DNA of 64,000 nt from contig OZ024823.1 in the NCBI GenBank assembly GCA_964016985.1, positions 136,110,112-136,174,111 of the forward strand, given 5' to 3'. The first letter of the stretch is position 1. Every line of letters starts with the position of its first letter. Shown piece by piece: positions 1 to 64,000 of the stretch. The notes beneath the pieces are model-generated. The model was not told where the DNA came from. It saw only the letters and a program-made list of their open reading frames with translations, and did not search any database. Position numbers and translations under genes: made by a program. Source of the stretch: Anodontia alba (lineage: Eukaryota; Mollusca; Bivalvia; Lucinida; Lucinidae).

Positions 1-198
1 TTTGAAATCCCTCAGAGGCATTTTATTTTCAATAGATTTTTGCATAACAAGTTGTATATTGTACGGAAATAGCTTCAGATAATTTGAAACAGAATACCAT
101 AAATATCCCTAATAATTAGATACCTTAATTCTTTATCATATTTTCCTCAAATTTCCACTACATATACCTGTTGATGTGGATAAAATGCTGGGTGAATT

Positions 199-264
199 GC
201 AAATAGTGCAGACCCTGATCAGACGCCGCATTTGCGGCGTCTGATCTGGGTCGACACTGTTTGC
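199..264. repeat. Family A short hairpin
   Basis: An almost perfect palindrome runs from GCAAATAGTGCAGACC to its reverse complement ending in CTGTTTGC. The stem contains GATCAGACGCCGC and the loop is TTT. The same core recurs in the window both alone and inside the TTAA-ended families B and I. Confidence 0.8.
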
Positions 265-571
265 GCAGACTTTTCTGTCCGAACTTAGATTATATACGGT
301 AACCTGTTTACTACCTGGGAGCGTCTTGATAATATTATCATAGGATGAAATATCTGGAGCATCAACAAAAATTACATTCAACTCAAAAATGAAGTTTTTT
401 GTTGTTTAATTTGCATACAGGTGTTATTAGGCAAGAGTCATTGGAGTAGATAAACCTTGCATAAATTGGTGGTAACATGAGAAAATGTACTTGGTACGGA
501 AAAAAGTCGGTCTGCTGTTGCAGTCCATACTTTAACGTATAAGATGTAAATACTTTCACTTTATATTGAGT
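265..571. other. Non-repeat stretch
   Basis: AT-rich sequence with no open frame, RNA gene or repeat copy that I can recognise. Confidence 0.5.
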
Positions 572-770
572 GGTTCGGTGGCTGAGTGGTTAGCGCTTCC
601 TACTTCAGATCAAGAGGTCCCTGGTTCGAATCTCGCCGGAGGCGGAATTCAGCAAACGACTGTACGGCGCTTTATTGAACATAGTCTTTAATTATCACCC
701 TTCCATCGTCCCGATATGACTTTAAAAAGTTAACAGTGACGAAAACACCAAACCATCATCATTTCACATA
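572..770 (+). mobile_element. tRNA-derived SINE (copy 1)
   Basis: The head at 572-645 is tRNA-like, with an A-box-like GGCTGAGTGGTTAGCG and a B-box-like GGTTCGAATC. The body contains GACTGTACGGCGCTTTATTG, which recurs at about 23278 without the head, supporting a SINE rather than a true tRNA gene. The acceptor stem pairs poorly. The 3' limit is approximate. Confidence 0.65.
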
Positions 771-932
771 TTATTAAAACGAGTCTACTATTTAGCATAG
801 CATGTCTTACCTTCACTTTCAGAACGCGGCGTTTGACCAGGATCTACACTATTTGCGACTAACCAGCAGCTTTTTAAATGCACCAACAAACAGTAAAAGA
901 TCAGTATGGTAAGGAGTTAAGGTGTCCCATTG

Positions 933-1132
933 TTAACCCTTCTCTTGCTGAACACGACATGTCCTGTCTTAACAAACAATGTAGGTCCAGATCAGAAGCC
1001 AAATGATCTGGATCTGCACTGTTTGTCATTAGATATGTGAATTTCTATCAAAATCCCAGATCAAGTAATCTGATTGGCTGGAAATTAGAAGTGGGCATGG
1101 CATCTTAATTTATTCAGCAAGGCAAGGGTTAA
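933..1132 (+). mobile_element. Family B MITE, TTAA-ended (copy 1)
   Basis: A 200 bp element with inverted ends TTAACCCTTCTCTTGCTGAA and the degenerate reverse complement ending AAGGGTTAA. It carries an A-type hairpin core (GATCCAGATC..) in the middle. TTAA at both borders and CCC/GGG ends resemble the piggyBac superfamily; that assignment is inference. Confidence 0.75.
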
Positions 1133-1164
1133 TACTATACATTTTATGAGTTTTTACGAGATCA

Positions 1165-1292
1165 ACCTGCGCATCCGCGCAGTTGCTGTCCTATCATATA
1201 TTTTACAGCAGCCTGCCATCATGCAGGCGGACAGCGAACCTTCTGATCAGGTTGCGCGGACTCGCAGACTGATCTTGGCCGCACATGATTCG
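1165..1292. repeat. Degenerate F-like double hairpin
   Basis: Imperfect inverted segments contain GCGCATCCGCGCAG, CAGCCTGC..GCAGGCGGAC and GATCAGGTTGCGCGGACT. They resemble the F family core but are too diverged to place ends. Confidence 0.45.
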
Positions 1293-1529
1293 AAGAACAG
1301 TTTTCTCAAGGCGGTATATAAACGTTGTTAAGGCAAGCAGAAATAATTGTCACCTTGGGTTTTAACCCTTAGTTGTGAAAAAAAAAGTATGACTAAATAA
1401 CATGAATTGATTTAATTTACATAAAAAAGTACTTTTAGATTACAGTCCATGATATCATATGCATACCCCGAATGTGGTTATGAGTAAATTCAAATCGCAC
1501 AGTTATATATTGTACAGTGGATTAATACA

Positions 1530-1705
1530 ACTTCAGGGGAGGCAACTCTATCGAATTGTTTTTGCCTCGCTACGTAAAAGGAGCCTACTGTATGAGGAAA
1601 GAATTTGCTCCCGGCGGGAGCAAATTCTTTCCTTATACAGTAGGCTCCTTTTAGGTAGACCCTGTTCCGGAAGGGACTGGGTATGTAGCAAAGTAAACAA
1701 GTAAT
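1530..1705. mobile_element. Family C fold-back (copy 1)
   Basis: Hairpin arms span 1576-1652, with stem AGGAAAGAATTTGCTCCC around a short loop. Right-hand flanking sequence (GGAAGGGACTGG..AGCAAAGTAAACAAG) is shared with other C copies, so the element is longer than the hairpin. No clear terminal repeat was found. Confidence 0.7.
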
Positions 1706-1897
1706 CTGAGTCAGGAAAGTATGAAATGGTCCTATATCGCTGAAGGATTCAAGAAAAGACTCCGAAAAAAAAAAAAAAAATAGATTTCGAAATCACTTTT
1801 GTTATACATGTACTCTACTATTTCTGTCTGGCGTTTGACAGACAATTACAGGATAAGTTGAACAATATTTACCTACCTTACTTCAAGGTTGGCAAAT

Positions 1898-2125
1898 TAC
1901 CTTTATTACTCTTGGGACAAATTCAGCAGACGTCGATTTCACAATATTTTCTTTTTTTTTTACTTGAGAATAGAACTTTACATGCCATGCAAATTTTGTC
2001 AAGGAGACAATTTGCATGAAATGTAAATTCCAAGTTTCTGGAAAAAAAAAAAAAAAAACAGAAAAAAACATATGTCATAATGTCGTCTGCGGAAATTTGT
2101 ACCCAGCATGCTAAGCATTGAACGC
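1898..2125. mobile_element. Family G MITE (copy 1)
   Basis: Ends are related to TTAACGCTTAGCATGCTGGG and TTACCACTCT.. with inner CAGCAGACG motifs. The central inverted repeat is GACAATTTGCATGAAATG. The copy is diverged and has gained poly-A/T tracts. Short open frames across it are products of the repeat. Confidence 0.75.
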
Positions 2126-2234
2126 CCAACACTTAAGACTGGAATTGTACCAAATGCCAGTTTTGTCAACAAACAGATTAATTCTTTCCTCCGAAGAAAA
2201 CCAGATTCATCCATACATCAGAAAATGACCTGTA

Positions 2235-2398
2235 TCGTAAACACGGAAATCGACGTCCCAGATCAGCCTGCGCAGTTACACAGTCCGGTCAGGGCCTTGA
2301 CTGCCCGCTTACACTGTGTAATATGTTGAAGATCATGATAAGACTGTGCAGCTACGCAGCCTGACCTGGGCCTTCGCTGTACGTATACAACATTAAAG
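2235..2398. repeat. Degenerate F-like hairpins
   Basis: CCAGATCAGCCTGCGCAG is followed by CAGTCCGGTCAGGGCC, and a second similar pair follows, ending GCCTTCGCTGTACGT. It resembles a decayed double-hairpin F copy. Confidence 0.45.
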
Positions 2399-2522
2399 GC
2401 TCCTTTTATCTGAATAAATGTCGTGATAAGAATAAACAAAATTTACGACCCTATTATTTTTAAGGTTGTTGCGTTGAGCAAATTTGCTTTATCTGTTTAA
2501 ACATATAGTATGGTTAGAGACT

Positions 2523-2725
2523 TTAAACGCTGAGCATGCTGGGTTAAATTTTCAGCAGACGACATATTGAAATCTTTTTTACCGTTTTTCCAGAAAACAG
2601 GGTTTGACATTTCATGCAAATTGTCTCCATTGTTTTTTTGTTTTGTTTTTTTTTTTTGGACAAATAAGAAAACATATAATCAGTTTGTCGTCTGCTGAAT
2701 TAGCCCACAGAGTGTTAAAGATTAA
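2523..2725. mobile_element. Family G MITE (copy 2)
   Basis: Left end TTAAACGCTGAGCATGCTGG then CAGCAGACGACATATTG; right end CGTCTGCTGAATTAGCCC..GTTAAAGATTAA. The middle holds ACATTTCATGCAAATTGTC but lacks the matching second arm. Confidence 0.75.
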
Positions 2726-3020
2726 CAGCGGGTTGCAGAGTTTACTTTGATTAATAAAACGGGCAAATATTGAGCGTTGGAAAATTTAGTCATCACCTTT
2801 GAACTTGTTTGTTTAGTTAATAGTTGTTTGTCATTTTAAATGCAGTCATTGCAAAGCTATATGCCTATTTAGAAAACTTCCGTGTTAGAGTGCTGTGGTT
2901 AACTCAGATAGACGAAATGCATCAGACGAAGCCTCTGTCTTCGGGTGTCCGTCTTTGTGGATATACGAAATGCGCATCCGTCAGACCAGACCATGCGTAA
3001 ATTACTTAAACAGAAACGCA
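2726..3020. other. Non-repeat stretch with one decayed hairpin
   Basis: Nothing coding seen. Around 2912-2990 there are degenerate GACGAAG/CTTCG and GCGCATCCGTCAGACC segments reminiscent of F family sequence. Confidence 0.4.
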
Positions 3021-3024
3021 TGCA

Positions 3025-3290
3025 CTTAAAAGGGAGTTAACTCTACCATATTGTTTTACATCGCTGAACAGGTTCCAGGACAGATTAATGTTTTACATCG
3101 CTTCTGCAAAGGGATCTAGTCTAAATAAATATGCTCCAAAATGGAGCAAACTTGTTTTTTCTTTTAGAGTAGACATCTTTTTAGAAGGGACTGGTTTGAA
3201 CAAAGCAAACAAGAAGTTGCAGGTTGCCTGCCCTGTAAAAAGTAGCGGAAAATCTGCGGGTGTATAAAGTCCCCTTAATTAAGGGTTAGT
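3025..3290. mobile_element. Family C fold-back (copy 2, diverged)
   Basis: Shares GCTCCAAAATGGAGCAAAC, CTTTTAGAGTAGAC and the right flank GAAGGGACTGG..AGCAAACAAGAAGTTGC with other C copies. The stem is imperfect and both limits are approximate. Confidence 0.6.
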
Positions 3291-3465
3291 GCAAGCTGCA
3301 AAATAAAGCGTTTTAACGTTTTTGCCACGTCGAAAGTTTTGAACAAATTTTGAGAAAATGGAATCTTTGAAAGTAAAGAAGAAAACAAAATAGCTGATTC
3401 GGTTCTTTAACAACATTGTACATAAAACATTTTCACTGCTGCTAATGTTTCATAGCAACATATCT

Positions 3466-3695
3466 TTAACCCATTGTAGACCGAATGAACTCACCCTACT
3501 ATATACTGGAAGATTCTATTTTCGATTTTAGGTAGGGCAGGTTATGTGATTTAGTTATTCTGAGAGAAAAATGATTTAACTATTTGCAAACAGTGAAGAC
3601 CCTGATCAGACGCCGCATTCTGCGGCGTCTGATCTGGGTATGCACTGTTTGCCAATTACACTATTACACTCTTACGGGTCTCCCGACTGGGTTAA
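3466..3695 (+). mobile_element. Family I MITE, TTAA-ended (copy 1)
   Basis: A 230 bp element with ends TTAACCCATTGTAGACCG and ..GACTGGGTTAA, carrying a nearly perfect A hairpin (GATCAGACGCCGC) near the right side. Copy 2 at 59206-59434 matches throughout, including the internal TTCGATTTTAG tract. Confidence 0.8.
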
Positions 3696-3882
3696 ATTAT
3701 ACAAAATCGGCTCTTTGTGAGCAGAATTTATAACAACATTTAAGTGCATCCGCATTTGAGAAGGCTTTTTTTCTTGACCTCTTACCTCTTACCCTATACT
3801 TTATTAATGTAATAAGCCATTTTGGTTCATCAGCATTTATACAAATAACATAATATTTATCATAAGCAGGATAGCAAAATAC

Positions 3883-3887
<5 letters not shown>

Positions 3888-3976
<89 letters not shown>
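3888..3976. repeat. (CA)n microsatellite
   Basis: About 44 uninterrupted CA units. It is followed at 3977-4027 by two tandem copies of a ~25 bp unit containing TTTAACATTGTTTTAAACAA. Confidence 0.97.
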
Positions 3977-3978
<2 letters not shown>

Positions 3979-4030
3979 TTTAACATTGTTTTAAACAAGA
4001 AAAAATTTAACATTGTTTTAAACAAGTAAA

Positions 4031-4637
4031 ACACCACAGCAACAACATTCAACACAAATCAATATATAACAGAAGCAACATTAGAAATGTTCTTTTTTTT
4101 TTTTTGCATCATTTTTATCTGGACCAGCCATAACATTACCGCAATGAACTGGAAGTGCAACCGGTGCCTTATCTGCACGTTCTGACCTTTTCTTTCTTTG
4201 TCTTTTTAAGAAAACATTTTTGTTCAACTGGTCTTAAGTAACCAATTTAAGTTCACGGTTGGCATATATATGTAAAACATAATTTCGAAATAGAAATGCT
4301 ATGTCAGAATATCATCATGTTTTTACAATAAAAACAGTAAATGGGTGGAAATAATCTGATACAAATGCTTAAACAGTTGTACATGTTGGTAAATGACCGC
4401 GAACCCTTACAGAATGGCAAGTGAATTTATTAGTATTAAATCGACCACTTATTTTAATTTCTTGTCAATCGAACATTGGAAATACATATAAACACGTTTA
4501 ATTACAGTTTTATTGAAGGTACTTTTAATTTAATTTAGTTAAATGGTCAATTTCTTTGTTAATTGCCTATATAGAAATTCCCAGAACAATGAGAAAACAA
4601 ATGAATCCATTGCAAGGAAGTTCACGAATAGTGTGAC
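4031..4637. other. Non-repeat AT-rich stretch
   Basis: No recognisable gene or repeat. Open frames are short and of chance quality. Confidence 0.5.
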
Positions 4638-4842
4638 CCGCAACTCGAGAAAGCGTTCCTTCAGTCATATGCACTCAATGAAGACTCTGATCAGACTGCG
4701 CAGTCTGATCAGAGTCTTTGTTGTTCGCATTAAGAAACAATGTGGTCGGTGAAGATTCTGAGCCGATTGCGCGAATGCGCATGCTGATCGGAATATTCGC
4801 TGGGCCCGAATGTCAGATGGTGCCTTTTCGGACGTTGCTGCC
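4638..4842 (-). mobile_element. Family F double-hairpin MITE (reverse orientation)
   Basis: Two hairpins in tandem. The first is a perfect palindrome, GAAGACTCTGATCAGACTGC and its complement (about 4678-4721). The second is GATTCTGAGCCGATTGCGCG..GAATATTCG. Outer sequence AGAAAGCGTTCCTTCAGTCA and CAGATGGTGCCTTTTCGGAC matches the F ends in reverse. Confidence 0.75.
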
Positions 4843-4852
4843 CGGTGTCATT

Positions 4853-5173
4853 TCAAGACATTGAACTTTCTGAACATTGACAAACACAGGATGAGAAGCA
4901 TATGGTGAACTGGGTGAGAAAACGAGCCCTGTTGCATAAATATGAGTCACGATGGCCCAGACTAGCTTTCGTATTCACACAATCTGACCAGGTCCAGCTG
5001 TGCCCACATTCGGAAACGCTGTAGCTTGTAGTATACATTGTATTATAGGGAAGACACTGCTTCAACGGTGCGCATGACTCCTGTGTTTCTAGTGTTTTTG
5101 TATGGAATACGGGCCCTTTTCCCATATTACCTGTTATATGATTATCAAACAGAGTAGGAAGTTTTATTGACAT
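4853..5173 (-). other. Cysteine-rich open frame, unrecognised
   Basis: 106 codons on the minus strand, ATG to stop, in sequence that is not obviously repeat. The predicted peptide has nine cysteines, including SSCVCQC near the end, and a SWTWSDC motif loosely like the W-x-x-W-S-x-C of thrombospondin type 1 repeats. There is no signal peptide at the start. A possible internal acceptor (CACTAGAAACACAG) precedes GAGTCATGC, so an exon beginning there is possible. I recognise no family. It may equally be a chance frame. Confidence 0.18.
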
Positions 5174-5689
5174 TGCTATTAACTGGTCGTTTGGTTTGTC
5201 AATAAACTGGACAAAATTAGATTAAAACCTTAAAAACATCTATAACGTTTTTATTTAGTCGATGAAACAGCTCGAATTAGGAGAGCAAAATATCATTTGA
5301 CTTGTATAAATAATAGAATGGCCGTTTGACCCCGTGAGTCCACCGATAAGAAACGATTATGCAGCATATAGGTCTTCAATTTACGGTCCCAGGTGACACT
5401 GCTTCAATTTACAAAGTACTGATTTGAAACGTGATTCTTCCCAATTAACAATTCATTCCCAGAGCCTTTTGTTGTAATTCGAGTTGAGGACAGTAATTAT
5501 GTCCATTGGGTAAACCTTCTTAAAGGCATATTCGAGCTCAAACGATGCGCGCAGTCTCGTCTGAGCATGCATAGTTCGGCTTAATTATATTTACACCTTG
5601 TAGATTTTAAAATGCGAAATGCTTATACTTTCATATCTGTAGCCTGTGCAGGACATCGGCAGTTTGCAAATACCCAAAGACAGATTTTG
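5174..5689. other. Non-repeat stretch
   Basis: No supported feature seen. Confidence 0.5.
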
Positions 5690-5775
5690 TCGTGACTGGG
5701 TTCGGTTTCTTTCGTGTGTCGGTTCGGTGTCGTCGTGACTGAGTTCGGATGCTATCGTGCCTCGGTTCGATTAGC
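5690..5775. repeat. Four-unit 21-22 bp minisatellite
   Basis: Units start at 5690, 5712, 5733 and 5755. Each begins TCGTG and contains GGTTCGG or a variant. Spacing is 22, 21 and 22 bp. Confidence 0.75.
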
Positions 5776-6049
5776 AACAAAACATATGAGAATAAAGCTT
5801 TAAAACTGCAAGAATATATTTCTTTGATCATTTACATCTACATTTTTCGATTTTTCCATTACGATCATGTTTTACTACCATTTAGTTTTAAGTTATGTTG
5901 CATAGCAAATCTGAACTAGATTTATTGGCAGTTTCTGCCAGTGACATTTTGTTCCCATTAAATAATATTTATGACAGTAATTGTTTTCGTTAAATAACTT
6001 ATTCATAACGACCGCATTTCGAAGTGAATATGACCGAGTTCGTCATTTT

Positions 6050-6053
<4 letters not shown>
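5776..6053. other. Non-repeat stretch
   Basis: AT-rich; nothing supported. Confidence 0.5.
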
Positions 6054-6103
<50 letters not shown>

Positions 6104-6109
6104 GTGGGT

Positions 6110-6154
<45 letters not shown>
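6054..6154. repeat. (CT)n-(TG)n compound microsatellite
   Basis: A (CT)n run to about 6099 is followed directly by a (TG)n run to 6154. Open frames over it on both strands are repeat artefacts. Confidence 0.97.
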
Positions 6155-6156
<2 letters not shown>

Positions 6157-6820
6157 CCGAAGCTCTTCGCATGTTGTTTTTCTTCCTTCTGTTTGCTCTC
6201 CTGGACAACACGTCCCTTTTGAACGGAGGTCTACTGGGAAACAATTCTTTCCATTAGGTTAGACACTTTTTGAACGAAGAAAGGCATGCACAATTTTGAA
6301 AGGTTTACCGTACCTGAAAGTGTACCCAGTTACTCACTAGTAGCGCCTCGCAGAGACACTGTTAAGGATTGTTTTTGTTTTTTGTTTTTTTTTTTTTCAA
6401 GAACTGAAACCCAGCTGTGGGTCATGCGTCCTGATCGGCCCAGTTTTCCAGCAGCGATGGTAAATCAAATACTGGGCGAACAATGTTGTCTGAGACCAAA
6501 CTGTGCCAAACTTTGATCAAAGTGTACACTGTAGCCTACATTTAAGTGGAATGCAACGTTATGTGTATTTGAAGAATGAGAAAACAAACCATGTTTCCCT
6601 TTTAAACATTCAGGGGCGGAGACATATTGGGTTTGAGGGGGATGGGGGCCCACTTTAACTCAAAAATTTCATTTTCAATTTGAAGTTTTGAAAACAAAAT
6701 GGGATAACGTATTTCCCCTAAATATTCACACTCCTTACTTTTTGCCTTATAATTCTCTTCAACACGTCCATTTCATTACCTACGAATGTGTATAAAGTTG
6801 TTGGATGACTAGCAAACAGT
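6155..6820. other. Non-repeat stretch
   Basis: Two poly-T runs; no gene or repeat copy recognised. Confidence 0.45.
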
Positions 6821-6881
6821 ATAGAACCTGATCAGACACCGCGTTCTATGGCGTCTGATCTGGGTCTACACTATTCGGACT
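6821..6881. repeat. Family A short hairpin
   Basis: Imperfect palindrome from GCAAACAGTATAGAACC to GGGTCTACACTATT, with inner GATCAGACACCGC and GGCGTCTGATC. Confidence 0.7.
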
Positions 6882-7030
6882 TGTCTTTCCGAAAACGTAG
6901 AATAAGTACGCTAATTTCATCAAATCGAATCCCCTTCAGAAATTATCCTAGATCCGACCTTGACATTGGCTGTTGTAGAGTCGGTGTACGTCAGTGTACC
7001 ATTTCAAAGCCGTAAGTGTAGTAACCAAGT

Positions 7031-7135
7031 AAGCATTCTTTATAAATCTATAGCGGGCCGTTATCGGCCCGTCAGGGTAGCTGACGGGCCGATAACGGCC
7101 CACTATAGATTTATAAAGAATGCTAGCTGGGAATG
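7031..7135. mobile_element. Family D fold-back (copy 1)
   Basis: Near-perfect palindrome at 7031-7124: AGCATTCTTTATAAATC.. and its complement, then GCTGGG at the right edge. Each arm holds CGGGCCGTTAT followed by CGGCCCGTCAG, two 11 bp modules that are themselves partly palindromic. Related copies lie at 54377 and 56709. Confidence 0.85.
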
Positions 7136-7978
7136 TTCAATCAGCGCATTGTTTCGTCGTCATTACCAGTTTTGTGCAACAAGATGGAGAACAAGTACGT
7201 TTCAAAAACTTCTTTGATCTAACATTACCTGAGTGGAGATATAGATTGGCAATATAAATAACAGCCAAGAAATAAACACTTTTAAGTGTGAAAAACCCTA
7301 AAGGATTAAAGTATCTAATCTAGTAAATTTCTTTTTAATCCTTGCTTTTTGTCTTATCGTTTAGATCTGGACTCATTCCAAACCGGGTTCAAAGTCAAAT
7401 GTTTTAAAATTGTTTTCGTTTGCTGTATCCAGTTTATATATTATTAAGTACATTTTGAAAAATAAACTCGTGCAATCATTATCAGTTGATAGAAAAGTTG
7501 ACCGCAGATTATGTAAAAGGTTATTACTGAGCGATTAAGGGCATTTGTCCTTAATGTCTGCGAGGCGGTTCCAATTGTTACCTATAAGGTATTGCATTTT
7601 GATCAAAAACAATAAAGCATATCTTCCGAATACCCCTTTATCTGGAACTGTGGATGACTTCTGTGTACTTACATTTTGCATACAGATTTTGGTCAGTGAC
7701 TTTGCCAAAGCCAGTTCATTATCAACAAATGTTTTGTTACACGGTCAAGGAACTGTGAGCGTGTTGTCAGTATTAGTAATAGAATTCTTATCAATATAAG
7801 CATTGGCACTGTCTACATTTCCAGCGATATAAACCACATGAGCCGGGGCACAGTATTTCCTATAAAATTGCTTTTGCGTCCAGCGATGATTCTAATCAAC
7901 CTGCGCAACCACCATCCTAAGCACAAACTCTGCCGTCCGTCTGAAAAAAAACCTTGGATATTTGGCTACTCATAGAGC
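7136..7978. other. Non-repeat stretch
   Basis: AT-rich, no recognised feature. An 84-codon frame at 7545-7799 has no family resemblance. Confidence 0.45.
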
Positions 7979-8040
7979 GCGAAGCAATGACTCTGATCAG
8001 CCTGCGCATTTGCGCAGGCTGATCTGAGTCATTGCTTGGT
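7979..8040. repeat. F-type single hairpin
   Basis: Perfect palindrome of AAGCAATGACTCTGATCAGC and its complement around CATTTG. It shares the GATCAGCCTGCGCA core with family F but stands alone. Confidence 0.8.
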
Positions 8041-8189
8041 GGACACGTGGTATTATAGAAAATGCTATGCTCTGACTAATATGAAAAGTGAATATCCTGA
8101 CAATTGCACTGATATCAGCAGCAGCTGTATGAAAAAGCCACTTATATAGCATTAATATGTAACTTGAATTTTTGGACATAGAGGTCTGA

Positions 8190-8245
8190 GAAAACGGTAT
8201 AGACCCTGACCAGACGCCTGATCGGGGTCTGCACTATTTGCCACC
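8190..8245. repeat. Family A hairpin, shortened
   Basis: GTATAGACCCTGACCAGACGC is followed almost at once by CTGATCGGGGTCTGCACTAT; the loop and inner stem are reduced. Confidence 0.65.
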
Positions 8246-8779
8246 CTAGGGAGTTCATGGTTCGCATATCTCTTCACGGTCGTATTTTTTTAAATTTTCT
8301 ATACCACAACCAGTTACATGTGCGTAGTTAAGAACAGAGGCCCAAAGACTTAAACCGTAACCTTATGGGAGCAGCGAAAAGGCACGCTATCACATTTGCA
8401 AAATAAGAAGACCCAGATTAGCAAGCACACCCGCACTATATGAATAGTTAGGCGCAGTTTTTTTTTTTTTTTTTCAAATACACCATTTGAGATTTGAAGA
8501 AAAATATATTATGAATCACGCAGAATCTAAAGCGCACGTCAATCTATACGACTACCCCACATGCGACATTGCACATTTTTACTAACTTCAGCTCAAAAGC
8601 AAAGAAACTACTTATGTTCTCTAATATTCGGACACATATGCCTAGTTAAACAGTCACTGAACATTCCTAAATGAACCAGTTTGATCAGGGTCTAACTGTA
8701 TATCAATTATGGAAACATTGGACATATCACCATGGACTTAAAAAAATGAATAAAGTACGAATAAGTGTTAAGATGACTT

Positions 8780-8980
8780 GTTACACTTGGTGGGTTTCCG
8801 CCACTTTCCACAAGGGAGTAGCTTTTATGATTTCCTGTTTTCTGTCCTACAAACCAAGTCCCTTATCGAAAGAGGACTACTCTAACAGGAAAAGATTGGT
8901 TACCCAAGAGGGCAAATTCTTTCCTTTTACCGTAGATCTATTTTCAGAAGGGAGCCTTTTGAAAGAGTTACATTGACTGA
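8780..8980. mobile_element. Family C fold-back (copy 3)
   Basis: Arms at 8858-8953 include GACTACTCTAACAGGAAAAG and CAAATTCTTTCCTTTTACCG. Left flank AAGGGAGTAGC..TTTCCTGTTTTC is shared with the C copies at 41.6 and 47.1 kb. Confidence 0.65.
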
Positions 8981-9039
8981 AAGTCTTTCCATTCTTCCTA
9001 CGCCCTGTGTCCGAAACCAAGCAGTTTATACTATACACT

Positions 9040-9040
9040 A

Positions 9041-9077
<37 letters not shown>
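9040..9077. repeat. (ATT)n microsatellite
   Basis: About 12 trinucleotide units directly abutting the left end of the P element at 9078. Confidence 0.95.
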
Positions 9078-9078
<1 letters not shown>

Positions 9079-9408
9079 AGTTGACTCTCGTTATCTCGAC
9101 CTCGCTTATCTCGAATAACCGCTTATCTCGAAGTGAAAATCTGGTCCCTGCCTATACATGAAAACCTAACAACAGATGGAAAATATTGTAGAAAAGAGGA
9201 GAAATTGCTCCTAAGGAGCAATTTCTCCTCTTTTCCACAATATTTTCAATATATCTCTAACTTCAAAAGTCCAATTACCTATCAGTTTGTTAAATGTGAT
9301 TAATCAAATTATTTTTTCCTCAATTCTGCAAACCTGATATGTCGAACTACGGATATCTCGAAGTATTTTAGAGAGTCCCTTGGAATTCGAGATAACGAGA
9401 GTCGACTG
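9078..9408 (+). mobile_element. Family P MITE, pogo/Tigger-like ends (copy 1)
   Basis: Inverted ends CAGTTGACTCTCGTTATCTC and the complement ending GATAACGAGAGTCGACTG, flanked by TA on both sides. The centre is a palindrome of GAGGAGAAATTGCTCC and its complement. Known pogo/Tigger elements have CAG-type ends and TA duplications; membership is inferred. Confidence 0.85.
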
Positions 9409-9439
9409 TATATTATCAGTGCACGACAAAACTTACATA

Positions 9440-9675
9440 AGACGTGCTACCAGCGAAGACTCAGATCAGCCTGCGCATCCGCGCAGTCTGATCAGAGTCT
9501 TCGCTGATAACACGTGCCTTTTACAGGCTCCACGCTATTCAAAGAGGGATAAACAAGAACCCTTACCATACTGGGTGGCTGTACAGGCTGATCTGAGTGT
9601 TTGTTGGTCAGACAGTTCTACTTGTAGGTTTTGTAGTGCGCTAGCTCATGTAGTGGTCAACTATTCCTCAGTAAC
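9440..9675 (+). repeat. Family J repeat (copy 1) with F-type hairpin
   Basis: Begins with a palindrome AGCGAAGACTCAGATCAGCC and its complement. It continues through AAAGAGGGATAAAC, ATACTGGGTGG and TAGGTTTTGT, all repeated in the same order at 58615-58830. The first copy has the intact hairpin, the second only one arm. Confidence 0.7.
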
Positions 9676-10237
9676 AGGTAAACTAAATGGCTTTCTTCAC
9701 CTCTTGACAAATTCATTACCTCGTTCGAACGTTTACTATTGCGGTAAACAATGTAAATATAAAACATATTAACTGATATTAAATGTGTATATTTCATAGA
9801 TAAACTTGTTATAATGAAGAAATATCATTATATTAGTTATTAACAACAAACGGAATTCAGTAAAAATCCATTATATGGCGGCAATGTTCGGAGGGATTGA
9901 ATTGAATTATTTTTAATAAATATGTTTAATTGAACAGGTTTGGCAATCATATAGAACGAAGACGTCAAAATATGGCTTTTATTTTCATGTCAGCCACATA
10001 CAGTGTGTTTCTATTTGGGCGTCTTCATTATTAGGCTAGTTTTCAGAATTTTACAGAATCTAAATTAGCTTTTTCATTTGTTTTTAAGCAACTTTTAGAT
10101 TGCATGAAAAATTCTTAATTTGCTTAGTAACCAAATTAGTTGATATTACCCATATTATAAGGTGAAAATACTATGACGTACATAGCTCTAGACAAGAAGG
10201 GTACCATGACAATTTTCATGAAGAATTTTCAGACAAC
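9676..10237. other. Non-repeat AT-rich stretch
   Basis: Nothing supported. Confidence 0.5.
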
Positions 10238-10324
10238 TCCACACAAACATATTTTGTGGGTACTGACTAGAAGCGCCTCATAGAGGCGCTTCTAATCAGT
10301 GCCCACAAAATATGTTTTTGTGGA
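10238..10324. repeat. H-core hairpin in a non-H context
   Basis: Palindrome of CATATTTTGTGGGTACTGAC.. with stem AGAAGCGCCTC/GAGGCGCTTCT. The stem corresponds position by position to the H core AGAACCGCCTC/GAGGCGGTTCT, but neither flank matches the H arms or ends. Confidence 0.75.
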
Positions 10325-10704
10325 GAAAGAGGAAAAATGTCAATATATTTGGCTTAAAAATGTCTTATCTTGGGGTATGTAATGGTGGATGTTTGGATTT
10401 TGATCAGCTCTGTTAGTACTTCCAATTGGAAGTCATAGTTAGTTGCGTTCCAGCCTGTTTAGATGCAGAACAGTATGTTCAACACAAATACCAGTGCACG
10501 TAATGCGAAAAGGAAACGTCAGCTTGCGTTCAACAGACTTTGGTAAAGAAGGTACTGTTAACTATACCAGTGTTATGAAAGAAATTAGTACCTTTTTTGC
10601 ATTACCGTCATACTTGCGAAGTTATATACACGTTTCTTTTCCGTTTGGATATGAAAATTTCATTTACGTACATTCCTTGTTTCGGTGACACATATAATTG
10701 TGCT

Positions 10705-10840
10705 TAATGACGTTACTTGGCAAGTTTGTTTACCGTAATATCAAGCCACCGCTCACATTTCAACTTTGTCTCTTATCAATTGCCACCTATAAAGTTTCTT
10801 AAGGGAAATGTTCAGTGGAGGCGTCAAGACAAACAGTCCA
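10705..10840 (+). repeat. Family L repeat (copy 1)
   Basis: Shares GTTACTTGG, AAGTTTG, CCGTAAT, CTCAAG-like, CAACTTTGTC and TTGCCACC in order with 11788-11935. The two are diverged direct repeats about 1.08 kb apart. Confidence 0.6.
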
Positions 10841-10844
10841 ATTT

Positions 10845-10975
10845 CAGTGGCTCGAACATCTTTGGGACCATGGAAATTGGTTCTAGATATTGGTAGTTTG
10901 GGCCACTGAGGGTTAATCATAGCACCAGGTTAGGAGGCAAATGGGGACAATTTAGGTATGTCTGTTCGATCTTCT
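10845..10975 (+). mobile_element. Family K element (copy 1)
   Basis: CAGTGGCTCGAACATCTTTG and the near-complement ..GGCCACTGAG form short inverted ends. The following AATCATAGC..GGGGACAATTTAGG is shared with copy 2 at 32285. Confidence 0.65.
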
Positions 10976-11218
10976 GTAGAATAATGGTATGTTGCGTGCA
11001 CGCATTAGAGCCGTCTGAATTTGGCGATTCTACCGAGTACATATTACATACATTTGCATGATAAAATAAGAAAATTTACCTAAAATTTACTTAAAATTTA
11101 CCTAAATATCTGTTTTCTTGAGCTATCAGAAGAATTTCTCAGAGAGTATGAAACGAGTTCGAGTCAGCCACTGTAAACGCGCCATCCATGTTCGAGTCAT
11201 TGAAGTTTTACTGAATTA

Positions 11219-11487
11219 TCATGAAAACATACCTATATAATTTTGACCTCCTTAAACCCCACTTTTATTTAATAAAACTGGGGTTTACAGGGGTATAAAT
11301 TATTTTTCTTATTTCTGCTCAAAAACATAGATTATGGGTACTCGTTTGATCCGCCTCGCCGAGGCGGTTCTAACGTGTACCCACAATCTATGTTTTGAGC
11401 AGAAATATGAAAAATATCAGAGTTTTTTTTTTATCTGAAAATTTTCAGTTTTTGGACGCGTAATTTAATAGGCGTATTTTCGTAATG
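11219..11487 (+). mobile_element. Family H MITE (copy 1)
   Basis: Full length. Left b-arm (ACCTATATAATTTTGACC, then the CCCCAC..ACTGGGGTTTACAGGGG fold), central palindrome, and right a-arm ending GGCGTATTTTCGTAATG. Confidence 0.9.
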
Positions 11488-11551
11488 TACACAGAATGAT
11501 GACACAGCTTAGCTTGTATAACCGTACACAGTCTGGTAATCGGCTAACACA

Positions 11552-11620
11552 TACTGTCACAACAACCTCGTTTCGAGGTCGTCTCGACGACGTCGAAACG
11601 ATGTTGTTGTTACGTTGAAT
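11552..11620. repeat. Family E-like 11-mer fold-back (copy 4)
   Basis: Four consecutive 11 bp modules start at 11565, 11576, 11587 and 11598 (ACCTCGTTTCG, AGGTCGTCTCG, ACGACGTCGAA, ACGATGTTGTT). They form a hairpin with AACAAC/GTTGTTG ends. Confidence 0.65.
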
Positions 11621-11787
11621 TTATGAATTACTGCATTAGGCTTCCGTTTTAACAGTATAATTGGATACTGTAGAATGTATTGGTTCAGTTGATGTGGTAG
11701 TGATATGCAAGATGGTCGAAATTGTGCATTTCACAATAACTCAAGAGCATTTTTTTCTCTTTACCACGGCTCTGAATTAAAAGTACT

Positions 11788-11935
11788 TAAACGTTACTTG
11801 GTAAGTTTGCTTTCCGTAATCTCAAGCAGCTATTCATTGCTACAACTTTGTCCATTATTTATTGCCACCCACAAACTTTTCTAAAGACAACTGTTTGATG
11901 GAGGCCAATGGATCTTGTCAAACGGTCGTAGCAGT
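11788..11935 (+). repeat. Family L repeat (copy 2)
   Basis: Diverged direct repeat of 10705-10840; ordered matches include GTTACTTGGTAAGTTTG and CAACTTTGTCC. Confidence 0.6.
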
Positions 11936-12409
11936 ATCAACGACTTACTTTCATATCAAAGAAAAACAAGCAGAAAATCAATAGGAATCCGTTTGAAGTT
12001 TAGAAGTTATACAGAAGGCCATTAAGTGTTTACGTCAAGATCAAATACATAGGTATTAAGAAGTTAAAAACTTTAACCCTTTAAGGAAATGTGTATATCC
12101 GATGGGCAGACATGTGGAACTATCAGTACCAGCGTGATTTACTAACTGCGTAAAAATGACGAAGGAGTAACCACACTTCTGCTGATAAACGTTCGAACTA
12201 TTCGATGTTTTTTTTCTGTCTCGCCTTCCAAAATTTTGCAAAAAGGTAAAGGCAAGACACAGGATTATTTCAATAAACTTTAGTACTCATGTCGATACAA
12301 TTATTCCACTCAGCCGCGCCTATACTACTCGCAGGTTTTTAATTATCCGAGAAAAAACAGTAACTATGCAACATGAGTTTGATAATGACAATGGACAAAT
12401 GATAATATA
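11936..12409. other. Non-repeat stretch
   Basis: Nothing supported. AACCCTTTAAGG at 12074 is a lone half-end like those of the TTAA families. Confidence 0.4.
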
Positions 12410-12740
12410 CAGTTGAACCTCGTTATCTCGAACTCGCTTATTTCGAATTACCGCTTATCTCGAAGTGAAAATCTGGTCCCTGTTATAACATGAAACTATG
12501 ACAACAGGTAACAAAATAATGTGGAAAAGAGGAGAAATTGCTCCTGAGGAGCAATTTCTCCTTTTTTCAACATTATTTTATATATAAATTTCTAACTTCA
12601 GGAGTCAAATTACATATTCATTTGTTAAATGTGGTTGTTCAATTTATTGTGTTCCTCACTCTGTCAACTCTGATATGTCGAAGTACGGATATATCGAATG
12701 TTTCAGTGAGTCTCTTGGAATTCGAGATGAGTTTCGACTG
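12410..12740 (+). mobile_element. Family P MITE (copy 2)
   Basis: 331 bp, the same length as copy 1. Left end CAGTTGAACCTCGTTATCTC, preceded by TA; right end ..TTTCGACTG. Central palindrome GGAGAAATTGCTCCTGAGGA and onward. Confidence 0.85.
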
Positions 12741-12764
12741 CATTTGTATAAACCCCGCAATGCC

Positions 12765-12870
12765 GAAACGTGCCCTCTGGGTATTTTACGGGCAGCGAAG
12801 CACCAGATCAGACTACTCAGGGCCTTCGTTGTCCGCGTACAGACTCAATAGGTTTTGTAGAAAGTAATGA
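12765..12870. repeat. Decayed F/J-type fragment
   Basis: GGGCAGCGAAGCACCAGATC, GGGCCTTCGTTGTCCGCGTA and AGGTTTTGTAG match F and J pieces at low identity. Confidence 0.4.
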
Positions 12871-13082
12871 TGTACAACAAACTCCCAGATCTGACTCTAT
12901 AGCTTAACAAGCTGACCTTGAAGCTGACTGACCACATATGTGACGAAGACCCTTGCTCATGGCACATCTCTTATCTGTCTGCTGACTACTTCTTTGGGAT
13001 ATTAATCTCTGCACGTGACACTGAATTGAAGCCTTAGCAGTGTTGTTACGGAACATCGCAGATGTACCATTTTACTGCTAAC

Positions 13083-13359
13083 CATATCGAAAACATGTCT
13101 ATATAACTTCGACCCCCATAAACCCTCTTTTATAGGGTCAAACTGGGGCTTACAGGGGTATATATTGTTTTTCTTATTTTTGCTCGAAAACATAGATTGT
13201 GGGTACTCGTTAGAACCGCCTCAGCGAGGCGGTTCTAACGTGTATCCACAATATGTTTTAAGCAGAAATATGAAAAAAAAATAGAAGTTTTGTCTGAAAA
13301 TTTTCATTTTTTTGGTGGAATAATTTTCAGTACATTTGAACAGGTTTGTTTTCGTAATG
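13083..13359 (+). mobile_element. Family H MITE (copy 2)
   Basis: b-arm left, palindrome at about 13195-13262 with core GAACCGCCTCAGCGAGGCGG, and a-arm right ending TGTTTTCGTAATG. Confidence 0.88.
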
Positions 13360-13913
13360 AATGCTGGCGACACAGTATCACCACGATATTATCAACAGTC
13401 TAAAATCTTTTTTAAAAAAGAGAATCTTTAAGTATATGGATGTACTGTATGGTCTTTGAAAGGTCTTTTTGTTCTGCTATATGCGAGTTGATAGTTAATC
13501 ATATAGACATAGTTTGTGGTGAATACATTTCGCAAGCCTTTGCTGCCACTGGTGTACTATCTGACCGTTTACGGTGCATGAATCTGGACGCTTGAAAAGT
13601 TAAGATTTCAATTTTTACATAGCATGGCATGTCAAAACCTGAAAATTTATCTAACAAATGAAATGTATACGAAATTTATCAAACCGTGAAGCATATATTG
13701 TAGGCTGAAGTCAAAAGATGTTGCTGTGATCAACATTCCCACCTCCAGGAGGAAACCGGTTGCAAGTACTACAACCCGGACAGTTGTCAAGAAGTAATAC
13801 TATGCTTCGGGGAATCAAAAACATTATATTTTATGGTGTTGCCAAAACTTTGGAAAGCTCTTACCTTTCCTTTTGGTAGTATCTAATACTCAGGTTGGTA
13901 CCTAAATATAAAC
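13360..13913. other. Non-repeat stretch
   Basis: Nothing supported. Confidence 0.5.
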
Positions 13914-14198
13914 CATTACGAAAACACGCCTATTCAAATGTACTGAAAATTTTACCCCCAAAAAATGAAAATCTTCGGAGAAAAAAAAAAAAAAACTGAT
14001 ATTTTTCATATTTCCGCTCAAAACATAGATTGTGGGTACTCGTTAGAACCGCCTTGCCGAGCGGTTCTAACGAGTAACCACAATCTATGTTTTGAGCAGA
14101 AATAAGAAAAATAATGAATACCCCTGTAAATCCCAGTTTTACTATATAAAAGTGGGGTTCAAGGGGGTCAAAATTTATATAGGCGTGTTTTCGTGATG
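13914..14198 (-). mobile_element. Family H MITE (copy 3)
   Basis: Reverse orientation: a-arm left (CATTACGAAAACACGCC), palindrome, b-arm right ending GGCGTGTTTTCGTGATG. A 91-codon minus-strand frame across it comes from the repeat. Confidence 0.9.
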
Positions 14199-14621
14199 CA
14201 TACAAAAAATGGGCATTACGATTTAAATCAGTTGTGTACCGGTTGTTGATTATTTATTTCCATTTTTTTTTTATAGAAGAAACTTCATGTCTTTTACTGG
14301 AGAAGAGCAATCGATATTGTTGAAGCTTTTAATTTAAATTCCAGGCATTTAGACATTTTCCTTATCATTGATATATTGTGAACTAATCCCTAATAATCAT
14401 GATAATATATATTCTCAATCCTTCACAGACTTTCCGGATAGATAATTGTACATAAATGGGTTATGCTAAATGTGGAGTTTCTGATCAAACTACATACTCT
14501 TTAACTTGTGTCAGAAGGCGTAGATATATTCAAAACCATATACATGTACGTCTACTTTTTAAGGGGTTGCATTTCCTAGTGCTGTTACAAAGATCTAAAG
14601 AAGTCAGAAAAAAAATCTCAT
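14199..14621. other. Non-repeat stretch
   Basis: AT-rich; nothing supported. Confidence 0.5.
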
Positions 14622-15018
14622 ATCACGAAAACACGCCTATATAATATTGACCCCCTTAAATCCCACTTTTATATAATAAAACTGGGGTTTACTGGGGTAT
14701 ACATTATTTTTCTTATTTCTGCTCAAAACATAGATTGTGGTTACTCGTTAGAACCGCCTCGGCAAGGCGGTTCTAACGAGTACCCACAATCTATGTTTTG
14801 AGCGGAAATATGAAAAATATCAGTTTTTTTTTCTCCGAAGATTTTTCATTTTTTGGGGGTAAAATTTTCAGTACATTCAGTACAGGCGGTTCAAACGAGT
14901 ACCCACAATCTATGTTTTGAGCAGAAATAAAAAAAATATCAGAGTTTTTTTATCTGAAAATTTTCAGTTTTTGGGCGTGAAATTTTCTACATACTTGAAT
15001 AGGCGTGTTTTCGTAATG
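14622..15018 (+). mobile_element. Family H MITE (copy 4) with duplicated right half
   Basis: After a normal left arm and palindrome, the right a-arm reaches about 14882. The sequence then returns to AGGCGGTTCAAACGAGTACC inside a second right half-palindrome and runs to a second complete a-arm ending at 15018. This is either a partial second insertion or template switching. Confidence 0.85.
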
Positions 15019-15808
15019 ATAAATCTCATAAATCAGTAACGCGCATTACTAACTATCTATTTGCCATTTATTAAATAACTACTTTAGAAATTAGGGAAAT
15101 CAGAGCATGGTTACTGTGATGAAAACGGAGAGTTTCTTCGCATCTTAAAGATAATAAACTGTTTTAACAAGACAGAAAGTTCACCTTTTCCACTGCATTG
15201 TAATTTCTACATAGAATATTTATAAAGATTATTGCAGCTATGCATAAAGTTAAGATTTTGGAATGTTGTTTATTCTAATTCCAATTTGATACACACCTCC
15301 CTGAGAACTGATACACAAAGGGATACTAGCAGGTTTTATCGAGGTAGTGGCACAGATTACGAAGTTTATTATGTCATTTATTGTCTATAGGTTTATGAAT
15401 TATTGTCTTAACACTATCAGTCGAAGAGAATTCTCTTTAAATCATTTTAAACAATAGGGGTTCTCTTGTTTATTTGAGAATAGAGTTTATCAATTTTTGT
15501 GTTTAATGTCTGATTTAGACCCAGCAGAGAAATAGGTGGGTTTAGATAACATGACAATGATGAACTCAAATGATTTGCATTGGGTAATATGATGCGTTTG
15601 ATAGAACTTACTGACATGATATAGAAACTCAATAATAAGGTTAGTGCGAAGCTCGCTAAAGGTATTTTCCCAGCAAGTAAATGTTAAAAGCATTTCATTA
15701 GATAGTCTATGTATTGTGCATCGTATGTTCCCCGATAATATATAGTGAAAATAGGCCTGTGTAGGGATCGCCATTGTTAGCGAGGTTTATCTTATCATTG
15801 TCCATCCC

Positions 15809-15810
<2 letters not shown>
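15019..15810. other. Non-repeat stretch
   Basis: AT-rich, with overlapping short minus-strand frames (up to 94 codons) that resemble nothing known. Confidence 0.45.

Positions 15811-15864
<54 letters not shown>
15811..15864. repeat. (CA)n microsatellite
   Basis: About 27 uninterrupted units. Confidence 0.97.
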
Positions 15865-15866
<2 letters not shown>

Positions 15867-16293
15867 CATGTTTCTGTTCTGTGGTAGTTTGCCTTTTCAC
15901 TGACTGGCCTATATTATATCTATATTTTAGTGTTCTATATTTTCTTACAATAGTCAATGTTTAGCAAATTCTTGGCATATTAAGTTAATTGAAATTTTAT
16001 GCATTTTCTGTTGCTCTGCCAGAGCACGAGATTTTCACGTGTTGATTCTACATCTCCGATAAGGTTTATCGTTTACAAAGTGAAAATTACGTTCAATAAA
16101 ATTGCACAAATAATGCTAATTATTTTTTATTACAGATGTAGATACTGAAGCCGCGCAATGCAAAACCGTGCTTTATAGCAAATACCATCTGAGCTCTCTG
16201 AAGATATAGAGACGCTGCAGCGTAAAGAGGACTGTATAAGCTTACTTGTTTCGCAACTTTTATAAGGGAGACACCATTTGTGGTTTCATGTAT
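15865..16293. other. Non-repeat stretch
   Basis: Nothing supported. Confidence 0.5.
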
Positions 16294-16567
16294 CATCACG
16301 AAAACATGCCTATATAATGATGACTCCCCACTTTTATATTATAAAACTGGGGTTTACAGGGTAAACATTATTTTTTCTTATTTCTGCTCAAAGACATAGA
16401 TTGTGGGTATTCGTTAGAACCGCCTCGGCGAGGCGGTTCTAACGATTACCCACAATCTATGTTTTGAGCAGAAATATGCAAAAAATATCAGAATTCTTTT
16501 ATCTGAACATTTTCAGTTTTTAGAGGTGAAATTTTCTATATATTTGAATAGGCGTGTTTTTGTAATG
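16294..16567 (+). mobile_element. Family H MITE (copy 5)
   Basis: Full length, b-arm left with a small deletion in the GACCCCCTTAAA tract. The stem carries TATTCG on the left but GATTAC on the right, so it is not perfectly symmetric. Confidence 0.88.
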
Positions 16568-16700
16568 GCCTCCTGAAAAGGCGTGTACTCTAAAATGAAA
16601 GCATTCCCTACCAACAAGGAGGGATCTTCTCTAAAAGGAAGCATATTCTTTCCTTTCAGAGTAAACTATTACAGAAGAGATGCAAACGAACTGTTGCAGA
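16568..16700. mobile_element. Family C fold-back (copy 4, diverged)
   Basis: GTGTACTCTAAAATGAAAGC and ATTCTTTCCTTTCAGAGTA arms with AGGGATCTTCTCTAAAAGG between. It adjoins the end of H copy 5 directly. Confidence 0.6.
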
Positions 16701-17495
16701 ATTACAATCATGATTTGTTTGTTTGTGTATAATTAAGTCGGATTAACGAATAGTTGTCTTTTGATCATAACCTGTATGTATCCTGCTAATCTGAACAGGG
16801 TCTACGCTGTCACTCATCCAGCAGGTTTGGGACAAACTGTAAGTTTGTAAAACTGACCAGTTCGAATTGTATGGTAATGTACTAAGGTGTCACAATAGTT
16901 ATGGTAAATGCGGTATAGATACGAACAGTAAAGATCTGGATCTAGCAGAGCCAAGAGTCTGATCTAGGCCCACATCCAATAGTTCAGAAGGTGCATTTCT
17001 TTCTGGTAGCAGATTTTATACGCGGCGTTTGCTAAACTAGAATAATTTGTTTACAAAATGATAAAATTCCTGTAAGCAGATGCATTTCAAATTTACTTTA
17101 GGCACAATGCGCGAAAAGGGCTCTTTGAGCGACAGCTTATTTCCAACCATACACTATAATCAGGCATCAACTCCACCGAAATCACTAACTTAAACTCAGT
17201 AGTAATTTATCTACATAATAAGATATGTAAGTAGAAAAGATAGATTCAGAGATGGCGTATGTGTTGGTGGACCGTTTTCAATTCCGTAGAACAACCAGGG
17301 TTATGTTGTTCACAGCATTGTTAGCTTAACGAGCTCGTTAGTGGTCAAAATGTTAACTGTTCTACTAAGTACAATATCAAATTCACAAGTATTTTTTGCC
17401 TAAAAAAATGTGAGTAGCCCATATTTTTTTCAGCAAAAATATAAGCGTATATGCCAATGATCAAAGTTTTAACGATATGTTGATAAACGACATCG
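16701..17495. other. Mostly non-repeat; decayed A fragment
   Basis: CTGAACAGGGTCTACGCTGT near 16790 and GATCTGGATC..GATCTAGGCC near 16935 are A-type remnants. Otherwise nothing supported. Confidence 0.4.
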
Positions 17496-17774
17496 CATTA
17501 TGAAAACACGCCTATTCAAATATATAGAAAATATTACCTCCAAAAACTGAAAATTCTCAGATAAAAAAGTCTGATATTTTTCATATTTCTGCTCAAAACA
17601 TAGATTGTGGGTACTCGTTAGAACCGCCTCGGCGAGGCGGTTCTAACGAGTACCCACAATCTATGTTTTTGAGCAGAAATAAGAAAAATATTGTATACCC
17701 CTGTAAACCCCAGTTTTACTATATAAAAGTGGGGTTTAAGGGGGTCAAAATTATATAGGCATGTTTTCGTGATG
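17496..17774 (-). mobile_element. Family H MITE (copy 6)
   Basis: Reverse orientation, full length, with a perfect core TTAGAACCGCCTCGGCGAGG and onward and ends CATTATGAAAACACGCC / CGTGATG. Confidence 0.92.
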
Positions 17775-17879
17775 GTTAGTTTTGAACAATTGAGCCGAGC
17801 ATGTAATTGTACCGCTGGTATATTTGTAAGACGAGGGGTATATAATTTTCGTCCGTTTGTTTCTTCCGTTGCGTTAAAC

Positions 17880-18590
17880 CGCTGTCAAATTATCCAAACC
17901 GACCAGTGGCCGATGGTCTTGAAAGCAGCTCAGGCAATTGCGGTGCGACAGTCGACCTAATTTCTGACCGACTTTAGCTGTTTTCTCGTCGGCCGATCTT
18001 TTTTTTTTTTTTTTTTCTTATTAGTTTCAAATTATCATTTTGTCTTTGGTCGGTCGATGATTTCGGGAATTTGGGGATCGGAACAGCGTCGGGTGACTGT
18101 CTGCCGATTGTCGACCGACAATCTATTCGACTTCACATGCGTCTATGGCACTCCAAATCTGTTGACAGACGGCCGGACATCGGGCGATAAACAAGCGACA
18201 GTCACCAGACTGGTCGGCCGATACTTTTGGTTGACCGATCGTCGGCTGATAGTCACCTGACTGTGAGGCTCCGGATGGTGCATCAGCAGCATGAAATGCT
18301 GCTTCTCGCCCTTACGCGAAAGAAAACATCATCTGGTCAATCGACAGTTGCGGGCATGTCGCCCGATCGTCGCCTGATTCATGCTTGTTTCCCGACAAAA
18401 ACAAAAAGTCTGTCGCAGATCGGCCGCTGATCGTGCAACGGTCGGCTTAATTTAAGGCGTTGATGCCGCCAAAGGCTATCGGCGAGGTAGATTTTTAATG
18501 TGAAAACTCCAGTCGGCTGATCAAAAGGTTTTTATTGACCGATCAACATTAAAATATCGTGTTGGCCGACCATCAGTTTTGTTTTAATGC
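17880..18590. repeat. CpG-rich island of 11 bp phased CGGCCGAT-like modules
   Basis: GC- and CpG-richer than its surroundings and dense in variants of GTCGACCGAC, TCGGCCGAT and GACCGATC. Consecutive 11-mers are visible: GTCGGGTGACT at 18088, GTCTGCCGATT at 18099, GTCGACCGACA at 18110; and GGTTGACCGAT at 18229, CGTCGGCTGAT at 18240, AGTCACCTGAC at 18251. Both strand orientations occur, so much of it can fold. Short open frames here are not convincing genes. Confidence 0.65.
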
Positions 18591-18726
18591 AACAAAAGCA
18601 TTAGTAGATATCTACTTCAATTCTTTAAGACCTTACATTATCAAGATCTGTTGATAGATTCAATTTATGCTTAGATACGCACTATACGAGTATGTAGTTC
18701 TCCATAATGGTAGGTCAAGGATATAA

Positions 18727-18966
18727 CGAGGTTGAGCGCAAGACTGACGTAAGTCAGATGGTTGTTTTTCCCCAAACTTAATCTCCTCACCATGAAGGCG
18801 TTATGAAGATTACAACATTTCTTTCTGTAAACAATGAAAATTTAGGTGCCATTGCTCGCATGAGCAATGGCACCTAAATTTGCATTGTTTACAAAGGGGT
18901 CCAAGTTGCCCCTAAAAAAGGGTTTCAAAATATGTTTGAGTTACCATAGTCTTGCGCTCAACCCTC
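18727..18966. mobile_element. MITE with GAGGTTGAGCGCAAGACT ends
   Basis: 240 bp element with inverted ends CGAGGTTGAGCGCAAGACT and the near-exact complement ending CTTGCGCTCAACCCTCG. The internal palindrome is TAGGTGCCATTGCTCGCATG and its complement. Only one copy is seen. Confidence 0.85.
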
Positions 18967-19658
18967 GATAAGGGAAAGACTGACACTGTTAGTGATGGTG
19001 CCGGCCGGGGGTATACGTAACACACTTGTCACTTTGCTTAGTTTAGTCTGTGAAGCTCAGATATTGTGTGTACGAAGAGTGCGTGTACGCACAGTCTGGT
19101 TTTATCCAAGATATTCACATACGGAAATATTCAGTTCTGTCCGTTTATCTGATTTGCTTGTGCATTGAAAGGTCTAAGATTACTTACAGCATATTGAAAT
19201 AAATTGCTGTCTTAAGCCAATTATGTTTCGTTCTGTTTCTTTCATGTTATTAGTATTCTCCAAATATGAACAGATTCTGCAATTATTCAAGGTAATCTAG
19301 GAGTACCGAAGTAACCTTTCGTCTGAAAATAACAGTTCATACTTAATTTCATTAATTATGGTCTCATTTTAAGGTAAGATCGCAACAAAATACCACTTTA
19401 CAGGATTTACTGCGCCAAATTATACCTTTGTATTTAGTTTATCAGTGATAAAAGACAAATATTATCTCTACACGGTTTTATTGACCAATCAATCTCTATT
19501 GAACAGAAGATAAATACACTTCAAAGTGAAAATGGCATAGAATATATCACATTTTATTTCTATAATATTTCAGCGTCATGCTTTCAGATAACTGCAATTG
19601 AAATTGCGTGTGCTACAGAGGCAATTTACTATGAGCAAAGCAAAAAAGGACCTGATTG
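18967..19658. other. Non-repeat stretch
   Basis: Nothing supported. Confidence 0.5.
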
Positions 19659-19939
19659 CATTACGAAAACACGCCTATTCAAATATATTGAAAACTTTAC
19701 AACCAAAGAAAAGGAAAATTTTCAGATAAAAAATTCTGATATTTTTCATAATTCTGCTCAAAACATAGATTTTGGGTACTCGTTAGAGCCGCCTCGCCGA
19801 GGCGGTTCTAACGAGTACCCACAATCTATGTTTTTGAGCAGAAATAAGAAAAATAATGTATACCCCTGTAAACCCCACTTTTACTATATAAGAGTGGGGT
19901 TGAAGGGGGTCAAAATTATATAGGCATGTTTTCGTAATG
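19659..19939 (-). mobile_element. Family H MITE (copy 7)
   Basis: a-arm left, b-arm right, full length, ends CATTACG/CGTAATG. Confidence 0.92.
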
Positions 19940-19984
19940 GTATATAATTGATGCATGGTGTAAAACGCTCCTTATAGTAAATGT

Positions 19985-20110
19985 GAACAGCGAAGGCCAG
20001 GAGTGGGATGCGCACCCGTTACGCGACAGTCTGCTCAGAGCCCCGTCTGTTCAAAAAAAAAAAATTGGGAACAGCACAGCGCAGATCCAGAACAGGTTGT
20101 GCAAAAGAGT
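19985..20110. repeat. Decayed F-type fragment
   Basis: GTGAACAGCGAAGGCC, GCGCACCCGTTACGCGAC and GTCTGCTCAGAGCC match F core pieces weakly. Confidence 0.35.
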
Positions 20111-20416
20111 AGGCTAATCGGGAACACCGTTGGCCGTATATGGCAATGGGAATATGTACTGGCTGTTTAACTCCGTGATTTTGATTGGTATATTTTAGTT
20201 AATCACGTGTAAGCAATGTTTCTCATGCGAATGGTTAGGAAAATGATATGTCATTTATTTATTTCTTAGCGCGAACAAGTGCGCATTCTTTATCATGTCA
20301 CTTGTTTTCCTTCTCATTGGAGACTGTACTAACAGGAAACAGTTTGCTTGCTCTGCAATGTACTGTCAGAGAACATCATGTTTCATGCGGAAACTAGAAT
20401 CGGCAAATGCACTACC
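20111..20416. other. Non-repeat stretch
   Basis: Nothing supported. The 100-codon plus frame from 20295 runs into H copy 8, and its second half is H translation. Confidence 0.4.
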
Positions 20417-20695
20417 CATCATGAAAACATGCCTATATACTTTTGACCCCCTTAAACCCCACTTTTATGTAGTAAAACTGGGGTTAACAGGGATATATGT
20501 TATTTTTCTTATTTCTGCTCAAAACATAGATTGTGGATACTCGTTAGAACCGCCTCGACGAGACGGTTCTAACGAGTACCCACAATCTATGTTTTGAGCA
20601 GAAATATGAAAAAATATCAGTACTTTTTATCTGAAAATTTTCATTTTTTAGTGGTAAAATTTTTAGTATATTTGAATAGGCGTGTTTTCGTTATG
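20417..20695 (+). mobile_element. Family H MITE (copy 8)
   Basis: b-arm left, full length. The core reads GAACCGCCTCGACGAGACGG, with one unpaired change in the right arm. Confidence 0.9.
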
Positions 20696-21186
20696 CTTCA
20701 AGTCCAGCAAATACACGTTAGTAACACAGTATGCGAATATCTCTTCGTTTACACTGGTATAACCAGCTTTGACCAAACACACTGTTGTGTCTTTTTTCGT
20801 CTATTTGAGAACGTTTTAATCAAAATTCGAAGAAACACAAATGAATAAAACATGGTGGTGGATGTGTGCGGGTTGGGTTGGGGTGGTGATAATTATGTTA
20901 TTTCAAAAAGTGCATCAAAGTAAAAAACAAAAAAAAAAAGTACACACTTTTGGCATTGCTCCCAACATATCGGCACTTATTAAGTTTTAAGCTGGTTTGA
21001 TGTATAATTCCATATTTGCACAATTAACAAATTTAATTATCCAATTAAACGTAGCACGGAGTCGCTAAGTATTCACCTCTGGCGCGGTACCGTCTTATCA
21101 CTGGTGCATTATTATTGACCGGCGCCGGTCCCTTAATATAGCTTTGGATTTTTACATATTGGAGCGTGTTCGATTAGCTCACTAAG
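20696..21186. other. Non-repeat stretch
   Basis: Nothing supported. Confidence 0.5.
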
Positions 21187-21247
21187 GACTTTTTTATATT
21201 TGCCGGGATCGTCGGTTTGTGACGATCCCGGTAAATATAAAAAATCT
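21187..21247. repeat. Isolated hairpin
   Basis: TTTTTTATATTTGCCGGGAT..CGTC and its complement around GGTTTGT. No second copy seen. Confidence 0.75.
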
Positions 21248-21332
21248 TGTTACAAACTGTGTTTTAAACAGGTTAATGTCTATTTTATTTTCATTTCAAT
21301 CAGGAAATTTCATAAAGCTTAATAAAACAAAC

Positions 21333-21533
21333 ATTAACTCTTTCGGTGCCAAATTTCAGACGACATTGTCGTCTGCTTTTCCTTTTTATCAAACTATTGC
21401 TTGAAAAGAAGTTTATATGTAAAGTTGAAAGACTTAATGTCAAACAGCGTAGATCCAGATGAGACGGCTCATATCTGGATCTATGCTGTTTGCAAAAGCC
21501 TCTTATTGTCGCCTGTGGCAGTTAAAGTTAAAG
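21333..21533. mobile_element. TTAA-ended element with an A hairpin, diverged
   Basis: Possible ends TTAACTCTTTCGGTGCCA and ..GGCAGTTAAAGTTAA surround an A-type hairpin at about 21442-21494 (CAAACAGCGTAGATCC). Size and layout match family B. Confidence 0.5.
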
Positions 21534-21659
21534 AATCACATTATTGTTCGATTTTACCTGTAACATTGAAAATTTATTAAACTTTATCCCATATCTTTAT
21601 GTAATGAACAAAATTTGCGCCGGTATTTAGACGTTTACGTCTAAATATTTTGTTTTGTT

Positions 21660-21842
21660 TTAACCTTTAATACTCTCTGAACTAATTCAGCAGACGCCAA
21701 ATTGATGATATTTGTCTTTTCCCTCAGAGTTCTTAGGAGACAATTTGCATTAAATGTCAAGTCCTATTTTCTGGAATAATAAGAAAAAAATATTTCAAAA
21801 TGTTGTCTGCTGCAAAAATACCCAGCATGCTAAGCGTTTAAC
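21660..21842. mobile_element. Family G MITE (copy 3)
   Basis: Left TAACCTTTAATACTCTCTG..CAGCAGACG; right GTCTGCTGC..CCCAGCATGCTAAGCG, ending TTTAAC. The left half of the central inverted repeat is deleted. Confidence 0.8.
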
Positions 21843-22567
21843 AGTAATACGATTTGTTTTACTTATAATTGATTTTAGTCTTTGATCTAAATCATATTTT
21901 AACACCATCTGTAATCCTTTCTTGCTTCCGTCGCAAGTGTTTGTTCTGACGTGCTAAATTCAAACACTTATATTCTGGGTTTTAATCCGGGGACTTAAAC
22001 ATGTGTTATAATATGTTTAAAGTATGTGTTATAATACACTGTTTTCTCTCCTGAGGTGTTTCATGTTCTATTATATTTCATCACTTACGATAGGTTACAC
22101 CTAATCTGGCTTTTTGTCGTGGAATTACTCTTTGATCTTTGTACGGCACTGGAAAATTATTTCCTGCAGGATTTGTCCTGCAGGACTGGGTATAAGTGTT
22201 GATGTAACTATTGCCAACGACCGGGCGGTTTCAGCACGTATGAAATCATACTTCATGTTTCTATTGCATGAGCGAAGTCATGACAACAAAATGTGTTTGG
22301 GGGGAGAGGAGAGGGGTGAGGGGGCGAGGGAACGCGCAGTCTGATGAAAACGTTCGCTGTCCACATACAATCTTCCTTTACAACAGAATCCATCGTATTT
22401 AGCTATAATGAGGCAGTTTAATTCCTTAACAAACTTGGCCGTCAGATTTTAACAAGTCTATTTTTTTACCGTTATGTTGATTAGTGCATTTGATGAGTAA
22501 CAAACGGTGAGCAGAATGAGAGGATAGCAATTTGATCTGAGCCTTTGCTGTTTACTTATACGGTAGT
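21843..22567. other. Mostly non-repeat
   Basis: A short palindrome, CCTGCAGGATTTGTCCTGCAGG, lies at 22164. A purine-rich GGGGAGAGGAG tract occurs near 22300, followed by an F-like CGCGCAGTCTGATG. No gene seen. Confidence 0.4.
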
Positions 22568-22608
22568 TCCCCCCCCCCCCCCACCCCCACGCCCACGCCC
22601 CCGCCCCG

Positions 22609-22651
<43 letters not shown>
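22568..22651. repeat. Poly-C / (CA)n low-complexity tract
   Basis: A C-run with CCCACGCC units followed by about 20 CA units. Confidence 0.95.
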
Positions 22652-22653
<2 letters not shown>

Positions 22654-23269
22654 TTATATCATCACGATCTAACAATCCAGTGACAGGATACACTTTCAAG
22701 AAAAACAACTATGTAAAAATCTTTTTGCCTTCCTCTTTTCCTTTTAGAGTAGACTGCTTTTTCAGAAGAAGTTTGGTGTGTTGGACAGCCAGCTGAAGTC
22801 AGGTAAAGTTGTCTATATTATAAACATGACAGAAAATACACCAAGTCTATGAAGTACCTTTAAAAAAGATTTTTTTTTTTTTTGCGTGACAAAAAGTGCA
22901 AATACACCACAGCAGTTTGAACACTATATTGTTTGCGCATGCATAGCTGGACGACTACAACGTCTGCTTTCGGCGACATAAGGAATAAACGGTTTAAATC
23001 TTTTAAGATCCGCTTAAAACAACAGAGCGGTTTATTCTTATCATCATGGCATCTGTCATCCTTAGACTTGCGCTTTCAGTTTATTCGGCTGCAAAGAGGG
23101 CGACTTTTCAAACGAGGATTGCATTTCCGTCAAATTGTCCATTAGCAAGCAGACGATTCGAATAAATTCAAATCCTGCTCAAGAGTACTACTCAAGCTAG
23201 ACGCGTCTGTATAACCAGCGATAAAGCCTTACAACATCAAATCACAATGTGTAAGTTGATGTGGAAGAC
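22652..23269. other. Mostly non-repeat; C half-copy
   Basis: 22728-22800 holds one C arm (TCTTTTCCTTTTAGAGTAGA, then CAGAAGAAG). No gene supported. Confidence 0.45.
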
Positions 23270-23345
23270 AACTCATGACTGTACGGCGTTTCATTGCAAT
23301 CATCCATCACCTCGAAATAAATAGAACACTACTGACAGGGACGTA
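23270..23345 (+). mobile_element. SINE tail fragment
   Basis: GACTGTACGGCGTTTCATTG matches the body of SINE copy 1 with no tRNA head. It is followed by GACAGGGACGTAATACG. Confidence 0.45.
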
Positions 23346-23404
23346 ATACGAAAATTAATTTCTGACTACGAAAGAAAAGTAGTGACATTTCAACTATACA
23401 TTAA

Positions 23405-23715
23405 TTCAAGGTTTCAACTTCACGAATTCACGATTTCAACTTCACAAATTCACGGTTTCAACTTCACAAATTCAACTTCACGAATTCAACTGTTGAATTC
23501 GTGAAGTTGGATTCATGAAGTTGTATTCGTGAATTCGTGAAGTTGAATTCGTGAATTTGTGAAGTTGAAATCGTGAAATCGTGAAGTTGAATTCATGATT
23601 CGTAAAGTTGAATTCATGAGTTCGTGAAGTTGAATTCGTGAAGTTGAAATCGTGAATTGATGAAGTTGAAATCGTGAATTCGTGAAGTTGAAAATTTGAA
23701 TTAATGAAGTTGAAA
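23405..23715. repeat. Fold-back minisatellite
   Basis: Degenerate tandem units of TTCAACTTCACGAATTC type run in one direction to about 23490, then flip to GAATTCGTGAAGTTG units to about 23715. The centre is CGAATTCAACTGTTGAATTCG. An 80-codon minus-strand frame reads the units as a degenerate FNFTNSRIQLHE peptide repeat; this is repeat translation. Confidence 0.9.
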
Positions 23716-23988
23716 TGCCATTACCGGTCTTTCGTACCTGACTGTCCATCCACATTCCTTCAGGATTTCCGATAATGATAAACAGACCACTGACGTATTA
23801 TACTAACGACCGTAATCATCCGAGGTTATTGTTCGAGCCTGTCGATGCCAATGTCCTCAAGTTGTTATGGTTTTGTATACAGATGGGAATAAAATATCAA
23901 TCTAGTTTATTTCTGTACCGTGAATGACCAGGCATACATATATTCAATACCTTATTTGCCCTAAGTGCTGGGACAGACAGGTCTGAGC

Positions 23989-24050
23989 AATTAGTATAGA
24001 CCAAGATCAGCCGCCGCATGCGGCGGCTGATCTTGGTCTACACTATTTGC
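23989..24050. repeat. Family A hairpin with paired substitution
   Basis: TAGACCAAGATCAGCCGCCG and its complement. Relative to GATCAGACGCCGC, the A to C change on the left is matched by T to G on the right. Confidence 0.85.
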
Positions 24051-24733
24051 CACACATCCAGCAATTTTAAGATGAATCGATATATAGTGTATGGACTTCT
24101 TAGAATTTTAGGAGACATATGGTGAGGAATTTAAGTGTCCGGGTGATTAGGATTAAGTGGGTCATATAGTCCAAGATGCTTGTTTTGACCTTGTTTACGA
24201 GCTTACTATTTCCTGGTATATTGCACAAAATGAACGAAACATCATCGCATTTAACAGAATTGCCAGCTTTTGTGGCAACATAATAATATTGGATTAATAC
24301 TTTAGCACCATCCTCATAAAAGGTGTCGACGGGTATATGCGGAAAAGATGTTTGCTTATATCAGCAATGGATAATAGTCTGCATCTAGAATAATGCCAGC
24401 CTTGATCGGACTGCACGGATGTTCAGATAGATATAGGCCTTTTGTTATCACTTATAACCCAACGATATTCTATTCTCATGTCCTGGCTCTTTCCATGACT
24501 TCTTGAATGCAGAGGTTGCTTGAAATTCTGAGTTATATTTGAGTGCTGAATCAAAATCATTAGCAGAATACCGCGTTTCTCTTAAACATTGTTATAGGAC
24601 AGAAGCCGTACTCTAGACCAAACTGTCCTCTAACCCTGTCACCCCTGAGTTTCTGAAACGGACTCTCGCATCTCTAAATTTGGACAAATGTTGCCAATAA
24701 GGGATTTCAGTCAAAAATCAATTACAGAATTTT
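24051..24733. other. Non-repeat stretch
   Basis: Nothing supported. Confidence 0.5.
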
Positions 24734-24784
24734 AAACAGTGTAGCTCCTGATGAGACGTCTCATCTGGATCTGCACTGATTGCA
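24734..24784. repeat. Family A/B hairpin
   Basis: AAACAGTGTAGCTCCTGATG..GACGTC..CATCTGGATCTGCACTGATT, imperfect palindrome. Confidence 0.65.
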
Positions 24785-25341
24785 GAAGTATCTGTATTGG
24801 TATGTATGCATAATGGGATAAAAATATACCCAGAACGGTTATGACAAATCAGGAGGCTAAAATTTAGGATAATTATAGTAATGAGGGTAACTGTGTGTGT
24901 CACATGAGTTGTAGGTTTTGTATAATTTACTAGTAAAGCCATAGTAACGGATGATGGAATTAAATACAGCATTAACGACATGTGCACATGTTCTGTTCAC
25001 ATCACGTTTTGTCTGCAGTTGCACAGCAGCTGGCAATGGAAATAACTCTATGATAATTAAACTGGTAATTAAATTTAATCTGTCCGCAATCATGGAACTA
25101 AAAGGTCGTGCCACAGAAACAAAGACGTTCTGAAATATTCGAACAGTTGAAACTCAACTCAGACTCGGCATTCATGTAGGGTCTGATAGATGCTTCACTT
25201 TTTCACAAATCTGAATCTTCCTCTATGGCTGTCGAATGTTTTACCTTAACTTTATAATACCTTAACTCCTAACCAATAATTCCCTAAGAAATGAACGATT
25301 TTATTTTTATACCTGCTACTTCTACAAACTACTGGATCAGT
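24785..25341. other. Non-repeat stretch
   Basis: Overlapping 60-89 codon frames on both strands with no recognisable product. Confidence 0.45.
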
Positions 25342-25620
25342 CATTACGAAAACATGCCTTTATAATTTTGACCCCCTTAAAGCCCTCTTTTATATAGTGA
25401 AACTTGGCTTTAGAGGGGTATACATTATTTTTCTTATTTTTGCCCGAAAACATAGATTGTGGGTACTCGTTAGAACCTCCTCGGCGAGGCGGTTCTTAAG
25501 GTACCCACAATCTATGTTTTGTGCAGGAATATAAAAAAAATATCAGAGTTTTTATCTGAAAATTTTCAGTTTTCGGAGGTGAAATTTTCTATATATTTAA
25601 ACAGGCGTGTTTTTGTAATG
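25342..25620 (+). mobile_element. Family H MITE (copy 9)
   Basis: b-arm left. The palindrome is damaged (GAACCTCCTCGGCGAGGCGG, then a short right arm). Ends CATTACG/TGTAATG. Confidence 0.88.
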
Positions 25621-25898
25621 GTACTATTTCCCCTGATCAGATACCGCGTCTTATATGGGTCTACAAAGTTCGTTCATGCCTGTCTGTTCAAACAGTAAGA
25701 CTAATTGCGACAATAGAGACAGCGTGGATGCACATCGCGGTCTAATCTTGGCCTCTGCATTTGGAAAAGGTCTTCATTAGCTTGACCAGGCTTAGCTGTT
25801 CATATATTTGTTTTTACAACTATCCTTTACGTATCTATCTCTAGGCATTATCAATGGTAAATGAATAAAGTGATTTCGTACAAATATTTATTCACATT
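25621..25898. other. Decayed A fragments
   Basis: CCCTGATCAGATACCGCG..GGGTCTACAAAGTT near 25628 is a one-sided A hairpin. Otherwise nothing supported. Confidence 0.4.
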
Positions 25899-26177
25899 CA
25901 TCACGAAAACACACCTATATAATTTTGCCCCCCTTAAACCCCACTTTTATATAGCAAAACTAGGGTTTTCAGGGGTATTCATTATTTTTCTTATTTCTGC
26001 TCAAAACCATATATTGTGGGTACTCGTTAGAACCGCCTCGCCGAGGCGGTTCTAACGAGTACCCACAATCTATGTTTCGAGCAGAAATATGAAGAATATC
26101 GGAATTTTTACTCAGAAAATTTTCATTTTTTGGTGGTTAACTTTTCAGTATATTTGAATAGGCAGGTTTTCCTAATG
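25899..26177 (+). mobile_element. Family H MITE (copy 10)
   Basis: b-arm left, full length, ends CATCACG/CCTAATG. Lies 278 bp after copy 9 in the same orientation. Confidence 0.9.
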
Positions 26178-26952
26178 ATTATTCTAATTATGATTTGTAG
26201 AGAAAGTCAAAACAATCCGGAAAACCTAAATATCCGCTCATGTTAACTGTGACAGCCTTCATTGCCATTGGATAACATATTGTCATACCCTAGGTATTGG
26301 GACAGACAAGCTTGAGCTAAAAGCGTAGACCTAGACCATACTTCACAGAACACGGCATCTAATCACGGTCTACACTGTTTGCCACTCATATAGCAGTTTT
26401 TAAATTTGTCATCAGGTAGTAAAATGGGTTTGTTCAAGTTTTATGACAGGTATAGTAAAGAGTTTCTATATCCGAATATTTAAATGACGACAGTATATTG
26501 CATTGGTTACAGCAAGAAGCTGCCAGATTCATGAATGTATGTCCGATTTTTGTCTTCCCTGCTAGCATAAGTCACAGTACAGTGTTTCTTGGGCTACAGT
26601 CCAAAATTGCCCCAGGATTATTTTTGAACCCTTAATTGTAGCAGACAACATTCTGATACATGTATTCTGGTAAGAAGACGATTCACCTGAAAATAAATAC
26701 TCAGTCTAGCATCGTAATCTTCCATATGCATCCATATGTGAACAACAGTTCTAAGCTGGCCTTGGTAATGTTGACGCTGTATAGAATAGAGAGAAAGTAC
26801 AAATATCCGGACGTTTTTTTTTTGTTTTTTTTTTTTTATTACAAATGCTATTATATAATTTTTATTCATTTTACTTCGACTGCACAGAAAGCTCATTGAA
26901 CTTAAACATGTATTCTCGAAGGCGCAGATGGTGCTTGCATATATGTGGTAAT
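26178..26952. other. Mostly non-repeat; decayed A and G fragments
   Basis: 26312-26382 is a diverged A hairpin (GCGTAGACC..GGTCTACACTGTTTGCC). 26636-26655 has a G-like GTAGCAGACAACATTCTG, as in G copy 5. No gene seen. Confidence 0.4.
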
Positions 26953-27228
26953 CATTAAGAAAACACGCCTATTCAAATATGTTGAAAATTTCACTACTAA
27001 AAAATGAAAATTTTCAGATAAAAAATCTGATATTTTTCACATTTCTGCTCAAAACATAGATTGTGGGTATTCGTTAGAACCGCCTCGGCGAGGCGGTTCT
27101 AACGAATACCCACAATCTATGCTTCTGAGCAGAAATATGAAAAATAATGTATACCCCTGTAAACCCCAGTATTACTATATTAAAGTGGGGTTTAAGGGTC
27201 AAAATTACGTAGGCATTTTTTCATGATG
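26953..27228 (-). mobile_element. Family H MITE (copy 11) with symmetric stem change
   Basis: a-arm left. Both stem arms carry the same change from the consensus: GGGTATTCG on the left and CGAATACCC on the right, where others have GGGTACTCG/CGAGTACCC. Confidence 0.9.
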
Positions 27229-27895
27229 TGGAGGACAACCACCATTATGGATGGGCCACCACTTACTCTGCTATAGTCTCAACAGGTGACTGAACCCAGG
27301 CCACAGCGGTGACACGTGTGTGACACACCTCAACGCTATCAACATAAACCTTTGTAGCAGAAAGCATAAGCCATTCTTTATCTTGTACGACTTAAATATG
27401 TTAACGTATTCTGAATAAGAAATGTCGAAAAACATATTAAAATCCCATATCAGACAAATGCTTTACAAACCTAACTCTGTATCAAACAGGAAAAGCTTAG
27501 CGCCGATAGCAAGGTCTACCAAATGTTTATACAGACTTTTCAATTGATGATAAACGACGAAATGGAACCACGAAAATTGATTCCTTTTGTGGTAGCTCTT
27601 CAATAAGTTTCCGAAGCGATTCAGTGTTTATTCAAATCTAAGACATAAAGGATAAAAGTGAAATAATGTTATCACTAGTCGTAAAATATTTTATGGTTAA
27701 TTGAGCATTTTATTAGTGATTTTATAAGATTCGAATTATTCTTGCTAGTAATTCAGTTGATATCTTTATCAGGACAATAAATTTATATTAAAGTAAAAAT
27801 TGTATCAATCCAGGATTTTATAGGGACAGATAAATCTCTTTATCTCACTTCCAATAAGAATAAATTGACACCGTTTTAGAGATACAACTGAGATT
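27229..27895. other. Non-repeat stretch
   Basis: Nothing supported. Confidence 0.5.
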
Positions 27896-28112
27896 GAACG
27901 TCAGAAAAGGTACTTCTGGACACGTACGCCCAGCGGATATTCAGATTAGCCTGCACATTTGCACAGTTTGATCAGAATTTCCAGAGGGCGCAATTTTGGA
28001 TACCCAAGGTTGAAAAGTTTCTTTATGCGGACAACGAAGACTCAAAGCAGCGCAGGCTGATTTGAGTCTTCGTTTGGCGCACATATAAAAAAGTACGTTT
28101 TCTCTTGAAGCT
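27896..28112 (+). mobile_element. Family F double-hairpin MITE (copy 1)
   Basis: Left end ACGTCAGAAAAGGTACTTC; first hairpin decayed; linker TTCTTTATGCGGACAACG; second hairpin GAAGACTCAAAG..CTTCG; right end TACGTTTTCTC. Confidence 0.75.
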
Positions 28113-28551
28113 TTGTCGAAACCGTTGAAAAACATCACGCAAAAGAAGGGATTTATAACGCGCATGCGAACAGCGGAGGTCCGGATTACCCTTTATATAC
28201 ACTTAGATCTGATCATTGTTTTCATTTTTTGGCCTGGATGAATTCTGGGTTATAAAAAAAAATATGGGTAGAAAATGAAAACCTCATTTAGACTGTGCTA
28301 ATGGGCCTGTAAATCTGGGTCAAAGCTGTTCACGTGTCCTCTAAGGCCCTTGTGCGGAGGTGAGACACATTTTATGCAAATTGTATTACCGCCACTTGAC
28401 ATAATTTTAACCCTGCCAGAGAAAAATTGATTTTAAACGATCTTTAAAAAGCTTGTAAATTTGTTAGATCACGAATCCCCGGTTTCTTTTCAGAATTTAT
28501 TCCATTGTTAGGCTGGTAGTTGGAAACAATTGCGACAGTTTAACCCATTAA
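28113..28551. other. Non-repeat stretch
   Basis: Nothing supported beyond a short F-like GCGCATGCGAACAGCGGAGG at 28160. Confidence 0.4.
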
Positions 28552-28759
28552 TTAACCTTTACAACTTTCATGGCTAATTTAGCAGACGACAAACTGATTT
28601 TTTTTTCTTATTTTTCTCAGAAAACAGGATTTGACATTTCATGCAAATTCGAGACAATTTACATGAAATGTCAAAAATCCTCCTTTCTGGGAAAAAAATA
28701 AGAAAAAATATCATCAATTTGTCGTTTGCTGAATTAGCCTAGATAGGGGTAAGGGTTAA
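28552..28759. mobile_element. Family G MITE (copy 4)
   Basis: TTAACC left border and GGGTTAA right border, with inner TTTAGCAGACGACAAACTG and CAATTTGTCGTTTGCTGAA. The central inverted repeat is around GACAATTTACATGAAATG. Confidence 0.85.
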
Positions 28760-28764
28760 GACGA

Positions 28765-28935
28765 ATGGATGCATCTCCAAAGGAAACAACTCTAGTATGG
28801 AAACTCATTGGTTAGGTCCATGGGAGTAGATTTATTTCTTTAAAGTATATCTCTTTGAAAAAGAGGCTTTGTATTCAGGAAAGCAAACAGAAAATTACTA
28901 AGGTTGTTTTCCTTGTGAAACATGGCGGAAAATTT
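28765..28935. mobile_element. Family C fold-back (copy 5, decayed)
   Basis: AAAGGAAACAACTCTAGTATG, GGGAGTAGATTTATTTC and AGGAAAGCAAACAGAAAATT follow C order; the hairpin is mostly lost. Confidence 0.5.
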
Positions 28936-29089
28936 ACCAAGTTAAACATTCCCCTTATAATACCCATTCGTTGCAAAATCGTTTATTGCCCTTACCTAGA
29001 TTGCCCAAGGGAGACAGTTTGATAATGTTACCCTTATTCTGAATATTCATGGAATATTCATTGCTTATATTACTCCTTATCCCCTTACT

Positions 29090-29232
29090 CAAAGTGAGCC
29101 TGAATCACTCAACTGAGTACAGGGTGATAATATGTCATTTTTTTCCCTTTTAAAATATAAAAGAAGGGCATTGTATGTAGGAAAGCTAACATGAAGTAAC
29201 AAAAACGTTTATCCCGTCTACGATTATAGGGT
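29090..29232. repeat. Family C partial copy
   Basis: TTTTTCCCTTTTAAAATATA..AGGAAAGCTAACATGAAGTA resembles the right side of C. Confidence 0.4.
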
Positions 29233-29247
29233 AATATCATACAGTGA

Positions 29248-29505
29248 CATTACGAAAATGCACCTATTCAAATATATGAAAATTTCACCTCCAAAAACTG
29301 AAAATTTTCAGATAAAAAAAAAAATCTGATATTTTTCATATTTTTGCCCAAAAATAGATTGTGGGTACTCATTAGAACCGCCTCGCCCACAATCTGTGTT
29401 TGAGCAAAAATATGAAAAATAATGTATATCCCTGTAAACCCCAGTTTTACTATATAAAAGTGGGGTTTAAGGGGGTCAAAATTATATAGGCATGTTTTCG
29501 TGATG
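29248..29505 (-). mobile_element. Family H MITE (copy 12), core deleted
   Basis: a-arm left, b-arm right. The palindrome is reduced to GAACCGCCTCG joined straight to CCCACAATC, removing the tip of the hairpin. A poly-A tract follows at 29513. Confidence 0.88.
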
Positions 29506-29544
29506 CTCGCGTAAAAAAAAAAAAAAAAAAAAAAAATGTTGTCA

Positions 29545-29785
29545 AGGTGACAGATTTCAATTGCTGGCTCTTTGGATCCAACCCATGAAGATGTTCGCAT
29601 ACACTGGAGATAGTTTGTTTCCCGTGGGTTGAAAGTAATGATTCCATTTGAACTCGCAAGAAAATAGTTTCATGGTGACCTGTCTCAGTAGTTACCTCTC
29701 CTACAGATCCATGGAAATGATGGCATACGCTGGAGCCAGTTTGATCCCCATGTACGTTTTGCTGTATGTTCGAAATTATTTTAAA
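29545..29785 (+). repeat. Diverged direct duplication
   Basis: GGATCCAACCCATGAAGATG..GCATACACTGGAGATAGTTT is repeated about 127 bp later as AGATCCATGGAAATGATGGC..ATACGCTGGAGCCAGTTTGA, with similar flanks. Confidence 0.6.
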
Positions 29786-29989
29786 CTGGCTTAATAACAG
29801 ACAAGATATTTTAACTGGGTCATGCTGTGTTCATTGCAGAATAACGTCATCATACAAACATTTGTAAGTAATCAGAAATAGATACATTTACTGAAGCACG
29901 AACATATAATACATTTATAAAAGGATTAATACCTATGGTAGATGTGGATCTCTTATTTGCATAAAACTTATTACGCCAAACAAACTAAC

Positions 29990-30202
29990 CATTAAAGTGC
30001 TAAGCAAAATTGTAGCAGACAACATTCTATTTTTTAAGATGATTTTTCAGAGACAATAAAGCTTGGTATTTCATTTGAATCGTCTGCGTAGCGTTGTGCA
30101 TACGATTCACATGAAGTGTCAAGCTATATTTTCTCTGAAAAAATACAAAACAAGTCAAAATGTCGTCGCCTGTCGTCTGCTGTTGTGAGAAGCACTTTAA
30201 GG
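29990..30202. mobile_element. Family G MITE (copy 5, diverged)
   Basis: Inverted ends CATTAAAGTGCTAAGCA and GAAGCACTTTAAGG, inner GTAGCAGACAACATT and GTCGTCTGCTGTTGTG. The central inverted repeat is around CATTTGAATCGTCTGCG. Confidence 0.7.
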
Positions 30203-30479
30203 ATTCAATGAACAAAACAAAATGGCTGTGACAAGTAATGTATCTTTAGAGTATACTGTAAAAAAATCCCGAAGGTTTTACGATGTCACTGGCAACCGGC
30301 TGCCAGTGCATTTACTATTAATTTTTACAGGTACCTGTAGAAACTTTTGAAGAAATTGTCTCGGATATTGGGGTAAGGGTGGGTACTCTGTCTTGGCTCT
30401 GCCTAGCGAGGTCATTCCTGTAATTAATCTACGGGCGCCCGTTAAAATGAACGTTAAATGCGCTGGAAACCAATTGCCA
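30203..30479. other. Short unplaced stretch
   Basis: An imperfect inverted pair, GGCAACCGGCTGCCAG..CTGGAAACCAATTGCCAG, brackets 30290-30480; no copy seen elsewhere. Confidence 0.35.
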
Positions 30480-30484
30480 GATAT

Positions 30485-30712
30485 GTGTGCCCCCATAGGC
30501 TAGTGGATAGGAGAGTTAACTCTGAATACATTAGGTTTCTCGCCGCTGTGGTTCGAGCATCGCTCGGGTCACATGTGGGAAAGCCAAGTTCTGCTTACGA
30601 ATGGGCAGGTGCCGACGTTTTTCCGTCTTTCTTCGGTTTTCGCCCACCTTTGATGAACGATCGGCTCGATATAAGTGAAATATTCTTGAAAGAGCCGTAA
30701 AACTCAAATCAG
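30485..30712 (+). mobile_element. tRNA-derived SINE (copy 2)
   Basis: Head with an A-box-like TAGGCTAGTGGATAGG and B-box-like GTGGTTCGAGCATCG. The body runs through GATATAAGTGAAATATTCTT and ends GAGCCGTAAAACTC. Similar body tails are typical of mollusc SINEs; this is recall, not a search. Confidence 0.7.
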
Positions 30713-30921
30713 TTATTTTACCTTAAAATCGACGGAACATTTTTACAATGTACAATGGATGATTAGTTTAGTCTGCGCATTCGCCCAGTCTGATCAGATC
30801 TTTTCAAAATATTGTATACGTACCCTATACTGGATCGTGAAAAATAGTAAAGAAGATGCTCAGGAATAGACATACCATAGCTTACTTATGACACGTAGAG
30901 AGAGAGAGCAAACAAACCAAG

Positions 30922-31199
30922 CATTACGAAAACACGCCTATACAAATATATTGAGAAATTTACCACCAAAAAATGAAAACTTTCAGATGAAAAATTCCAG
31001 TAGTTTTCATATTTCTGCTCAAAACATAGATTATGGGTACTGGATGGAACCGCCTTGACGAGGCGATTCTAACGAGTACTCACAATCTATGTTTTTGAGC
31101 AGAAATAAGAACAATAATGTATACCCCTGTAAACCCCAGTTTACTATATAAAAGTGGGGTTTAATGGGGTCAAAACTATATAGGCATGTTTTCATAATG
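30922..31199 (-). mobile_element. Family H MITE (copy 13)
   Basis: a-arm left. The stem has several unpaired changes (ACTGGATGGAACC on the left, ATTCTAACGAGTACT on the right). Ends CATTACG/CATAATG. Confidence 0.9.
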
Positions 31200-31206
31200 C
31201 AGGCCA

Positions 31207-31295
31207 CAAACCAAAGGAAAGCAAAGCAAACAGCTTCCTCGTCCCCAACAAGGTGATCGCAATGCTAGACAGGATCCATTAAATACAACAATAAG
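31207..31295 (+). repeat. Family N repeat (copy 1)
   Basis: GGAAAGCAAAGCAAACAGCT..GGTGATCGCAATGCTAGACA matches 45715-45800. Confidence 0.5.
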
Positions 31296-31399
31296 ACAAA
31301 TAAGACATGCTCTTGGCACTGACATTGAAAGCGAAGCAGTTCGCTGTTTGCACATGGCATCAAGCGGGGGATAAATGCAGTTTCAGGGAATTGCGAAAC

Positions 31400-31580
31400 T
31401 TTGTTTTGATTCCCTTCAAAAAAAGATCTATTCTAAAAGGAAACACATTGCTCCCTGTGGGAGGATGTTTATTTTTTAAAGAATAGATCCTTTTTCTTAA
31501 GGGGACTAGTATTCAGGAAAGCACACAGGAAGTTGGTTTCCCATGTTAGAATTGCGGAAGATGGTTGTATCAAAGTTCAA
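31400..31580. mobile_element. Family C fold-back (copy 6)
   Basis: Arms 31408-31505: GATCTATTCTAAAAGGAAAC..TTGCTCCCTGTGGGAG..AAAGAATAGATCCTTTTTC. The right flank has GGAAAGCACACAGGAAGTTG. Confidence 0.75.
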
Positions 31581-31843
31581 GTTCAAAGCTTACTGAGCAT
31601 ATAGGCACAGTGTGTCCCTCGCCCCAGCACATATAAATGAGAAGAGCAACAAAAGTTCACATTCATACAGAATATACATCATGCACATATACAGAATGAA
31701 CAGCAAGATAGCTAAATGGTTGACTTATATAGTATTATAAATCATAATATGTATTGTAATTTTCAAAATTTTATCGTCAGTGTTTTTTATTAATTGAAAT
31801 CAGACAGTAAAGTATTTCTTTTCTCCATAGCTAAATAAATAAA

Positions 31844-31951
31844 CCCAGCGGGCACATGACGTCTATACAACGTCGCCTCAACGTCGATGCAACGTCATAA
31901 CGTTGCATCGACGTTGAGGCGACGTTGTATAGGCGTCATGTGTCTGCTGGG
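31844..31951. mobile_element. Family E fold-back (copy 1), 11 bp phased
   Basis: Nearly perfect 108 bp palindrome bounded by CCCAGCGGGCACATGAC and GTCATGTGTCTGCTGGG. The left arm has CAACGTC at 31868, 31879 and 31890, exactly 11 bp apart; the right arm repeats this on the other strand. The outer CCCAGC/GCTGGG is shared with family D. Confidence 0.9.
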
Positions 31952-32284
31952 AAAATATCCAGTCCCTTATTACTGTAACATATGAAGCAGATATAAATAA
32001 ATTATTTAATCAGACACTGACAGAGTTTTGAAAACCCATTAAAATCAAGCATGGATATTTAAGCGACACATTTCAGTAGTAAAACAGCATGACAATTTTC
32101 ATCAAGTTAAGTCGTGATATGGAATCTTTTCTTATTTAAAGGACTTTAAAAAGATATAGTAAAAGATGATATTTTTTCTTGTAACCTTATCTCTCTAAGC
32201 CCATTCAAACTCACTAACGTTTAATTAGATTTTATTCCTCATGAAATTCTATACGGCCAAACAAAAGTTAAGCATAGCAGAACG
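31952..32284. other. Non-repeat stretch
   Basis: Nothing supported. Confidence 0.5.
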
Positions 32285-32440
32285 TCAGTGGCTCGAACGT
32301 CTTTGGGACCATGGAAATTGATTCTAGACATGGGTAGTTCGAACCACTGAGGGTTAATCATAGCGCCGCGTCAGGAGGTAAAATGGGGATAATTTAGGGA
32401 TGTCTTTTCGGTCCTCGATAAAATATTTGTATATTCAGTC
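32285..32440 (+). mobile_element. Family K element (copy 2)
   Basis: CAGTGGCTCGAACGTCTTTG and ..AGTTCGAACCACTGAG, followed by the same AATCATAGC and AATGGGGATAATTTAGG tail as copy 1. The ends resemble the P-type TCGAAC ends at 43094. Confidence 0.7.
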
Positions 32441-32914
32441 TACTCATTTATCCCGGGTCATTTATAGAATCGAATGAAAACAAAACGGAAAACAGCAGGT
32501 GCCCATTTTCTTTGGCCAGATTTGCATATATGGTGTTAGTTCACGGAAAACTAGTTACTAGGGGTTATATTGTTCTGTGGAATATCTGAGAACAGAATGA
32601 ACGAGATACGTCCTTTCATTTCTTTTTCTTTTCCTCCTTTAAGGTCACGTTCATCTTAATATTTGGCCTGGTATCGATTTACTATTCTGCGCTAACTACT
32701 TTATTGCAATTTCACCACAAAATGCTGCTTGAATATTGATTGAATGAGAAATAGAGATCTAACTTACCACTTAATCAGTCCTACAACAAAAGGCCGGAAA
32801 TCTACACTTAACTGTTGTAGTTGTAACCATTGTTTGCTTATGTCATTAAAATTCGGAGACACATTACATGCAGAGCTGGCAAATAAAACACTGGCCAAAA
32901 GTCCATTTAAGACA
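32441..32914. other. Non-repeat stretch
   Basis: Nothing supported. Confidence 0.5.
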
Positions 32915-33144
32915 CTTAACGCTTAACATGCTGGGTACAAGTTTCAGAAGACGATATTTTGAGAAAAAAAAAAAAAAATCTTATTTTTCCCACAAAATCG
33001 ACTTTGGCATTTCATGCAAATTGTCTTAGACAATTTGCATGGAATTTCAAAGCCTATTTTCTGGGAAAATAAATAAATAAATAAGAAAGACAATGTATAT
33101 CGTCAGTTTGTGGTCTGCTGAATTGACCCAGAGACTGGTAAAGA
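32915..33144. mobile_element. Family G MITE (copy 6)
   Basis: Left end TTAACGCTTAACATGCTGGG. Central inverted repeat TTTCATGCAAATTGTCTTAG / GACAATTTGCATGGAATTTC. Right end TGGTCTGCTGAATTGACCC..ACTGGTAAAG. Confidence 0.88.
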
Positions 33145-33248
33145 TCAAATATCTGATATAAGAATTTCTTCCGACTGTGTAAGATACAGTTATCAGGTGA
33201 TCTGGCTGTGAAGAGCCAGTATTGTTTCATGTACAATGTATACTGTCC

Positions 33249-33426
33249 CTAACCTTTACCACTCTCTGTGCAGATCCCTTATTTTCCCGAGAATATAGAC
33301 TCTGACATGTTATGTTTATTGTCCTGAGGAGACAAATGCATGAAATGTCAGTCTGTTCTCTTGGCAAAATAAGAACGTAAAATTCAAATTGTCTGCTGAT
33401 TTGTCCCCTGCATGCTAAGCGTTAAC
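33249..33426. mobile_element. Family G MITE (copy 7)
   Basis: Left end TAACCTTTACCACTCTCTG; central GTCCTGAGGAGAC; right end GCATGCTAAGCGTTAAC. Lies 104 bp from copy 6. Confidence 0.8.
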
Positions 33427-34130
33427 TAGAATGGACAGGAAGGCATGCTATGACTGCTCTAGTCTGTCCGTACAAACACTCAGTCCGGGGACTTTGTAAA
33501 ATCAATACAACGAGCAGCAACATTTTTTTTTTTCTTTTTCTGGGAGTACTTTGCTTTCAGGCTGCGAGTCTATTCTTTAAACTTTTATGCTGATGTGGTT
33601 TCACTGACTTCTATACGTCTTAAATTTCAAAAAGATCCATTGTACTCACTGTTGGCTGATGTCTAAAATAGCTGAATGATTCGCCAACAACATAGTCCTG
33701 ATCTAACGCCGAAATCTGCTTGTCTGTCCGATTATTTAGGCTAAATATGGTACCCATTATTCACATTAACCACAGGAAATGAAAAAAATTGTGAAAAGAA
33801 AAAGGCTTTACCCGTTTTTCATGTGCGAAAATAAAGTCTCGTTCAGACGGTCGATGCCTCGATCTGCGATACTAGTACCGGCATTTCGCAAACAACATAT
33901 ACGTATTTTTTTCAGTGGACAGCATACATTCTTACCGGGACCGCTTGAGCCTGCGACCACTCTTACTGGGACTGCTTCAGCCTGCGACCAGACTTGGTAT
34001 GCGCTGTTACAAATTGTCTGTAAGTTACGTTATATTACGACACGGAACAAATTAGTGTTTTAAGTGGCTTGAAACAAACTCAACTTGATGTGTTATAAAT
34101 AACATCGTTACTAGGACATAGGACCACATG
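33427..34130. other. Non-repeat stretch
   Basis: A 94-codon plus frame at 33779-34063 shows no recognisable domain. A small direct duplication (CCGCTTGAGCCTGCGACCAC / CTGCTTCAGCCTGCGACCAG) lies at about 33942-33991. Confidence 0.4.
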
Positions 34131-34365
34131 AGGCAGAACGTCAAAAAAAGTACCTTCGGACATGTGCGCCCAGCAAAGATTCAGATCAGCCTGCGCATTC
34201 GCGCAGTCTGATCAGAATCTTCACTTGGCGCATTTTTGATAGCCACAGATGTAAAGTTTCTTCATGCGGACAACGAAGACTCCGATCAGTCTGCGCGGAT
34301 CCGCAGGCTGATTTGAGTCTTCGTTAGACGCACATGTCAGAAGATACGTGCTCCTACGTTGCGGC
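34131..34365 (+). mobile_element. Family F double-hairpin MITE (copy 2)
   Basis: Best-preserved F copy. First hairpin GATTCAGATCAGCCTGCGCA and complement; linker TTTCTTCATGCGGACAACG; second hairpin GAAGACTCCGATCAGTCTGC..CTTCG. Outer ends are near GAACGTCAAAAAAAGTACC and ATACGTGCTCCTACGTTGCG. Confidence 0.85.
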
Positions 34366-34798
34366 CCACATTTTGAAGACGAGATTAATTTCTAAGTGTC
34401 AAAGTAATGTATATCAGCGAGCCCATATGACCTTGAAATTAATCTGAAAGATTGAAAAATCTTTTGCTTTATTAAAGTGACTAAGTTGATATCATGTTCA
34501 TTTATTTCGGATCTTGTTTGTTTTGCAATTTAAGGTATTTTTATTTGATAATTTATCTAATTTATCAAATGTCACTTGTATCCAGATGTAATGCATGTCA
34601 GTTGCGAACCTAATCTTGGCCAGAATCATTTAATATTACATATATCTATCAATGATACGTTTTTAAATAGTTTGTTATTTGATTAGTAATTTCACTGGTC
34701 CAAACATCCCGTAGGGTAGTTATATGTTTGTTTTTCAACCGCACTCGTTTTCACTTCTTAGCTTGGTTCCATATTTTAAGCAATTTCCTTAGCCGTAT
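34366..34798. other. Non-repeat stretch
   Basis: Nothing supported. Confidence 0.5.
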
Positions 34799-34799
34799 G

Positions 34800-34866
<67 letters not shown>

Positions 34867-34870
34867 TGTG
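34799..34870. repeat. (TG)n microsatellite
   Basis: About 33 TG units with one GAG interruption near the end. Confidence 0.97.
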
Positions 34871-34969
34871 TTTATCAGTTCCTAACTGTTTCAAGTAAGC
34901 TATTTGCCATAAGCACAGAGACAAGTAAATGGGACACCTTTCTCTTAGATAACCATAACACTATAGATC

Positions 34970-34991
34970 CCCACCCCACCCCACCCCACCC

Positions 34992-35056
<65 letters not shown>
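34970..35056. repeat. (CCCCA)n-(CA)n tract
   Basis: Several CCCCA pentamers lead into about 31 CA units. Confidence 0.95.
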
Positions 35057-35633
<577 letters not shown>

Positions 35634-36861
35634 TTAGCCTGTTCTTCCGCAAAAATGATAATTCAGCATTTTGTATTATTCGCACAAGAGTAGGGGTGTT
35701 GTTTGAGCTTCACGGACCATCAAAATGTTCCAGTTACGTTGTGCCAGCATATGTATGGATGAATGCATTTGTACATACTAGCATGGACCTTCCGCTATCC
35801 GGCTTTAAATTCCATTTTGTCCACGTTTACTCAAACCAAAGCAATCTGAGCAAATGGTCTAAAAATGCTCTCTTCAGAACGGGGATTCAAAGGTGCAGTC
35901 TGAAACAAACCACTAGGCAAGGCGAGGAGAGGGGAAGTACTACAAGTCAGCTGCGTCAAGCGTAAAGATATCTTCAATCATATGAGAAACGTATTATTCG
36001 GTACATGCAAACAACCATTGAAGTCCCTGATCGGATTGCGCGGATAAGTAGGTTTATTTGGGATTTCTCCATCAGCATACACCACGAAGACGCCATTTTC
36101 TCCTGGGGCGACTCAGGTAATAGAGGAAGTGCAGATTAGTGTTCTTTGATGTGGCATTCAGGTAGCAAATAAGCCCTATTAAGGGTATTTGCTTAGTGTA
36201 ATACCAGTTATCCTATTTAACGGTTAATTGTGATAAAAGACACGTGATCCGTGTAGGCGGAGAACGATTTCAATATGACACTTGCAGATTCCTATAGTGT
36301 CTTTGATCATTGACGGTCTGTATACATGTACGTGTTACTAAGCCGACATGTAGCTAAATCGTTCATTGCCAGCTACGTCCTTATAAGTTCGAACTGCATA
36401 ACTATTAGTACGGGTTCCAATGTAGAAATTTTGCCAACCCTAGAATCGGAAATATATACAATTTATTTTGATATGGGAAGAAAGTTTGGGCATGCTTGTA
36501 TATAAAACTGGCATGTTTCTACGAAGGCCCAATTGATAAGTAACAAATTCCAAGTTTAAAAAAGCATTGATTACTCAGATCAAGATTATAGAAAAGAAAG
36601 AAAACAAATGCACAAAACAGAAAGCAGAATGTTTATTTTCTCATGTGCATATGCAAATATGAAGTAAAAGGTGACACTGATGCTTTTTTCTGAATTCTAA
36701 GGAGCATACCCTGGTTTACTGCCTGAATTTTTTAAGTTCGCGTGCAAACTGTTCCCATACATCTTCTACCTTTCCCCTGTCATTTATATGAAGGTTCATA
36801 GAAATGGATTAACATCATGAATGTCCGATTGCAGATCTAATATGGCCGTTACGATATAGTC
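35634..36861. other. Non-repeat stretch
   Basis: 1.2 kb without a recognised repeat. An 89-codon plus frame at 35696-35965 has no recognisable domain. No gene can be supported. Confidence 0.4.
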
Positions 36862-37145
36862 GGCCTCGGTGGCTCAGTTGGATGCGCCGTCCGACTGGAG
36901 ACCAGGAGGTCGCGGGTTCAACCCCCGCCGAGGTCGGCAACATTCTTTCGTGGAGATTGATCATGAAATATTTTCTACGGTCATTCAAGAAGGGCAGTTG
37001 TCAGTTTCTGGCGAAAGAATGTGCACAATACTGGTTAACCGCTTAGAGGACTAAGCCTGCCCAGTAAACGTGTGGTTAGGTAAACTGACCGCGCTCGACA
37101 TGACCCCATTGGGTTGACTGGGCCGTAAAACCTCAACACAAACGA
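36862..37145 (+). mobile_element. tRNA-derived SINE (copy 3) with good cloverleaf head
   Basis: The 74 nt head (36862-36935) has a 7 bp acceptor stem (GGCCTCG/CGAGGTC), a 5 bp T stem (GCGGG/CCCGC) with a TTCAACC loop, and an A box GTGGCTCAGTTGG. The anticodon stem pairs badly; the loop position would read GGA, but there is no long variable arm as tRNA-Ser has. The body (GAAAGAATGTGCACA, CGCTTAGAGGACTAAGCC, TGTGGTTAGGTAAACTGACC) is shared with 41870-42075, so this is a SINE and not a cellular tRNA gene. Confidence 0.8.
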
Positions 37146-37184
37146 TAAGCTTACAAGAAAACGCTTGTCTTGTAGATTTTATAA

Positions 37185-37475
37185 TACAATTTTAAATCTT
37201 ACCAGACACATTTCGGCGTTGGTGCATATGCTTATGATTTTCCTATTAGCTTAATTCACATACAATACAGTTTTATACTTATGCAAGTCTTAAAAATACA
37301 TGATGAGGGAGTTCTCTGCGAATTCTGCCGTATCCACAGTTCTAAAACATTTGTTGACGGACTACACTCGGAAGAATGTATGAAGACCAAACACAATAAG
37401 CAAGTAATTTCCGCAAACAAATCTGTTCATCGAAATTTCATAGAATACAAGCCGTGTAACGCGGCACGACTTTAA
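37185..37475 (+). other. Open frame with Cys/His cluster, possible exon
   Basis: Open from stop to stop for 97 codons between SINE copy 3 and the truncated H copy 14. The first ATG is at 37281. The peptide contains CEFCRIH and HSEECMKTKH, a C-x2-C-x2-H..H-x3-C-x4-H arrangement that could bind zinc. A possible acceptor, TTTTCCTATTAG, ends at 37248. The stop lies 9 bp from the H fragment. It could be a terminal exon, an old transposon piece or chance; I recognise no family. Confidence 0.25.
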
Positions 37476-37483
37476 GATATTCA

Positions 37484-37687
37484 GGGTATACATTATTTTT
37501 CTTATTTCTGCTCAAATACATAGATTATAGGTACTCGTTAAAACCGCCTCAGCGAGGCGGTTCTAACGAGTATACATAATCTATGTTTTGAGCAGGAATA
37601 TGAAAAATATTAGAATTTTCTTTCTGAAAATTTTCCTTTTTCGGTTGAAATTTTTCAATATATTTGAATAGGCGTGTTTTCGTATTG
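37484..37687 (+). mobile_element. Family H MITE (copy 14), left-truncated
   Basis: Starts inside the b-arm at CAGGGTATACATTA, lacking roughly the first 75 bp. The palindrome and right a-arm are intact, ending CGTGTTTTCGTATTG. The stem carries an A/T change present in both arms (GATTATAGG / CATAATC). Confidence 0.88.
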
Positions 37688-38097
37688 GTATTTAGACCAA
37701 CAACGGTACAGATTATTCTGTTGCGATTAGGTGTATCTACCTATCAGTGTATACCTTCTTCTTACACTTGTCAGAACTTACAGTTGCTGGAAAAACGCAA
37801 AAACGGTGCCATGCAAAATGCAATTTGTTTCGAATTGCTACGATACAGCGATTTTGTATCATATAATATCAAGATCTTACAACTGTATATCTTTCCGATT
37901 GTAGGGTGTGTTTTTTTTTGTTTTTTTTTTGCGAGATATGAGAAATGAGAACCCTGACTACCTCCAAATTACCTACCAAAGGGTTGTAAATAACTGTCCG
38001 CAATTGCGTTCTGTATTTCTTGTGCCCAAAATATTGTTTTTCTTTTCTGTATATTTTCTGAGCATTTTGATTCCATCTAAAAGAAATCTGGTCCTGC
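37688..38097. other. Non-repeat stretch
   Basis: Nothing supported; one poly-T run near 37910. Confidence 0.45.
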
Positions 38098-38367
38098 CAT
38101 CACGGAAACATGTCTATATAATTTTGACCCTCTTAAACCCCACTTTTATACAGTAAAACCGGGGTTTACAGGGGTATACATTATTTTTCTTATTTCTGCT
38201 CAAAAACATAGATTGTGGGTACTCGTTAGAACCGCCTCGCTGAGGCGGTTCTAACGAGTACCCACAATCTATGTTTTGAGCAGTCATATCAAAAGTTTTT
38301 ATCTGAAAATTTTCCGTTTTTGGTTGTAAAATTTTCAATATATTTGAATAGGCGTGTTTGCGTAATG
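38098..38367 (+). mobile_element. Family H MITE (copy 15)
   Basis: b-arm left, palindrome at about 38209-38277, right a-arm with a small internal deletion after GAGCAG. Ends CATCACG/CGTAATG. Confidence 0.9.
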
Positions 38368-38867
38368 AATTTCTTCTCTTACATGTACAATGTCATATGT
38401 ATATACTCTCATGCCTACACATCCAATTGTTTCTGCGAAGCTTTTTTGCGAGGGAATGTCCAGCCGTCTCCAGAAGAGACGGAGCCAAATGTTTATATAG
38501 AGGACAACATACTTCAGCAAATTATTCGCCAATATCTACGAATCTTCACTACAGCTGGTGTTAGTGCAGAAAAAACGTCTCCGCATACTTCATTATAGTG
38601 TAGTTTATATTAACTGGTCCTTTGTGATCAGTGAGCCCATGCAGGGATTGTTTAAATTTATGAGGGTCACTGATCTGATGAGACTTAGTTGGCCGAAACT
38701 AGCTAATCTGACTCAGAAAACATAACACTTGAAACACGTGTTTTCGATATTTTGTGTGTATTCATTGCTCCCAAAGGTCATTCCTCTTAGAATCTATATA
38801 TATTCAGCCATGTCGCCATAAACGGACCGAATTACTGCTGCTATTAATGATCATAATCGATTACATA
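38368..38867. other. Non-repeat stretch
   Basis: Overlapping frames of 65-92 codons partly derive from the H end; no gene supported. Confidence 0.45.
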
Positions 38868-38955
38868 CAGATGCCTACAACGTTGAAATAATGTTGTTTC
38901 GAAGTTGGGACTTTGAATCAATGTTGCAACGACGTTATTCTAACGTTGTTTACCC
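38868..38955. repeat. Family E-like 11 bp phased repeat (copy 3)
   Basis: Modules ACGTTGAAATA, ATGTTGTTTCG and AAGTTGGGACT, then ATGTTGCAACG, ACGTTATTCTA and ACGTTG, are spaced 11 bp apart with one break. Confidence 0.65.
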
Positions 38956-39467
38956 GCTTCGAAGGTGTTTTGTTTTATTTCAACCGCTTAATCCATAAGA
39001 GCTCTTTCTTTTCATACTGTAAAATGAATGCCAGGCCAGAATGATTGCACCAACAGACAGAAAGCCTGGTATATGAGACCAGAGTCTATGTACGAAAGTC
39101 AATAGAATATGTTTATGAATGAGCTGATGTGGTGGCAGCTTTCACAAAAGCACGACATGCTTCTCAGATCTATCAGATATCTGCGTTTGGTACTTACATA
39201 CGGTTGGTTGTTCCTAGCACCCCCTCACAATGAGTGACTTAATTAATTTTTAGAATACTACTTCTGAATGCAGTCATTAACACCTAACTTGTATCATTAT
39301 TTCAAATTAACAAACGGAAAACGGCTTGTCTGCAAGCTAAAGGCCATTTAAGTAATCCACTTTTTAAAAATTCAAAACTTGCTTTACAGTATATGTTCAT
39401 TAGCAGACATTTTTTACAAGGCGAAGCTGAGCTGAAGGTAAAACAAATATTTCTGGCAGTATGTATT
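38956..39467. other. Non-repeat stretch
   Basis: Nothing supported. Confidence 0.5.
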
Positions 39468-39512
39468 CATTACGAAAACACGCCTATTCAAATATATAGA
39501 AGATTTCACCTA
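39468..39512 (-). mobile_element. Solo H a-arm end (copy 16)
   Basis: CATTACGAAAACACGCCTAT and the next ~25 bp match the H a-arm; the rest is absent. Confidence 0.8.
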
Positions 39513-39582
39513 GACAAGGGCCGGTCAAAATCACTTTTGTCACTGCTGCCAGACAGCTAAGAATAGTCATATAGCAAAACAA

Positions 39583-39700
39583 TTGATGCATTCTATTATT
39601 CTATTGAGGTTAACGTCAGGATTTGTCAACCATTGGAGAACATCACTTTGGGTTGACAAATCCTGATGTTAACCTCAACAGAATGCATCAATTGTATAAT
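39583..39700. repeat. Long inverted repeat
   Basis: CAATTGATGCATTCT..TTGAGGTTAACGTCAGGATT..GTCAACC on the left and its complement on the right, around an ~18 nt loop. The left arm carries one 8 bp insertion (ATTATTCT). No other copy is seen in the window. Confidence 0.88.
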
Positions 39701-39835
39701 GTCTCCCCCCCCCCCCCCGCGCCCCCGCCACACACACCCCCCGCCCCCCACCCACACACACACACAAACACCCTCGTTTTTTGTGTGTGTGTGTGTGTTT
39801 TTTTTTTGTTTTTTTTTTTAATTATTATTACTGAT
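39701..39835. repeat. Poly-C, CA, TG and T low-complexity block
   Basis: C-run, CCGCCCCC/CACA tracts, (TG)n, then T-runs. Confidence 0.9.
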
Positions 39836-40684
39836 ATTGTTAATCTGGTTGTGGTTATCTTGGCTCCGTATTGTTCTCCTGGTCTTTGTTCTGCCTTTTT
39901 CGTGCTTCATGTTCGCCTCATTTGGGGAAGACGCAGCTGGTCGCTGGGCTGGCTGGTGGGCTAGTTGTTTAGTTAATTACTCTGTGGATGGTCCTATCCG
40001 TTCCTCTCGGTATTGAATGTAGACTGCGATCAGTGATTGTGGCACTTCCAGGACATTTTCATTTTTTTTCACGAAGAAACAGGTTGAATTTGTTTGGAAA
40101 AAGGATACCCTATGATTTAGTGTTCACTAGCTTTTTGTGAAGTAATAAATCACAAGATCACTTATCTTCGCATTTTTTTCTTGACGTGGCTTGATATGTG
40201 CATTTATTTTATCATTTTAATATCAATGACATTAAAGATTTTAAATGTTTCTCTTCTGATCTATTTTTTTTTTTTTTTTTTTTTTGATTTGTCTAGTCCA
40301 ATCAGCACCAATTTGCTGATAGTCATTTAATAGAAAGAACAAATAACATGAAACTTTTCATCTTTCATCTTTGGCGTGATACTATTCTACACATTACAAG
40401 AATGTGTCGAAATATAAATTAAGAAAACACACAAAATATTTCTTTTAGTTGAGTAAACAAAACATAAATCAAGCTGCCAATTACTACCTGTTGACGCTGT
40501 TTATTGAGAAATCTTAATGACTCGAGAGCCATATGTTTTCTCAAATCATCAGATAATGCCAAGACTTTGTGTATGGTCTGGCAAAGTTTGCGGCTGATTC
40601 AGCTAATGCCACCAATCAGTAAGAAAGCTATTAATATATATAACAAATTTATCCTTAGTTTTGGAGAAAAAAAACAGACTAAGC
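39836..40684. other. Non-repeat stretch
   Basis: A 23 bp T-run lies at about 40263; nothing else supported. Confidence 0.45.
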
Positions 40685-40765
40685 AAACTGTGTAGACCCA
40701 GATAAGATTTCACACAATGTGGCATCTGGTCAGTGTGTACACTGTTTGGCACCCGTCCAGTAGAT
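40682..40765. repeat. Decayed A hairpin
   Basis: GCAAACTGTGTAGACCCAG..GGCATCTGGTCAGTGTGTAC..ACTGTTTGGC. Confidence 0.55.
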
Positions 40766-41020
40766 TTTACATACATGTACACGACCAGGTAGTAAAATGG
40801 ACTTGAACAAACTTTTCGGAAAAGTACAGCTAAGGAATTAATGCGTTTGAATACTTGGGGTAAATGCTCCACTGAGTTAAACTTTATAGCGAATGCATCC
40901 GTATCGAAGAGAGAGAGAGCACCCAAACCTGAACGTAATTTCCAATCTTTTCGAAGGAAACACGCTTTTCGTTTCTTTATACAAAAAGGCGGTAAATCAA
41001 GTAAACGTATCCAGTCCCTT

Positions 41021-41234
41021 TTAACCCTTGTCATGCGGTATAAATTGAGATGCCACGCCCACTTCTAATTTTTAGCCAGTCATATTACTTGACCCAGGTT
41101 GTTGATAGAAATTCAAATACTGAATGGCAAACAGTGCAGATCCAGATCAGTTGGCTTCTTAAGAAGCCAACTGATCTGGATCTACACTGTTTGCAAAGGC
41201 AGAGCATATCTGGGTTCAGCAGGACTAGGGTTAA
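41021..41234 (-). mobile_element. Family B MITE (copy 2)
   Basis: Reverse orientation to copy 1. Ends TTAACCCTTGTCATGCGG and ..CAGCAGGACTAGGGTTAA; shared internal GCCACGCCCACTTCTAATTT. It has a perfect hairpin of AGATCCAGATCAGTTGGCTT and its complement. Confidence 0.82.
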
Positions 41235-41624
41235 AAGCAAAGGACTTGTATCGTAATCACACATTCCTGGCTAAACATGTAGGAAGTACAGCATAACAAT
41301 ACATGTTGTAGCATATCTTTCCAATCTGATCAGAGCACGCCCAGTCGCTGGACAACTTTTTAGGTATTGCAGACAACACATACCCTAGTCACGCTTCATT
41401 TCTTGATATAATCTTAGATACGATGTGTATTGAAAGCGATGTAAAAACACAAATGTCTCCATTTAATGAAAGGCAGGATGAAACAATATCTGCTAGGGAC
41501 AAACGAGTAAATGTCGAAGAAATATCTTCTCATGATTGTACCTTGAGATTCAGTATAGTTAAGCCTTATACTTGGTTACCATCGTAAAGCGGTTGGATAT
41601 AGTTGACAGATTTCTCGCCATTTT
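41235..41624. other. Non-repeat stretch
   Basis: Nothing supported. Confidence 0.5.
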
Positions 41625-41800
41625 CGCCAAGGGAGACAACACTTTTGGCTTCCTGTTTTCTTCTATACTTTTCAAACCCCTTCCGAAAAGGGGTCTAATC
41701 TATAAGGAAATAATTTGCTCCCACAGGGAGTAAATTTTTTCCTTATAGCTTAGACCCCTATCCAGAAGGGACAAAAAACAATTTTGACAGTCATCAGTCC
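41625..41800. mobile_element. Family C fold-back (copy 7)
   Basis: Arms 41675-41770: CCCCTTCCGAAAAGGGGTCT..AAGGAAATAATTTGCTCCC and complement. The left flank CAAGGGAGACAACAC..CTTCCTGTTTTC is shared with copies 3 and 8. Confidence 0.82.
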
Positions 41801-41869
41801 TGAAAATAATCATTAAAGATCTACAGTTGAATAAATGCAGCCATATACAATGTATATGAAATAGAAACC

Positions 41870-42075
41870 AATGTTCAAAGTTCGTTTCTGGCAAAAGAAT
41901 GTGCACACCAATGTTCAAAGTTCGTTTCTGGCAAAGGAATGTGCACAAGTACGGTTTAACCGTTTAGAGGGCTAAGCCTGTCCAGGAAAAAGTGTGGTTA
42001 GGTAAACTGACCGGCACGACATGACATTAATAGAGTTGACTGGAACATTAAACTCCAAACCAACCAACCATCCAA
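41870..42075 (+). mobile_element. SINE body without tRNA head (copy 4)
   Basis: Matches the body of SINE copy 3 (GAATGTGCACAAGTACGG, CGTTTAGAGGGCTAAGCC, GTGTGGTTAGGTAAACTGAC) and ends in CCAACCAACCATCC. A 39 bp piece (CAATGTTCAAAGTTCGTTTC..) is tandemly duplicated at the start. Confidence 0.75.
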
Positions 42076-42387
42076 CATTCCGAGTTCACCTAGTTTTCAC
42101 AGACACTAAGCACACACCTCTTAAAGCAATTATTTACTAATGTTTCTGAACGAGAACTTATGTTGTATAAGAAGCTGCTGATGAGCAATTGGCAAAGCAC
42201 AGATATATCTGTTTTTATGCTGTGTTACTGCAACAGGTTGGTATAATTTAATATAGCCAGATGTATTTCGGTATCCTACGAGAATTCTCGGTGCACCAAA
42301 GAACCGTATTTACCATAAATCAGAGGTTTTGTTGAGGACACGTGTTTGATGATAATTCTGAGATAAAAATCTCTATTTCTCCTTAAA
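42076..42387. other. Non-repeat stretch
   Basis: Nothing supported. Confidence 0.45.
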
Positions 42388-42462
42388 AAACGTATGTAGT
42401 GGGTACTTATTAGAAGCGCCTCGATGAGGCGCTTTTAATGAGTACCCACAACATAAACTTTA
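42388..42462. repeat. H-core hairpin in a non-H context
   Basis: GTGGGTACTTATTAGAAGCG..CGCTTTTAATGAGTACCCAC. It has the same core as H, with the C/G pair inverted in the stem. Flanks are unrelated to the H arms. Confidence 0.75.
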
Positions 42463-42468
42463 TGTGAC

Positions 42469-42510
42469 AATAATAATAATAAGAAGAAGAAGAAGAAGAA
42501 GAAGAAGAAA
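42469..42510. repeat. (TAA)n-(GAA)n microsatellite
   Basis: A short TAA run followed by about 10 GAA units. Confidence 0.95.
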
Positions 42511-42586
42511 TAAAAACAACAAAAAGCCCAGTAGACAAGAATTCCCACCATATACTCATTTTAGCATGGCATCTGCTAAATACAGT

Positions 42587-42655
42587 CAGACCTGTGTTAA
42601 GCAAGCACCCTATGGAAAGCTAACAAGCGGTTGCTTAAGACAGGTGATTGCTTCA
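42587..42655. repeat. Imperfect inverted repeat, DNA-transposon-like end
   Basis: CAGTCAGACCTGTGTTAAGC opens the segment and GGTTGCTTAAGACAGGTG closes it; it resembles a pogo-type end. Confidence 0.45.
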
Positions 42656-42794
42656 TATAAACAAATGTAATATATTTGACTTTTAATGGAATAAAACATG
42701 TAGCCTCTTAATAGAGAAGATTGCTTAATGTAGATTTTATGTATTCGGATACCCGAACTCCTTACCAAAATGTACAAACATTTAAACTCCTGTA

Positions 42795-42866
42795 TGTGGT
42801 AAACTGTGTAGACCCTGATCAGACGCTGCGTTCTGCGGCATCTGATCTGGGTAAACACTGTTTGCT
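42795..42866. repeat. Family A hairpin
   Basis: TAAACTGTGTAGACCCTGAT..CAGACGCTGCG / GCGGCATCTGATCTGGGTAA..ACTGTTTGC. Confidence 0.75.
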
Positions 42867-43093
42867 CAGGCATGTCTATACCAATATTCATGGAACTATG
42901 GTAATATTGTAGGACTGCCAAGCGTTTGATTGATGATGATGCAGAATGAAGCGGAGCTTGTCGCATCAAGCTTCTTTTACAAAATAGTAACACAGATAAT
43001 ACGTTTTTGCTTCAACCAAAATATTTGTAGTTCTCTTATTTAACCATGAGAGCAGGTGTTGCTATAATCATAAGAAAAATACGACAATAAATG

Positions 43094-43435
43094 CAGTCGA
43101 ACCTCAGTAGCTCGAACACCGATGGCTCGTTTACCGTGGCTAATTCGAACTCGTTTTTGAGTCCCTACGAAATTCTTCCGATAGCTCAAAAAACAAATAT
43201 TTAAGGAAAATTTTCTTCATTTTATCATGAAATTGCATGTTGTGTGTACTCATTATAATCGCCTCATCGAGGCGATTCTAATGAGTATACTCAACATACA
43301 ATTATTGTGTATAAAATCGAAAAAGAAATCCCTAAATTATCGCTATTTGCTTCTTGACCTGGCATCATGCTTAACCCTGTTGCACGAACAATTTACTATG
43401 GTCCCAAAGCTGTTTGAGTCATTGAAGTTGGACTG
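43094..43435 (+). mobile_element. Family P-type MITE (copy 3) carrying an H-type core
   Basis: 342 bp. Left end CAGTCGAACCTCAGTAGCTC; right end TTTGAGTCATTGAAGTTGGACTG followed by TA. The centre at about 43228-43307 is a palindrome, TGTGTACTCATTATAATCGC and complement. This is the H-type core, not the GAAATTGCTCC core of P copies 1 and 2. Confidence 0.78.
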
Positions 43436-43728
43436 TAGGAGAAGTTTCCCGGTGCTGGAGGGTGCAGTATTGCAAACTACTTTACTATCATATGTAAAGT
43501 CGCAATTAAATCGAGACTCCGATTTTCAAAAATGGTCTCTTCTCGGCTTAAGAAAACAGCAGAGGTCCCAGTCACACTACGCACCCGTACTGTACGATTA
43601 GGGACTCTATTACCTGCTAACAGATCCACGCTATATTGTCAGATACTGTATATCGCTATAAGACACTATTTCAGAAATGAGCCGACCTTCCCTGTATTCA
43701 GTTGTCGTGACTATACTGAATATATATA
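43436..43728. other. Short stretch before the Tc1 element
   Basis: Plus frames of 105-124 codons cross this region, but one begins in the P element and the other ends in the Tc1 left end. No domain recognised. Confidence 0.4.
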
Positions 43729-43770
43729 TACTACTCAAAGTTTGCTAAGGATCACTTTTTTGACATTAGA
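43729..43770 (+). repeat. Tc1 left terminal inverted repeat
   Basis: Matches the complement of 45272-45309 for about 35 bp before diverging in the T-rich part. Confidence 0.85.
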
Positions 43771-44011
43771 TTTTTTGTTCATATTATCACCATATATAAT
43801 CAAATGGCTACTAAAGGTAAATCGATGTTCGGGCCTCATAAACGTGTAATGCAGTTATTGATTCGATATGTATATTTTGCACGAGAAGCATGGGAAGAGG
43901 CCTACCCGTGAAAATCGTTGATTTATGGCCATTTGCCTTCATGTACATGTGTACCTGAAACAAGGTTTTGCTTGTGTTATCGTCAAATTTTGATCGAATT
44001 TAACGTAAGGT

Positions 44012-45051
44012 ATGGCAGACCAACAAGTAAGGCGTCGTCTAAGTGAAGAAGAGATGAATAGGGGCATTGGAATGCTTGAGGCTGGGTTGTCACAGAGGGA
44101 GGTTGTTCGTGTTCTTGGGGTGTCCTAGAGCGTTGTCTCAAGAATGTGGACTCGATTCCATTTGACTGGAATCGTAATGCATCAGCACGCCGAGGTCGTG
44201 AACGCTCAACAACTCGAGCTCGACCGATTTATCGCTCTACAAGCCCGACGTCACCGGTTCAACAACGCAACAACGTTACGTAGCGAATTGCAGAACGCTA
44301 CCGGTGTTCGTTTAAGTACACATACCATTAGAAATCGGTTGCATGAAGCTGGCTTGAGGTCAAGACGACCTGCAATATGCATCCCATTGACACGACACCA
44401 TGTTCAGGAGCGTTTTGAATGGGCACGAGATCATGTTACGTGGGCCCTTAATGACTGGACCCCCATTCTTTTCACTGATGAGTCCAGGTTTTGTGTGGAC
44501 TTCACTGACAGGCGGGCTAGGGTCTGGAGGATGCGAAATGAACGTTTTGCTGAAGTTTGTATTGCAGAGCATGATCGCTATGGCGGGGTTTCAGTTATGG
44601 TGTGGGCGGGAATTAGCGCTCAGGGTAAAACGGACCTGCACGTCATCGATAAAGGCACACTGACGGCAGAGAGGTACGTCAATGAAATTTTGGATGTTCA
44701 TGTTCGCCCATATGCATATGTGCTATAGGTCCTGATTTCATTCTGATGGATGATAATGCCCGTGCACATAGGGCCCGCATCACCAACCGGTACCTTGAGC
44801 AAGCTGCAATTGTGCGATTGGATTGGCCAGCGAGATCTCCTGCTTTGAATCCCATAGAACATGCATGGGATAAGCTGCAGAAAGCCATTTCTTTTCGCCA
44901 GGTCCAACCAGCAACTGTCCGGGAGCTCAGAGAGGCTCTCATTGAGGAGTGGACCCAGCTTCTTCAGCATAAGCTCCGTAGACTAATCGGTAGCATGCGA
45001 CGGCGATGTCAGGTCGTAATCAATGCCCATGGGCATCATGCACGCTATTAA
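44012..45051 (+). pseudogene. Tc1-family DD34E transposase, inactivated
   Basis: Would cut and paste the surrounding element. Start ATG at 44012. An N-terminal helix-turn-helix region (GLSQREVVRVLGVS) is interrupted by an in-frame TAG at 44126. Frame continues, but about 44165-44222 reads out of frame; the shifted frame gives the GRERSTT linker expected between the two DNA-binding helices, so two small compensating indels are inferred. A second HTH follows (TLRSELQ..STHTIRNRLHEAGL). Catalytic acids: D in TDESRF (codon 44477), D in DDNARAH (44752) and E in NPIE (44857), with exactly 34 residues between the last two. A frameshift near 44713-44725 puts TAG at 44726 and moves the C-terminal third into another frame, which ends with TAA at 45049. 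At least one stop and one uncompensated frameshift remain, so the copy is non-functional. Confidence 0.93.
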
Positions 45052-45269
45052 CTAAGCTAAAACTCGCAGACTAGTGATTTTCCTGATTTTCAGATTTCCG
45101 CCAGCAATCCTTAAAATGTTGATTTTCGACCCTTACGTTCCATACGCCATATTCACGCATCAATGAACACTTACTTGGCCATTACTTTATTAAAAATGAA
45201 TTCTTAAATGAATAACGCTTCCAAAAATGATCTAATTTCTCATGTCGTTTCAATCTATTAAAAGTAGTA

Positions 45270-45309
45270 GACATTATAAAATGCGATCCTTAGTAAACTT
45301 TGAGTAGTA
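45270..45309 (-). repeat. Tc1 right terminal inverted repeat
   Basis: CGATCCTTAGTAAACTTTGA..GTAGTA, the complement of the left end. Confidence 0.85.
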
Positions 45310-45424
45310 TATATACCTCTTCATTTTGGCGAGGCTCAGATGAGATAACTTCCTGGAATGAAATTGTTACATATAAAGCTTTTGCCGCGAGATCTACGGG
45401 AGCGTTATGGGTGTTTCATTATAA

Positions 45425-45626
45425 TTAAACCCTTGTCCTGCTGAATACGGATATACCCTGTATTTGCAAACAGTGTAGATCCAGATGAGTTGGCTTTTAC
45501 ATCTGGATTTGCACTGTTTGCCATTAAGTATGTGAATTTATAGTAACAATCTGGATCAAGTAATTCGACTGGCTGAAATTAGAAGTGGGCGTGGCCTGTT
45601 AATTTATTCAGCAGGAGAAGGGTTAA
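45425..45626 (+). mobile_element. Family B MITE (copy 3)
   Basis: Ends TTAAACCCTTGTCCTGCTGA and ..TTCAGCAGGAGAAGGGTTAA; inner GGCTGAAATTAGAAGTGGGC shared with copy 1. The hairpin core is shortened (GATCCAGATGAGTTGGC..ATCTGGATTTGC). Confidence 0.82.
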
Positions 45627-45714
45627 TCAATGTACAGGAAGATCAACAAAACATAGCCTACGAATGCCATCAAGTGAAAGAGAGAGAAAAACACGACGGA
45701 CAGTACATACGCAA

Positions 45715-45800
45715 CAAACGAACGGAAAGCAAAGCAATCAGCTCTGTCCTCCCAGGATAGGTGATCACTATACACGATAGGACCTACCGAACTTAACTAT
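45715..45800 (+). repeat. Family N repeat (copy 2)
   Basis: GGAAAGCAAAGCAATCAGCT..GGTGATCACTATACACGATA, matching 31207-31295. Confidence 0.5.
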
Positions 45801-46028
45801 AGGGCAAAAAACAGCACAAAACATGAAATCAGCTCTCTGCGAGCAGGTTGAAGCCACAAGGCTCCACAAGTATACTATCAAAGGATCAAAATACGATGCG
45901 CTACGTTTACCAATATCAGGGAGCCTTTAGCTACAATTGTAAAGTCTTCGTAATCAACCTTTATTAAAGAAACTGGGCGCCTAAATTGTGACCTTTCCTT
46001 GGTAACTTTAATCATATTTTGATGTGCA
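45801..46028. other. Non-repeat stretch
   Basis: Nothing supported. Confidence 0.45.
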
Positions 46029-46222
46029 GGTTAATGCCCAGTAAAAACACAGTGGCGCACAAGTGTCGTTCCGACGTCACAGCGACGTCAAGACGTCTCT
46101 TGGGCATTTTAACGGCGTTGCCTGTTTACTGGATGTACCCAGCGGACATACAACGTCTTCACAACGTCGCATCAACGCTAATACCACGTTGTATAATGTA
46201 TAAATGTCATATGCCCCCTAGG
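46029..46222. mobile_element. Family E fold-backs (copy 2, two adjoining)
   Basis: First part: CCCAGTAAAAACA..GCCTGTTTACTGG ends with 11-mers GTCGTTCCGAC, GTCACAGCGAC and GTCAAGACGTC inside. Second part from about 46138: CCCAGCGGACATA with CAACGTCTTCA, CAACGTCGCAT and CAACGCTAATA, again exactly 11 bp each, ending ..ACGTTGTATAATG. Confidence 0.7.
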
Positions 46223-46559
46223 TAGGCACTGCCTGTCCACATATGTTCAAAACCTATTTTTCTCGTGCCTCACACCGTATCAACTTTCTGCAGCTGAACT
46301 TATACCTTATTAGGTTTATATGACATTTGATTATATATTACTGTTATATAATACTGACGTATTATCATGAACCGCAATACAGGTAAAGTTTATATTTTCT
46401 ATCTATTTACATGCAAAAATGTCATGTAAATTAATATACAATGCGATCACCTCATCCCGTATATACTCAAAGTATTTGGACCTAATCTCCTCACCATATC
46501 TGTCCTAAACTTTAAATAAGCCTGTTAGAGTACATGTTGATGTGTATGACAAACTGATG
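46223..46559. other. Non-repeat stretch
   Basis: Nothing supported. Confidence 0.45.
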
Positions 46560-46569
46560 AATGAATGAC

Positions 46570-46622
46570 AAATCGTGTAGACTCTGATCAGATGCCACGA
46601 CGTCAGGGTCTACAATGTTTGC
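46570..46622. repeat. Family A hairpin, shortened
   Basis: GTGTAGACTCTGATCAGATG..GACGTCAGGGTCTACAATGT; a one-sided partial copy lies at 46820-46853. Confidence 0.6.
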
Positions 46623-47059
46623 TCATGATTGGCTGTCCTTATATTTAGAGTAAATACGTTATATGTGCTATTCCGTTGCTATTACCATGATCAAATCTCC
46701 AATTGCAATCTTGGCTGACTAGGGATTTCCCTCTAGGTCATTGTCGGCGTGCAGTGTGACGGTTTGGTGTTTATTACTAATTAGCCCATTTAAGCCTACC
46801 GTCCTATAGAAGGGACAGAAGAAGGCGTCTGATCAGGGTTTACACTATTTGCATTAAATACAGGAAATTCTACAAAACATGATAATAATAAAGACTAACC
46901 AGACACCCATTATATAAGAAATGGATTTGTCCAAAGAGTTATAGTAGAAAAGTCCACTCGGCATAAATGAGTTAAATACTATGTATATTTAATTAAAGGG
47001 ACAGGATACACTTCGGTATGATTTCAGCCATTCTTTACAGAGGATACAATTTTTGTGAC

Positions 47060-47200
47060 TCCCTGATTAATTTCCTGTACACCAAGCCCCTTCTGAAATG
47101 GGTCTGCTTTTAAAAGCAAGAGTTTACTCCCACAGGAGCAAATTCTTTCCACACAGAGTAGACCCCATTTTAGAAGTTATGGTAAGCAATTTTGACAAAA
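47060..47200. mobile_element. Family C fold-back (copy 8)
   Basis: Arms 47085-47177: GCCCCTTCTGAAATGGGTCT..TTTACTCCCACAGGAGCAAA..AGAGTAGACCCCATTTTAGA. Confidence 0.78.
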
Positions 47201-47979
47201 TTGTCTCCACTAAAAATGTAAAAATGCCCTTAAATTAAAACCACCTTTAAACAGACCAATATTCTCCTGTGTGTGACACGCAAGGGGCATTGAAAACCTT
47301 TCTACCGTGTGTCCATCAAGTAAGCATGCACATCTCGCTTAGAGCTTCTACAGATCACATTGTATATAAAAAAACGTCTTGAACAAGATGCGTTTCAGGA
47401 TTGCCTACATTATAGAAAAAATTGGTTTTCTCACAGCAAAACGCTAACTAAGATGTTCACGTCATTCAAACACAGTCACGCCATAAATATCTATCTTTAT
47501 ATAAACCTTGACCACGTACACATAGACAGACAGGTAAGGGCAAACAGGCGATGAAAGATAATTAGTGTGATTATATGATAGCAAACCGCTTCAATAAGGC
47601 TCAATTAGTTGTTCATACATTGGAGAAAGGCGATGACTTAGTAAACCCTTCATATCTGAAAAACAGCTATATCCCCATCTGCTTTCAGGGTAAAAATATA
47701 AATGAAGTTACCTAGGAGAGACCACAAGCAGGCGACACAGTCATCCTGGGAACCAAGAAGAGGAACAAACGAAGAAAAGGCACACCGACACACAGCCACA
47801 GGAGAACTATTACACAACAACCACCTTGGAACGGTCAACAGAAACAACTACTGAGGGCTTAAACCCATCAGTGTGTCCCGAAGTGAATTTGCTCAGACAG
47901 AGGTAAAGCCGTCCCCGATAGCCATAGTTAAGTCCACAAAGTCCACAAAGGCATTACCTTGTCAATGCAGCATTTTACG
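47201..47979. other. Non-repeat stretch
   Basis: Nothing supported. Confidence 0.45.
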
Positions 47980-48190
47980 TAACCCTTTTATCTCTACAGA
48001 TCAATACATATACCTTTCCAAACAGTGTAGATCCAGATGAGTCGGCTCGTAGCGAGCCCTCTCATCTGGATCTACACGGTTTGCCATTCCGTTATTGGTT
48101 TTTGACTGAAACTACTATTTGCACTAATGGATGTGACCATAGTCAGAGAAAAAAGAGTCCATTTCATAAACTCAGGGGTGTAAGGGTTAA
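47980..48190 (+). mobile_element. Family B-like MITE (copy 4)
   Basis: Ends TAACCCTTTTATCTCTAC and ..CAGGGGTGTAAGGGTTAA; strong hairpin of AGTGTAGATCCAGATGAG and complement around GGCTCGTAGCGAGCC. Confidence 0.72.
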
Positions 48191-48339
48191 TCGTTCGGCC
48201 ATCCTTAAAGCATCTGTAAAGTTTCAAAGGTTCATGGTTTATTGTGCGAGCTACAATATGATAAAAGCAGCTTTCAACTTCTATTTGAATTACAGAACCG
48301 GTAAGAATGAACAAACAGTTTTGACATTTCATGCAAGTT

Positions 48340-48436
48340 GTGTCCTCCGCCTTTTCGAAGAAAAGCGGAGGGACACTGTTTTTGGTTTTCCGTGGTGCGT
48401 GGTGCGTAGTGCGTGGTGCGTGGTTCCGAATTTTTT
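48340..48436. repeat. Satellite left border: hairpin and GTGCGTG short tandem
   Basis: CCTCCGCCTTTTC..GAAAAGCGGAGG forms a hairpin at about 48347-48373. Several GTGGTGCGTAGTGCGTG-type 8 bp units at 48392-48424 then lead into the array. Confidence 0.7.
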
Positions 48437-50125
48437 GTAGGTACTTTGTCCCCTTAACTCCTCCAACAGTTTTTGTCCGATCCTTATGAAACTTTACAGG
48501 TGTTTTAAGGATGGTCTGAAGATGTGCATGAGGTTTTTTCAGAATCCTGAAATAATTTTTTATCACTTTTTCCGCATTTTTAACTTAGACATTTTTTTAG
48601 TTCTAATATTACAGAAGTCTATAGGGAGTAGGTACCTTGTCCCCTTAACTCCTCCCACAGTGTTTGGCCGATCCTTTTGAAACTTTACGTGGGCTTTTAG
48701 GATGGCCTGAAGATACGCATGTGGTTTTTTTTCAGAATCCTGAAATATTTTTTATTACTTTTTCCGCATTTTTAACTTAGACATTTTTTGAGTTCTAATA
48801 CTACAGAAGTGTATAGGGACCAGGTATCTTGTCCCCTTAACTCCTCCCACAGTTTTTGGCCGATTCTTTTTAAACTTTACAGGTGTTTTAAAGATGGTCT
48901 GAAGATGTGCATGTGGTTTTTTTCGGTTCCTGAAATTAATTTTTATTACTTTTTACACATTTTGAACTTAGACATTTTTTGAGTTCTAATATTACAGAAG
49001 TCTATAGGGAGTAGGTACCTTGTCCCCTTAACTCCTCCCATAGTGTTTGGCCGATCCTTTTGAAACTTTATATGCGCTTTCAGGATGGACGGAAAATATG
49101 CATGTGGTTTTTTTCAGAATCCTGAAATAATCTTTTATTACTTTTGCCGCATTTTTTACTTAGACATATTTTGAGTTCTAATACTACAGAAGTATATAGG
49201 GAGCAGGTACCTTGTCCCCTTAACTCTTCCCACAGTTTTGGCCGATCCTTTGAAACTTTACAGATGCTTTAAGGATGGTCTGAAGATATGCATGTGGTTG
49301 TTTTTCAGAATCCTGAAATAATTTTTTATCACTTTTTACACGTTTTTAACTTAGACATTTTTTGAGTTCTAATATTACAGAAGTCTATAGGGAGTAGGTA
49401 CCTTGTCCCCTTAACTCCTCCCACAGTTTTTGACCGATCCTTTTGAAACTTTACGTGGGCTTTTAGGATGGCCTGAAAATATGCAGATGGATTTTTCAGA
49501 ATCCTGAAATAATTTTTGATTACTTTTTCTGCATTTTTAACTTAGACATGTTTTGAGTTCTAATATTACAGAAGTGTATAGGGTGCAGGTACCTTGTCCC
49601 CTTAACTCCTCCCACAGTTTTTGTCCGATCCTTTTGAAACTTTACATGGGCTTTTAAGGATGGCCTGAAGATATGCATGTAGTTTTTTCAGAATCCTGAA
49701 GTAATTTTTGATTACTTTTTCCGCATTTTTAACTTAGACATTTTTTGAGTTCTAATATTACAGAAGTGTATAGGGTGCAGGTACCTTGTCCCTTTAACTC
49801 CTCCCACAGTTTTTGTCCGATCCTTTTGAAACTTTACAAGGGCTTTTAGGATGGCCTGAAGATATGCATGTGCTTTTTTAAGAATCCTGAAATAATTTTT
49901 TACCACTTTTTCCGCATTTTTAACTTAGACATTTTTTGAGTTCTAATACTACAGAAGCGTATAGGGAGTATGTACCTTGACCCCGTAACTCCTACCACAG
50001 TTTTAAGCCGATCCTTTGAAACTTTACAGGTGCTTTAAGGATGGTCTGAAGATATGCATGTGTTTTTTTTTTTCAGAATCTTGAAATTATTTTTTATCAC
50101 TGGTTTCCTGCTTTAATACTTAGGT
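48437..50125. repeat. 191-192 bp satellite array, nine units
   Basis: Unit anchors (GGTACC or variant) lie at 48440, 48631, 48823, 49014, 49206, 49397, 49588, 49780 and 49971, spacing 191 or 192. Each unit reads through CTTAACTCCTCCCACAG, CCGATCCTTTTGAAACTTTA, TTTTTCAGAATCCTGAAATA, CATTTTTAACTTAGACATTT and GAGTTCTAATATTACAGAAG. The last unit fades near 50125. Two unit types alternate at the start. No coding or RNA gene seen. Confidence 0.95.
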
Positions 50126-50742
50126 AATTGATACAGGACCAATGGTCCTCTGGTTAACTTTTCCATTTTTAACACAGGCGGGGGACATAAATTCCCCATG
50201 GAATTTGCTTGTTTCCTAAGGAGACAATAACCATGAAGTGCCGAATCCTGTTTAAAACTAGACATGTGTCCAAAGTTTACAAATGCCTCGGCTCGTTGCC
50301 GTTTGGTCTTTGACCATACGGCAACAACATCTGGGTGCATAAATTTCAACAACTATTATCCGAATGCTCAATCTGATCTTTTATAATTTTGGCCTCTAGT
50401 CCCACCCGAGGCGTGACCCGGGAGTGAGGGTTGTTGTGTGTGTGAGGGGGGGGGGGAGGGGACTCTAACACGAAGGTCAGGGTAAGCAGCATATTAAATT
50501 TCAACGTCTTAGCGTTTAAAGTATCCAAGTTGTGACCTCCAAGAAAAACGCGGAGGTAAATGCGAATGTAAATTTGAATGCAAACTGAAAAAAAAAAATG
50601 TTAGATTCTGGTTACAAAGTGAAATACACACGTACGCACGTACGGACTAAACATCACGGCGAAATGCTATATGCCCCACTGCTGCCTTCGGCAGCCGGGA
50701 GCATAAAAAATCAAATGCATTAATTATATATTGCAAAATATC
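50126..50742. other. Satellite right flank
   Basis: Contains GGCGGGGGACATAAATTCCC, a C/G-rich stretch near 50440, ACGTACGCACGTACGGAC near 50630 and a hairpin CTGCTGCCTTCGGCAGCCGG at 50680 followed by GAGCATAAAAA. The array plus these flanks may be one composite element; that is inference. Confidence 0.5.
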
Positions 50743-51022
50743 CATCACGAAAACATGCCTATATAATATTGACCCCCTTAAACCCCACTTTTATATAGTA
50801 AAACTGGGGTTTATAGGGGTATACATTATTTTTCTTATTTCTGCTCAAAACATAGATTGTGGGTACTTGTTAGAACCGCCTCGTTGAGGCGGTTCTAACG
50901 AGTACCAACAATCTATGTTTTGAGTAAATATATTAAAAAATATCAGAATTTTTATCTGAAAATTTTCATTTTTTGGTGGTAAAATTTTCAGTATATATTT
51001 GAATAGGCATGTTTTCGTAATT
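50743..51022 (+). mobile_element. Family H MITE (copy 17)
   Basis: b-arm left, full length; core GAACCGCCTCGTTGAGGCGG; ends CATCACG/CGTAATT. Confidence 0.9.
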
Positions 51023-51077
51023 TACTGACAATTTTAACCCGCACGCTGAGCTTTAATGGAGTATTTTTCTTACACAG

Positions 51078-51434
51078 TATTGTACTAATTTACCTTTTGC
51101 ATACCTTACAAGTCATAAATGTAAATGTTTACGTGTATGTCTATCACTGATAACACATGGTCTGATGTTTGATAACAAACTCTGCTTCAGTATCATTATC
51201 AAGGCCATAAAGGAGGATTCTCTTGACTGCATGTACCCAGTAGAGAAGATGCTTTCAGGCCTGACCATCTTGCAAAAGGAATTCGAGTTTTGCTGCAAAT
51301 ATTGTGCGCCTTGTAGAAAGTATCCAACGAATAGCAATGATCCGGTTAACTTGGACAAGACTTTTTCTGCTAGTGAATTGTGCTTAGTTTTCGCTAATCT
51401 ATATCAAGTTGCAGATGACCCAGACGCTGATTAA
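51078..51434 (+). CDS. Candidate 3'-terminal coding exon of an unrecognised host gene
   Basis: Lies in a 760 bp non-repeat island between H copies 17 and 18. A good acceptor, GTATTTTTCTTACACAG, ends at 51077, with a possible branch site TTACTGAC about 50 bp upstream. From 51078 the frame is open in phase 0 for 118 codons to TAA at 51432; the first in-frame ATG is 51165. The peptide has charged and aliphatic helical-looking stretches (IKAIKEDSLDCMYPVEKM), a cysteine cluster (FCCKYCAPCRKYP) and an acidic end (QVADDPDAD). AATAAA at 51692 and GT-rich sequence follow. I recognise no family. A minus-strand frame overlaps but lacks these signals. Upstream exons were not identified in the window. Confidence 0.45.
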   Translation, partial: YCTNLPFAYLTSHKCKCLRVCLSLITHGLMFDNKLCFSIIIKAIKEDSLDCMYPVEKMLSGLTILQKEFEFCCKYCAPCRKYPTNSNDPVNLDKTFSASELCLVFANLYQVADDPDAD

Positions 51435-51715
51435 ACAGTTTATACCTTACATCAGCTATATAAGTGAACGTCCGACGAATTGTAGCGACCCATAATCTGC
51501 ACAAACACTGACGGTGTCTGTGGGCACTATGTTCTTGCTAACTCTTGTCTAGGATCATCGTACAAACACAAGAAATATAATTCTAGAATACCAAATACGG
51601 GTCGTTCACAGAATATATTTTCACACCACTCCTCAGTGTGGACGAACATGACGACAAAATGGTTGAAATGAGGGTTGCGTAATATACATCAAATAAAGTG
51701 TTTAGGTGTATGATA
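51435..51715 (+). other. Candidate 3' untranslated region
   Basis: Runs from the stop of the candidate exon to just past AATAAA (51692-51697), with a GT-rich stretch (GTGTTTAGGTGTATG) directly after, as expected of an animal polyadenylation site. Confidence 0.4.
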
Positions 51716-51785
51716 TTCGATTATTTCACACTTTAACATATTTCTGTCTTTTTAATGGCCAATTCATTCGGCAATATTTTAAGTC

Positions 51786-52063
51786 CATCACGAAAACATG
51801 CCTATATAATTTTGACCCCCTTAAACCCCACTTTTATATAGTAAAACTGGGGTTTACAGGGGTATACATTATTTTTCTTATTTCTGCTCAAAACATAAAT
51901 TGTGGGTACTTGTTAGAACCGCCTCGGCGAGGCGGTTCTAATGAGTACCCACAATCTATGCTTTGAGCAGAAATATGAAAAATATAAAAAAAATTATATG
52001 AAAATTTTCATTTTTTTGGTGGTAAAATTTCCAATGTATTTGAATAGGCGTGTTTTCGTAATG
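51786..52063 (+). mobile_element. Family H MITE (copy 18)
   Basis: b-arm left, full length; first of three H copies in the same orientation within 1 kb. Confidence 0.92.
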
Positions 52064-52084
52064 CTCTGATCAGCTGCGCAAACC

Positions 52085-52210
52085 AGGATGTTTTAGAAGA
52101 CAATTTGCATGGACTGTCAAAGCATGTTTTCGAAAAAAAAAAAATAGTAAAAAAAAAAATAAATAAAATGCCGTCTCTGAAATGCTTACCCAGTATGCTA
52201 AGCCTTAAGC
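52085..52210. mobile_element. Family G MITE (copy 8, partial)
   Basis: Keeps the centre (GACAATTTGCATGG) and right end (CCCAGTATGCTAAGCC). The left end was probably lost where H copy 18 sits. Two poly-A runs. Confidence 0.6.
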
Positions 52211-52493
52211 CATCACGAAAACATGCATATATAATTTTGACCCCCTTGAATCCCACTTTTATATAGTAAAACTGGGGTTTACAGGGGTATGCATTATTTT
52301 CTTTATTTCTGCTCATAACATAGATTGTTGATACTCGTTAGAACCGCCTCGCCTCGGCGAGCGGTTCTAACGAGTACCCACAATCTATGTTTTGAGCAGA
52401 AATGTAAAAAATGTCAGAGTTTTTTATCTGAAAATTTTCATTTTTTTGGTGGTGAAATTTTCAATATATTTGAATAGGCGTGTTTTCGTAATG
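52211..52493 (+). mobile_element. Family H MITE (copy 19)
   Basis: b-arm left, full length; the core has a small extra CCTCG repeat (GCCTCGCCTCGGCGAGCGG). Confidence 0.92.
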
Positions 52494-52534
52494 ACTGGAT
52501 TTGCATCCGTTGTGTGTCACCTTGTAAAATGTTG

Positions 52535-52784
52535 CATCACGAAAACATGCGTATATAAATTTGACCCCCTTAAAATCCACCTTTATATAGTTTAAGTGGG
52601 GTTTACAGGGGTATACATTATTTTTCTTGTTTCTACTCAAAAACTCGTCGAGGCAGTTCTAATGAGTACCCACAATCTATGTTATGAGCAGAAATATGAA
52701 AAATATCAAAGATTTTTATCTGAAAATTTTCATTTTTTGGAGGTCAAACTTTCCATATATTTGAATAGGCGTATTTTTGAAATG
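52535..52784 (+). mobile_element. Family H MITE (copy 20), half-core deleted
   Basis: b-arm left. The left half of the palindrome is missing (ACTCAAAAACTCGTCGAGGC). Ends CATCACG/TGAAATG. Confidence 0.88.
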
Positions 52785-53491
52785 GTGTCGAAGATTGGTG
52801 TTTCACTGTGATTGTGGCTGTCTGTTCCATGAAAAATGGGCTGTTTAGAGTCGAATGGCTTTTATCACCAAAGCTGACACATACAATACTTCACGATGTA
52901 CAATGTACCAAGGAAAATCCACAATCATAGAATATGGCCATCCTAAGTAACATCCAATGCAATTACTAAACAACCCTTGAAACATGTCGAAAACAGACGA
53001 ACAAAAAATAATTTACAGTAACAGAAATCTGTCAACAGCAAAGTTGCGAGGCGGGATGGCATGGGGCTGGCTGGTGAGACGGGAGGTCGGATATTCTTAA
53101 ACATGGTATCCTTACTTATAATTTCAGCCTTCGCCTTTATTCTTGACTTTTAATTATTGGGCCCCAGGGTCCCCGAAGGTAAACACAACAAGCGGCGATG
53201 TACATTTCTCCAATACAGACTGTCTATGGTCCTCTACTTGTATCTTTCTATGGATGATGTTTCTCCCGGGCCTCATTCTCCGCATACTGCATAACATGGG
53301 TTTTCTGATGAGGTCGACCACATATATACCACAAGCCCTAGGGTTAGAAGCTGTGAAGACCTAAAATGGACTCGGCCAAAACTCAGTGATGAAACTGTTA
53401 AATTAATGATATATTAAAACATATAATTGAAACTAAACATAAACTGACAAGTTCAGTCTCAGCTGACAAGACACTGACCATTTCACCTTTT
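52785..53491. other. Non-repeat stretch
   Basis: A 73-codon frame at 53143-53364 has no recognisable domain; nothing supported. Confidence 0.45.
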
Positions 53492-53727
53492 GAGCCGCAA
53501 CGCCAGAAATTGTATCCTTAGACACGTGTGCCAGTGAAGATTTAGATAAACCTGCGCATTTGCGCAGTCTCATCAGAATATTCATCGGGCGTATTTCAGA
53601 TAGCAAAGGATGCAAAATTTCTTCATGCGGACAACGAAGATTCTGAACAGACTGCGCGGATGCGCAGGCTGATTAGAGTCTACGTTTGGCGCACATGTCG
53701 AAGGTACGTTTTCTTTCGTGGAGGCTC
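53492..53727 (+). mobile_element. Family F double-hairpin MITE (copy 3)
   Basis: GAGCCGCAACGCCAGAAATT left; first hairpin GTGAAGATTTAG..GAATATTCATC; linker TTTCTTCATGCGGACAACG; second hairpin GAAGATTCTGAACAGACTGC; right end GAAGGTACGTTTTCTTTCG. Confidence 0.85.
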
Positions 53728-53774
53728 TTTTAACTTTATCACCGACACATGGTGAACAACACAAGACAAAACGG

Positions 53775-53850
53775 CAATATACGAACAGCGACGGCTTGGA
53801 TTAGCCTGCGCGTCTGGACAGTCTCATCAAGATATACTTTGTCCGTCGAT
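53775..53850. repeat. Decayed F-type fragment
   Basis: ACGAACAGCGACGGCTTGGA..TTAGCCTGCGCG..CAGTCTCATCAAG. Confidence 0.4.
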
Positions 53851-54206
53851 ATATTTTAAAGTATCCATGAATTATGTAAATGGATAAGGCAGGCCCTGTC
53901 ATCAGAGGGCGCGAAGGCACATTGTTGACCTGGATATCCTCTCTACGCATTTGGCCTAATGACCTTTTACTGATGTTGGGCATAGTGTAACTTTAGTCAC
54001 TTAGTTGTCAATTTACATTACTTTTGCCTTTTATCATGTCACTTTAATACCAAAACATTAATATTTGTCTGACAATTATCCGCGAAAAAGAGACAACGAA
54101 AAAGGTTATCATTTCAGAAAGCTTGTATCCTGAGGCGAGCCATATTTGACCAGCAAATATCTAGGCAGGTATAGCCTTCCGTGCTTTCGTGGTCGGCTAT
54201 AAAGTC
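53851..54206. other. Non-repeat stretch
   Basis: Nothing supported. Confidence 0.45.
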
Positions 54207-54350
54207 GTGCGCCAAACGAAGATTCAGATCAGCCTGCGCATTCATGCAGTCTGATCTGAGTCTTCGCTAGGCGCATTTTGGATAGCCAAGGATGCAAAAT
54301 TTCTTCATGCGAACTACCGAGACTTGGATTAGACAGTTCGGATGCAGGCA
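54207..54350 (+). mobile_element. Family F MITE (copy 4, partial)
   Basis: First hairpin AACGAAGATTCAGATCAGCC is intact; linker TTTCTTCATGCGAAC; the second hairpin is decayed and the outer ends missing. Confidence 0.7.
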
Positions 54351-54376
54351 CCAATAATATTCGTGGTCGGCTCTTA

Positions 54377-54485
54377 CCCAGCTAGCATTTCAAATAAATC
54401 TACATCGGGCCGTCATCGGCCCGTCAGCTACCCTGACGGGCCGATGACGGCCCGATATAGATTTACGTAGAATGCTGACTGGGTT
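54377..54485. mobile_element. Family D fold-back (copy 2)
   Basis: CCCAGCTAGCATTT..AATGCTGACTGGG. CGGGCCGTCAT at 54406 and CGGCCCGTCAG at 54417 are 11 bp apart; CGGGCCGATGA at 54437 and CGGCCC at 54448 likewise. Relative to copy 1, T to C in the left arm is matched by A to G in the right arm. Confidence 0.88.
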
Positions 54486-54708
54486 AAGACAGACTGCGAA
54501 CGTCGTGTGTGACATGTACAATTTGTATAGGCGAATAACGTTATATAGGGACATATATAAGAATCTCGTGACTCCAGTATGGAAAACAAACTTCCTTTAT
54601 GAAAATATTTAATTGACCTATTGTTTACCAAATATTTATTATATTTGCATGTTTGCAGTGCAAAAGAAGAGTACAGGAATGATTGATATTGCTATTTGGT
54701 GATGCTGT

Positions 54709-54710
<2 letters not shown>
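54486..54710. other. Non-repeat stretch
   Basis: Nothing supported. Confidence 0.45.

Positions 54711-54766
<56 letters not shown>
54711..54766. repeat. (TG)n microsatellite
   Basis: 28 uninterrupted TG units. Confidence 0.97.
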
Positions 54767-54768
<2 letters not shown>

Positions 54769-55070
54769 GCAAACTCCCTATGTAAAGATATACGGTGATG
54801 TACCGCTGGTTTGGGGTTTGTTTTCACCGCGTCCATTCAGGATTTTGCGTTTTGTGCTTGCTTATAATACATACTTCCCAGAGTTAGACGTTGATTCGGG
54901 ACGTAAATAATTTGAGGTATTTCATTTCTTAACAGCAGTTTTCTTGGGCAAATCGTGTAGTCTCTCTCAGAACGTTTTTTGTATGCAATCAGATAAGTTC
55001 GGACAACCTTTCAGGAACATTTTGTTATCATGTATTTGCTTTCTCTGGTGGGTTTTGTTTGGTGCCTTTT

Positions 55071-55298
55071 CGTCACGAAAACATGCCTATATAATTTTGA
55101 CCCCCTTAAACCCCACTTTTATATAGTAAAACTGGGGTTTACAGGCGTATACATTATTTTTCATAGGCGGTTCTAACGAGTACCCACAATCTATATTTTG
55201 AGCAGCAATATGAAAAATATCAAAGTTTTTTATCTGAAAATATTCAGTTTTTAGAGGTTAAATTTTCTATATATTTGAATAGGCGTGTTTTCGTAATG
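55071..55298 (+). mobile_element. Family H MITE (copy 21), half-core deleted
   Basis: b-arm left; the sequence jumps from ACATTATTTTTCATA to GGCGGTTCTAACGAGTACCC, removing the left half of the palindrome. Ends CGTCACG/CGTAATG. Confidence 0.88.
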
Positions 55299-55370
55299 TC
55301 ATAACCACAGAGGCAAATTCCCAACAAAGGTATTGGCAAAAACGCCCCACGGTATGTATGTGTGTGCGGT

Positions 55371-55375
<5 letters not shown>

Positions 55376-55417
<42 letters not shown>
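55376..55417. repeat. (TG)n microsatellite
   Basis: About 20 units. Confidence 0.95.
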
Positions 55418-55419
<2 letters not shown>

Positions 55420-56177
55420 CATATCTTATCTCATCAATCAACAATATTTTAACAAGTACTTTTGACATGATAATTTTAGACCCAAGACACATGCACAGAA
55501 TCATCGCGACTGTTTATTACATCATCCGAAATGAGAAGATTCTTCAGTTTATATGAGTGCGGATATCGCTGTCAGAGTAGCTGTGTATCAATGGAGGGAT
55601 AACATGAAGTCATATAACCCCCTTTTTAGAAATGTCAGAAAATCTACCTGATGCATCCAGTCACCTTAGTATGAGAAATTATCAACAGACGTATGCACCA
55701 TGCTGTCATAGTTTCTCAGATGTCGCTTGTAAGTGGGAGGATTGTCTCATTGAATGGTACTTATAGCAGGAAAGAGACCCTCATATAAAATATAAAGACC
55801 AAAGGCCCAAAACAGCCGGCGCTATCGCACGGTCTGATCATATCATTCGCTGCTCACTCATGGAATGGCTACTGTAGAATAGGTCTTAATTAACCAGCTA
55901 TGATGTATGGGCTGATTTTGGCCTTCCATGTTCGCATGTGGCATAAGGACTCATTTCCCGTGTTCAATACTTGTCTGTGCTTTATCCACTGTAAAAGTTG
56001 ACACTGTAAAATTGAGACGACCAGTGTTACTGTACGTACATGCTGATGCGCATGATAAAGATAAAACATATTTACCCTTAATATAAGGACACAGTAATTT
56101 CTTTCCACACTTGTTCTCAAATATTCATATGTCCATTTTGCTACCTTTTGATATTTGTTAAAATCTACTGGATCAAA
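55418..56177. other. Non-repeat stretch
   Basis: Nothing supported apart from a weak F-like GCACGGTCTGATCATATC near 55827. Confidence 0.4.
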
Positions 56178-56232
56178 TGCAAATAGTGTAGACCCTGACC
56201 AGACTAATCTGGGTCTATTCTAGTTTGTCACG
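56178..56232. repeat. Family A hairpin, shortened
   Basis: GCAAATAGTGTAGACCCTGA..CCAGACTAATCTGGGTCTATTC. Confidence 0.65.
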
Positions 56233-56708
56233 TATAACTTTGCGGAAAAAAATCGGATATACGGTACAATAGTAGTGCGCATGCTTCCGCATAAATGCAC
56301 TTAAAGCCGCGCCTTAAAACACAGTGGCTCTTCCGCGTTATGTGCAATGAATAAGAAGAATCTAATTTATTCTGCAGATCAACACAGTCTGACCAAGACC
56401 GGAGGTGAAAAGTTCCAACAGTTGTCAGTTATTCTACAAGTGGACAGGGAAAAAGCCAACCAAAGTCCCTTTTTAAGGGAGGCGAAGTTTTACAGAGTTA
56501 CACTCCATCGACCCCTATGAGTGTATCCATTAAAGTTTTCAGATTATCTTACACTTTCAGGAATGTTACACTGTGAATGTCTAATTGGAAATTATCATGA
56601 CTTTTGTTGTGCATCTTCTTTGTTTAGATTTTGTAATGAAATTGCCAAAACATAAGATACATAGAAAATGCAACAACAACGGGACACTGCCTTCCCAAGA
56701 CACCATAC
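56233..56708. other. Non-repeat stretch with C fragment
   Basis: A C-like right flank (CCCTTTTTAAGGGAGGCGAA) lies near 56470. Nothing else supported. Confidence 0.4.
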
Positions 56709-56778
56709 TCAGCTAGCATTCTTTATAAATCTACAGCGGGCCGCGCGCTGTAGATTTATGTAGAATGCTGACTGGGTA
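56709..56778. mobile_element. Family D fold-back (copy 3, short)
   Basis: CAGCTAGCATTCTTTATAAA..TCTACAGCGGGCCGCGCGCTGTAGA..GAATGCTGACTGGG; only one 11-mer remains at the tip. Confidence 0.85.
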
Positions 56779-57984
56779 TCAGAGTTGAATGACATGCAAC
56801 GGCAGCAAAACTAAACTTTAACAAAAGCAGAATGAATAATCGAATAAAAACTGCAAAAGAAATACCCCTATGGAATGCTCAATAGAAAAGCTGTTGAGAG
56901 ACAGGAAAGGGTTATACTGGTTTTGTTGGTGCATTGCCTTCATGCTTAACGACAGAAAACTGTTAACGCAAATCGGGTTTGGATTGCGGGCTGTGGGCTT
57001 AACCCTCGCCTTTAATACATTACTGTCAGAAGCACAGACCGAAAGTAAAGTGGGCAGTAATTGAAGATAGTGCCCACACTGCTAGCTTTAATACATGAAT
57101 ACATGGCGCTAGATTAAAGAATTGTAATCGAATTGTAAGAACTGCAAAGGGTGGTTACAATATCAGAACGATGATGAAAATAGTCCCATGTCAGTATTTA
57201 CGCCTTGGAATCACTAGCAGTATACTTAATTAGATTACAGCCGACCTTAAACTCGTTACGGATGCCAAAACCGCGCTCTTAATGGCTACACACAATTGTT
57301 CGGTCCACTTTACGGTTCACTAACTCATCAGTGGACACAGAAAAACGATTAATATTTGAACGAGAGCTCGAATGAAACATGAAGGTCAGAACAAAAGAAA
57401 AACAATGGGAAAACCTTCATTTGGGTCTAAGTCGCTGTTTGCTGTCGTCTGCATGTCCGAATATTAAGGGTAAAGACGGTCCCTGAAATATTTTGGTGGC
57501 ATTGTGGAGGTGGCACTGTGGAGCCTTTCTAACCTTGATGAGTTATTTAAAAGAATGAAAAAAAAGTGCGAATGTCTATTTATTATCATTATGCTGAAGT
57601 TCTTGTCCTGTGTGTGCCGTTTTTAATATAGAATCTTATCTTACATGTGAGGGAAGCATCAAACTACATATGGGTGAGTAATGGAACAATTCACAGTCTA
57701 TAATACCCTGAGATACCCCAGAATGATGCTTAATTTAAACGAGATAATCTCATGCAATGACTCTATCATTAATAAGAAAAAGGATCCCTACGCATTCACT
57801 TGATCGCCCTTTAACATGTTCCCTGCGGTTTCCATACAGGTTGTGGTTTATAGCCATTTGTAGTTTGATAAGGAAAAATGGTCCCTGATTTTCTTTTTGA
57901 AAAGCGAAGCCACAGATAATTTGTGTTACCCTTTGCTCTGTAGATGACAGAGTCCAGGATTCACTATTTTGTATGTGTGAAAAT
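56779..57984. other. Non-repeat stretch
   Basis: 1.2 kb without a recognised repeat or gene. Confidence 0.45.
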
Positions 57985-58075
57985 GCTTAGGCACTGATCA
58001 GACTGCCCATATAACCTTGAAAAGACTGCGCATATGCGCAGTCTGATCGGGATCTATGCTTTTCGCATCTGCAAC
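57985..58075. repeat. F-type hairpin, partial
   Basis: GCACTGATCAGACTG..AAGACTGCGCATATGCGCAG..TCTGATCGGGATCTATGC; the inner palindrome around CATATG is perfect. Confidence 0.65.
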
Positions 58076-58609
58076 AAGGTATCTCTCTTATATTGTCACA
58101 GCTCATTTATAATCGATAAAGCGCAGTTGGTTGCGTGATTAAAATTTATTTTTGTAACTGATTCTCATAAACACGCAACAATAAAAATTCACTGGATAGA
58201 AAATACATCTGGTATCTACCCAGGTGTTTAGTGTTTCAAGTATATTAACAGGTCATTTAAGCTCATATTTAAATGAGGAGTATTAATTTCAGTTGTCGAT
58301 TACATAAAAAATGTACTTAAACTACTCGATTTCAATACCACCAGCCAACCTAAAGCACTAAAAAGCCTTGAAACTTATAAAACTCAGCTTTCATAGAAAA
58401 CTTTAAGCAAATTCTACAAAGATATAGTAGTATATACTGTATGTAGTCCTTGGTTCTGCCAAAACCAAGTTGCAAAACGACTCCTGAAATGGCCTTGAAG
58501 AGAATGCATATCCTTTCAGGGTAGGCAAATACGTCAAATAGTTTTTATTTATTTTATAAGATCTATATGCTATTATAGTCATCCCTTATTCCGATCCCAC
58601 TTTCCAAAC
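58076..58609. other. Non-repeat stretch
   Basis: Nothing supported. Confidence 0.45.
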
Positions 58610-58614
58610 GAAGT

Positions 58615-58830
58615 CTCTCTCTTAACGCGCAGTCTAATCAGAGTCGATGCTGATCGCATATGCCTTCTACGGCCCCCAGGCCATCCAAAGAGGGATAAAC
58701 GAGAACCTTTGCAATACTGGGTGGATGTACATGCTGACCTGAATCTTTCCTGGCTACACAGGTATTTTTGTAGGTTTTGTCGTGTTCTGGCTTAGTTATA
58801 ATTTGTTATTATTAGTTCTTCACAGATAAG
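58615..58830 (+). repeat. Family J repeat (copy 2)
   Basis: GCGCAGTCTAATCAGAGTC, GGCCATCCAAAGAGGGATAA, AATACTGGGTGGATGTACAT and GTAGGTTTTGTCGTG occur in the same order as at 9475-9640. Confidence 0.68.
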
Positions 58831-58854
58831 CTTTTTTAACGCCAAAATATTAAC

Positions 58855-59135
58855 CATTACGAAAACACGCCTATTTAAATACATTGATAATTTTTACAAC
58901 CCAAAAAAGGAAAATTTTCAGATAAAAAATTCTGATATTTTTCATATAGCTGCTCAAAACATAGATTGTGGGTACTCGTTAGAACCGCCTCGCCGAGGCG
59001 GTTCTAACGAGTACCCATAATCTATGTTTTTGAGCAGAAATAAGAAAAATAATGTATACCCCTGTAAACCCCAGTTTTACTATATAAAAGTGGGGTTTAA
59101 GGGGGTCAAAATAATATAGGTATGTTTTCGTGGTG
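58855..59135 (-). mobile_element. Family H MITE (copy 22)
   Basis: a-arm left, b-arm right, full length, ends CATTACG/CGTGGTG. Confidence 0.92.
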
Positions 59136-59205
59136 CAGAATATGATTTTGGTGTATGCTCTAAGAAATAAGTATACAGGTTTCATTATGGTTACAGGGAC
59201 ACTGC

Positions 59206-59434
59206 TTAACCCATTAAAAGACTGAATAAACTCTCCCACTCTATGTATTGGAAAAGTCTATTTTCGATTTTAGATATGTCAGACTATGTGATGTAGATAT
59301 TTCTTCAAGAAAATGGTTGTACTATTTGCAAACAGTGGAGACCCTGATCAGACGCCGCGTTTTGCGGCATCTGATCTGGGTCTGCACTGTTTGCCCGTTA
59401 CCCATTTAGGGGTATCCAGTCTTCAATGGATTAA
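59206..59434 (+). mobile_element. Family I MITE (copy 2)
   Basis: Ends TTAACCCATTAAAAGACTG and CCAGTCTTCAATGGATTAA, with a GATCAGACGCCGC hairpin. About 230 bp, matching copy 1 end to end. Confidence 0.82.
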
Positions 59435-59494
59435 GGACTGAAAACCACCCACGCCCTTTCTGTGTGTCAGCCCGTCACTTGACTCAACAGTAAT

Positions 59495-59720
59495 GAGCCG
59501 CAACAACAGAAAACGTACCTTTGCACATATGTACCCAACAAAGATTCAGATCAACATGCTGATTCGCGGAGTCTGATCGGAATCTTCACAGAGCGCAGTT
59601 TGGACAGGTAAGGATACAATGTTTCTTCATACGGACATCGACCACTCTAATCAGACTGCGCTATCTTGGGTCTTCTTTGGGCGCACATAACAGAAACTAC
59701 TTTTTTCTCACGTTGCGGCT
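59495..59720 (+). mobile_element. Family F double-hairpin MITE (copy 5)
   Basis: GAGCCGCAACAACAGAAAAC..GTACC left end, first hairpin AAAGATTCAGATCAAC..GAATCTTCA, linker TTTCTTCATACGGAC, second hairpin decayed, right end CTCACGTTGCGGC. Confidence 0.8.
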
Positions 59721-59754
59721 AATTTATGTCCATCATAGGAAAAGGGTCCTTATA

Positions 59755-59875
59755 CCATATGCGAACAGCGAATGTCTAGACCAGCATGCGGATTTGCATA
59801 GCCTGATCAAGGATTAGTCCGTTTGGCAATATATTCTTCCGTCTGATCTGGGTCTTCGTTGTCCGCATATTCTAT
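59755..59875. repeat. Decayed F/J-type fragment
   Basis: CATATGCGAACAGCGAATGT..GTCTGATCTGGGTCTTCG..TTGTCCGCATATTC: outer inverted CATATGCG/CGCATAT with degenerate cores. Confidence 0.5.
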
Positions 59876-60350
59876 AAGGTCCATTTCATTGTGGGTTATG
59901 CATCATCATTTTAATACTACTTTTTTTTTATTAAAATCAAAGTCGATACCCTTAAATCGTTGTGGCGAATATATAATTGTGCAATTTAATCTTACTTGCG
60001 GTTTTTGTATTAAAGAAAACATAAAAATGCAAATAGGAAGATAGGATGTCTCAACTTATATATAGTTGAGTGATTGCGTTTTATGGCAAGATATAATAAA
60101 CTGTATACCCTGCTGTATATTGTGATGGTGACCATTAAAGTTTCATCTTACATTGTCAGTATGGTCGCACCTGGGGTAAACCAACATTTTTATTATTTGC
60201 AATTTTCGCCTGTTACGAACTTAGAATGCCGTAAAGTAAAGCTTTTCTCAAAGCATAAAACCTGTGCGATCATCTTAGACTGTCGTCGGGTAGATAAAAA
60301 CATCTTGTTCTTTGTTAAAAAGTTCCATACATATTCCTAGTCAATAAAGA
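59876..60350. other. Non-repeat stretch with an 88-codon frame
   Basis: A plus-strand frame at 60074-60340 starts with a hydrophobic segment (LYTLLYIVMVTIKVSSYIV) and ends 10 bp before H copy 23. No family recognised; probably chance. Confidence 0.3.
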
Positions 60351-60605
60351 CATCACGAAAACATGCCTATATAATTCTGACCCCCTTGAACCCCACTTTT
60401 ATATAGAAAAACTCGGGTTTACAGGGGTATACATTATTTTTCTTACTTTTGCACAAAACATAGATTGTGGGTACTCGTTAGAACCGCCTCACTGAGGCGG
60501 TTCTAACGAGTACCCACAATCTATGTTTTGAGCAGCAATATGAAAAAAAATATCAGATTTTTTTGTCTAAAAATTTTCTGTTTTTGGAGGTGAAAATTTC
60601 ACCTT
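60351..60605 (+). mobile_element. Family H MITE (copy 23), right-truncated
   Basis: b-arm left and palindrome intact; the right arm stops at GGAGGTGAAAATTTCACC, lacking the last ~30 bp. Confidence 0.88.
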
Positions 60606-61189
60606 ATTTAGCTCTTAATTTGGTGCCAGTTGTTACTTAAGAAATAGTTTTTTACCCAGAACGATTCAGCACACTGTTATACCCTAGGTACAACCCAAAC
60701 ACTCTGAAGACGCTTTCCGTTGAAAAACGGAAACATTCAGAAATGAAACAACGACTGAATACTGTGAATTATCACGAATATCGCATGCTTTTGGAGAGCA
60801 GATTGCGAAGTATTAATTTACGACGGCAAAACGGAGTGGATTAATATTCGCATTTGCCCAACAACACCATATTTCACAGCAGAATATATTTCTATTCTAA
60901 CATGATACAGAAAGGAAAACCGACATTGTTGCAATGTTTTCCAAAGAACTCTTTTGCAGCGGATGTCGCGAGAAGAAAATGTTTATGTTGAATGCGACGT
61001 CATCAAACGCGCCCTTTTGCACGCACTACGTTGACGACGAGAATTATTGTAGTTAGATCACGGTGACGTTTCAATTAGGTCCAATGGGAAAACGTTAGCG
61101 TCATGTTAGAATTATGTGCATCTTTATAACGTGGTATTAACTAACTTCAGTCGATGAGAGCATACTTCAATGGCACAAAAGACATATGA
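60606..61189. other. Non-repeat stretch
   Basis: Nothing supported. 60955-61090 is richer in CpG than its surroundings. Confidence 0.4.
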
Positions 61190-61394
61190 GTCACAGTGTC
61201 AGAAAACGTACCTTCGAACATGAGCGCCCAGTAAAGATTACGATCAGACCGCGCATTCGCGCAGTCTGATCAGAATCTTCGCAAGGCGCTTTTTGGATAA
61301 TCAAAGATGCAAAGTTTCTTCATGTGGACAACGCAGGCTGATTTGTGGCTTCGTTGTCTACACATGGCAGAAGGTACGGTTTCTCCCGTCGCAA
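61190..61394 (+). mobile_element. Family F MITE (copy 6)
   Basis: GTCAGAAAACGTACCTTCG left end, first hairpin AAGATTACGATCAGACCG..GCGCAGTCTGATCAGAATCTTC, second hairpin collapsed to GCAGGCTGATTTGTGGCTTCG, right end GAAGGTACGGTTTCTCCCG. Confidence 0.82.
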
Positions 61395-61782
61395 ACATAT
61401 ATATGAAGGGAATATTAACGGACGAGTTGATCGAATTATACCGTCATCTTACGGAACTATTTCTTCAATAACATAAATATAAATATTGTATATACAATAT
61501 TGTATACAACAGTTATATTTCAGCATCTGACGGTTAGCTTTAAACAGGTAATTTCCCGACTTGTATGATAAAGTGCAACATATTATGTGGATGGTAAATC
61601 AAGTTTGTATGTTTGTACTGAACAGAAAATTTGTACTTAAGAACTCACGTTAAAATGACTGCCATCTGTGGCAATGTGTAAATGCATTTTGTCACTTTGT
61701 GGTATTGGTAACACATGCCACTGTAATACTGTGCACTTCTGTGACGTTGACCAACTAAACTAAACTTACAAAGAGAATATAT
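61395..61782. other. Non-repeat stretch
   Basis: Nothing supported. Confidence 0.45.
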
Positions 61783-61996
61783 GAGTCAGAACGTCAGAAA
61801 ACGTATCTTCGGTCATGTGCACAAGTGAAGATTCTGATCAGCCCATGCATTTGAGCAGCCTGATTAGAATCTTCACCGGGCGCAATTTGTAAAGGATGCA
61901 GTGTCTTCATGTAGATAATGAATACTGATGAAAGGATGCGCAGGCTGATTTGGGTGCTCATTGGGCGAACATGTCAGACGGTACGTTACGGCACGC
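61783..61996 (+). mobile_element. Family F MITE (copy 7)
   Basis: AACGTCAGAAAACGTATCTT left end, first hairpin GAAGATTCTGATCAGCCC..AGAATCTTCACC, second hairpin decayed, right end CATGTCAGACGGTACGTTAC. Confidence 0.8.
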
Positions 61997-62204
61997 ATTA
62001 TTTCATTATAATCGGAGACGCTTACTCAACCGAGCAAGTTTAAAAAAAGTGTCCTTTGTCCGGCTGGCTTACTGAAAATGAATCTGTATGTTGGCATTTA
62101 AAAGAAAGGCAAGCCACTGTTCAGCAACTAAATGTCTCATCTTTCCACCGTATACAAACTGAAAAATCTCCATATTAAGGGCACTTGCTACATTTGTAGG
62201 TATT
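61997..62204. other. Short non-repeat stretch
   Basis: Nothing supported. Confidence 0.45.
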
Positions 62205-62420
62205 CAACCAATTTATATAAGGGAAATAACTTCTGAGATCTTCTATTTGCATTCCTGTACACCGAGTCCCTTCTGAAAAGGGTTCTACTCTTAAAGGAAA
62301 GCATTTGCTCCCTGTGGGAGCAAATGCTTTCCTTTAAAGGTAGAACTCTTTTCGGAAGGGAGTCAAAACAATTTTAAAAAGTAGCCTGCCTTGACAATGT
62401 ATATGCTCCCCTTAGCACAA
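62205..62420. mobile_element. Family C fold-back (copy 9, best preserved)
   Basis: Hairpin at 62264-62363, nearly 100 nt: GTCCCTTCTGAAAAGGGTTC..AAAGGAAAGCATTTGCTCCC, loop TGT, and complement. Left flank AAGGGAAATAACTTC and right flank AAAACAATTTTAAAAAGTAG follow C order. Confidence 0.88.
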
Positions 62421-63012
62421 ACGTTGTGTTTACGTAATTAATAGTATCATTTAGTCACTACGTATCAATACATAGGACATGAACATATAAAAAGCTGATA
62501 TACATGGTAGCAGCTTTCTAGTACAGTTCTCTGGAAAAAAAAATATCGGGAATCTGATATTACATATCATTTTGTTTTTCTAATATCGTGTTTTGAAGGT
62601 TTTTAGCAAATACGAACAAATTTACCGCAAGCGTCTGTTGCAAAACATAATATCTGCTTTTGCAAAAGCAATTAAAATGTTTAGTATAGCAAACGTGTGT
62701 ATACTTTATTTTAGTATTTTGACTATTAAAGTGACTTTATGTTTTATTCGGAGTTTAGTATCTCATTATGGCTTGGAGTTACATGTTCCAGAAATAAAAG
62801 CAAAATGTCCTTGACCTATTTAAAAAAAGATATCTATATTTTTATGGGAGCTGGATACACTAAGTTGATTTTCCGCCATATTTTACGAGGGGAACGATTT
62901 TTTTTTTTTTTTTTTTTTTTGTGATTACTCGGTTGTGATTCATCTTGGTCTCGTATGTGGCGTTTACTTTGTCAATGTTTGCTTGTCATTTCTTCTTTCG
63001 CTGCCTCATAAA
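62421..63012. other. Non-repeat stretch
   Basis: A 24 bp T-run lies at about 62898. Nothing else supported. Confidence 0.45.
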
Positions 63013-63291
63013 CATCATGAAAACACGCCTATATAATTTTGACCCCCTTAAACCCCACTTTTATATAGTAAAACTGGGGTTTACAGGGGTATACATTATT
63101 TGTCTTATTTCTGCTCAAAAACATAGATTGTGGGTACTCGTTAGAACCGCCTCGACGAGGCGGTTCTAACGAGTACCCACAATCTATGTTTTGTGTAGAA
63201 ATATGAAAAATATCAGAATTTTCTATCAGAAAATTTTCATTTTTTGGTGGTAAAATTTTCAATATAGTCGAATAGGCGTGTTTTCGTAATG
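63013..63291 (+). mobile_element. Family H MITE (copy 24)
   Basis: b-arm left, full length, core GAACCGCCTCGACGAGGCGG, ends CATCATG/CGTAATG. Confidence 0.92.
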
Positions 63292-63329
63292 ATTGTGTTT
63301 CGTGCTTGTGACGTTTCCTGGGTAACTCC

Positions 63330-63480
63330 ACTTATACTTTCCATTTCCTGCAAAAGCAATCCTCTTCTGTAAAGGGATCTATTTTAGAAAAAAAATCCCC
63401 TTTTCGGCAAAATGTGAACGAAGTTTGACAGAACTGTCTCTGCTAAAAGTATATCAACTTCCCTATGAAATTGTTTGCCT
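63330..63480. mobile_element. Family C fragment
   Basis: CATTTCCTGCAAAAGCAATCC, AAGGGATCTATTTTAGAAA and ACAGAACTGTCTC..AAAGTATATCAAC follow C order, but the hairpin is lost. Confidence 0.45.
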
Positions 63481-63775
63481 TTTATGATACCATTCTACGG
63501 CAAAAATGTGAAATGAAATAAACAGTTAAGTTTGCTTTACTATAGTTTCTCATGTACATGTAAACTTGTGAAATATGCCAGACATTAGCCTTGTGCTTCG
63601 TTACAGATCATGTGTTTCAGAAGACAAATAACAATTCGTTCAGGCAATGTGGTTGTCTGATGTAAATTAAAACACTCTGGTAAGAAATCTCTGAACCTAT
63701 TTTGTCTCTCACATTAAAAATAGTATCAAAGTTGTCCAGGAAGTATTCTAAAACCCTCTTTTAGATATTAATTGT
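63481..63775. other. Short non-repeat stretch
   Basis: Nothing supported. Confidence 0.45.
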
Positions 63776-64000
63776 ATTAGGGTTTAACGACACGTCAATC
63801 CTTGTGGGTCATTTTGTGTCGTCTCCCAGAGAAAGGGAGAAGAGAGATGGAAGAGATAGTAGAGGACATGAAAGAGAGGGACAGAGGAGAAGGAGGAAAA
63901 TGAATGAAAACGAAGAAACAGAAGAAGTAGAAACATTCCCCTCTGCAATAGTAGCAGGCCTTGCTCAGCTATAAGCCAATATCAGTTGGACGCACAGGTG
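63776..64000. repeat. Possible dispersed-repeat fragment with purine-rich tract
   Basis: GGGTTTAACGACACGTCAAT..TTTTGTGTCGTCTCCCAG resembles a common mollusc repeat by memory only. 63830-63945 is strongly purine-biased (GAGAGAGG-type). The window ends here. Confidence 0.3.

What the first reader, a model, noticed from the sequence alone, without database searches (positions are those of the whole stretch)
31844..31951. Fold-backs built from modules phased at exactly 11 bp (families D, E and the 18 kb island)
In E copy 1, CAACGTC recurs at 31868, 31879 and 31890 and mirrors on the other arm. E copy 2 (46029-46222), E-like copies at 11565-11608 and 38868-38955, D copies at 7031 and 54377, and the island at 18088-18120 and 18229-18261 also break into consecutive 11-mers, although their sequences differ (AACGTC, GGGCCG, TCGACCG). 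D and E share outer CCCAGC/GCTGGG. One period with different sequences suggests a common way of making or selecting the modules, about one helical turn apart, such as phased protein sites or slippage in a cruciform. I do not know a described family with this rule.
Basis: seen in the sequence. Interest (0 to 1): 0.75.

Follow-up and report, generated by a model that had tools for sequence, protein, structure and literature searches.

The report
Hairpin transposon with 11-base modules
An animal genome carries tiny hairpin-shaped jumping DNA elements, and in one family the arms repeat a short motif every 11 bases; this looks like a small variant of the known foldback transposons rather than a new kind of thing.

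Summary
E1 (31844-31951) is a 108-bp palindrome with RACGTY cores at steps 11,11,11,8,11,11,11. Lag 11 is the best self-match in each E1 arm (p(max) 0.001 and 0.002) and is below p 0.05 in none of 16 hand-picked control hairpin arms. The other E copies look like relatives of E1, so they are not independent cases. D has two modules per arm: lag 11 is best in D1 and D2 but not significant (p(max) 0.10-0.39), and D3 has lost them. The 18-kb island has an 11-bp period but is barely a hairpin.

New here: D and E behave as non-autonomous DNA transposons with CCCAG(C/T) ends and 2-bp target duplications of mixed sequence (5 of 6 window copies; 80 of 94 usable D copies read through predicted proteins, shuffled 30.9±3.9).

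Best reading: miniature foldback elements whose cores are stacked, helically spaced protein sites; binding is inferred. Precedents: Galileo, Tm1, Tetris. The claim "one period, many sequences" rests on one strong family, one island and one weak family. The genome search that would decide it did not complete.

The parts
31844..31951 (.). E1: intact 108-bp fold-back element, CCCAGC...GCTGGG, flanked by AA/AA
   Evidence: 50 of 54 pairs complementary; single 52-bp stem on folding, z -22.7; flanks
31858..31896 (+). E1 left array: four RACGTY cores at 11-bp steps
31899..31937 (-). E1 right array: four cores at 11-bp steps (outermost GGCGTC, 5 of 6 bases), 8 bp from the left array
46037..46133 (.). 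E2a: 97-bp degraded E copy, CCCAGT...ACTGGA, flanked by TG/TG; 11 bp shorter than E1. Of 7 module positions expected from E1's geometry, 4 match the core at 5 or 6 of 6 bases, 2 at 4, and the outermost left one does not
   Evidence: (E 0.011)
46138..46222 (.). E2b: 85-bp degraded E copy, CCCAGC...CCTAGG, flanked by TA/TA; cores at 46152, 46163, 46174, 46185 and 46203
   Evidence: (E 1.1e-05); right end set by hand from the fold
38871..38958 (.). E-like degraded copy; cores at 38879, 38890, 38901 | 38909, 38920, 38931, 38942 (11,11,8,11,11,11; one further off-register match at 38928); ends unclear
   Evidence: (E 4.6e-05)
11545..11620 (.). E-like degraded hairpin with weak 11-bp period; ends unclear
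   Evidence: (E 0.0023)
7025..7131 (.). D1: 107-bp fold-back element, flanked by AA/AA
54377..54483 (.). D2: 107-bp fold-back element; two CGGSCCG modules 11 bp apart per arm; flanks TA/TT do not match
56708..56776 (.). D3: 69-bp D copy that has lost the centre with its modules; flanked by TA/TA
17880..18480 (.). 18-kb island: TCGGCCGA-type cores with an 11-bp period, no recognised ends, weak fold
   Evidence: limits chosen by me

Best explanation
E and D are miniature, non-coding fold-back DNA transposons of an animal genome, moved by the transposase of an unseen autonomous partner that recognises CCCAG(C/T) ends and makes a 2-bp target duplication of mixed sequence. Shown: ends, 2-bp duplication, abundance of D in predicted proteins. 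Inferred: the partner. In E the arms are arrays of a near-palindromic RACGTY core, one per 11 bp, about one helical turn. The cores are most likely stacked secondary binding sites for the transposase or an accessory protein, which make up for a short end signal (inferred from core-versus-spacer conservation and from Galileo). Modules are gained or lost as 11-bp units (one case, E1 versus E2a, fits). The 8-bp centre step is the fold point of two mirrored arrays. D is a sister family of the same end class that holds two modules per arm.
For: Single-arm lag-11 tests with 16 control arms; same core-and-centre geometry in E1 and, degraded, in the 38.9-kb copy and E2a; E1/E2a length difference of 11 bp and alignment score 60.0 against a shuffled maximum of 40.4; core columns vary less than spacers over 23 modules, p 5e-05; 2-bp duplication in 80 of 94 usable D proteins against 30.9±3.9 shuffled and in 5 of 6 D/E copies of the window, chance about 1e-05; Galileo precedent (passages).
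Against: No protein, partner or binding was seen. E1's left arm alone does not show core-specific conservation (p 0.37), and modules in E2a and the 38.9-kb copy were placed partly by their core. The reverse orientation of E2a aligns to E1 slightly better (60.2) with several gaps, so which module was lost is open; E2b differs by 23 bp, not a multiple of 11. E2a and the 38.9-kb copy also hold off-register core matches. D2 lacks a matching 2-bp flank; 14 of the 94 D proteins are incompatible. Steps of 11 bp drift slowly against a 10.5-bp turn and the 8-bp centre breaks the phase between arms.
Confidence: 0.55

Rival explanations
1. Frozen accident: an 11-mer was duplicated a few times in the arm of one ancestral element by slippage, and copies inherit the period; no protein reads it.
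For: The E copies are probably one family; E1's left arm alone shows no core-specific conservation, p 0.37; other hairpin families in the window have no lag-11 signal; the CCCAGC-ended element at 2102-2543 has none either (z -2.2).
Against: Core columns vary less than spacers over 23 modules although the cores hold CpG; the island shows the same step with another core.
Confidence: 0.33
2. The hairpin itself makes the modules: slippage or template switching in a cruciform adds and removes units and keeps the arms alike.
For: D2 has 3 changed pairs of 8 with compensating changes in both arms, D3 1 of 5; D3 lost its hairpin tip; 5 of the 120 listed D proteins hold a second D core 42-114 bp away.
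Against: At the one pair tested, no paired change was seen in the 120 listed proteins. It does not explain why 11: none of 16 control hairpin arms shows it. The repeated D spacings are not multiples of 11, though only frame-keeping ones are visible.
Confidence: 0.08
3. The step is set by double-stranded RNA: transcribed hairpins have one core per A-form turn (11 bp, recalled) for an RNA-binding protein or silencing enzyme.
For: E1 folds as RNA into one continuous 52-bp stem.
Against: No transcription was tested; the 8-bp centre breaks the phase; CpG palindromes are more usual for DNA-binding dimers (recalled).
Confidence: 0.03

Closest known systems
Tm1, Mutator/Foldback family of root-knot nematodes (PMC3169594; passages)
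   Same: Composite terminal inverted repeats with varying numbers of a short redundant motif (about 14 bp), including MITE-like members.
   Different: 9-bp target duplication, larger, several domains; here 2 bp, about 108 bp, 11-bp step.
Galileo of Drosophila, P superfamily (PMC3688188; abstract and passages)
   Same: Foldback-like arms with tandem repeats; several transposase (THAP) binding sites shown by footprint and gel shift, proposed to give specificity.
   Different: Arms up to 1.2 kb with long repeats; the paper's passages give no 11-bp step; binding was not tested here.
Tetris of Drosophila virilis (PMC4079207; abstract and passages)
   Same: Foldback, non-coding, variable number of tandem repeats in the arms, autonomous partner not found.
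   Different: About 220-bp repeats, 8-9 bp target duplication, long arms.
Angel and other short palindromic MITEs of fish (recalled; searches gave no paper on them)
   Same: Short, nearly perfect palindromic repeats in many copies.
   Different: Not compared in sequence; no 11-bp modules recalled.

Membership tests
MITE (non-autonomous DNA transposon) | Short, non-coding, terminal inverted repeats | tested here: met
   68-108 bp palindromes without coding role
MITE (non-autonomous DNA transposon) | Target-site duplication of fixed length | tested here: met
   2 bp: 80 of 94 usable D proteins of 120 listed; 5 of 6 D/E copies in the window
MITE (non-autonomous DNA transposon) | High copy number | tested here: inconclusive
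   D: 376 protein hits, 120 seen. E: translated search found no candidate
Foldback elements | Inverted repeats made of short tandem motifs, little middle sequence | tested here: met
   E1, arms meet with no loop; weak for D
Foldback elements | 8-10 bp target duplication (as in Tm1 and Tetris) | tested here: not met
   2 bp; works like a foldback, not filed as one of the Mutator-type family
Tc1/mariner | TA target (recalled) | tested here: not met
   Left flanks of the 94 D proteins are mixed: AA 18, TA 16, TT 15, AT 12 and others
PIF/Harbinger, canonical | 3-bp target duplication | tested here: inconclusive
   2-bp register far above chance; the 3-bp register is at chance (77 against 77.7), but that test has little power because of codon wobble. 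Relatives with 0 or 2 bp exist
CMC(T) elements | 2-5 bp target duplication | tested here: met
   2 bp; range from PMC12730594, passages
CMC(T) elements | CA..TG ends in most cases | tested here: not met
   CCCAG..CTGGG
CMC(T) elements | Transposase with C(2)C and H(3-4)H motifs | not tested
   No partner known

The most novel reading that the evidence does not exclude
Several transposon families with CCCAG ends in one genome have independently built arms of palindromic CpG cores at one core per 11 bp, because one transposase lineage assembles a filament on helically spaced sites and its DNA-binding part has changed core sequence while keeping the step.
Probability: 0.12. Interest if true: 0.7.

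Novelty: new variant of a known kind. Interest (0 to 1): 0.36.

Why it matters
If the cores are phased transposase sites, E would be a foldback small enough (about 100 bp) for module number and spacing to be tested one by one, which would put the idea that many weak sites give end specificity to a direct test. The 2-bp, mixed-sequence target duplication is a handle for finding the missing autonomous partner. If the period is a frozen accident, this is an ordinary MITE family.

Tried and rejected
More E or D copies by DNA pattern: genome contigs gave 0 twice; viral contigs with a D pattern gave 0. CAACGTY three times at 11 bp in viral contigs gave 9 loci. So the core does not by itself force 11 bp there, and I dropped that idea; against this, 11 is the commonest step for CAACGTY that is not a multiple of three (5 of 7, control 4 of 17), on small numbers. 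Island-type 11-mers three in a row: 3 viral loci; TCGGCCGA with free spacing: 1 locus; too few to use. Translated E1 as a protein query: no candidate. Rfam: no match at gathering scores. Whole-element autocorrelation was replaced by single-arm tests, because a palindrome doubles the signal. One search had a filter error and counted nothing; one search is the corrected run. Paper searches: I saw listings and abstract starts, and opened passages of five papers; two searches listed only part of their papers.

Full report
WHAT THE WINDOW IS. The window is 37.8% GC and has only two ORFs of 150 aa or more with a usual start, a transposase-like ORF split over two frames at 44129-45051 (relatives carry PF01498), many CA/TG microsatellites and 56 snap-back hairpins by my scan. 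I read it as animal DNA; the species was not identified.

THE OBSERVATION. E1 (31844-31951) is a 108-bp palindrome with 50 of 54 pairs complementary. RACGTY cores start every 11 bp in each arm, four per arm, and the two arrays meet at an 8-bp step. Because a palindrome shows every repeat twice, I tested single arms against 1000 dinucleotide shuffles, taking the maximum over lags 7-20. Lag 11 is best in both E1 arms (p(max) 0.001 and 0.002), in E2b (0.003), in the left arm of E2a (0.009) and in the right arm of the 38.9-kb copy (0.005). It is best but not significant in the left arms of the 38.9- and 11.5-kb copies, and not best in the right arms of E2a and of the 11.5-kb copy. Of 16 control arms that I picked from the other hairpins, none is below p 0.05 at lag 11 (lowest 0.068); one has lag 11 as its best lag without significance, and one, inside a tandem array, has a strong lag 14.

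HOW FAR IT REACHES. With E1 as query, nhmmer finds E2b (E 1.1e-05), the 38.9-kb copy (4.6e-05), the 11.5-kb copy (0.0023) and E2a (0.011) in the window; blastn finds only E2b. They are probably one family, though shared modules alone could raise such scores. D1 and D2 are one family with two modules per arm; lag 11 is best in all four arms but p(max) is 0.10-0.39, and D3 has lost the modules. The 18-kb island has lag 11 as its best lag with a TCGGCCGA-type core, but no recognised ends, and its fold is barely above chance. Over the whole window lag 11 is not more frequent than other lags. The claim of one period in unrelated modules thus rests on E, one island and, weakly, D.

ANATOMY OF E. In E1 the first core starts 14 bp from the left end and the last starts 19 bp before the right end, a mirror-symmetric layout. 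With these offsets, E2b's five expected positions match the core at 5 or 6 of 6 bases. Of E2a's seven, four match at 5 or 6, two at 4, and the outermost left one does not (I chose the number of modules per arm to fit). Off-register matches also occur: 46065 and 46111 in E2a, 46195 in E2b, 38928 in the 38.9-kb copy. Lengths are 108, 97 and 85 bp. E1 and E2a align with one 11-bp gap (score 60.0; shuffled maximum 40.4 of 200), but the reverse orientation scores 60.2 with several gaps. E2b aligns best reversed, with one 23-bp gap (93.6). Over 23 modules the core columns vary less than the spacers (permutation p 5e-05, the floor of the test), but modules are related, some were placed by their core, and E1's left arm alone is not significant (p 0.37).

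THEY ARE TRANSPOSONS. A translated D1 search found 376 predicted proteins at E<=1, of which 120 were listed and read; they hold the D element in open frame inside varied flanks. The residues before and after the element give the flanking dinucleotides as far as the genetic code allows. Of the 120, 26 were dropped (13 without the final W, 6 without the first P, 5 and 2 with residues that cannot carry the element's end base). Of the 94 left, 80 are compatible with a 2-bp duplication, against 30.9±3.9 when pairs are shuffled (maximum 48 in 5000). The 1-bp register is near chance (37 against 33.5±4.4). The 3-bp register is at chance (77 against 77.7±3.0), but that test has little power. Targets are mixed. 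In the window D1, D3, E1, E2a and E2b have matching 2-bp flanks; D2 and the CCCAGC-ended element at 2102-2543 do not. The right ends of E2a and E2b and the left end of D1 are degraded and were set by me. So D and E share an end class and a duplication length. This speaks against Tc1/mariner (TA only, recalled) and leaves the superfamily open: 2-bp duplications occur in CMC-type elements with CAC..GTG ends and in some Harbinger relatives.

ARMS CHANGE TOGETHER IN SOME COPIES. Against the D consensus that I inferred, D1 has two single-arm changes (partly by construction, since D1 helped to make it), D2 has 8 changed pairs, 3 of them compensating in both arms, and D3 has 1 of 5. At the one pair that I tested in the 120 listed proteins, no paired change was seen. 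Five of the 120 hold a second D core, 42-114 bp from the first.

MECHANISM. I favour stacked protein sites: near-palindromic cores, conserved while spacers vary, one helical turn apart, in the arms of a transposon. Galileo is the precedent: its THAP domain binds several sites in foldback-like arms, and its authors propose that many sites supply specificity (passages). Binding, the partner, and the reason for 11 rather than 10.5 bp are inference. The main rival is a frozen slippage product.

LIMITS. The genome search did not answer in 14 tries, so the decisive test, many genomic copies, was not done. Repbase and Dfam were not available, so E and D may already be named. My searches of open-access papers showed no 11-bp-modular foldback in their listings; most listed papers were not opened, so this is weak evidence of absence.

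Noticed in passing
window 1-64000, e.g. 17595-17669, 38203-38277, 63118-63192: A hairpin family around GGGTACTCGTTAGAACCGCCTC, with many copies among the 56 hairpins of the window; no 11-bp period in the two copies tested.
   Followed up: partly
window 199-264, 3582-3656, 41127-41194 and others: A second recurrent hairpin family, GCAAACAGTG.AGA(T/C)CC.GATCAG...; translated flanks give the recurrent words VDPDQT or VDPDE.
   Followed up: no
window 48439-50101: Tandem array of a 191-bp unit, 8.7 copies, also read as a 383-bp dimer.
   Followed up: no
window 2102-2543, 21821, 52189: Another CCCAG(C/T)ATGCTAAGC-ended element; the 442-bp copy at 2102-2543 has GCATGCTGGG at the other end, no matching 2-bp flank and no lag-11 signal.
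   Followed up: partly
P0121-P0240: The D transposon stays open in one reading frame and turns up in many predicted proteins of public assemblies (PASILYKSIAGRYRPVSYPDGPITARYRFIKNAYW), a source of false gene annotation.
   Followed up: partly
L124:8925, L125:14182, L126:1908: Viral contigs with at least three tandem 11-mers of the GTTGGCYGATN type; perhaps repeated sites or coding repeats, not examined.
   Followed up: no
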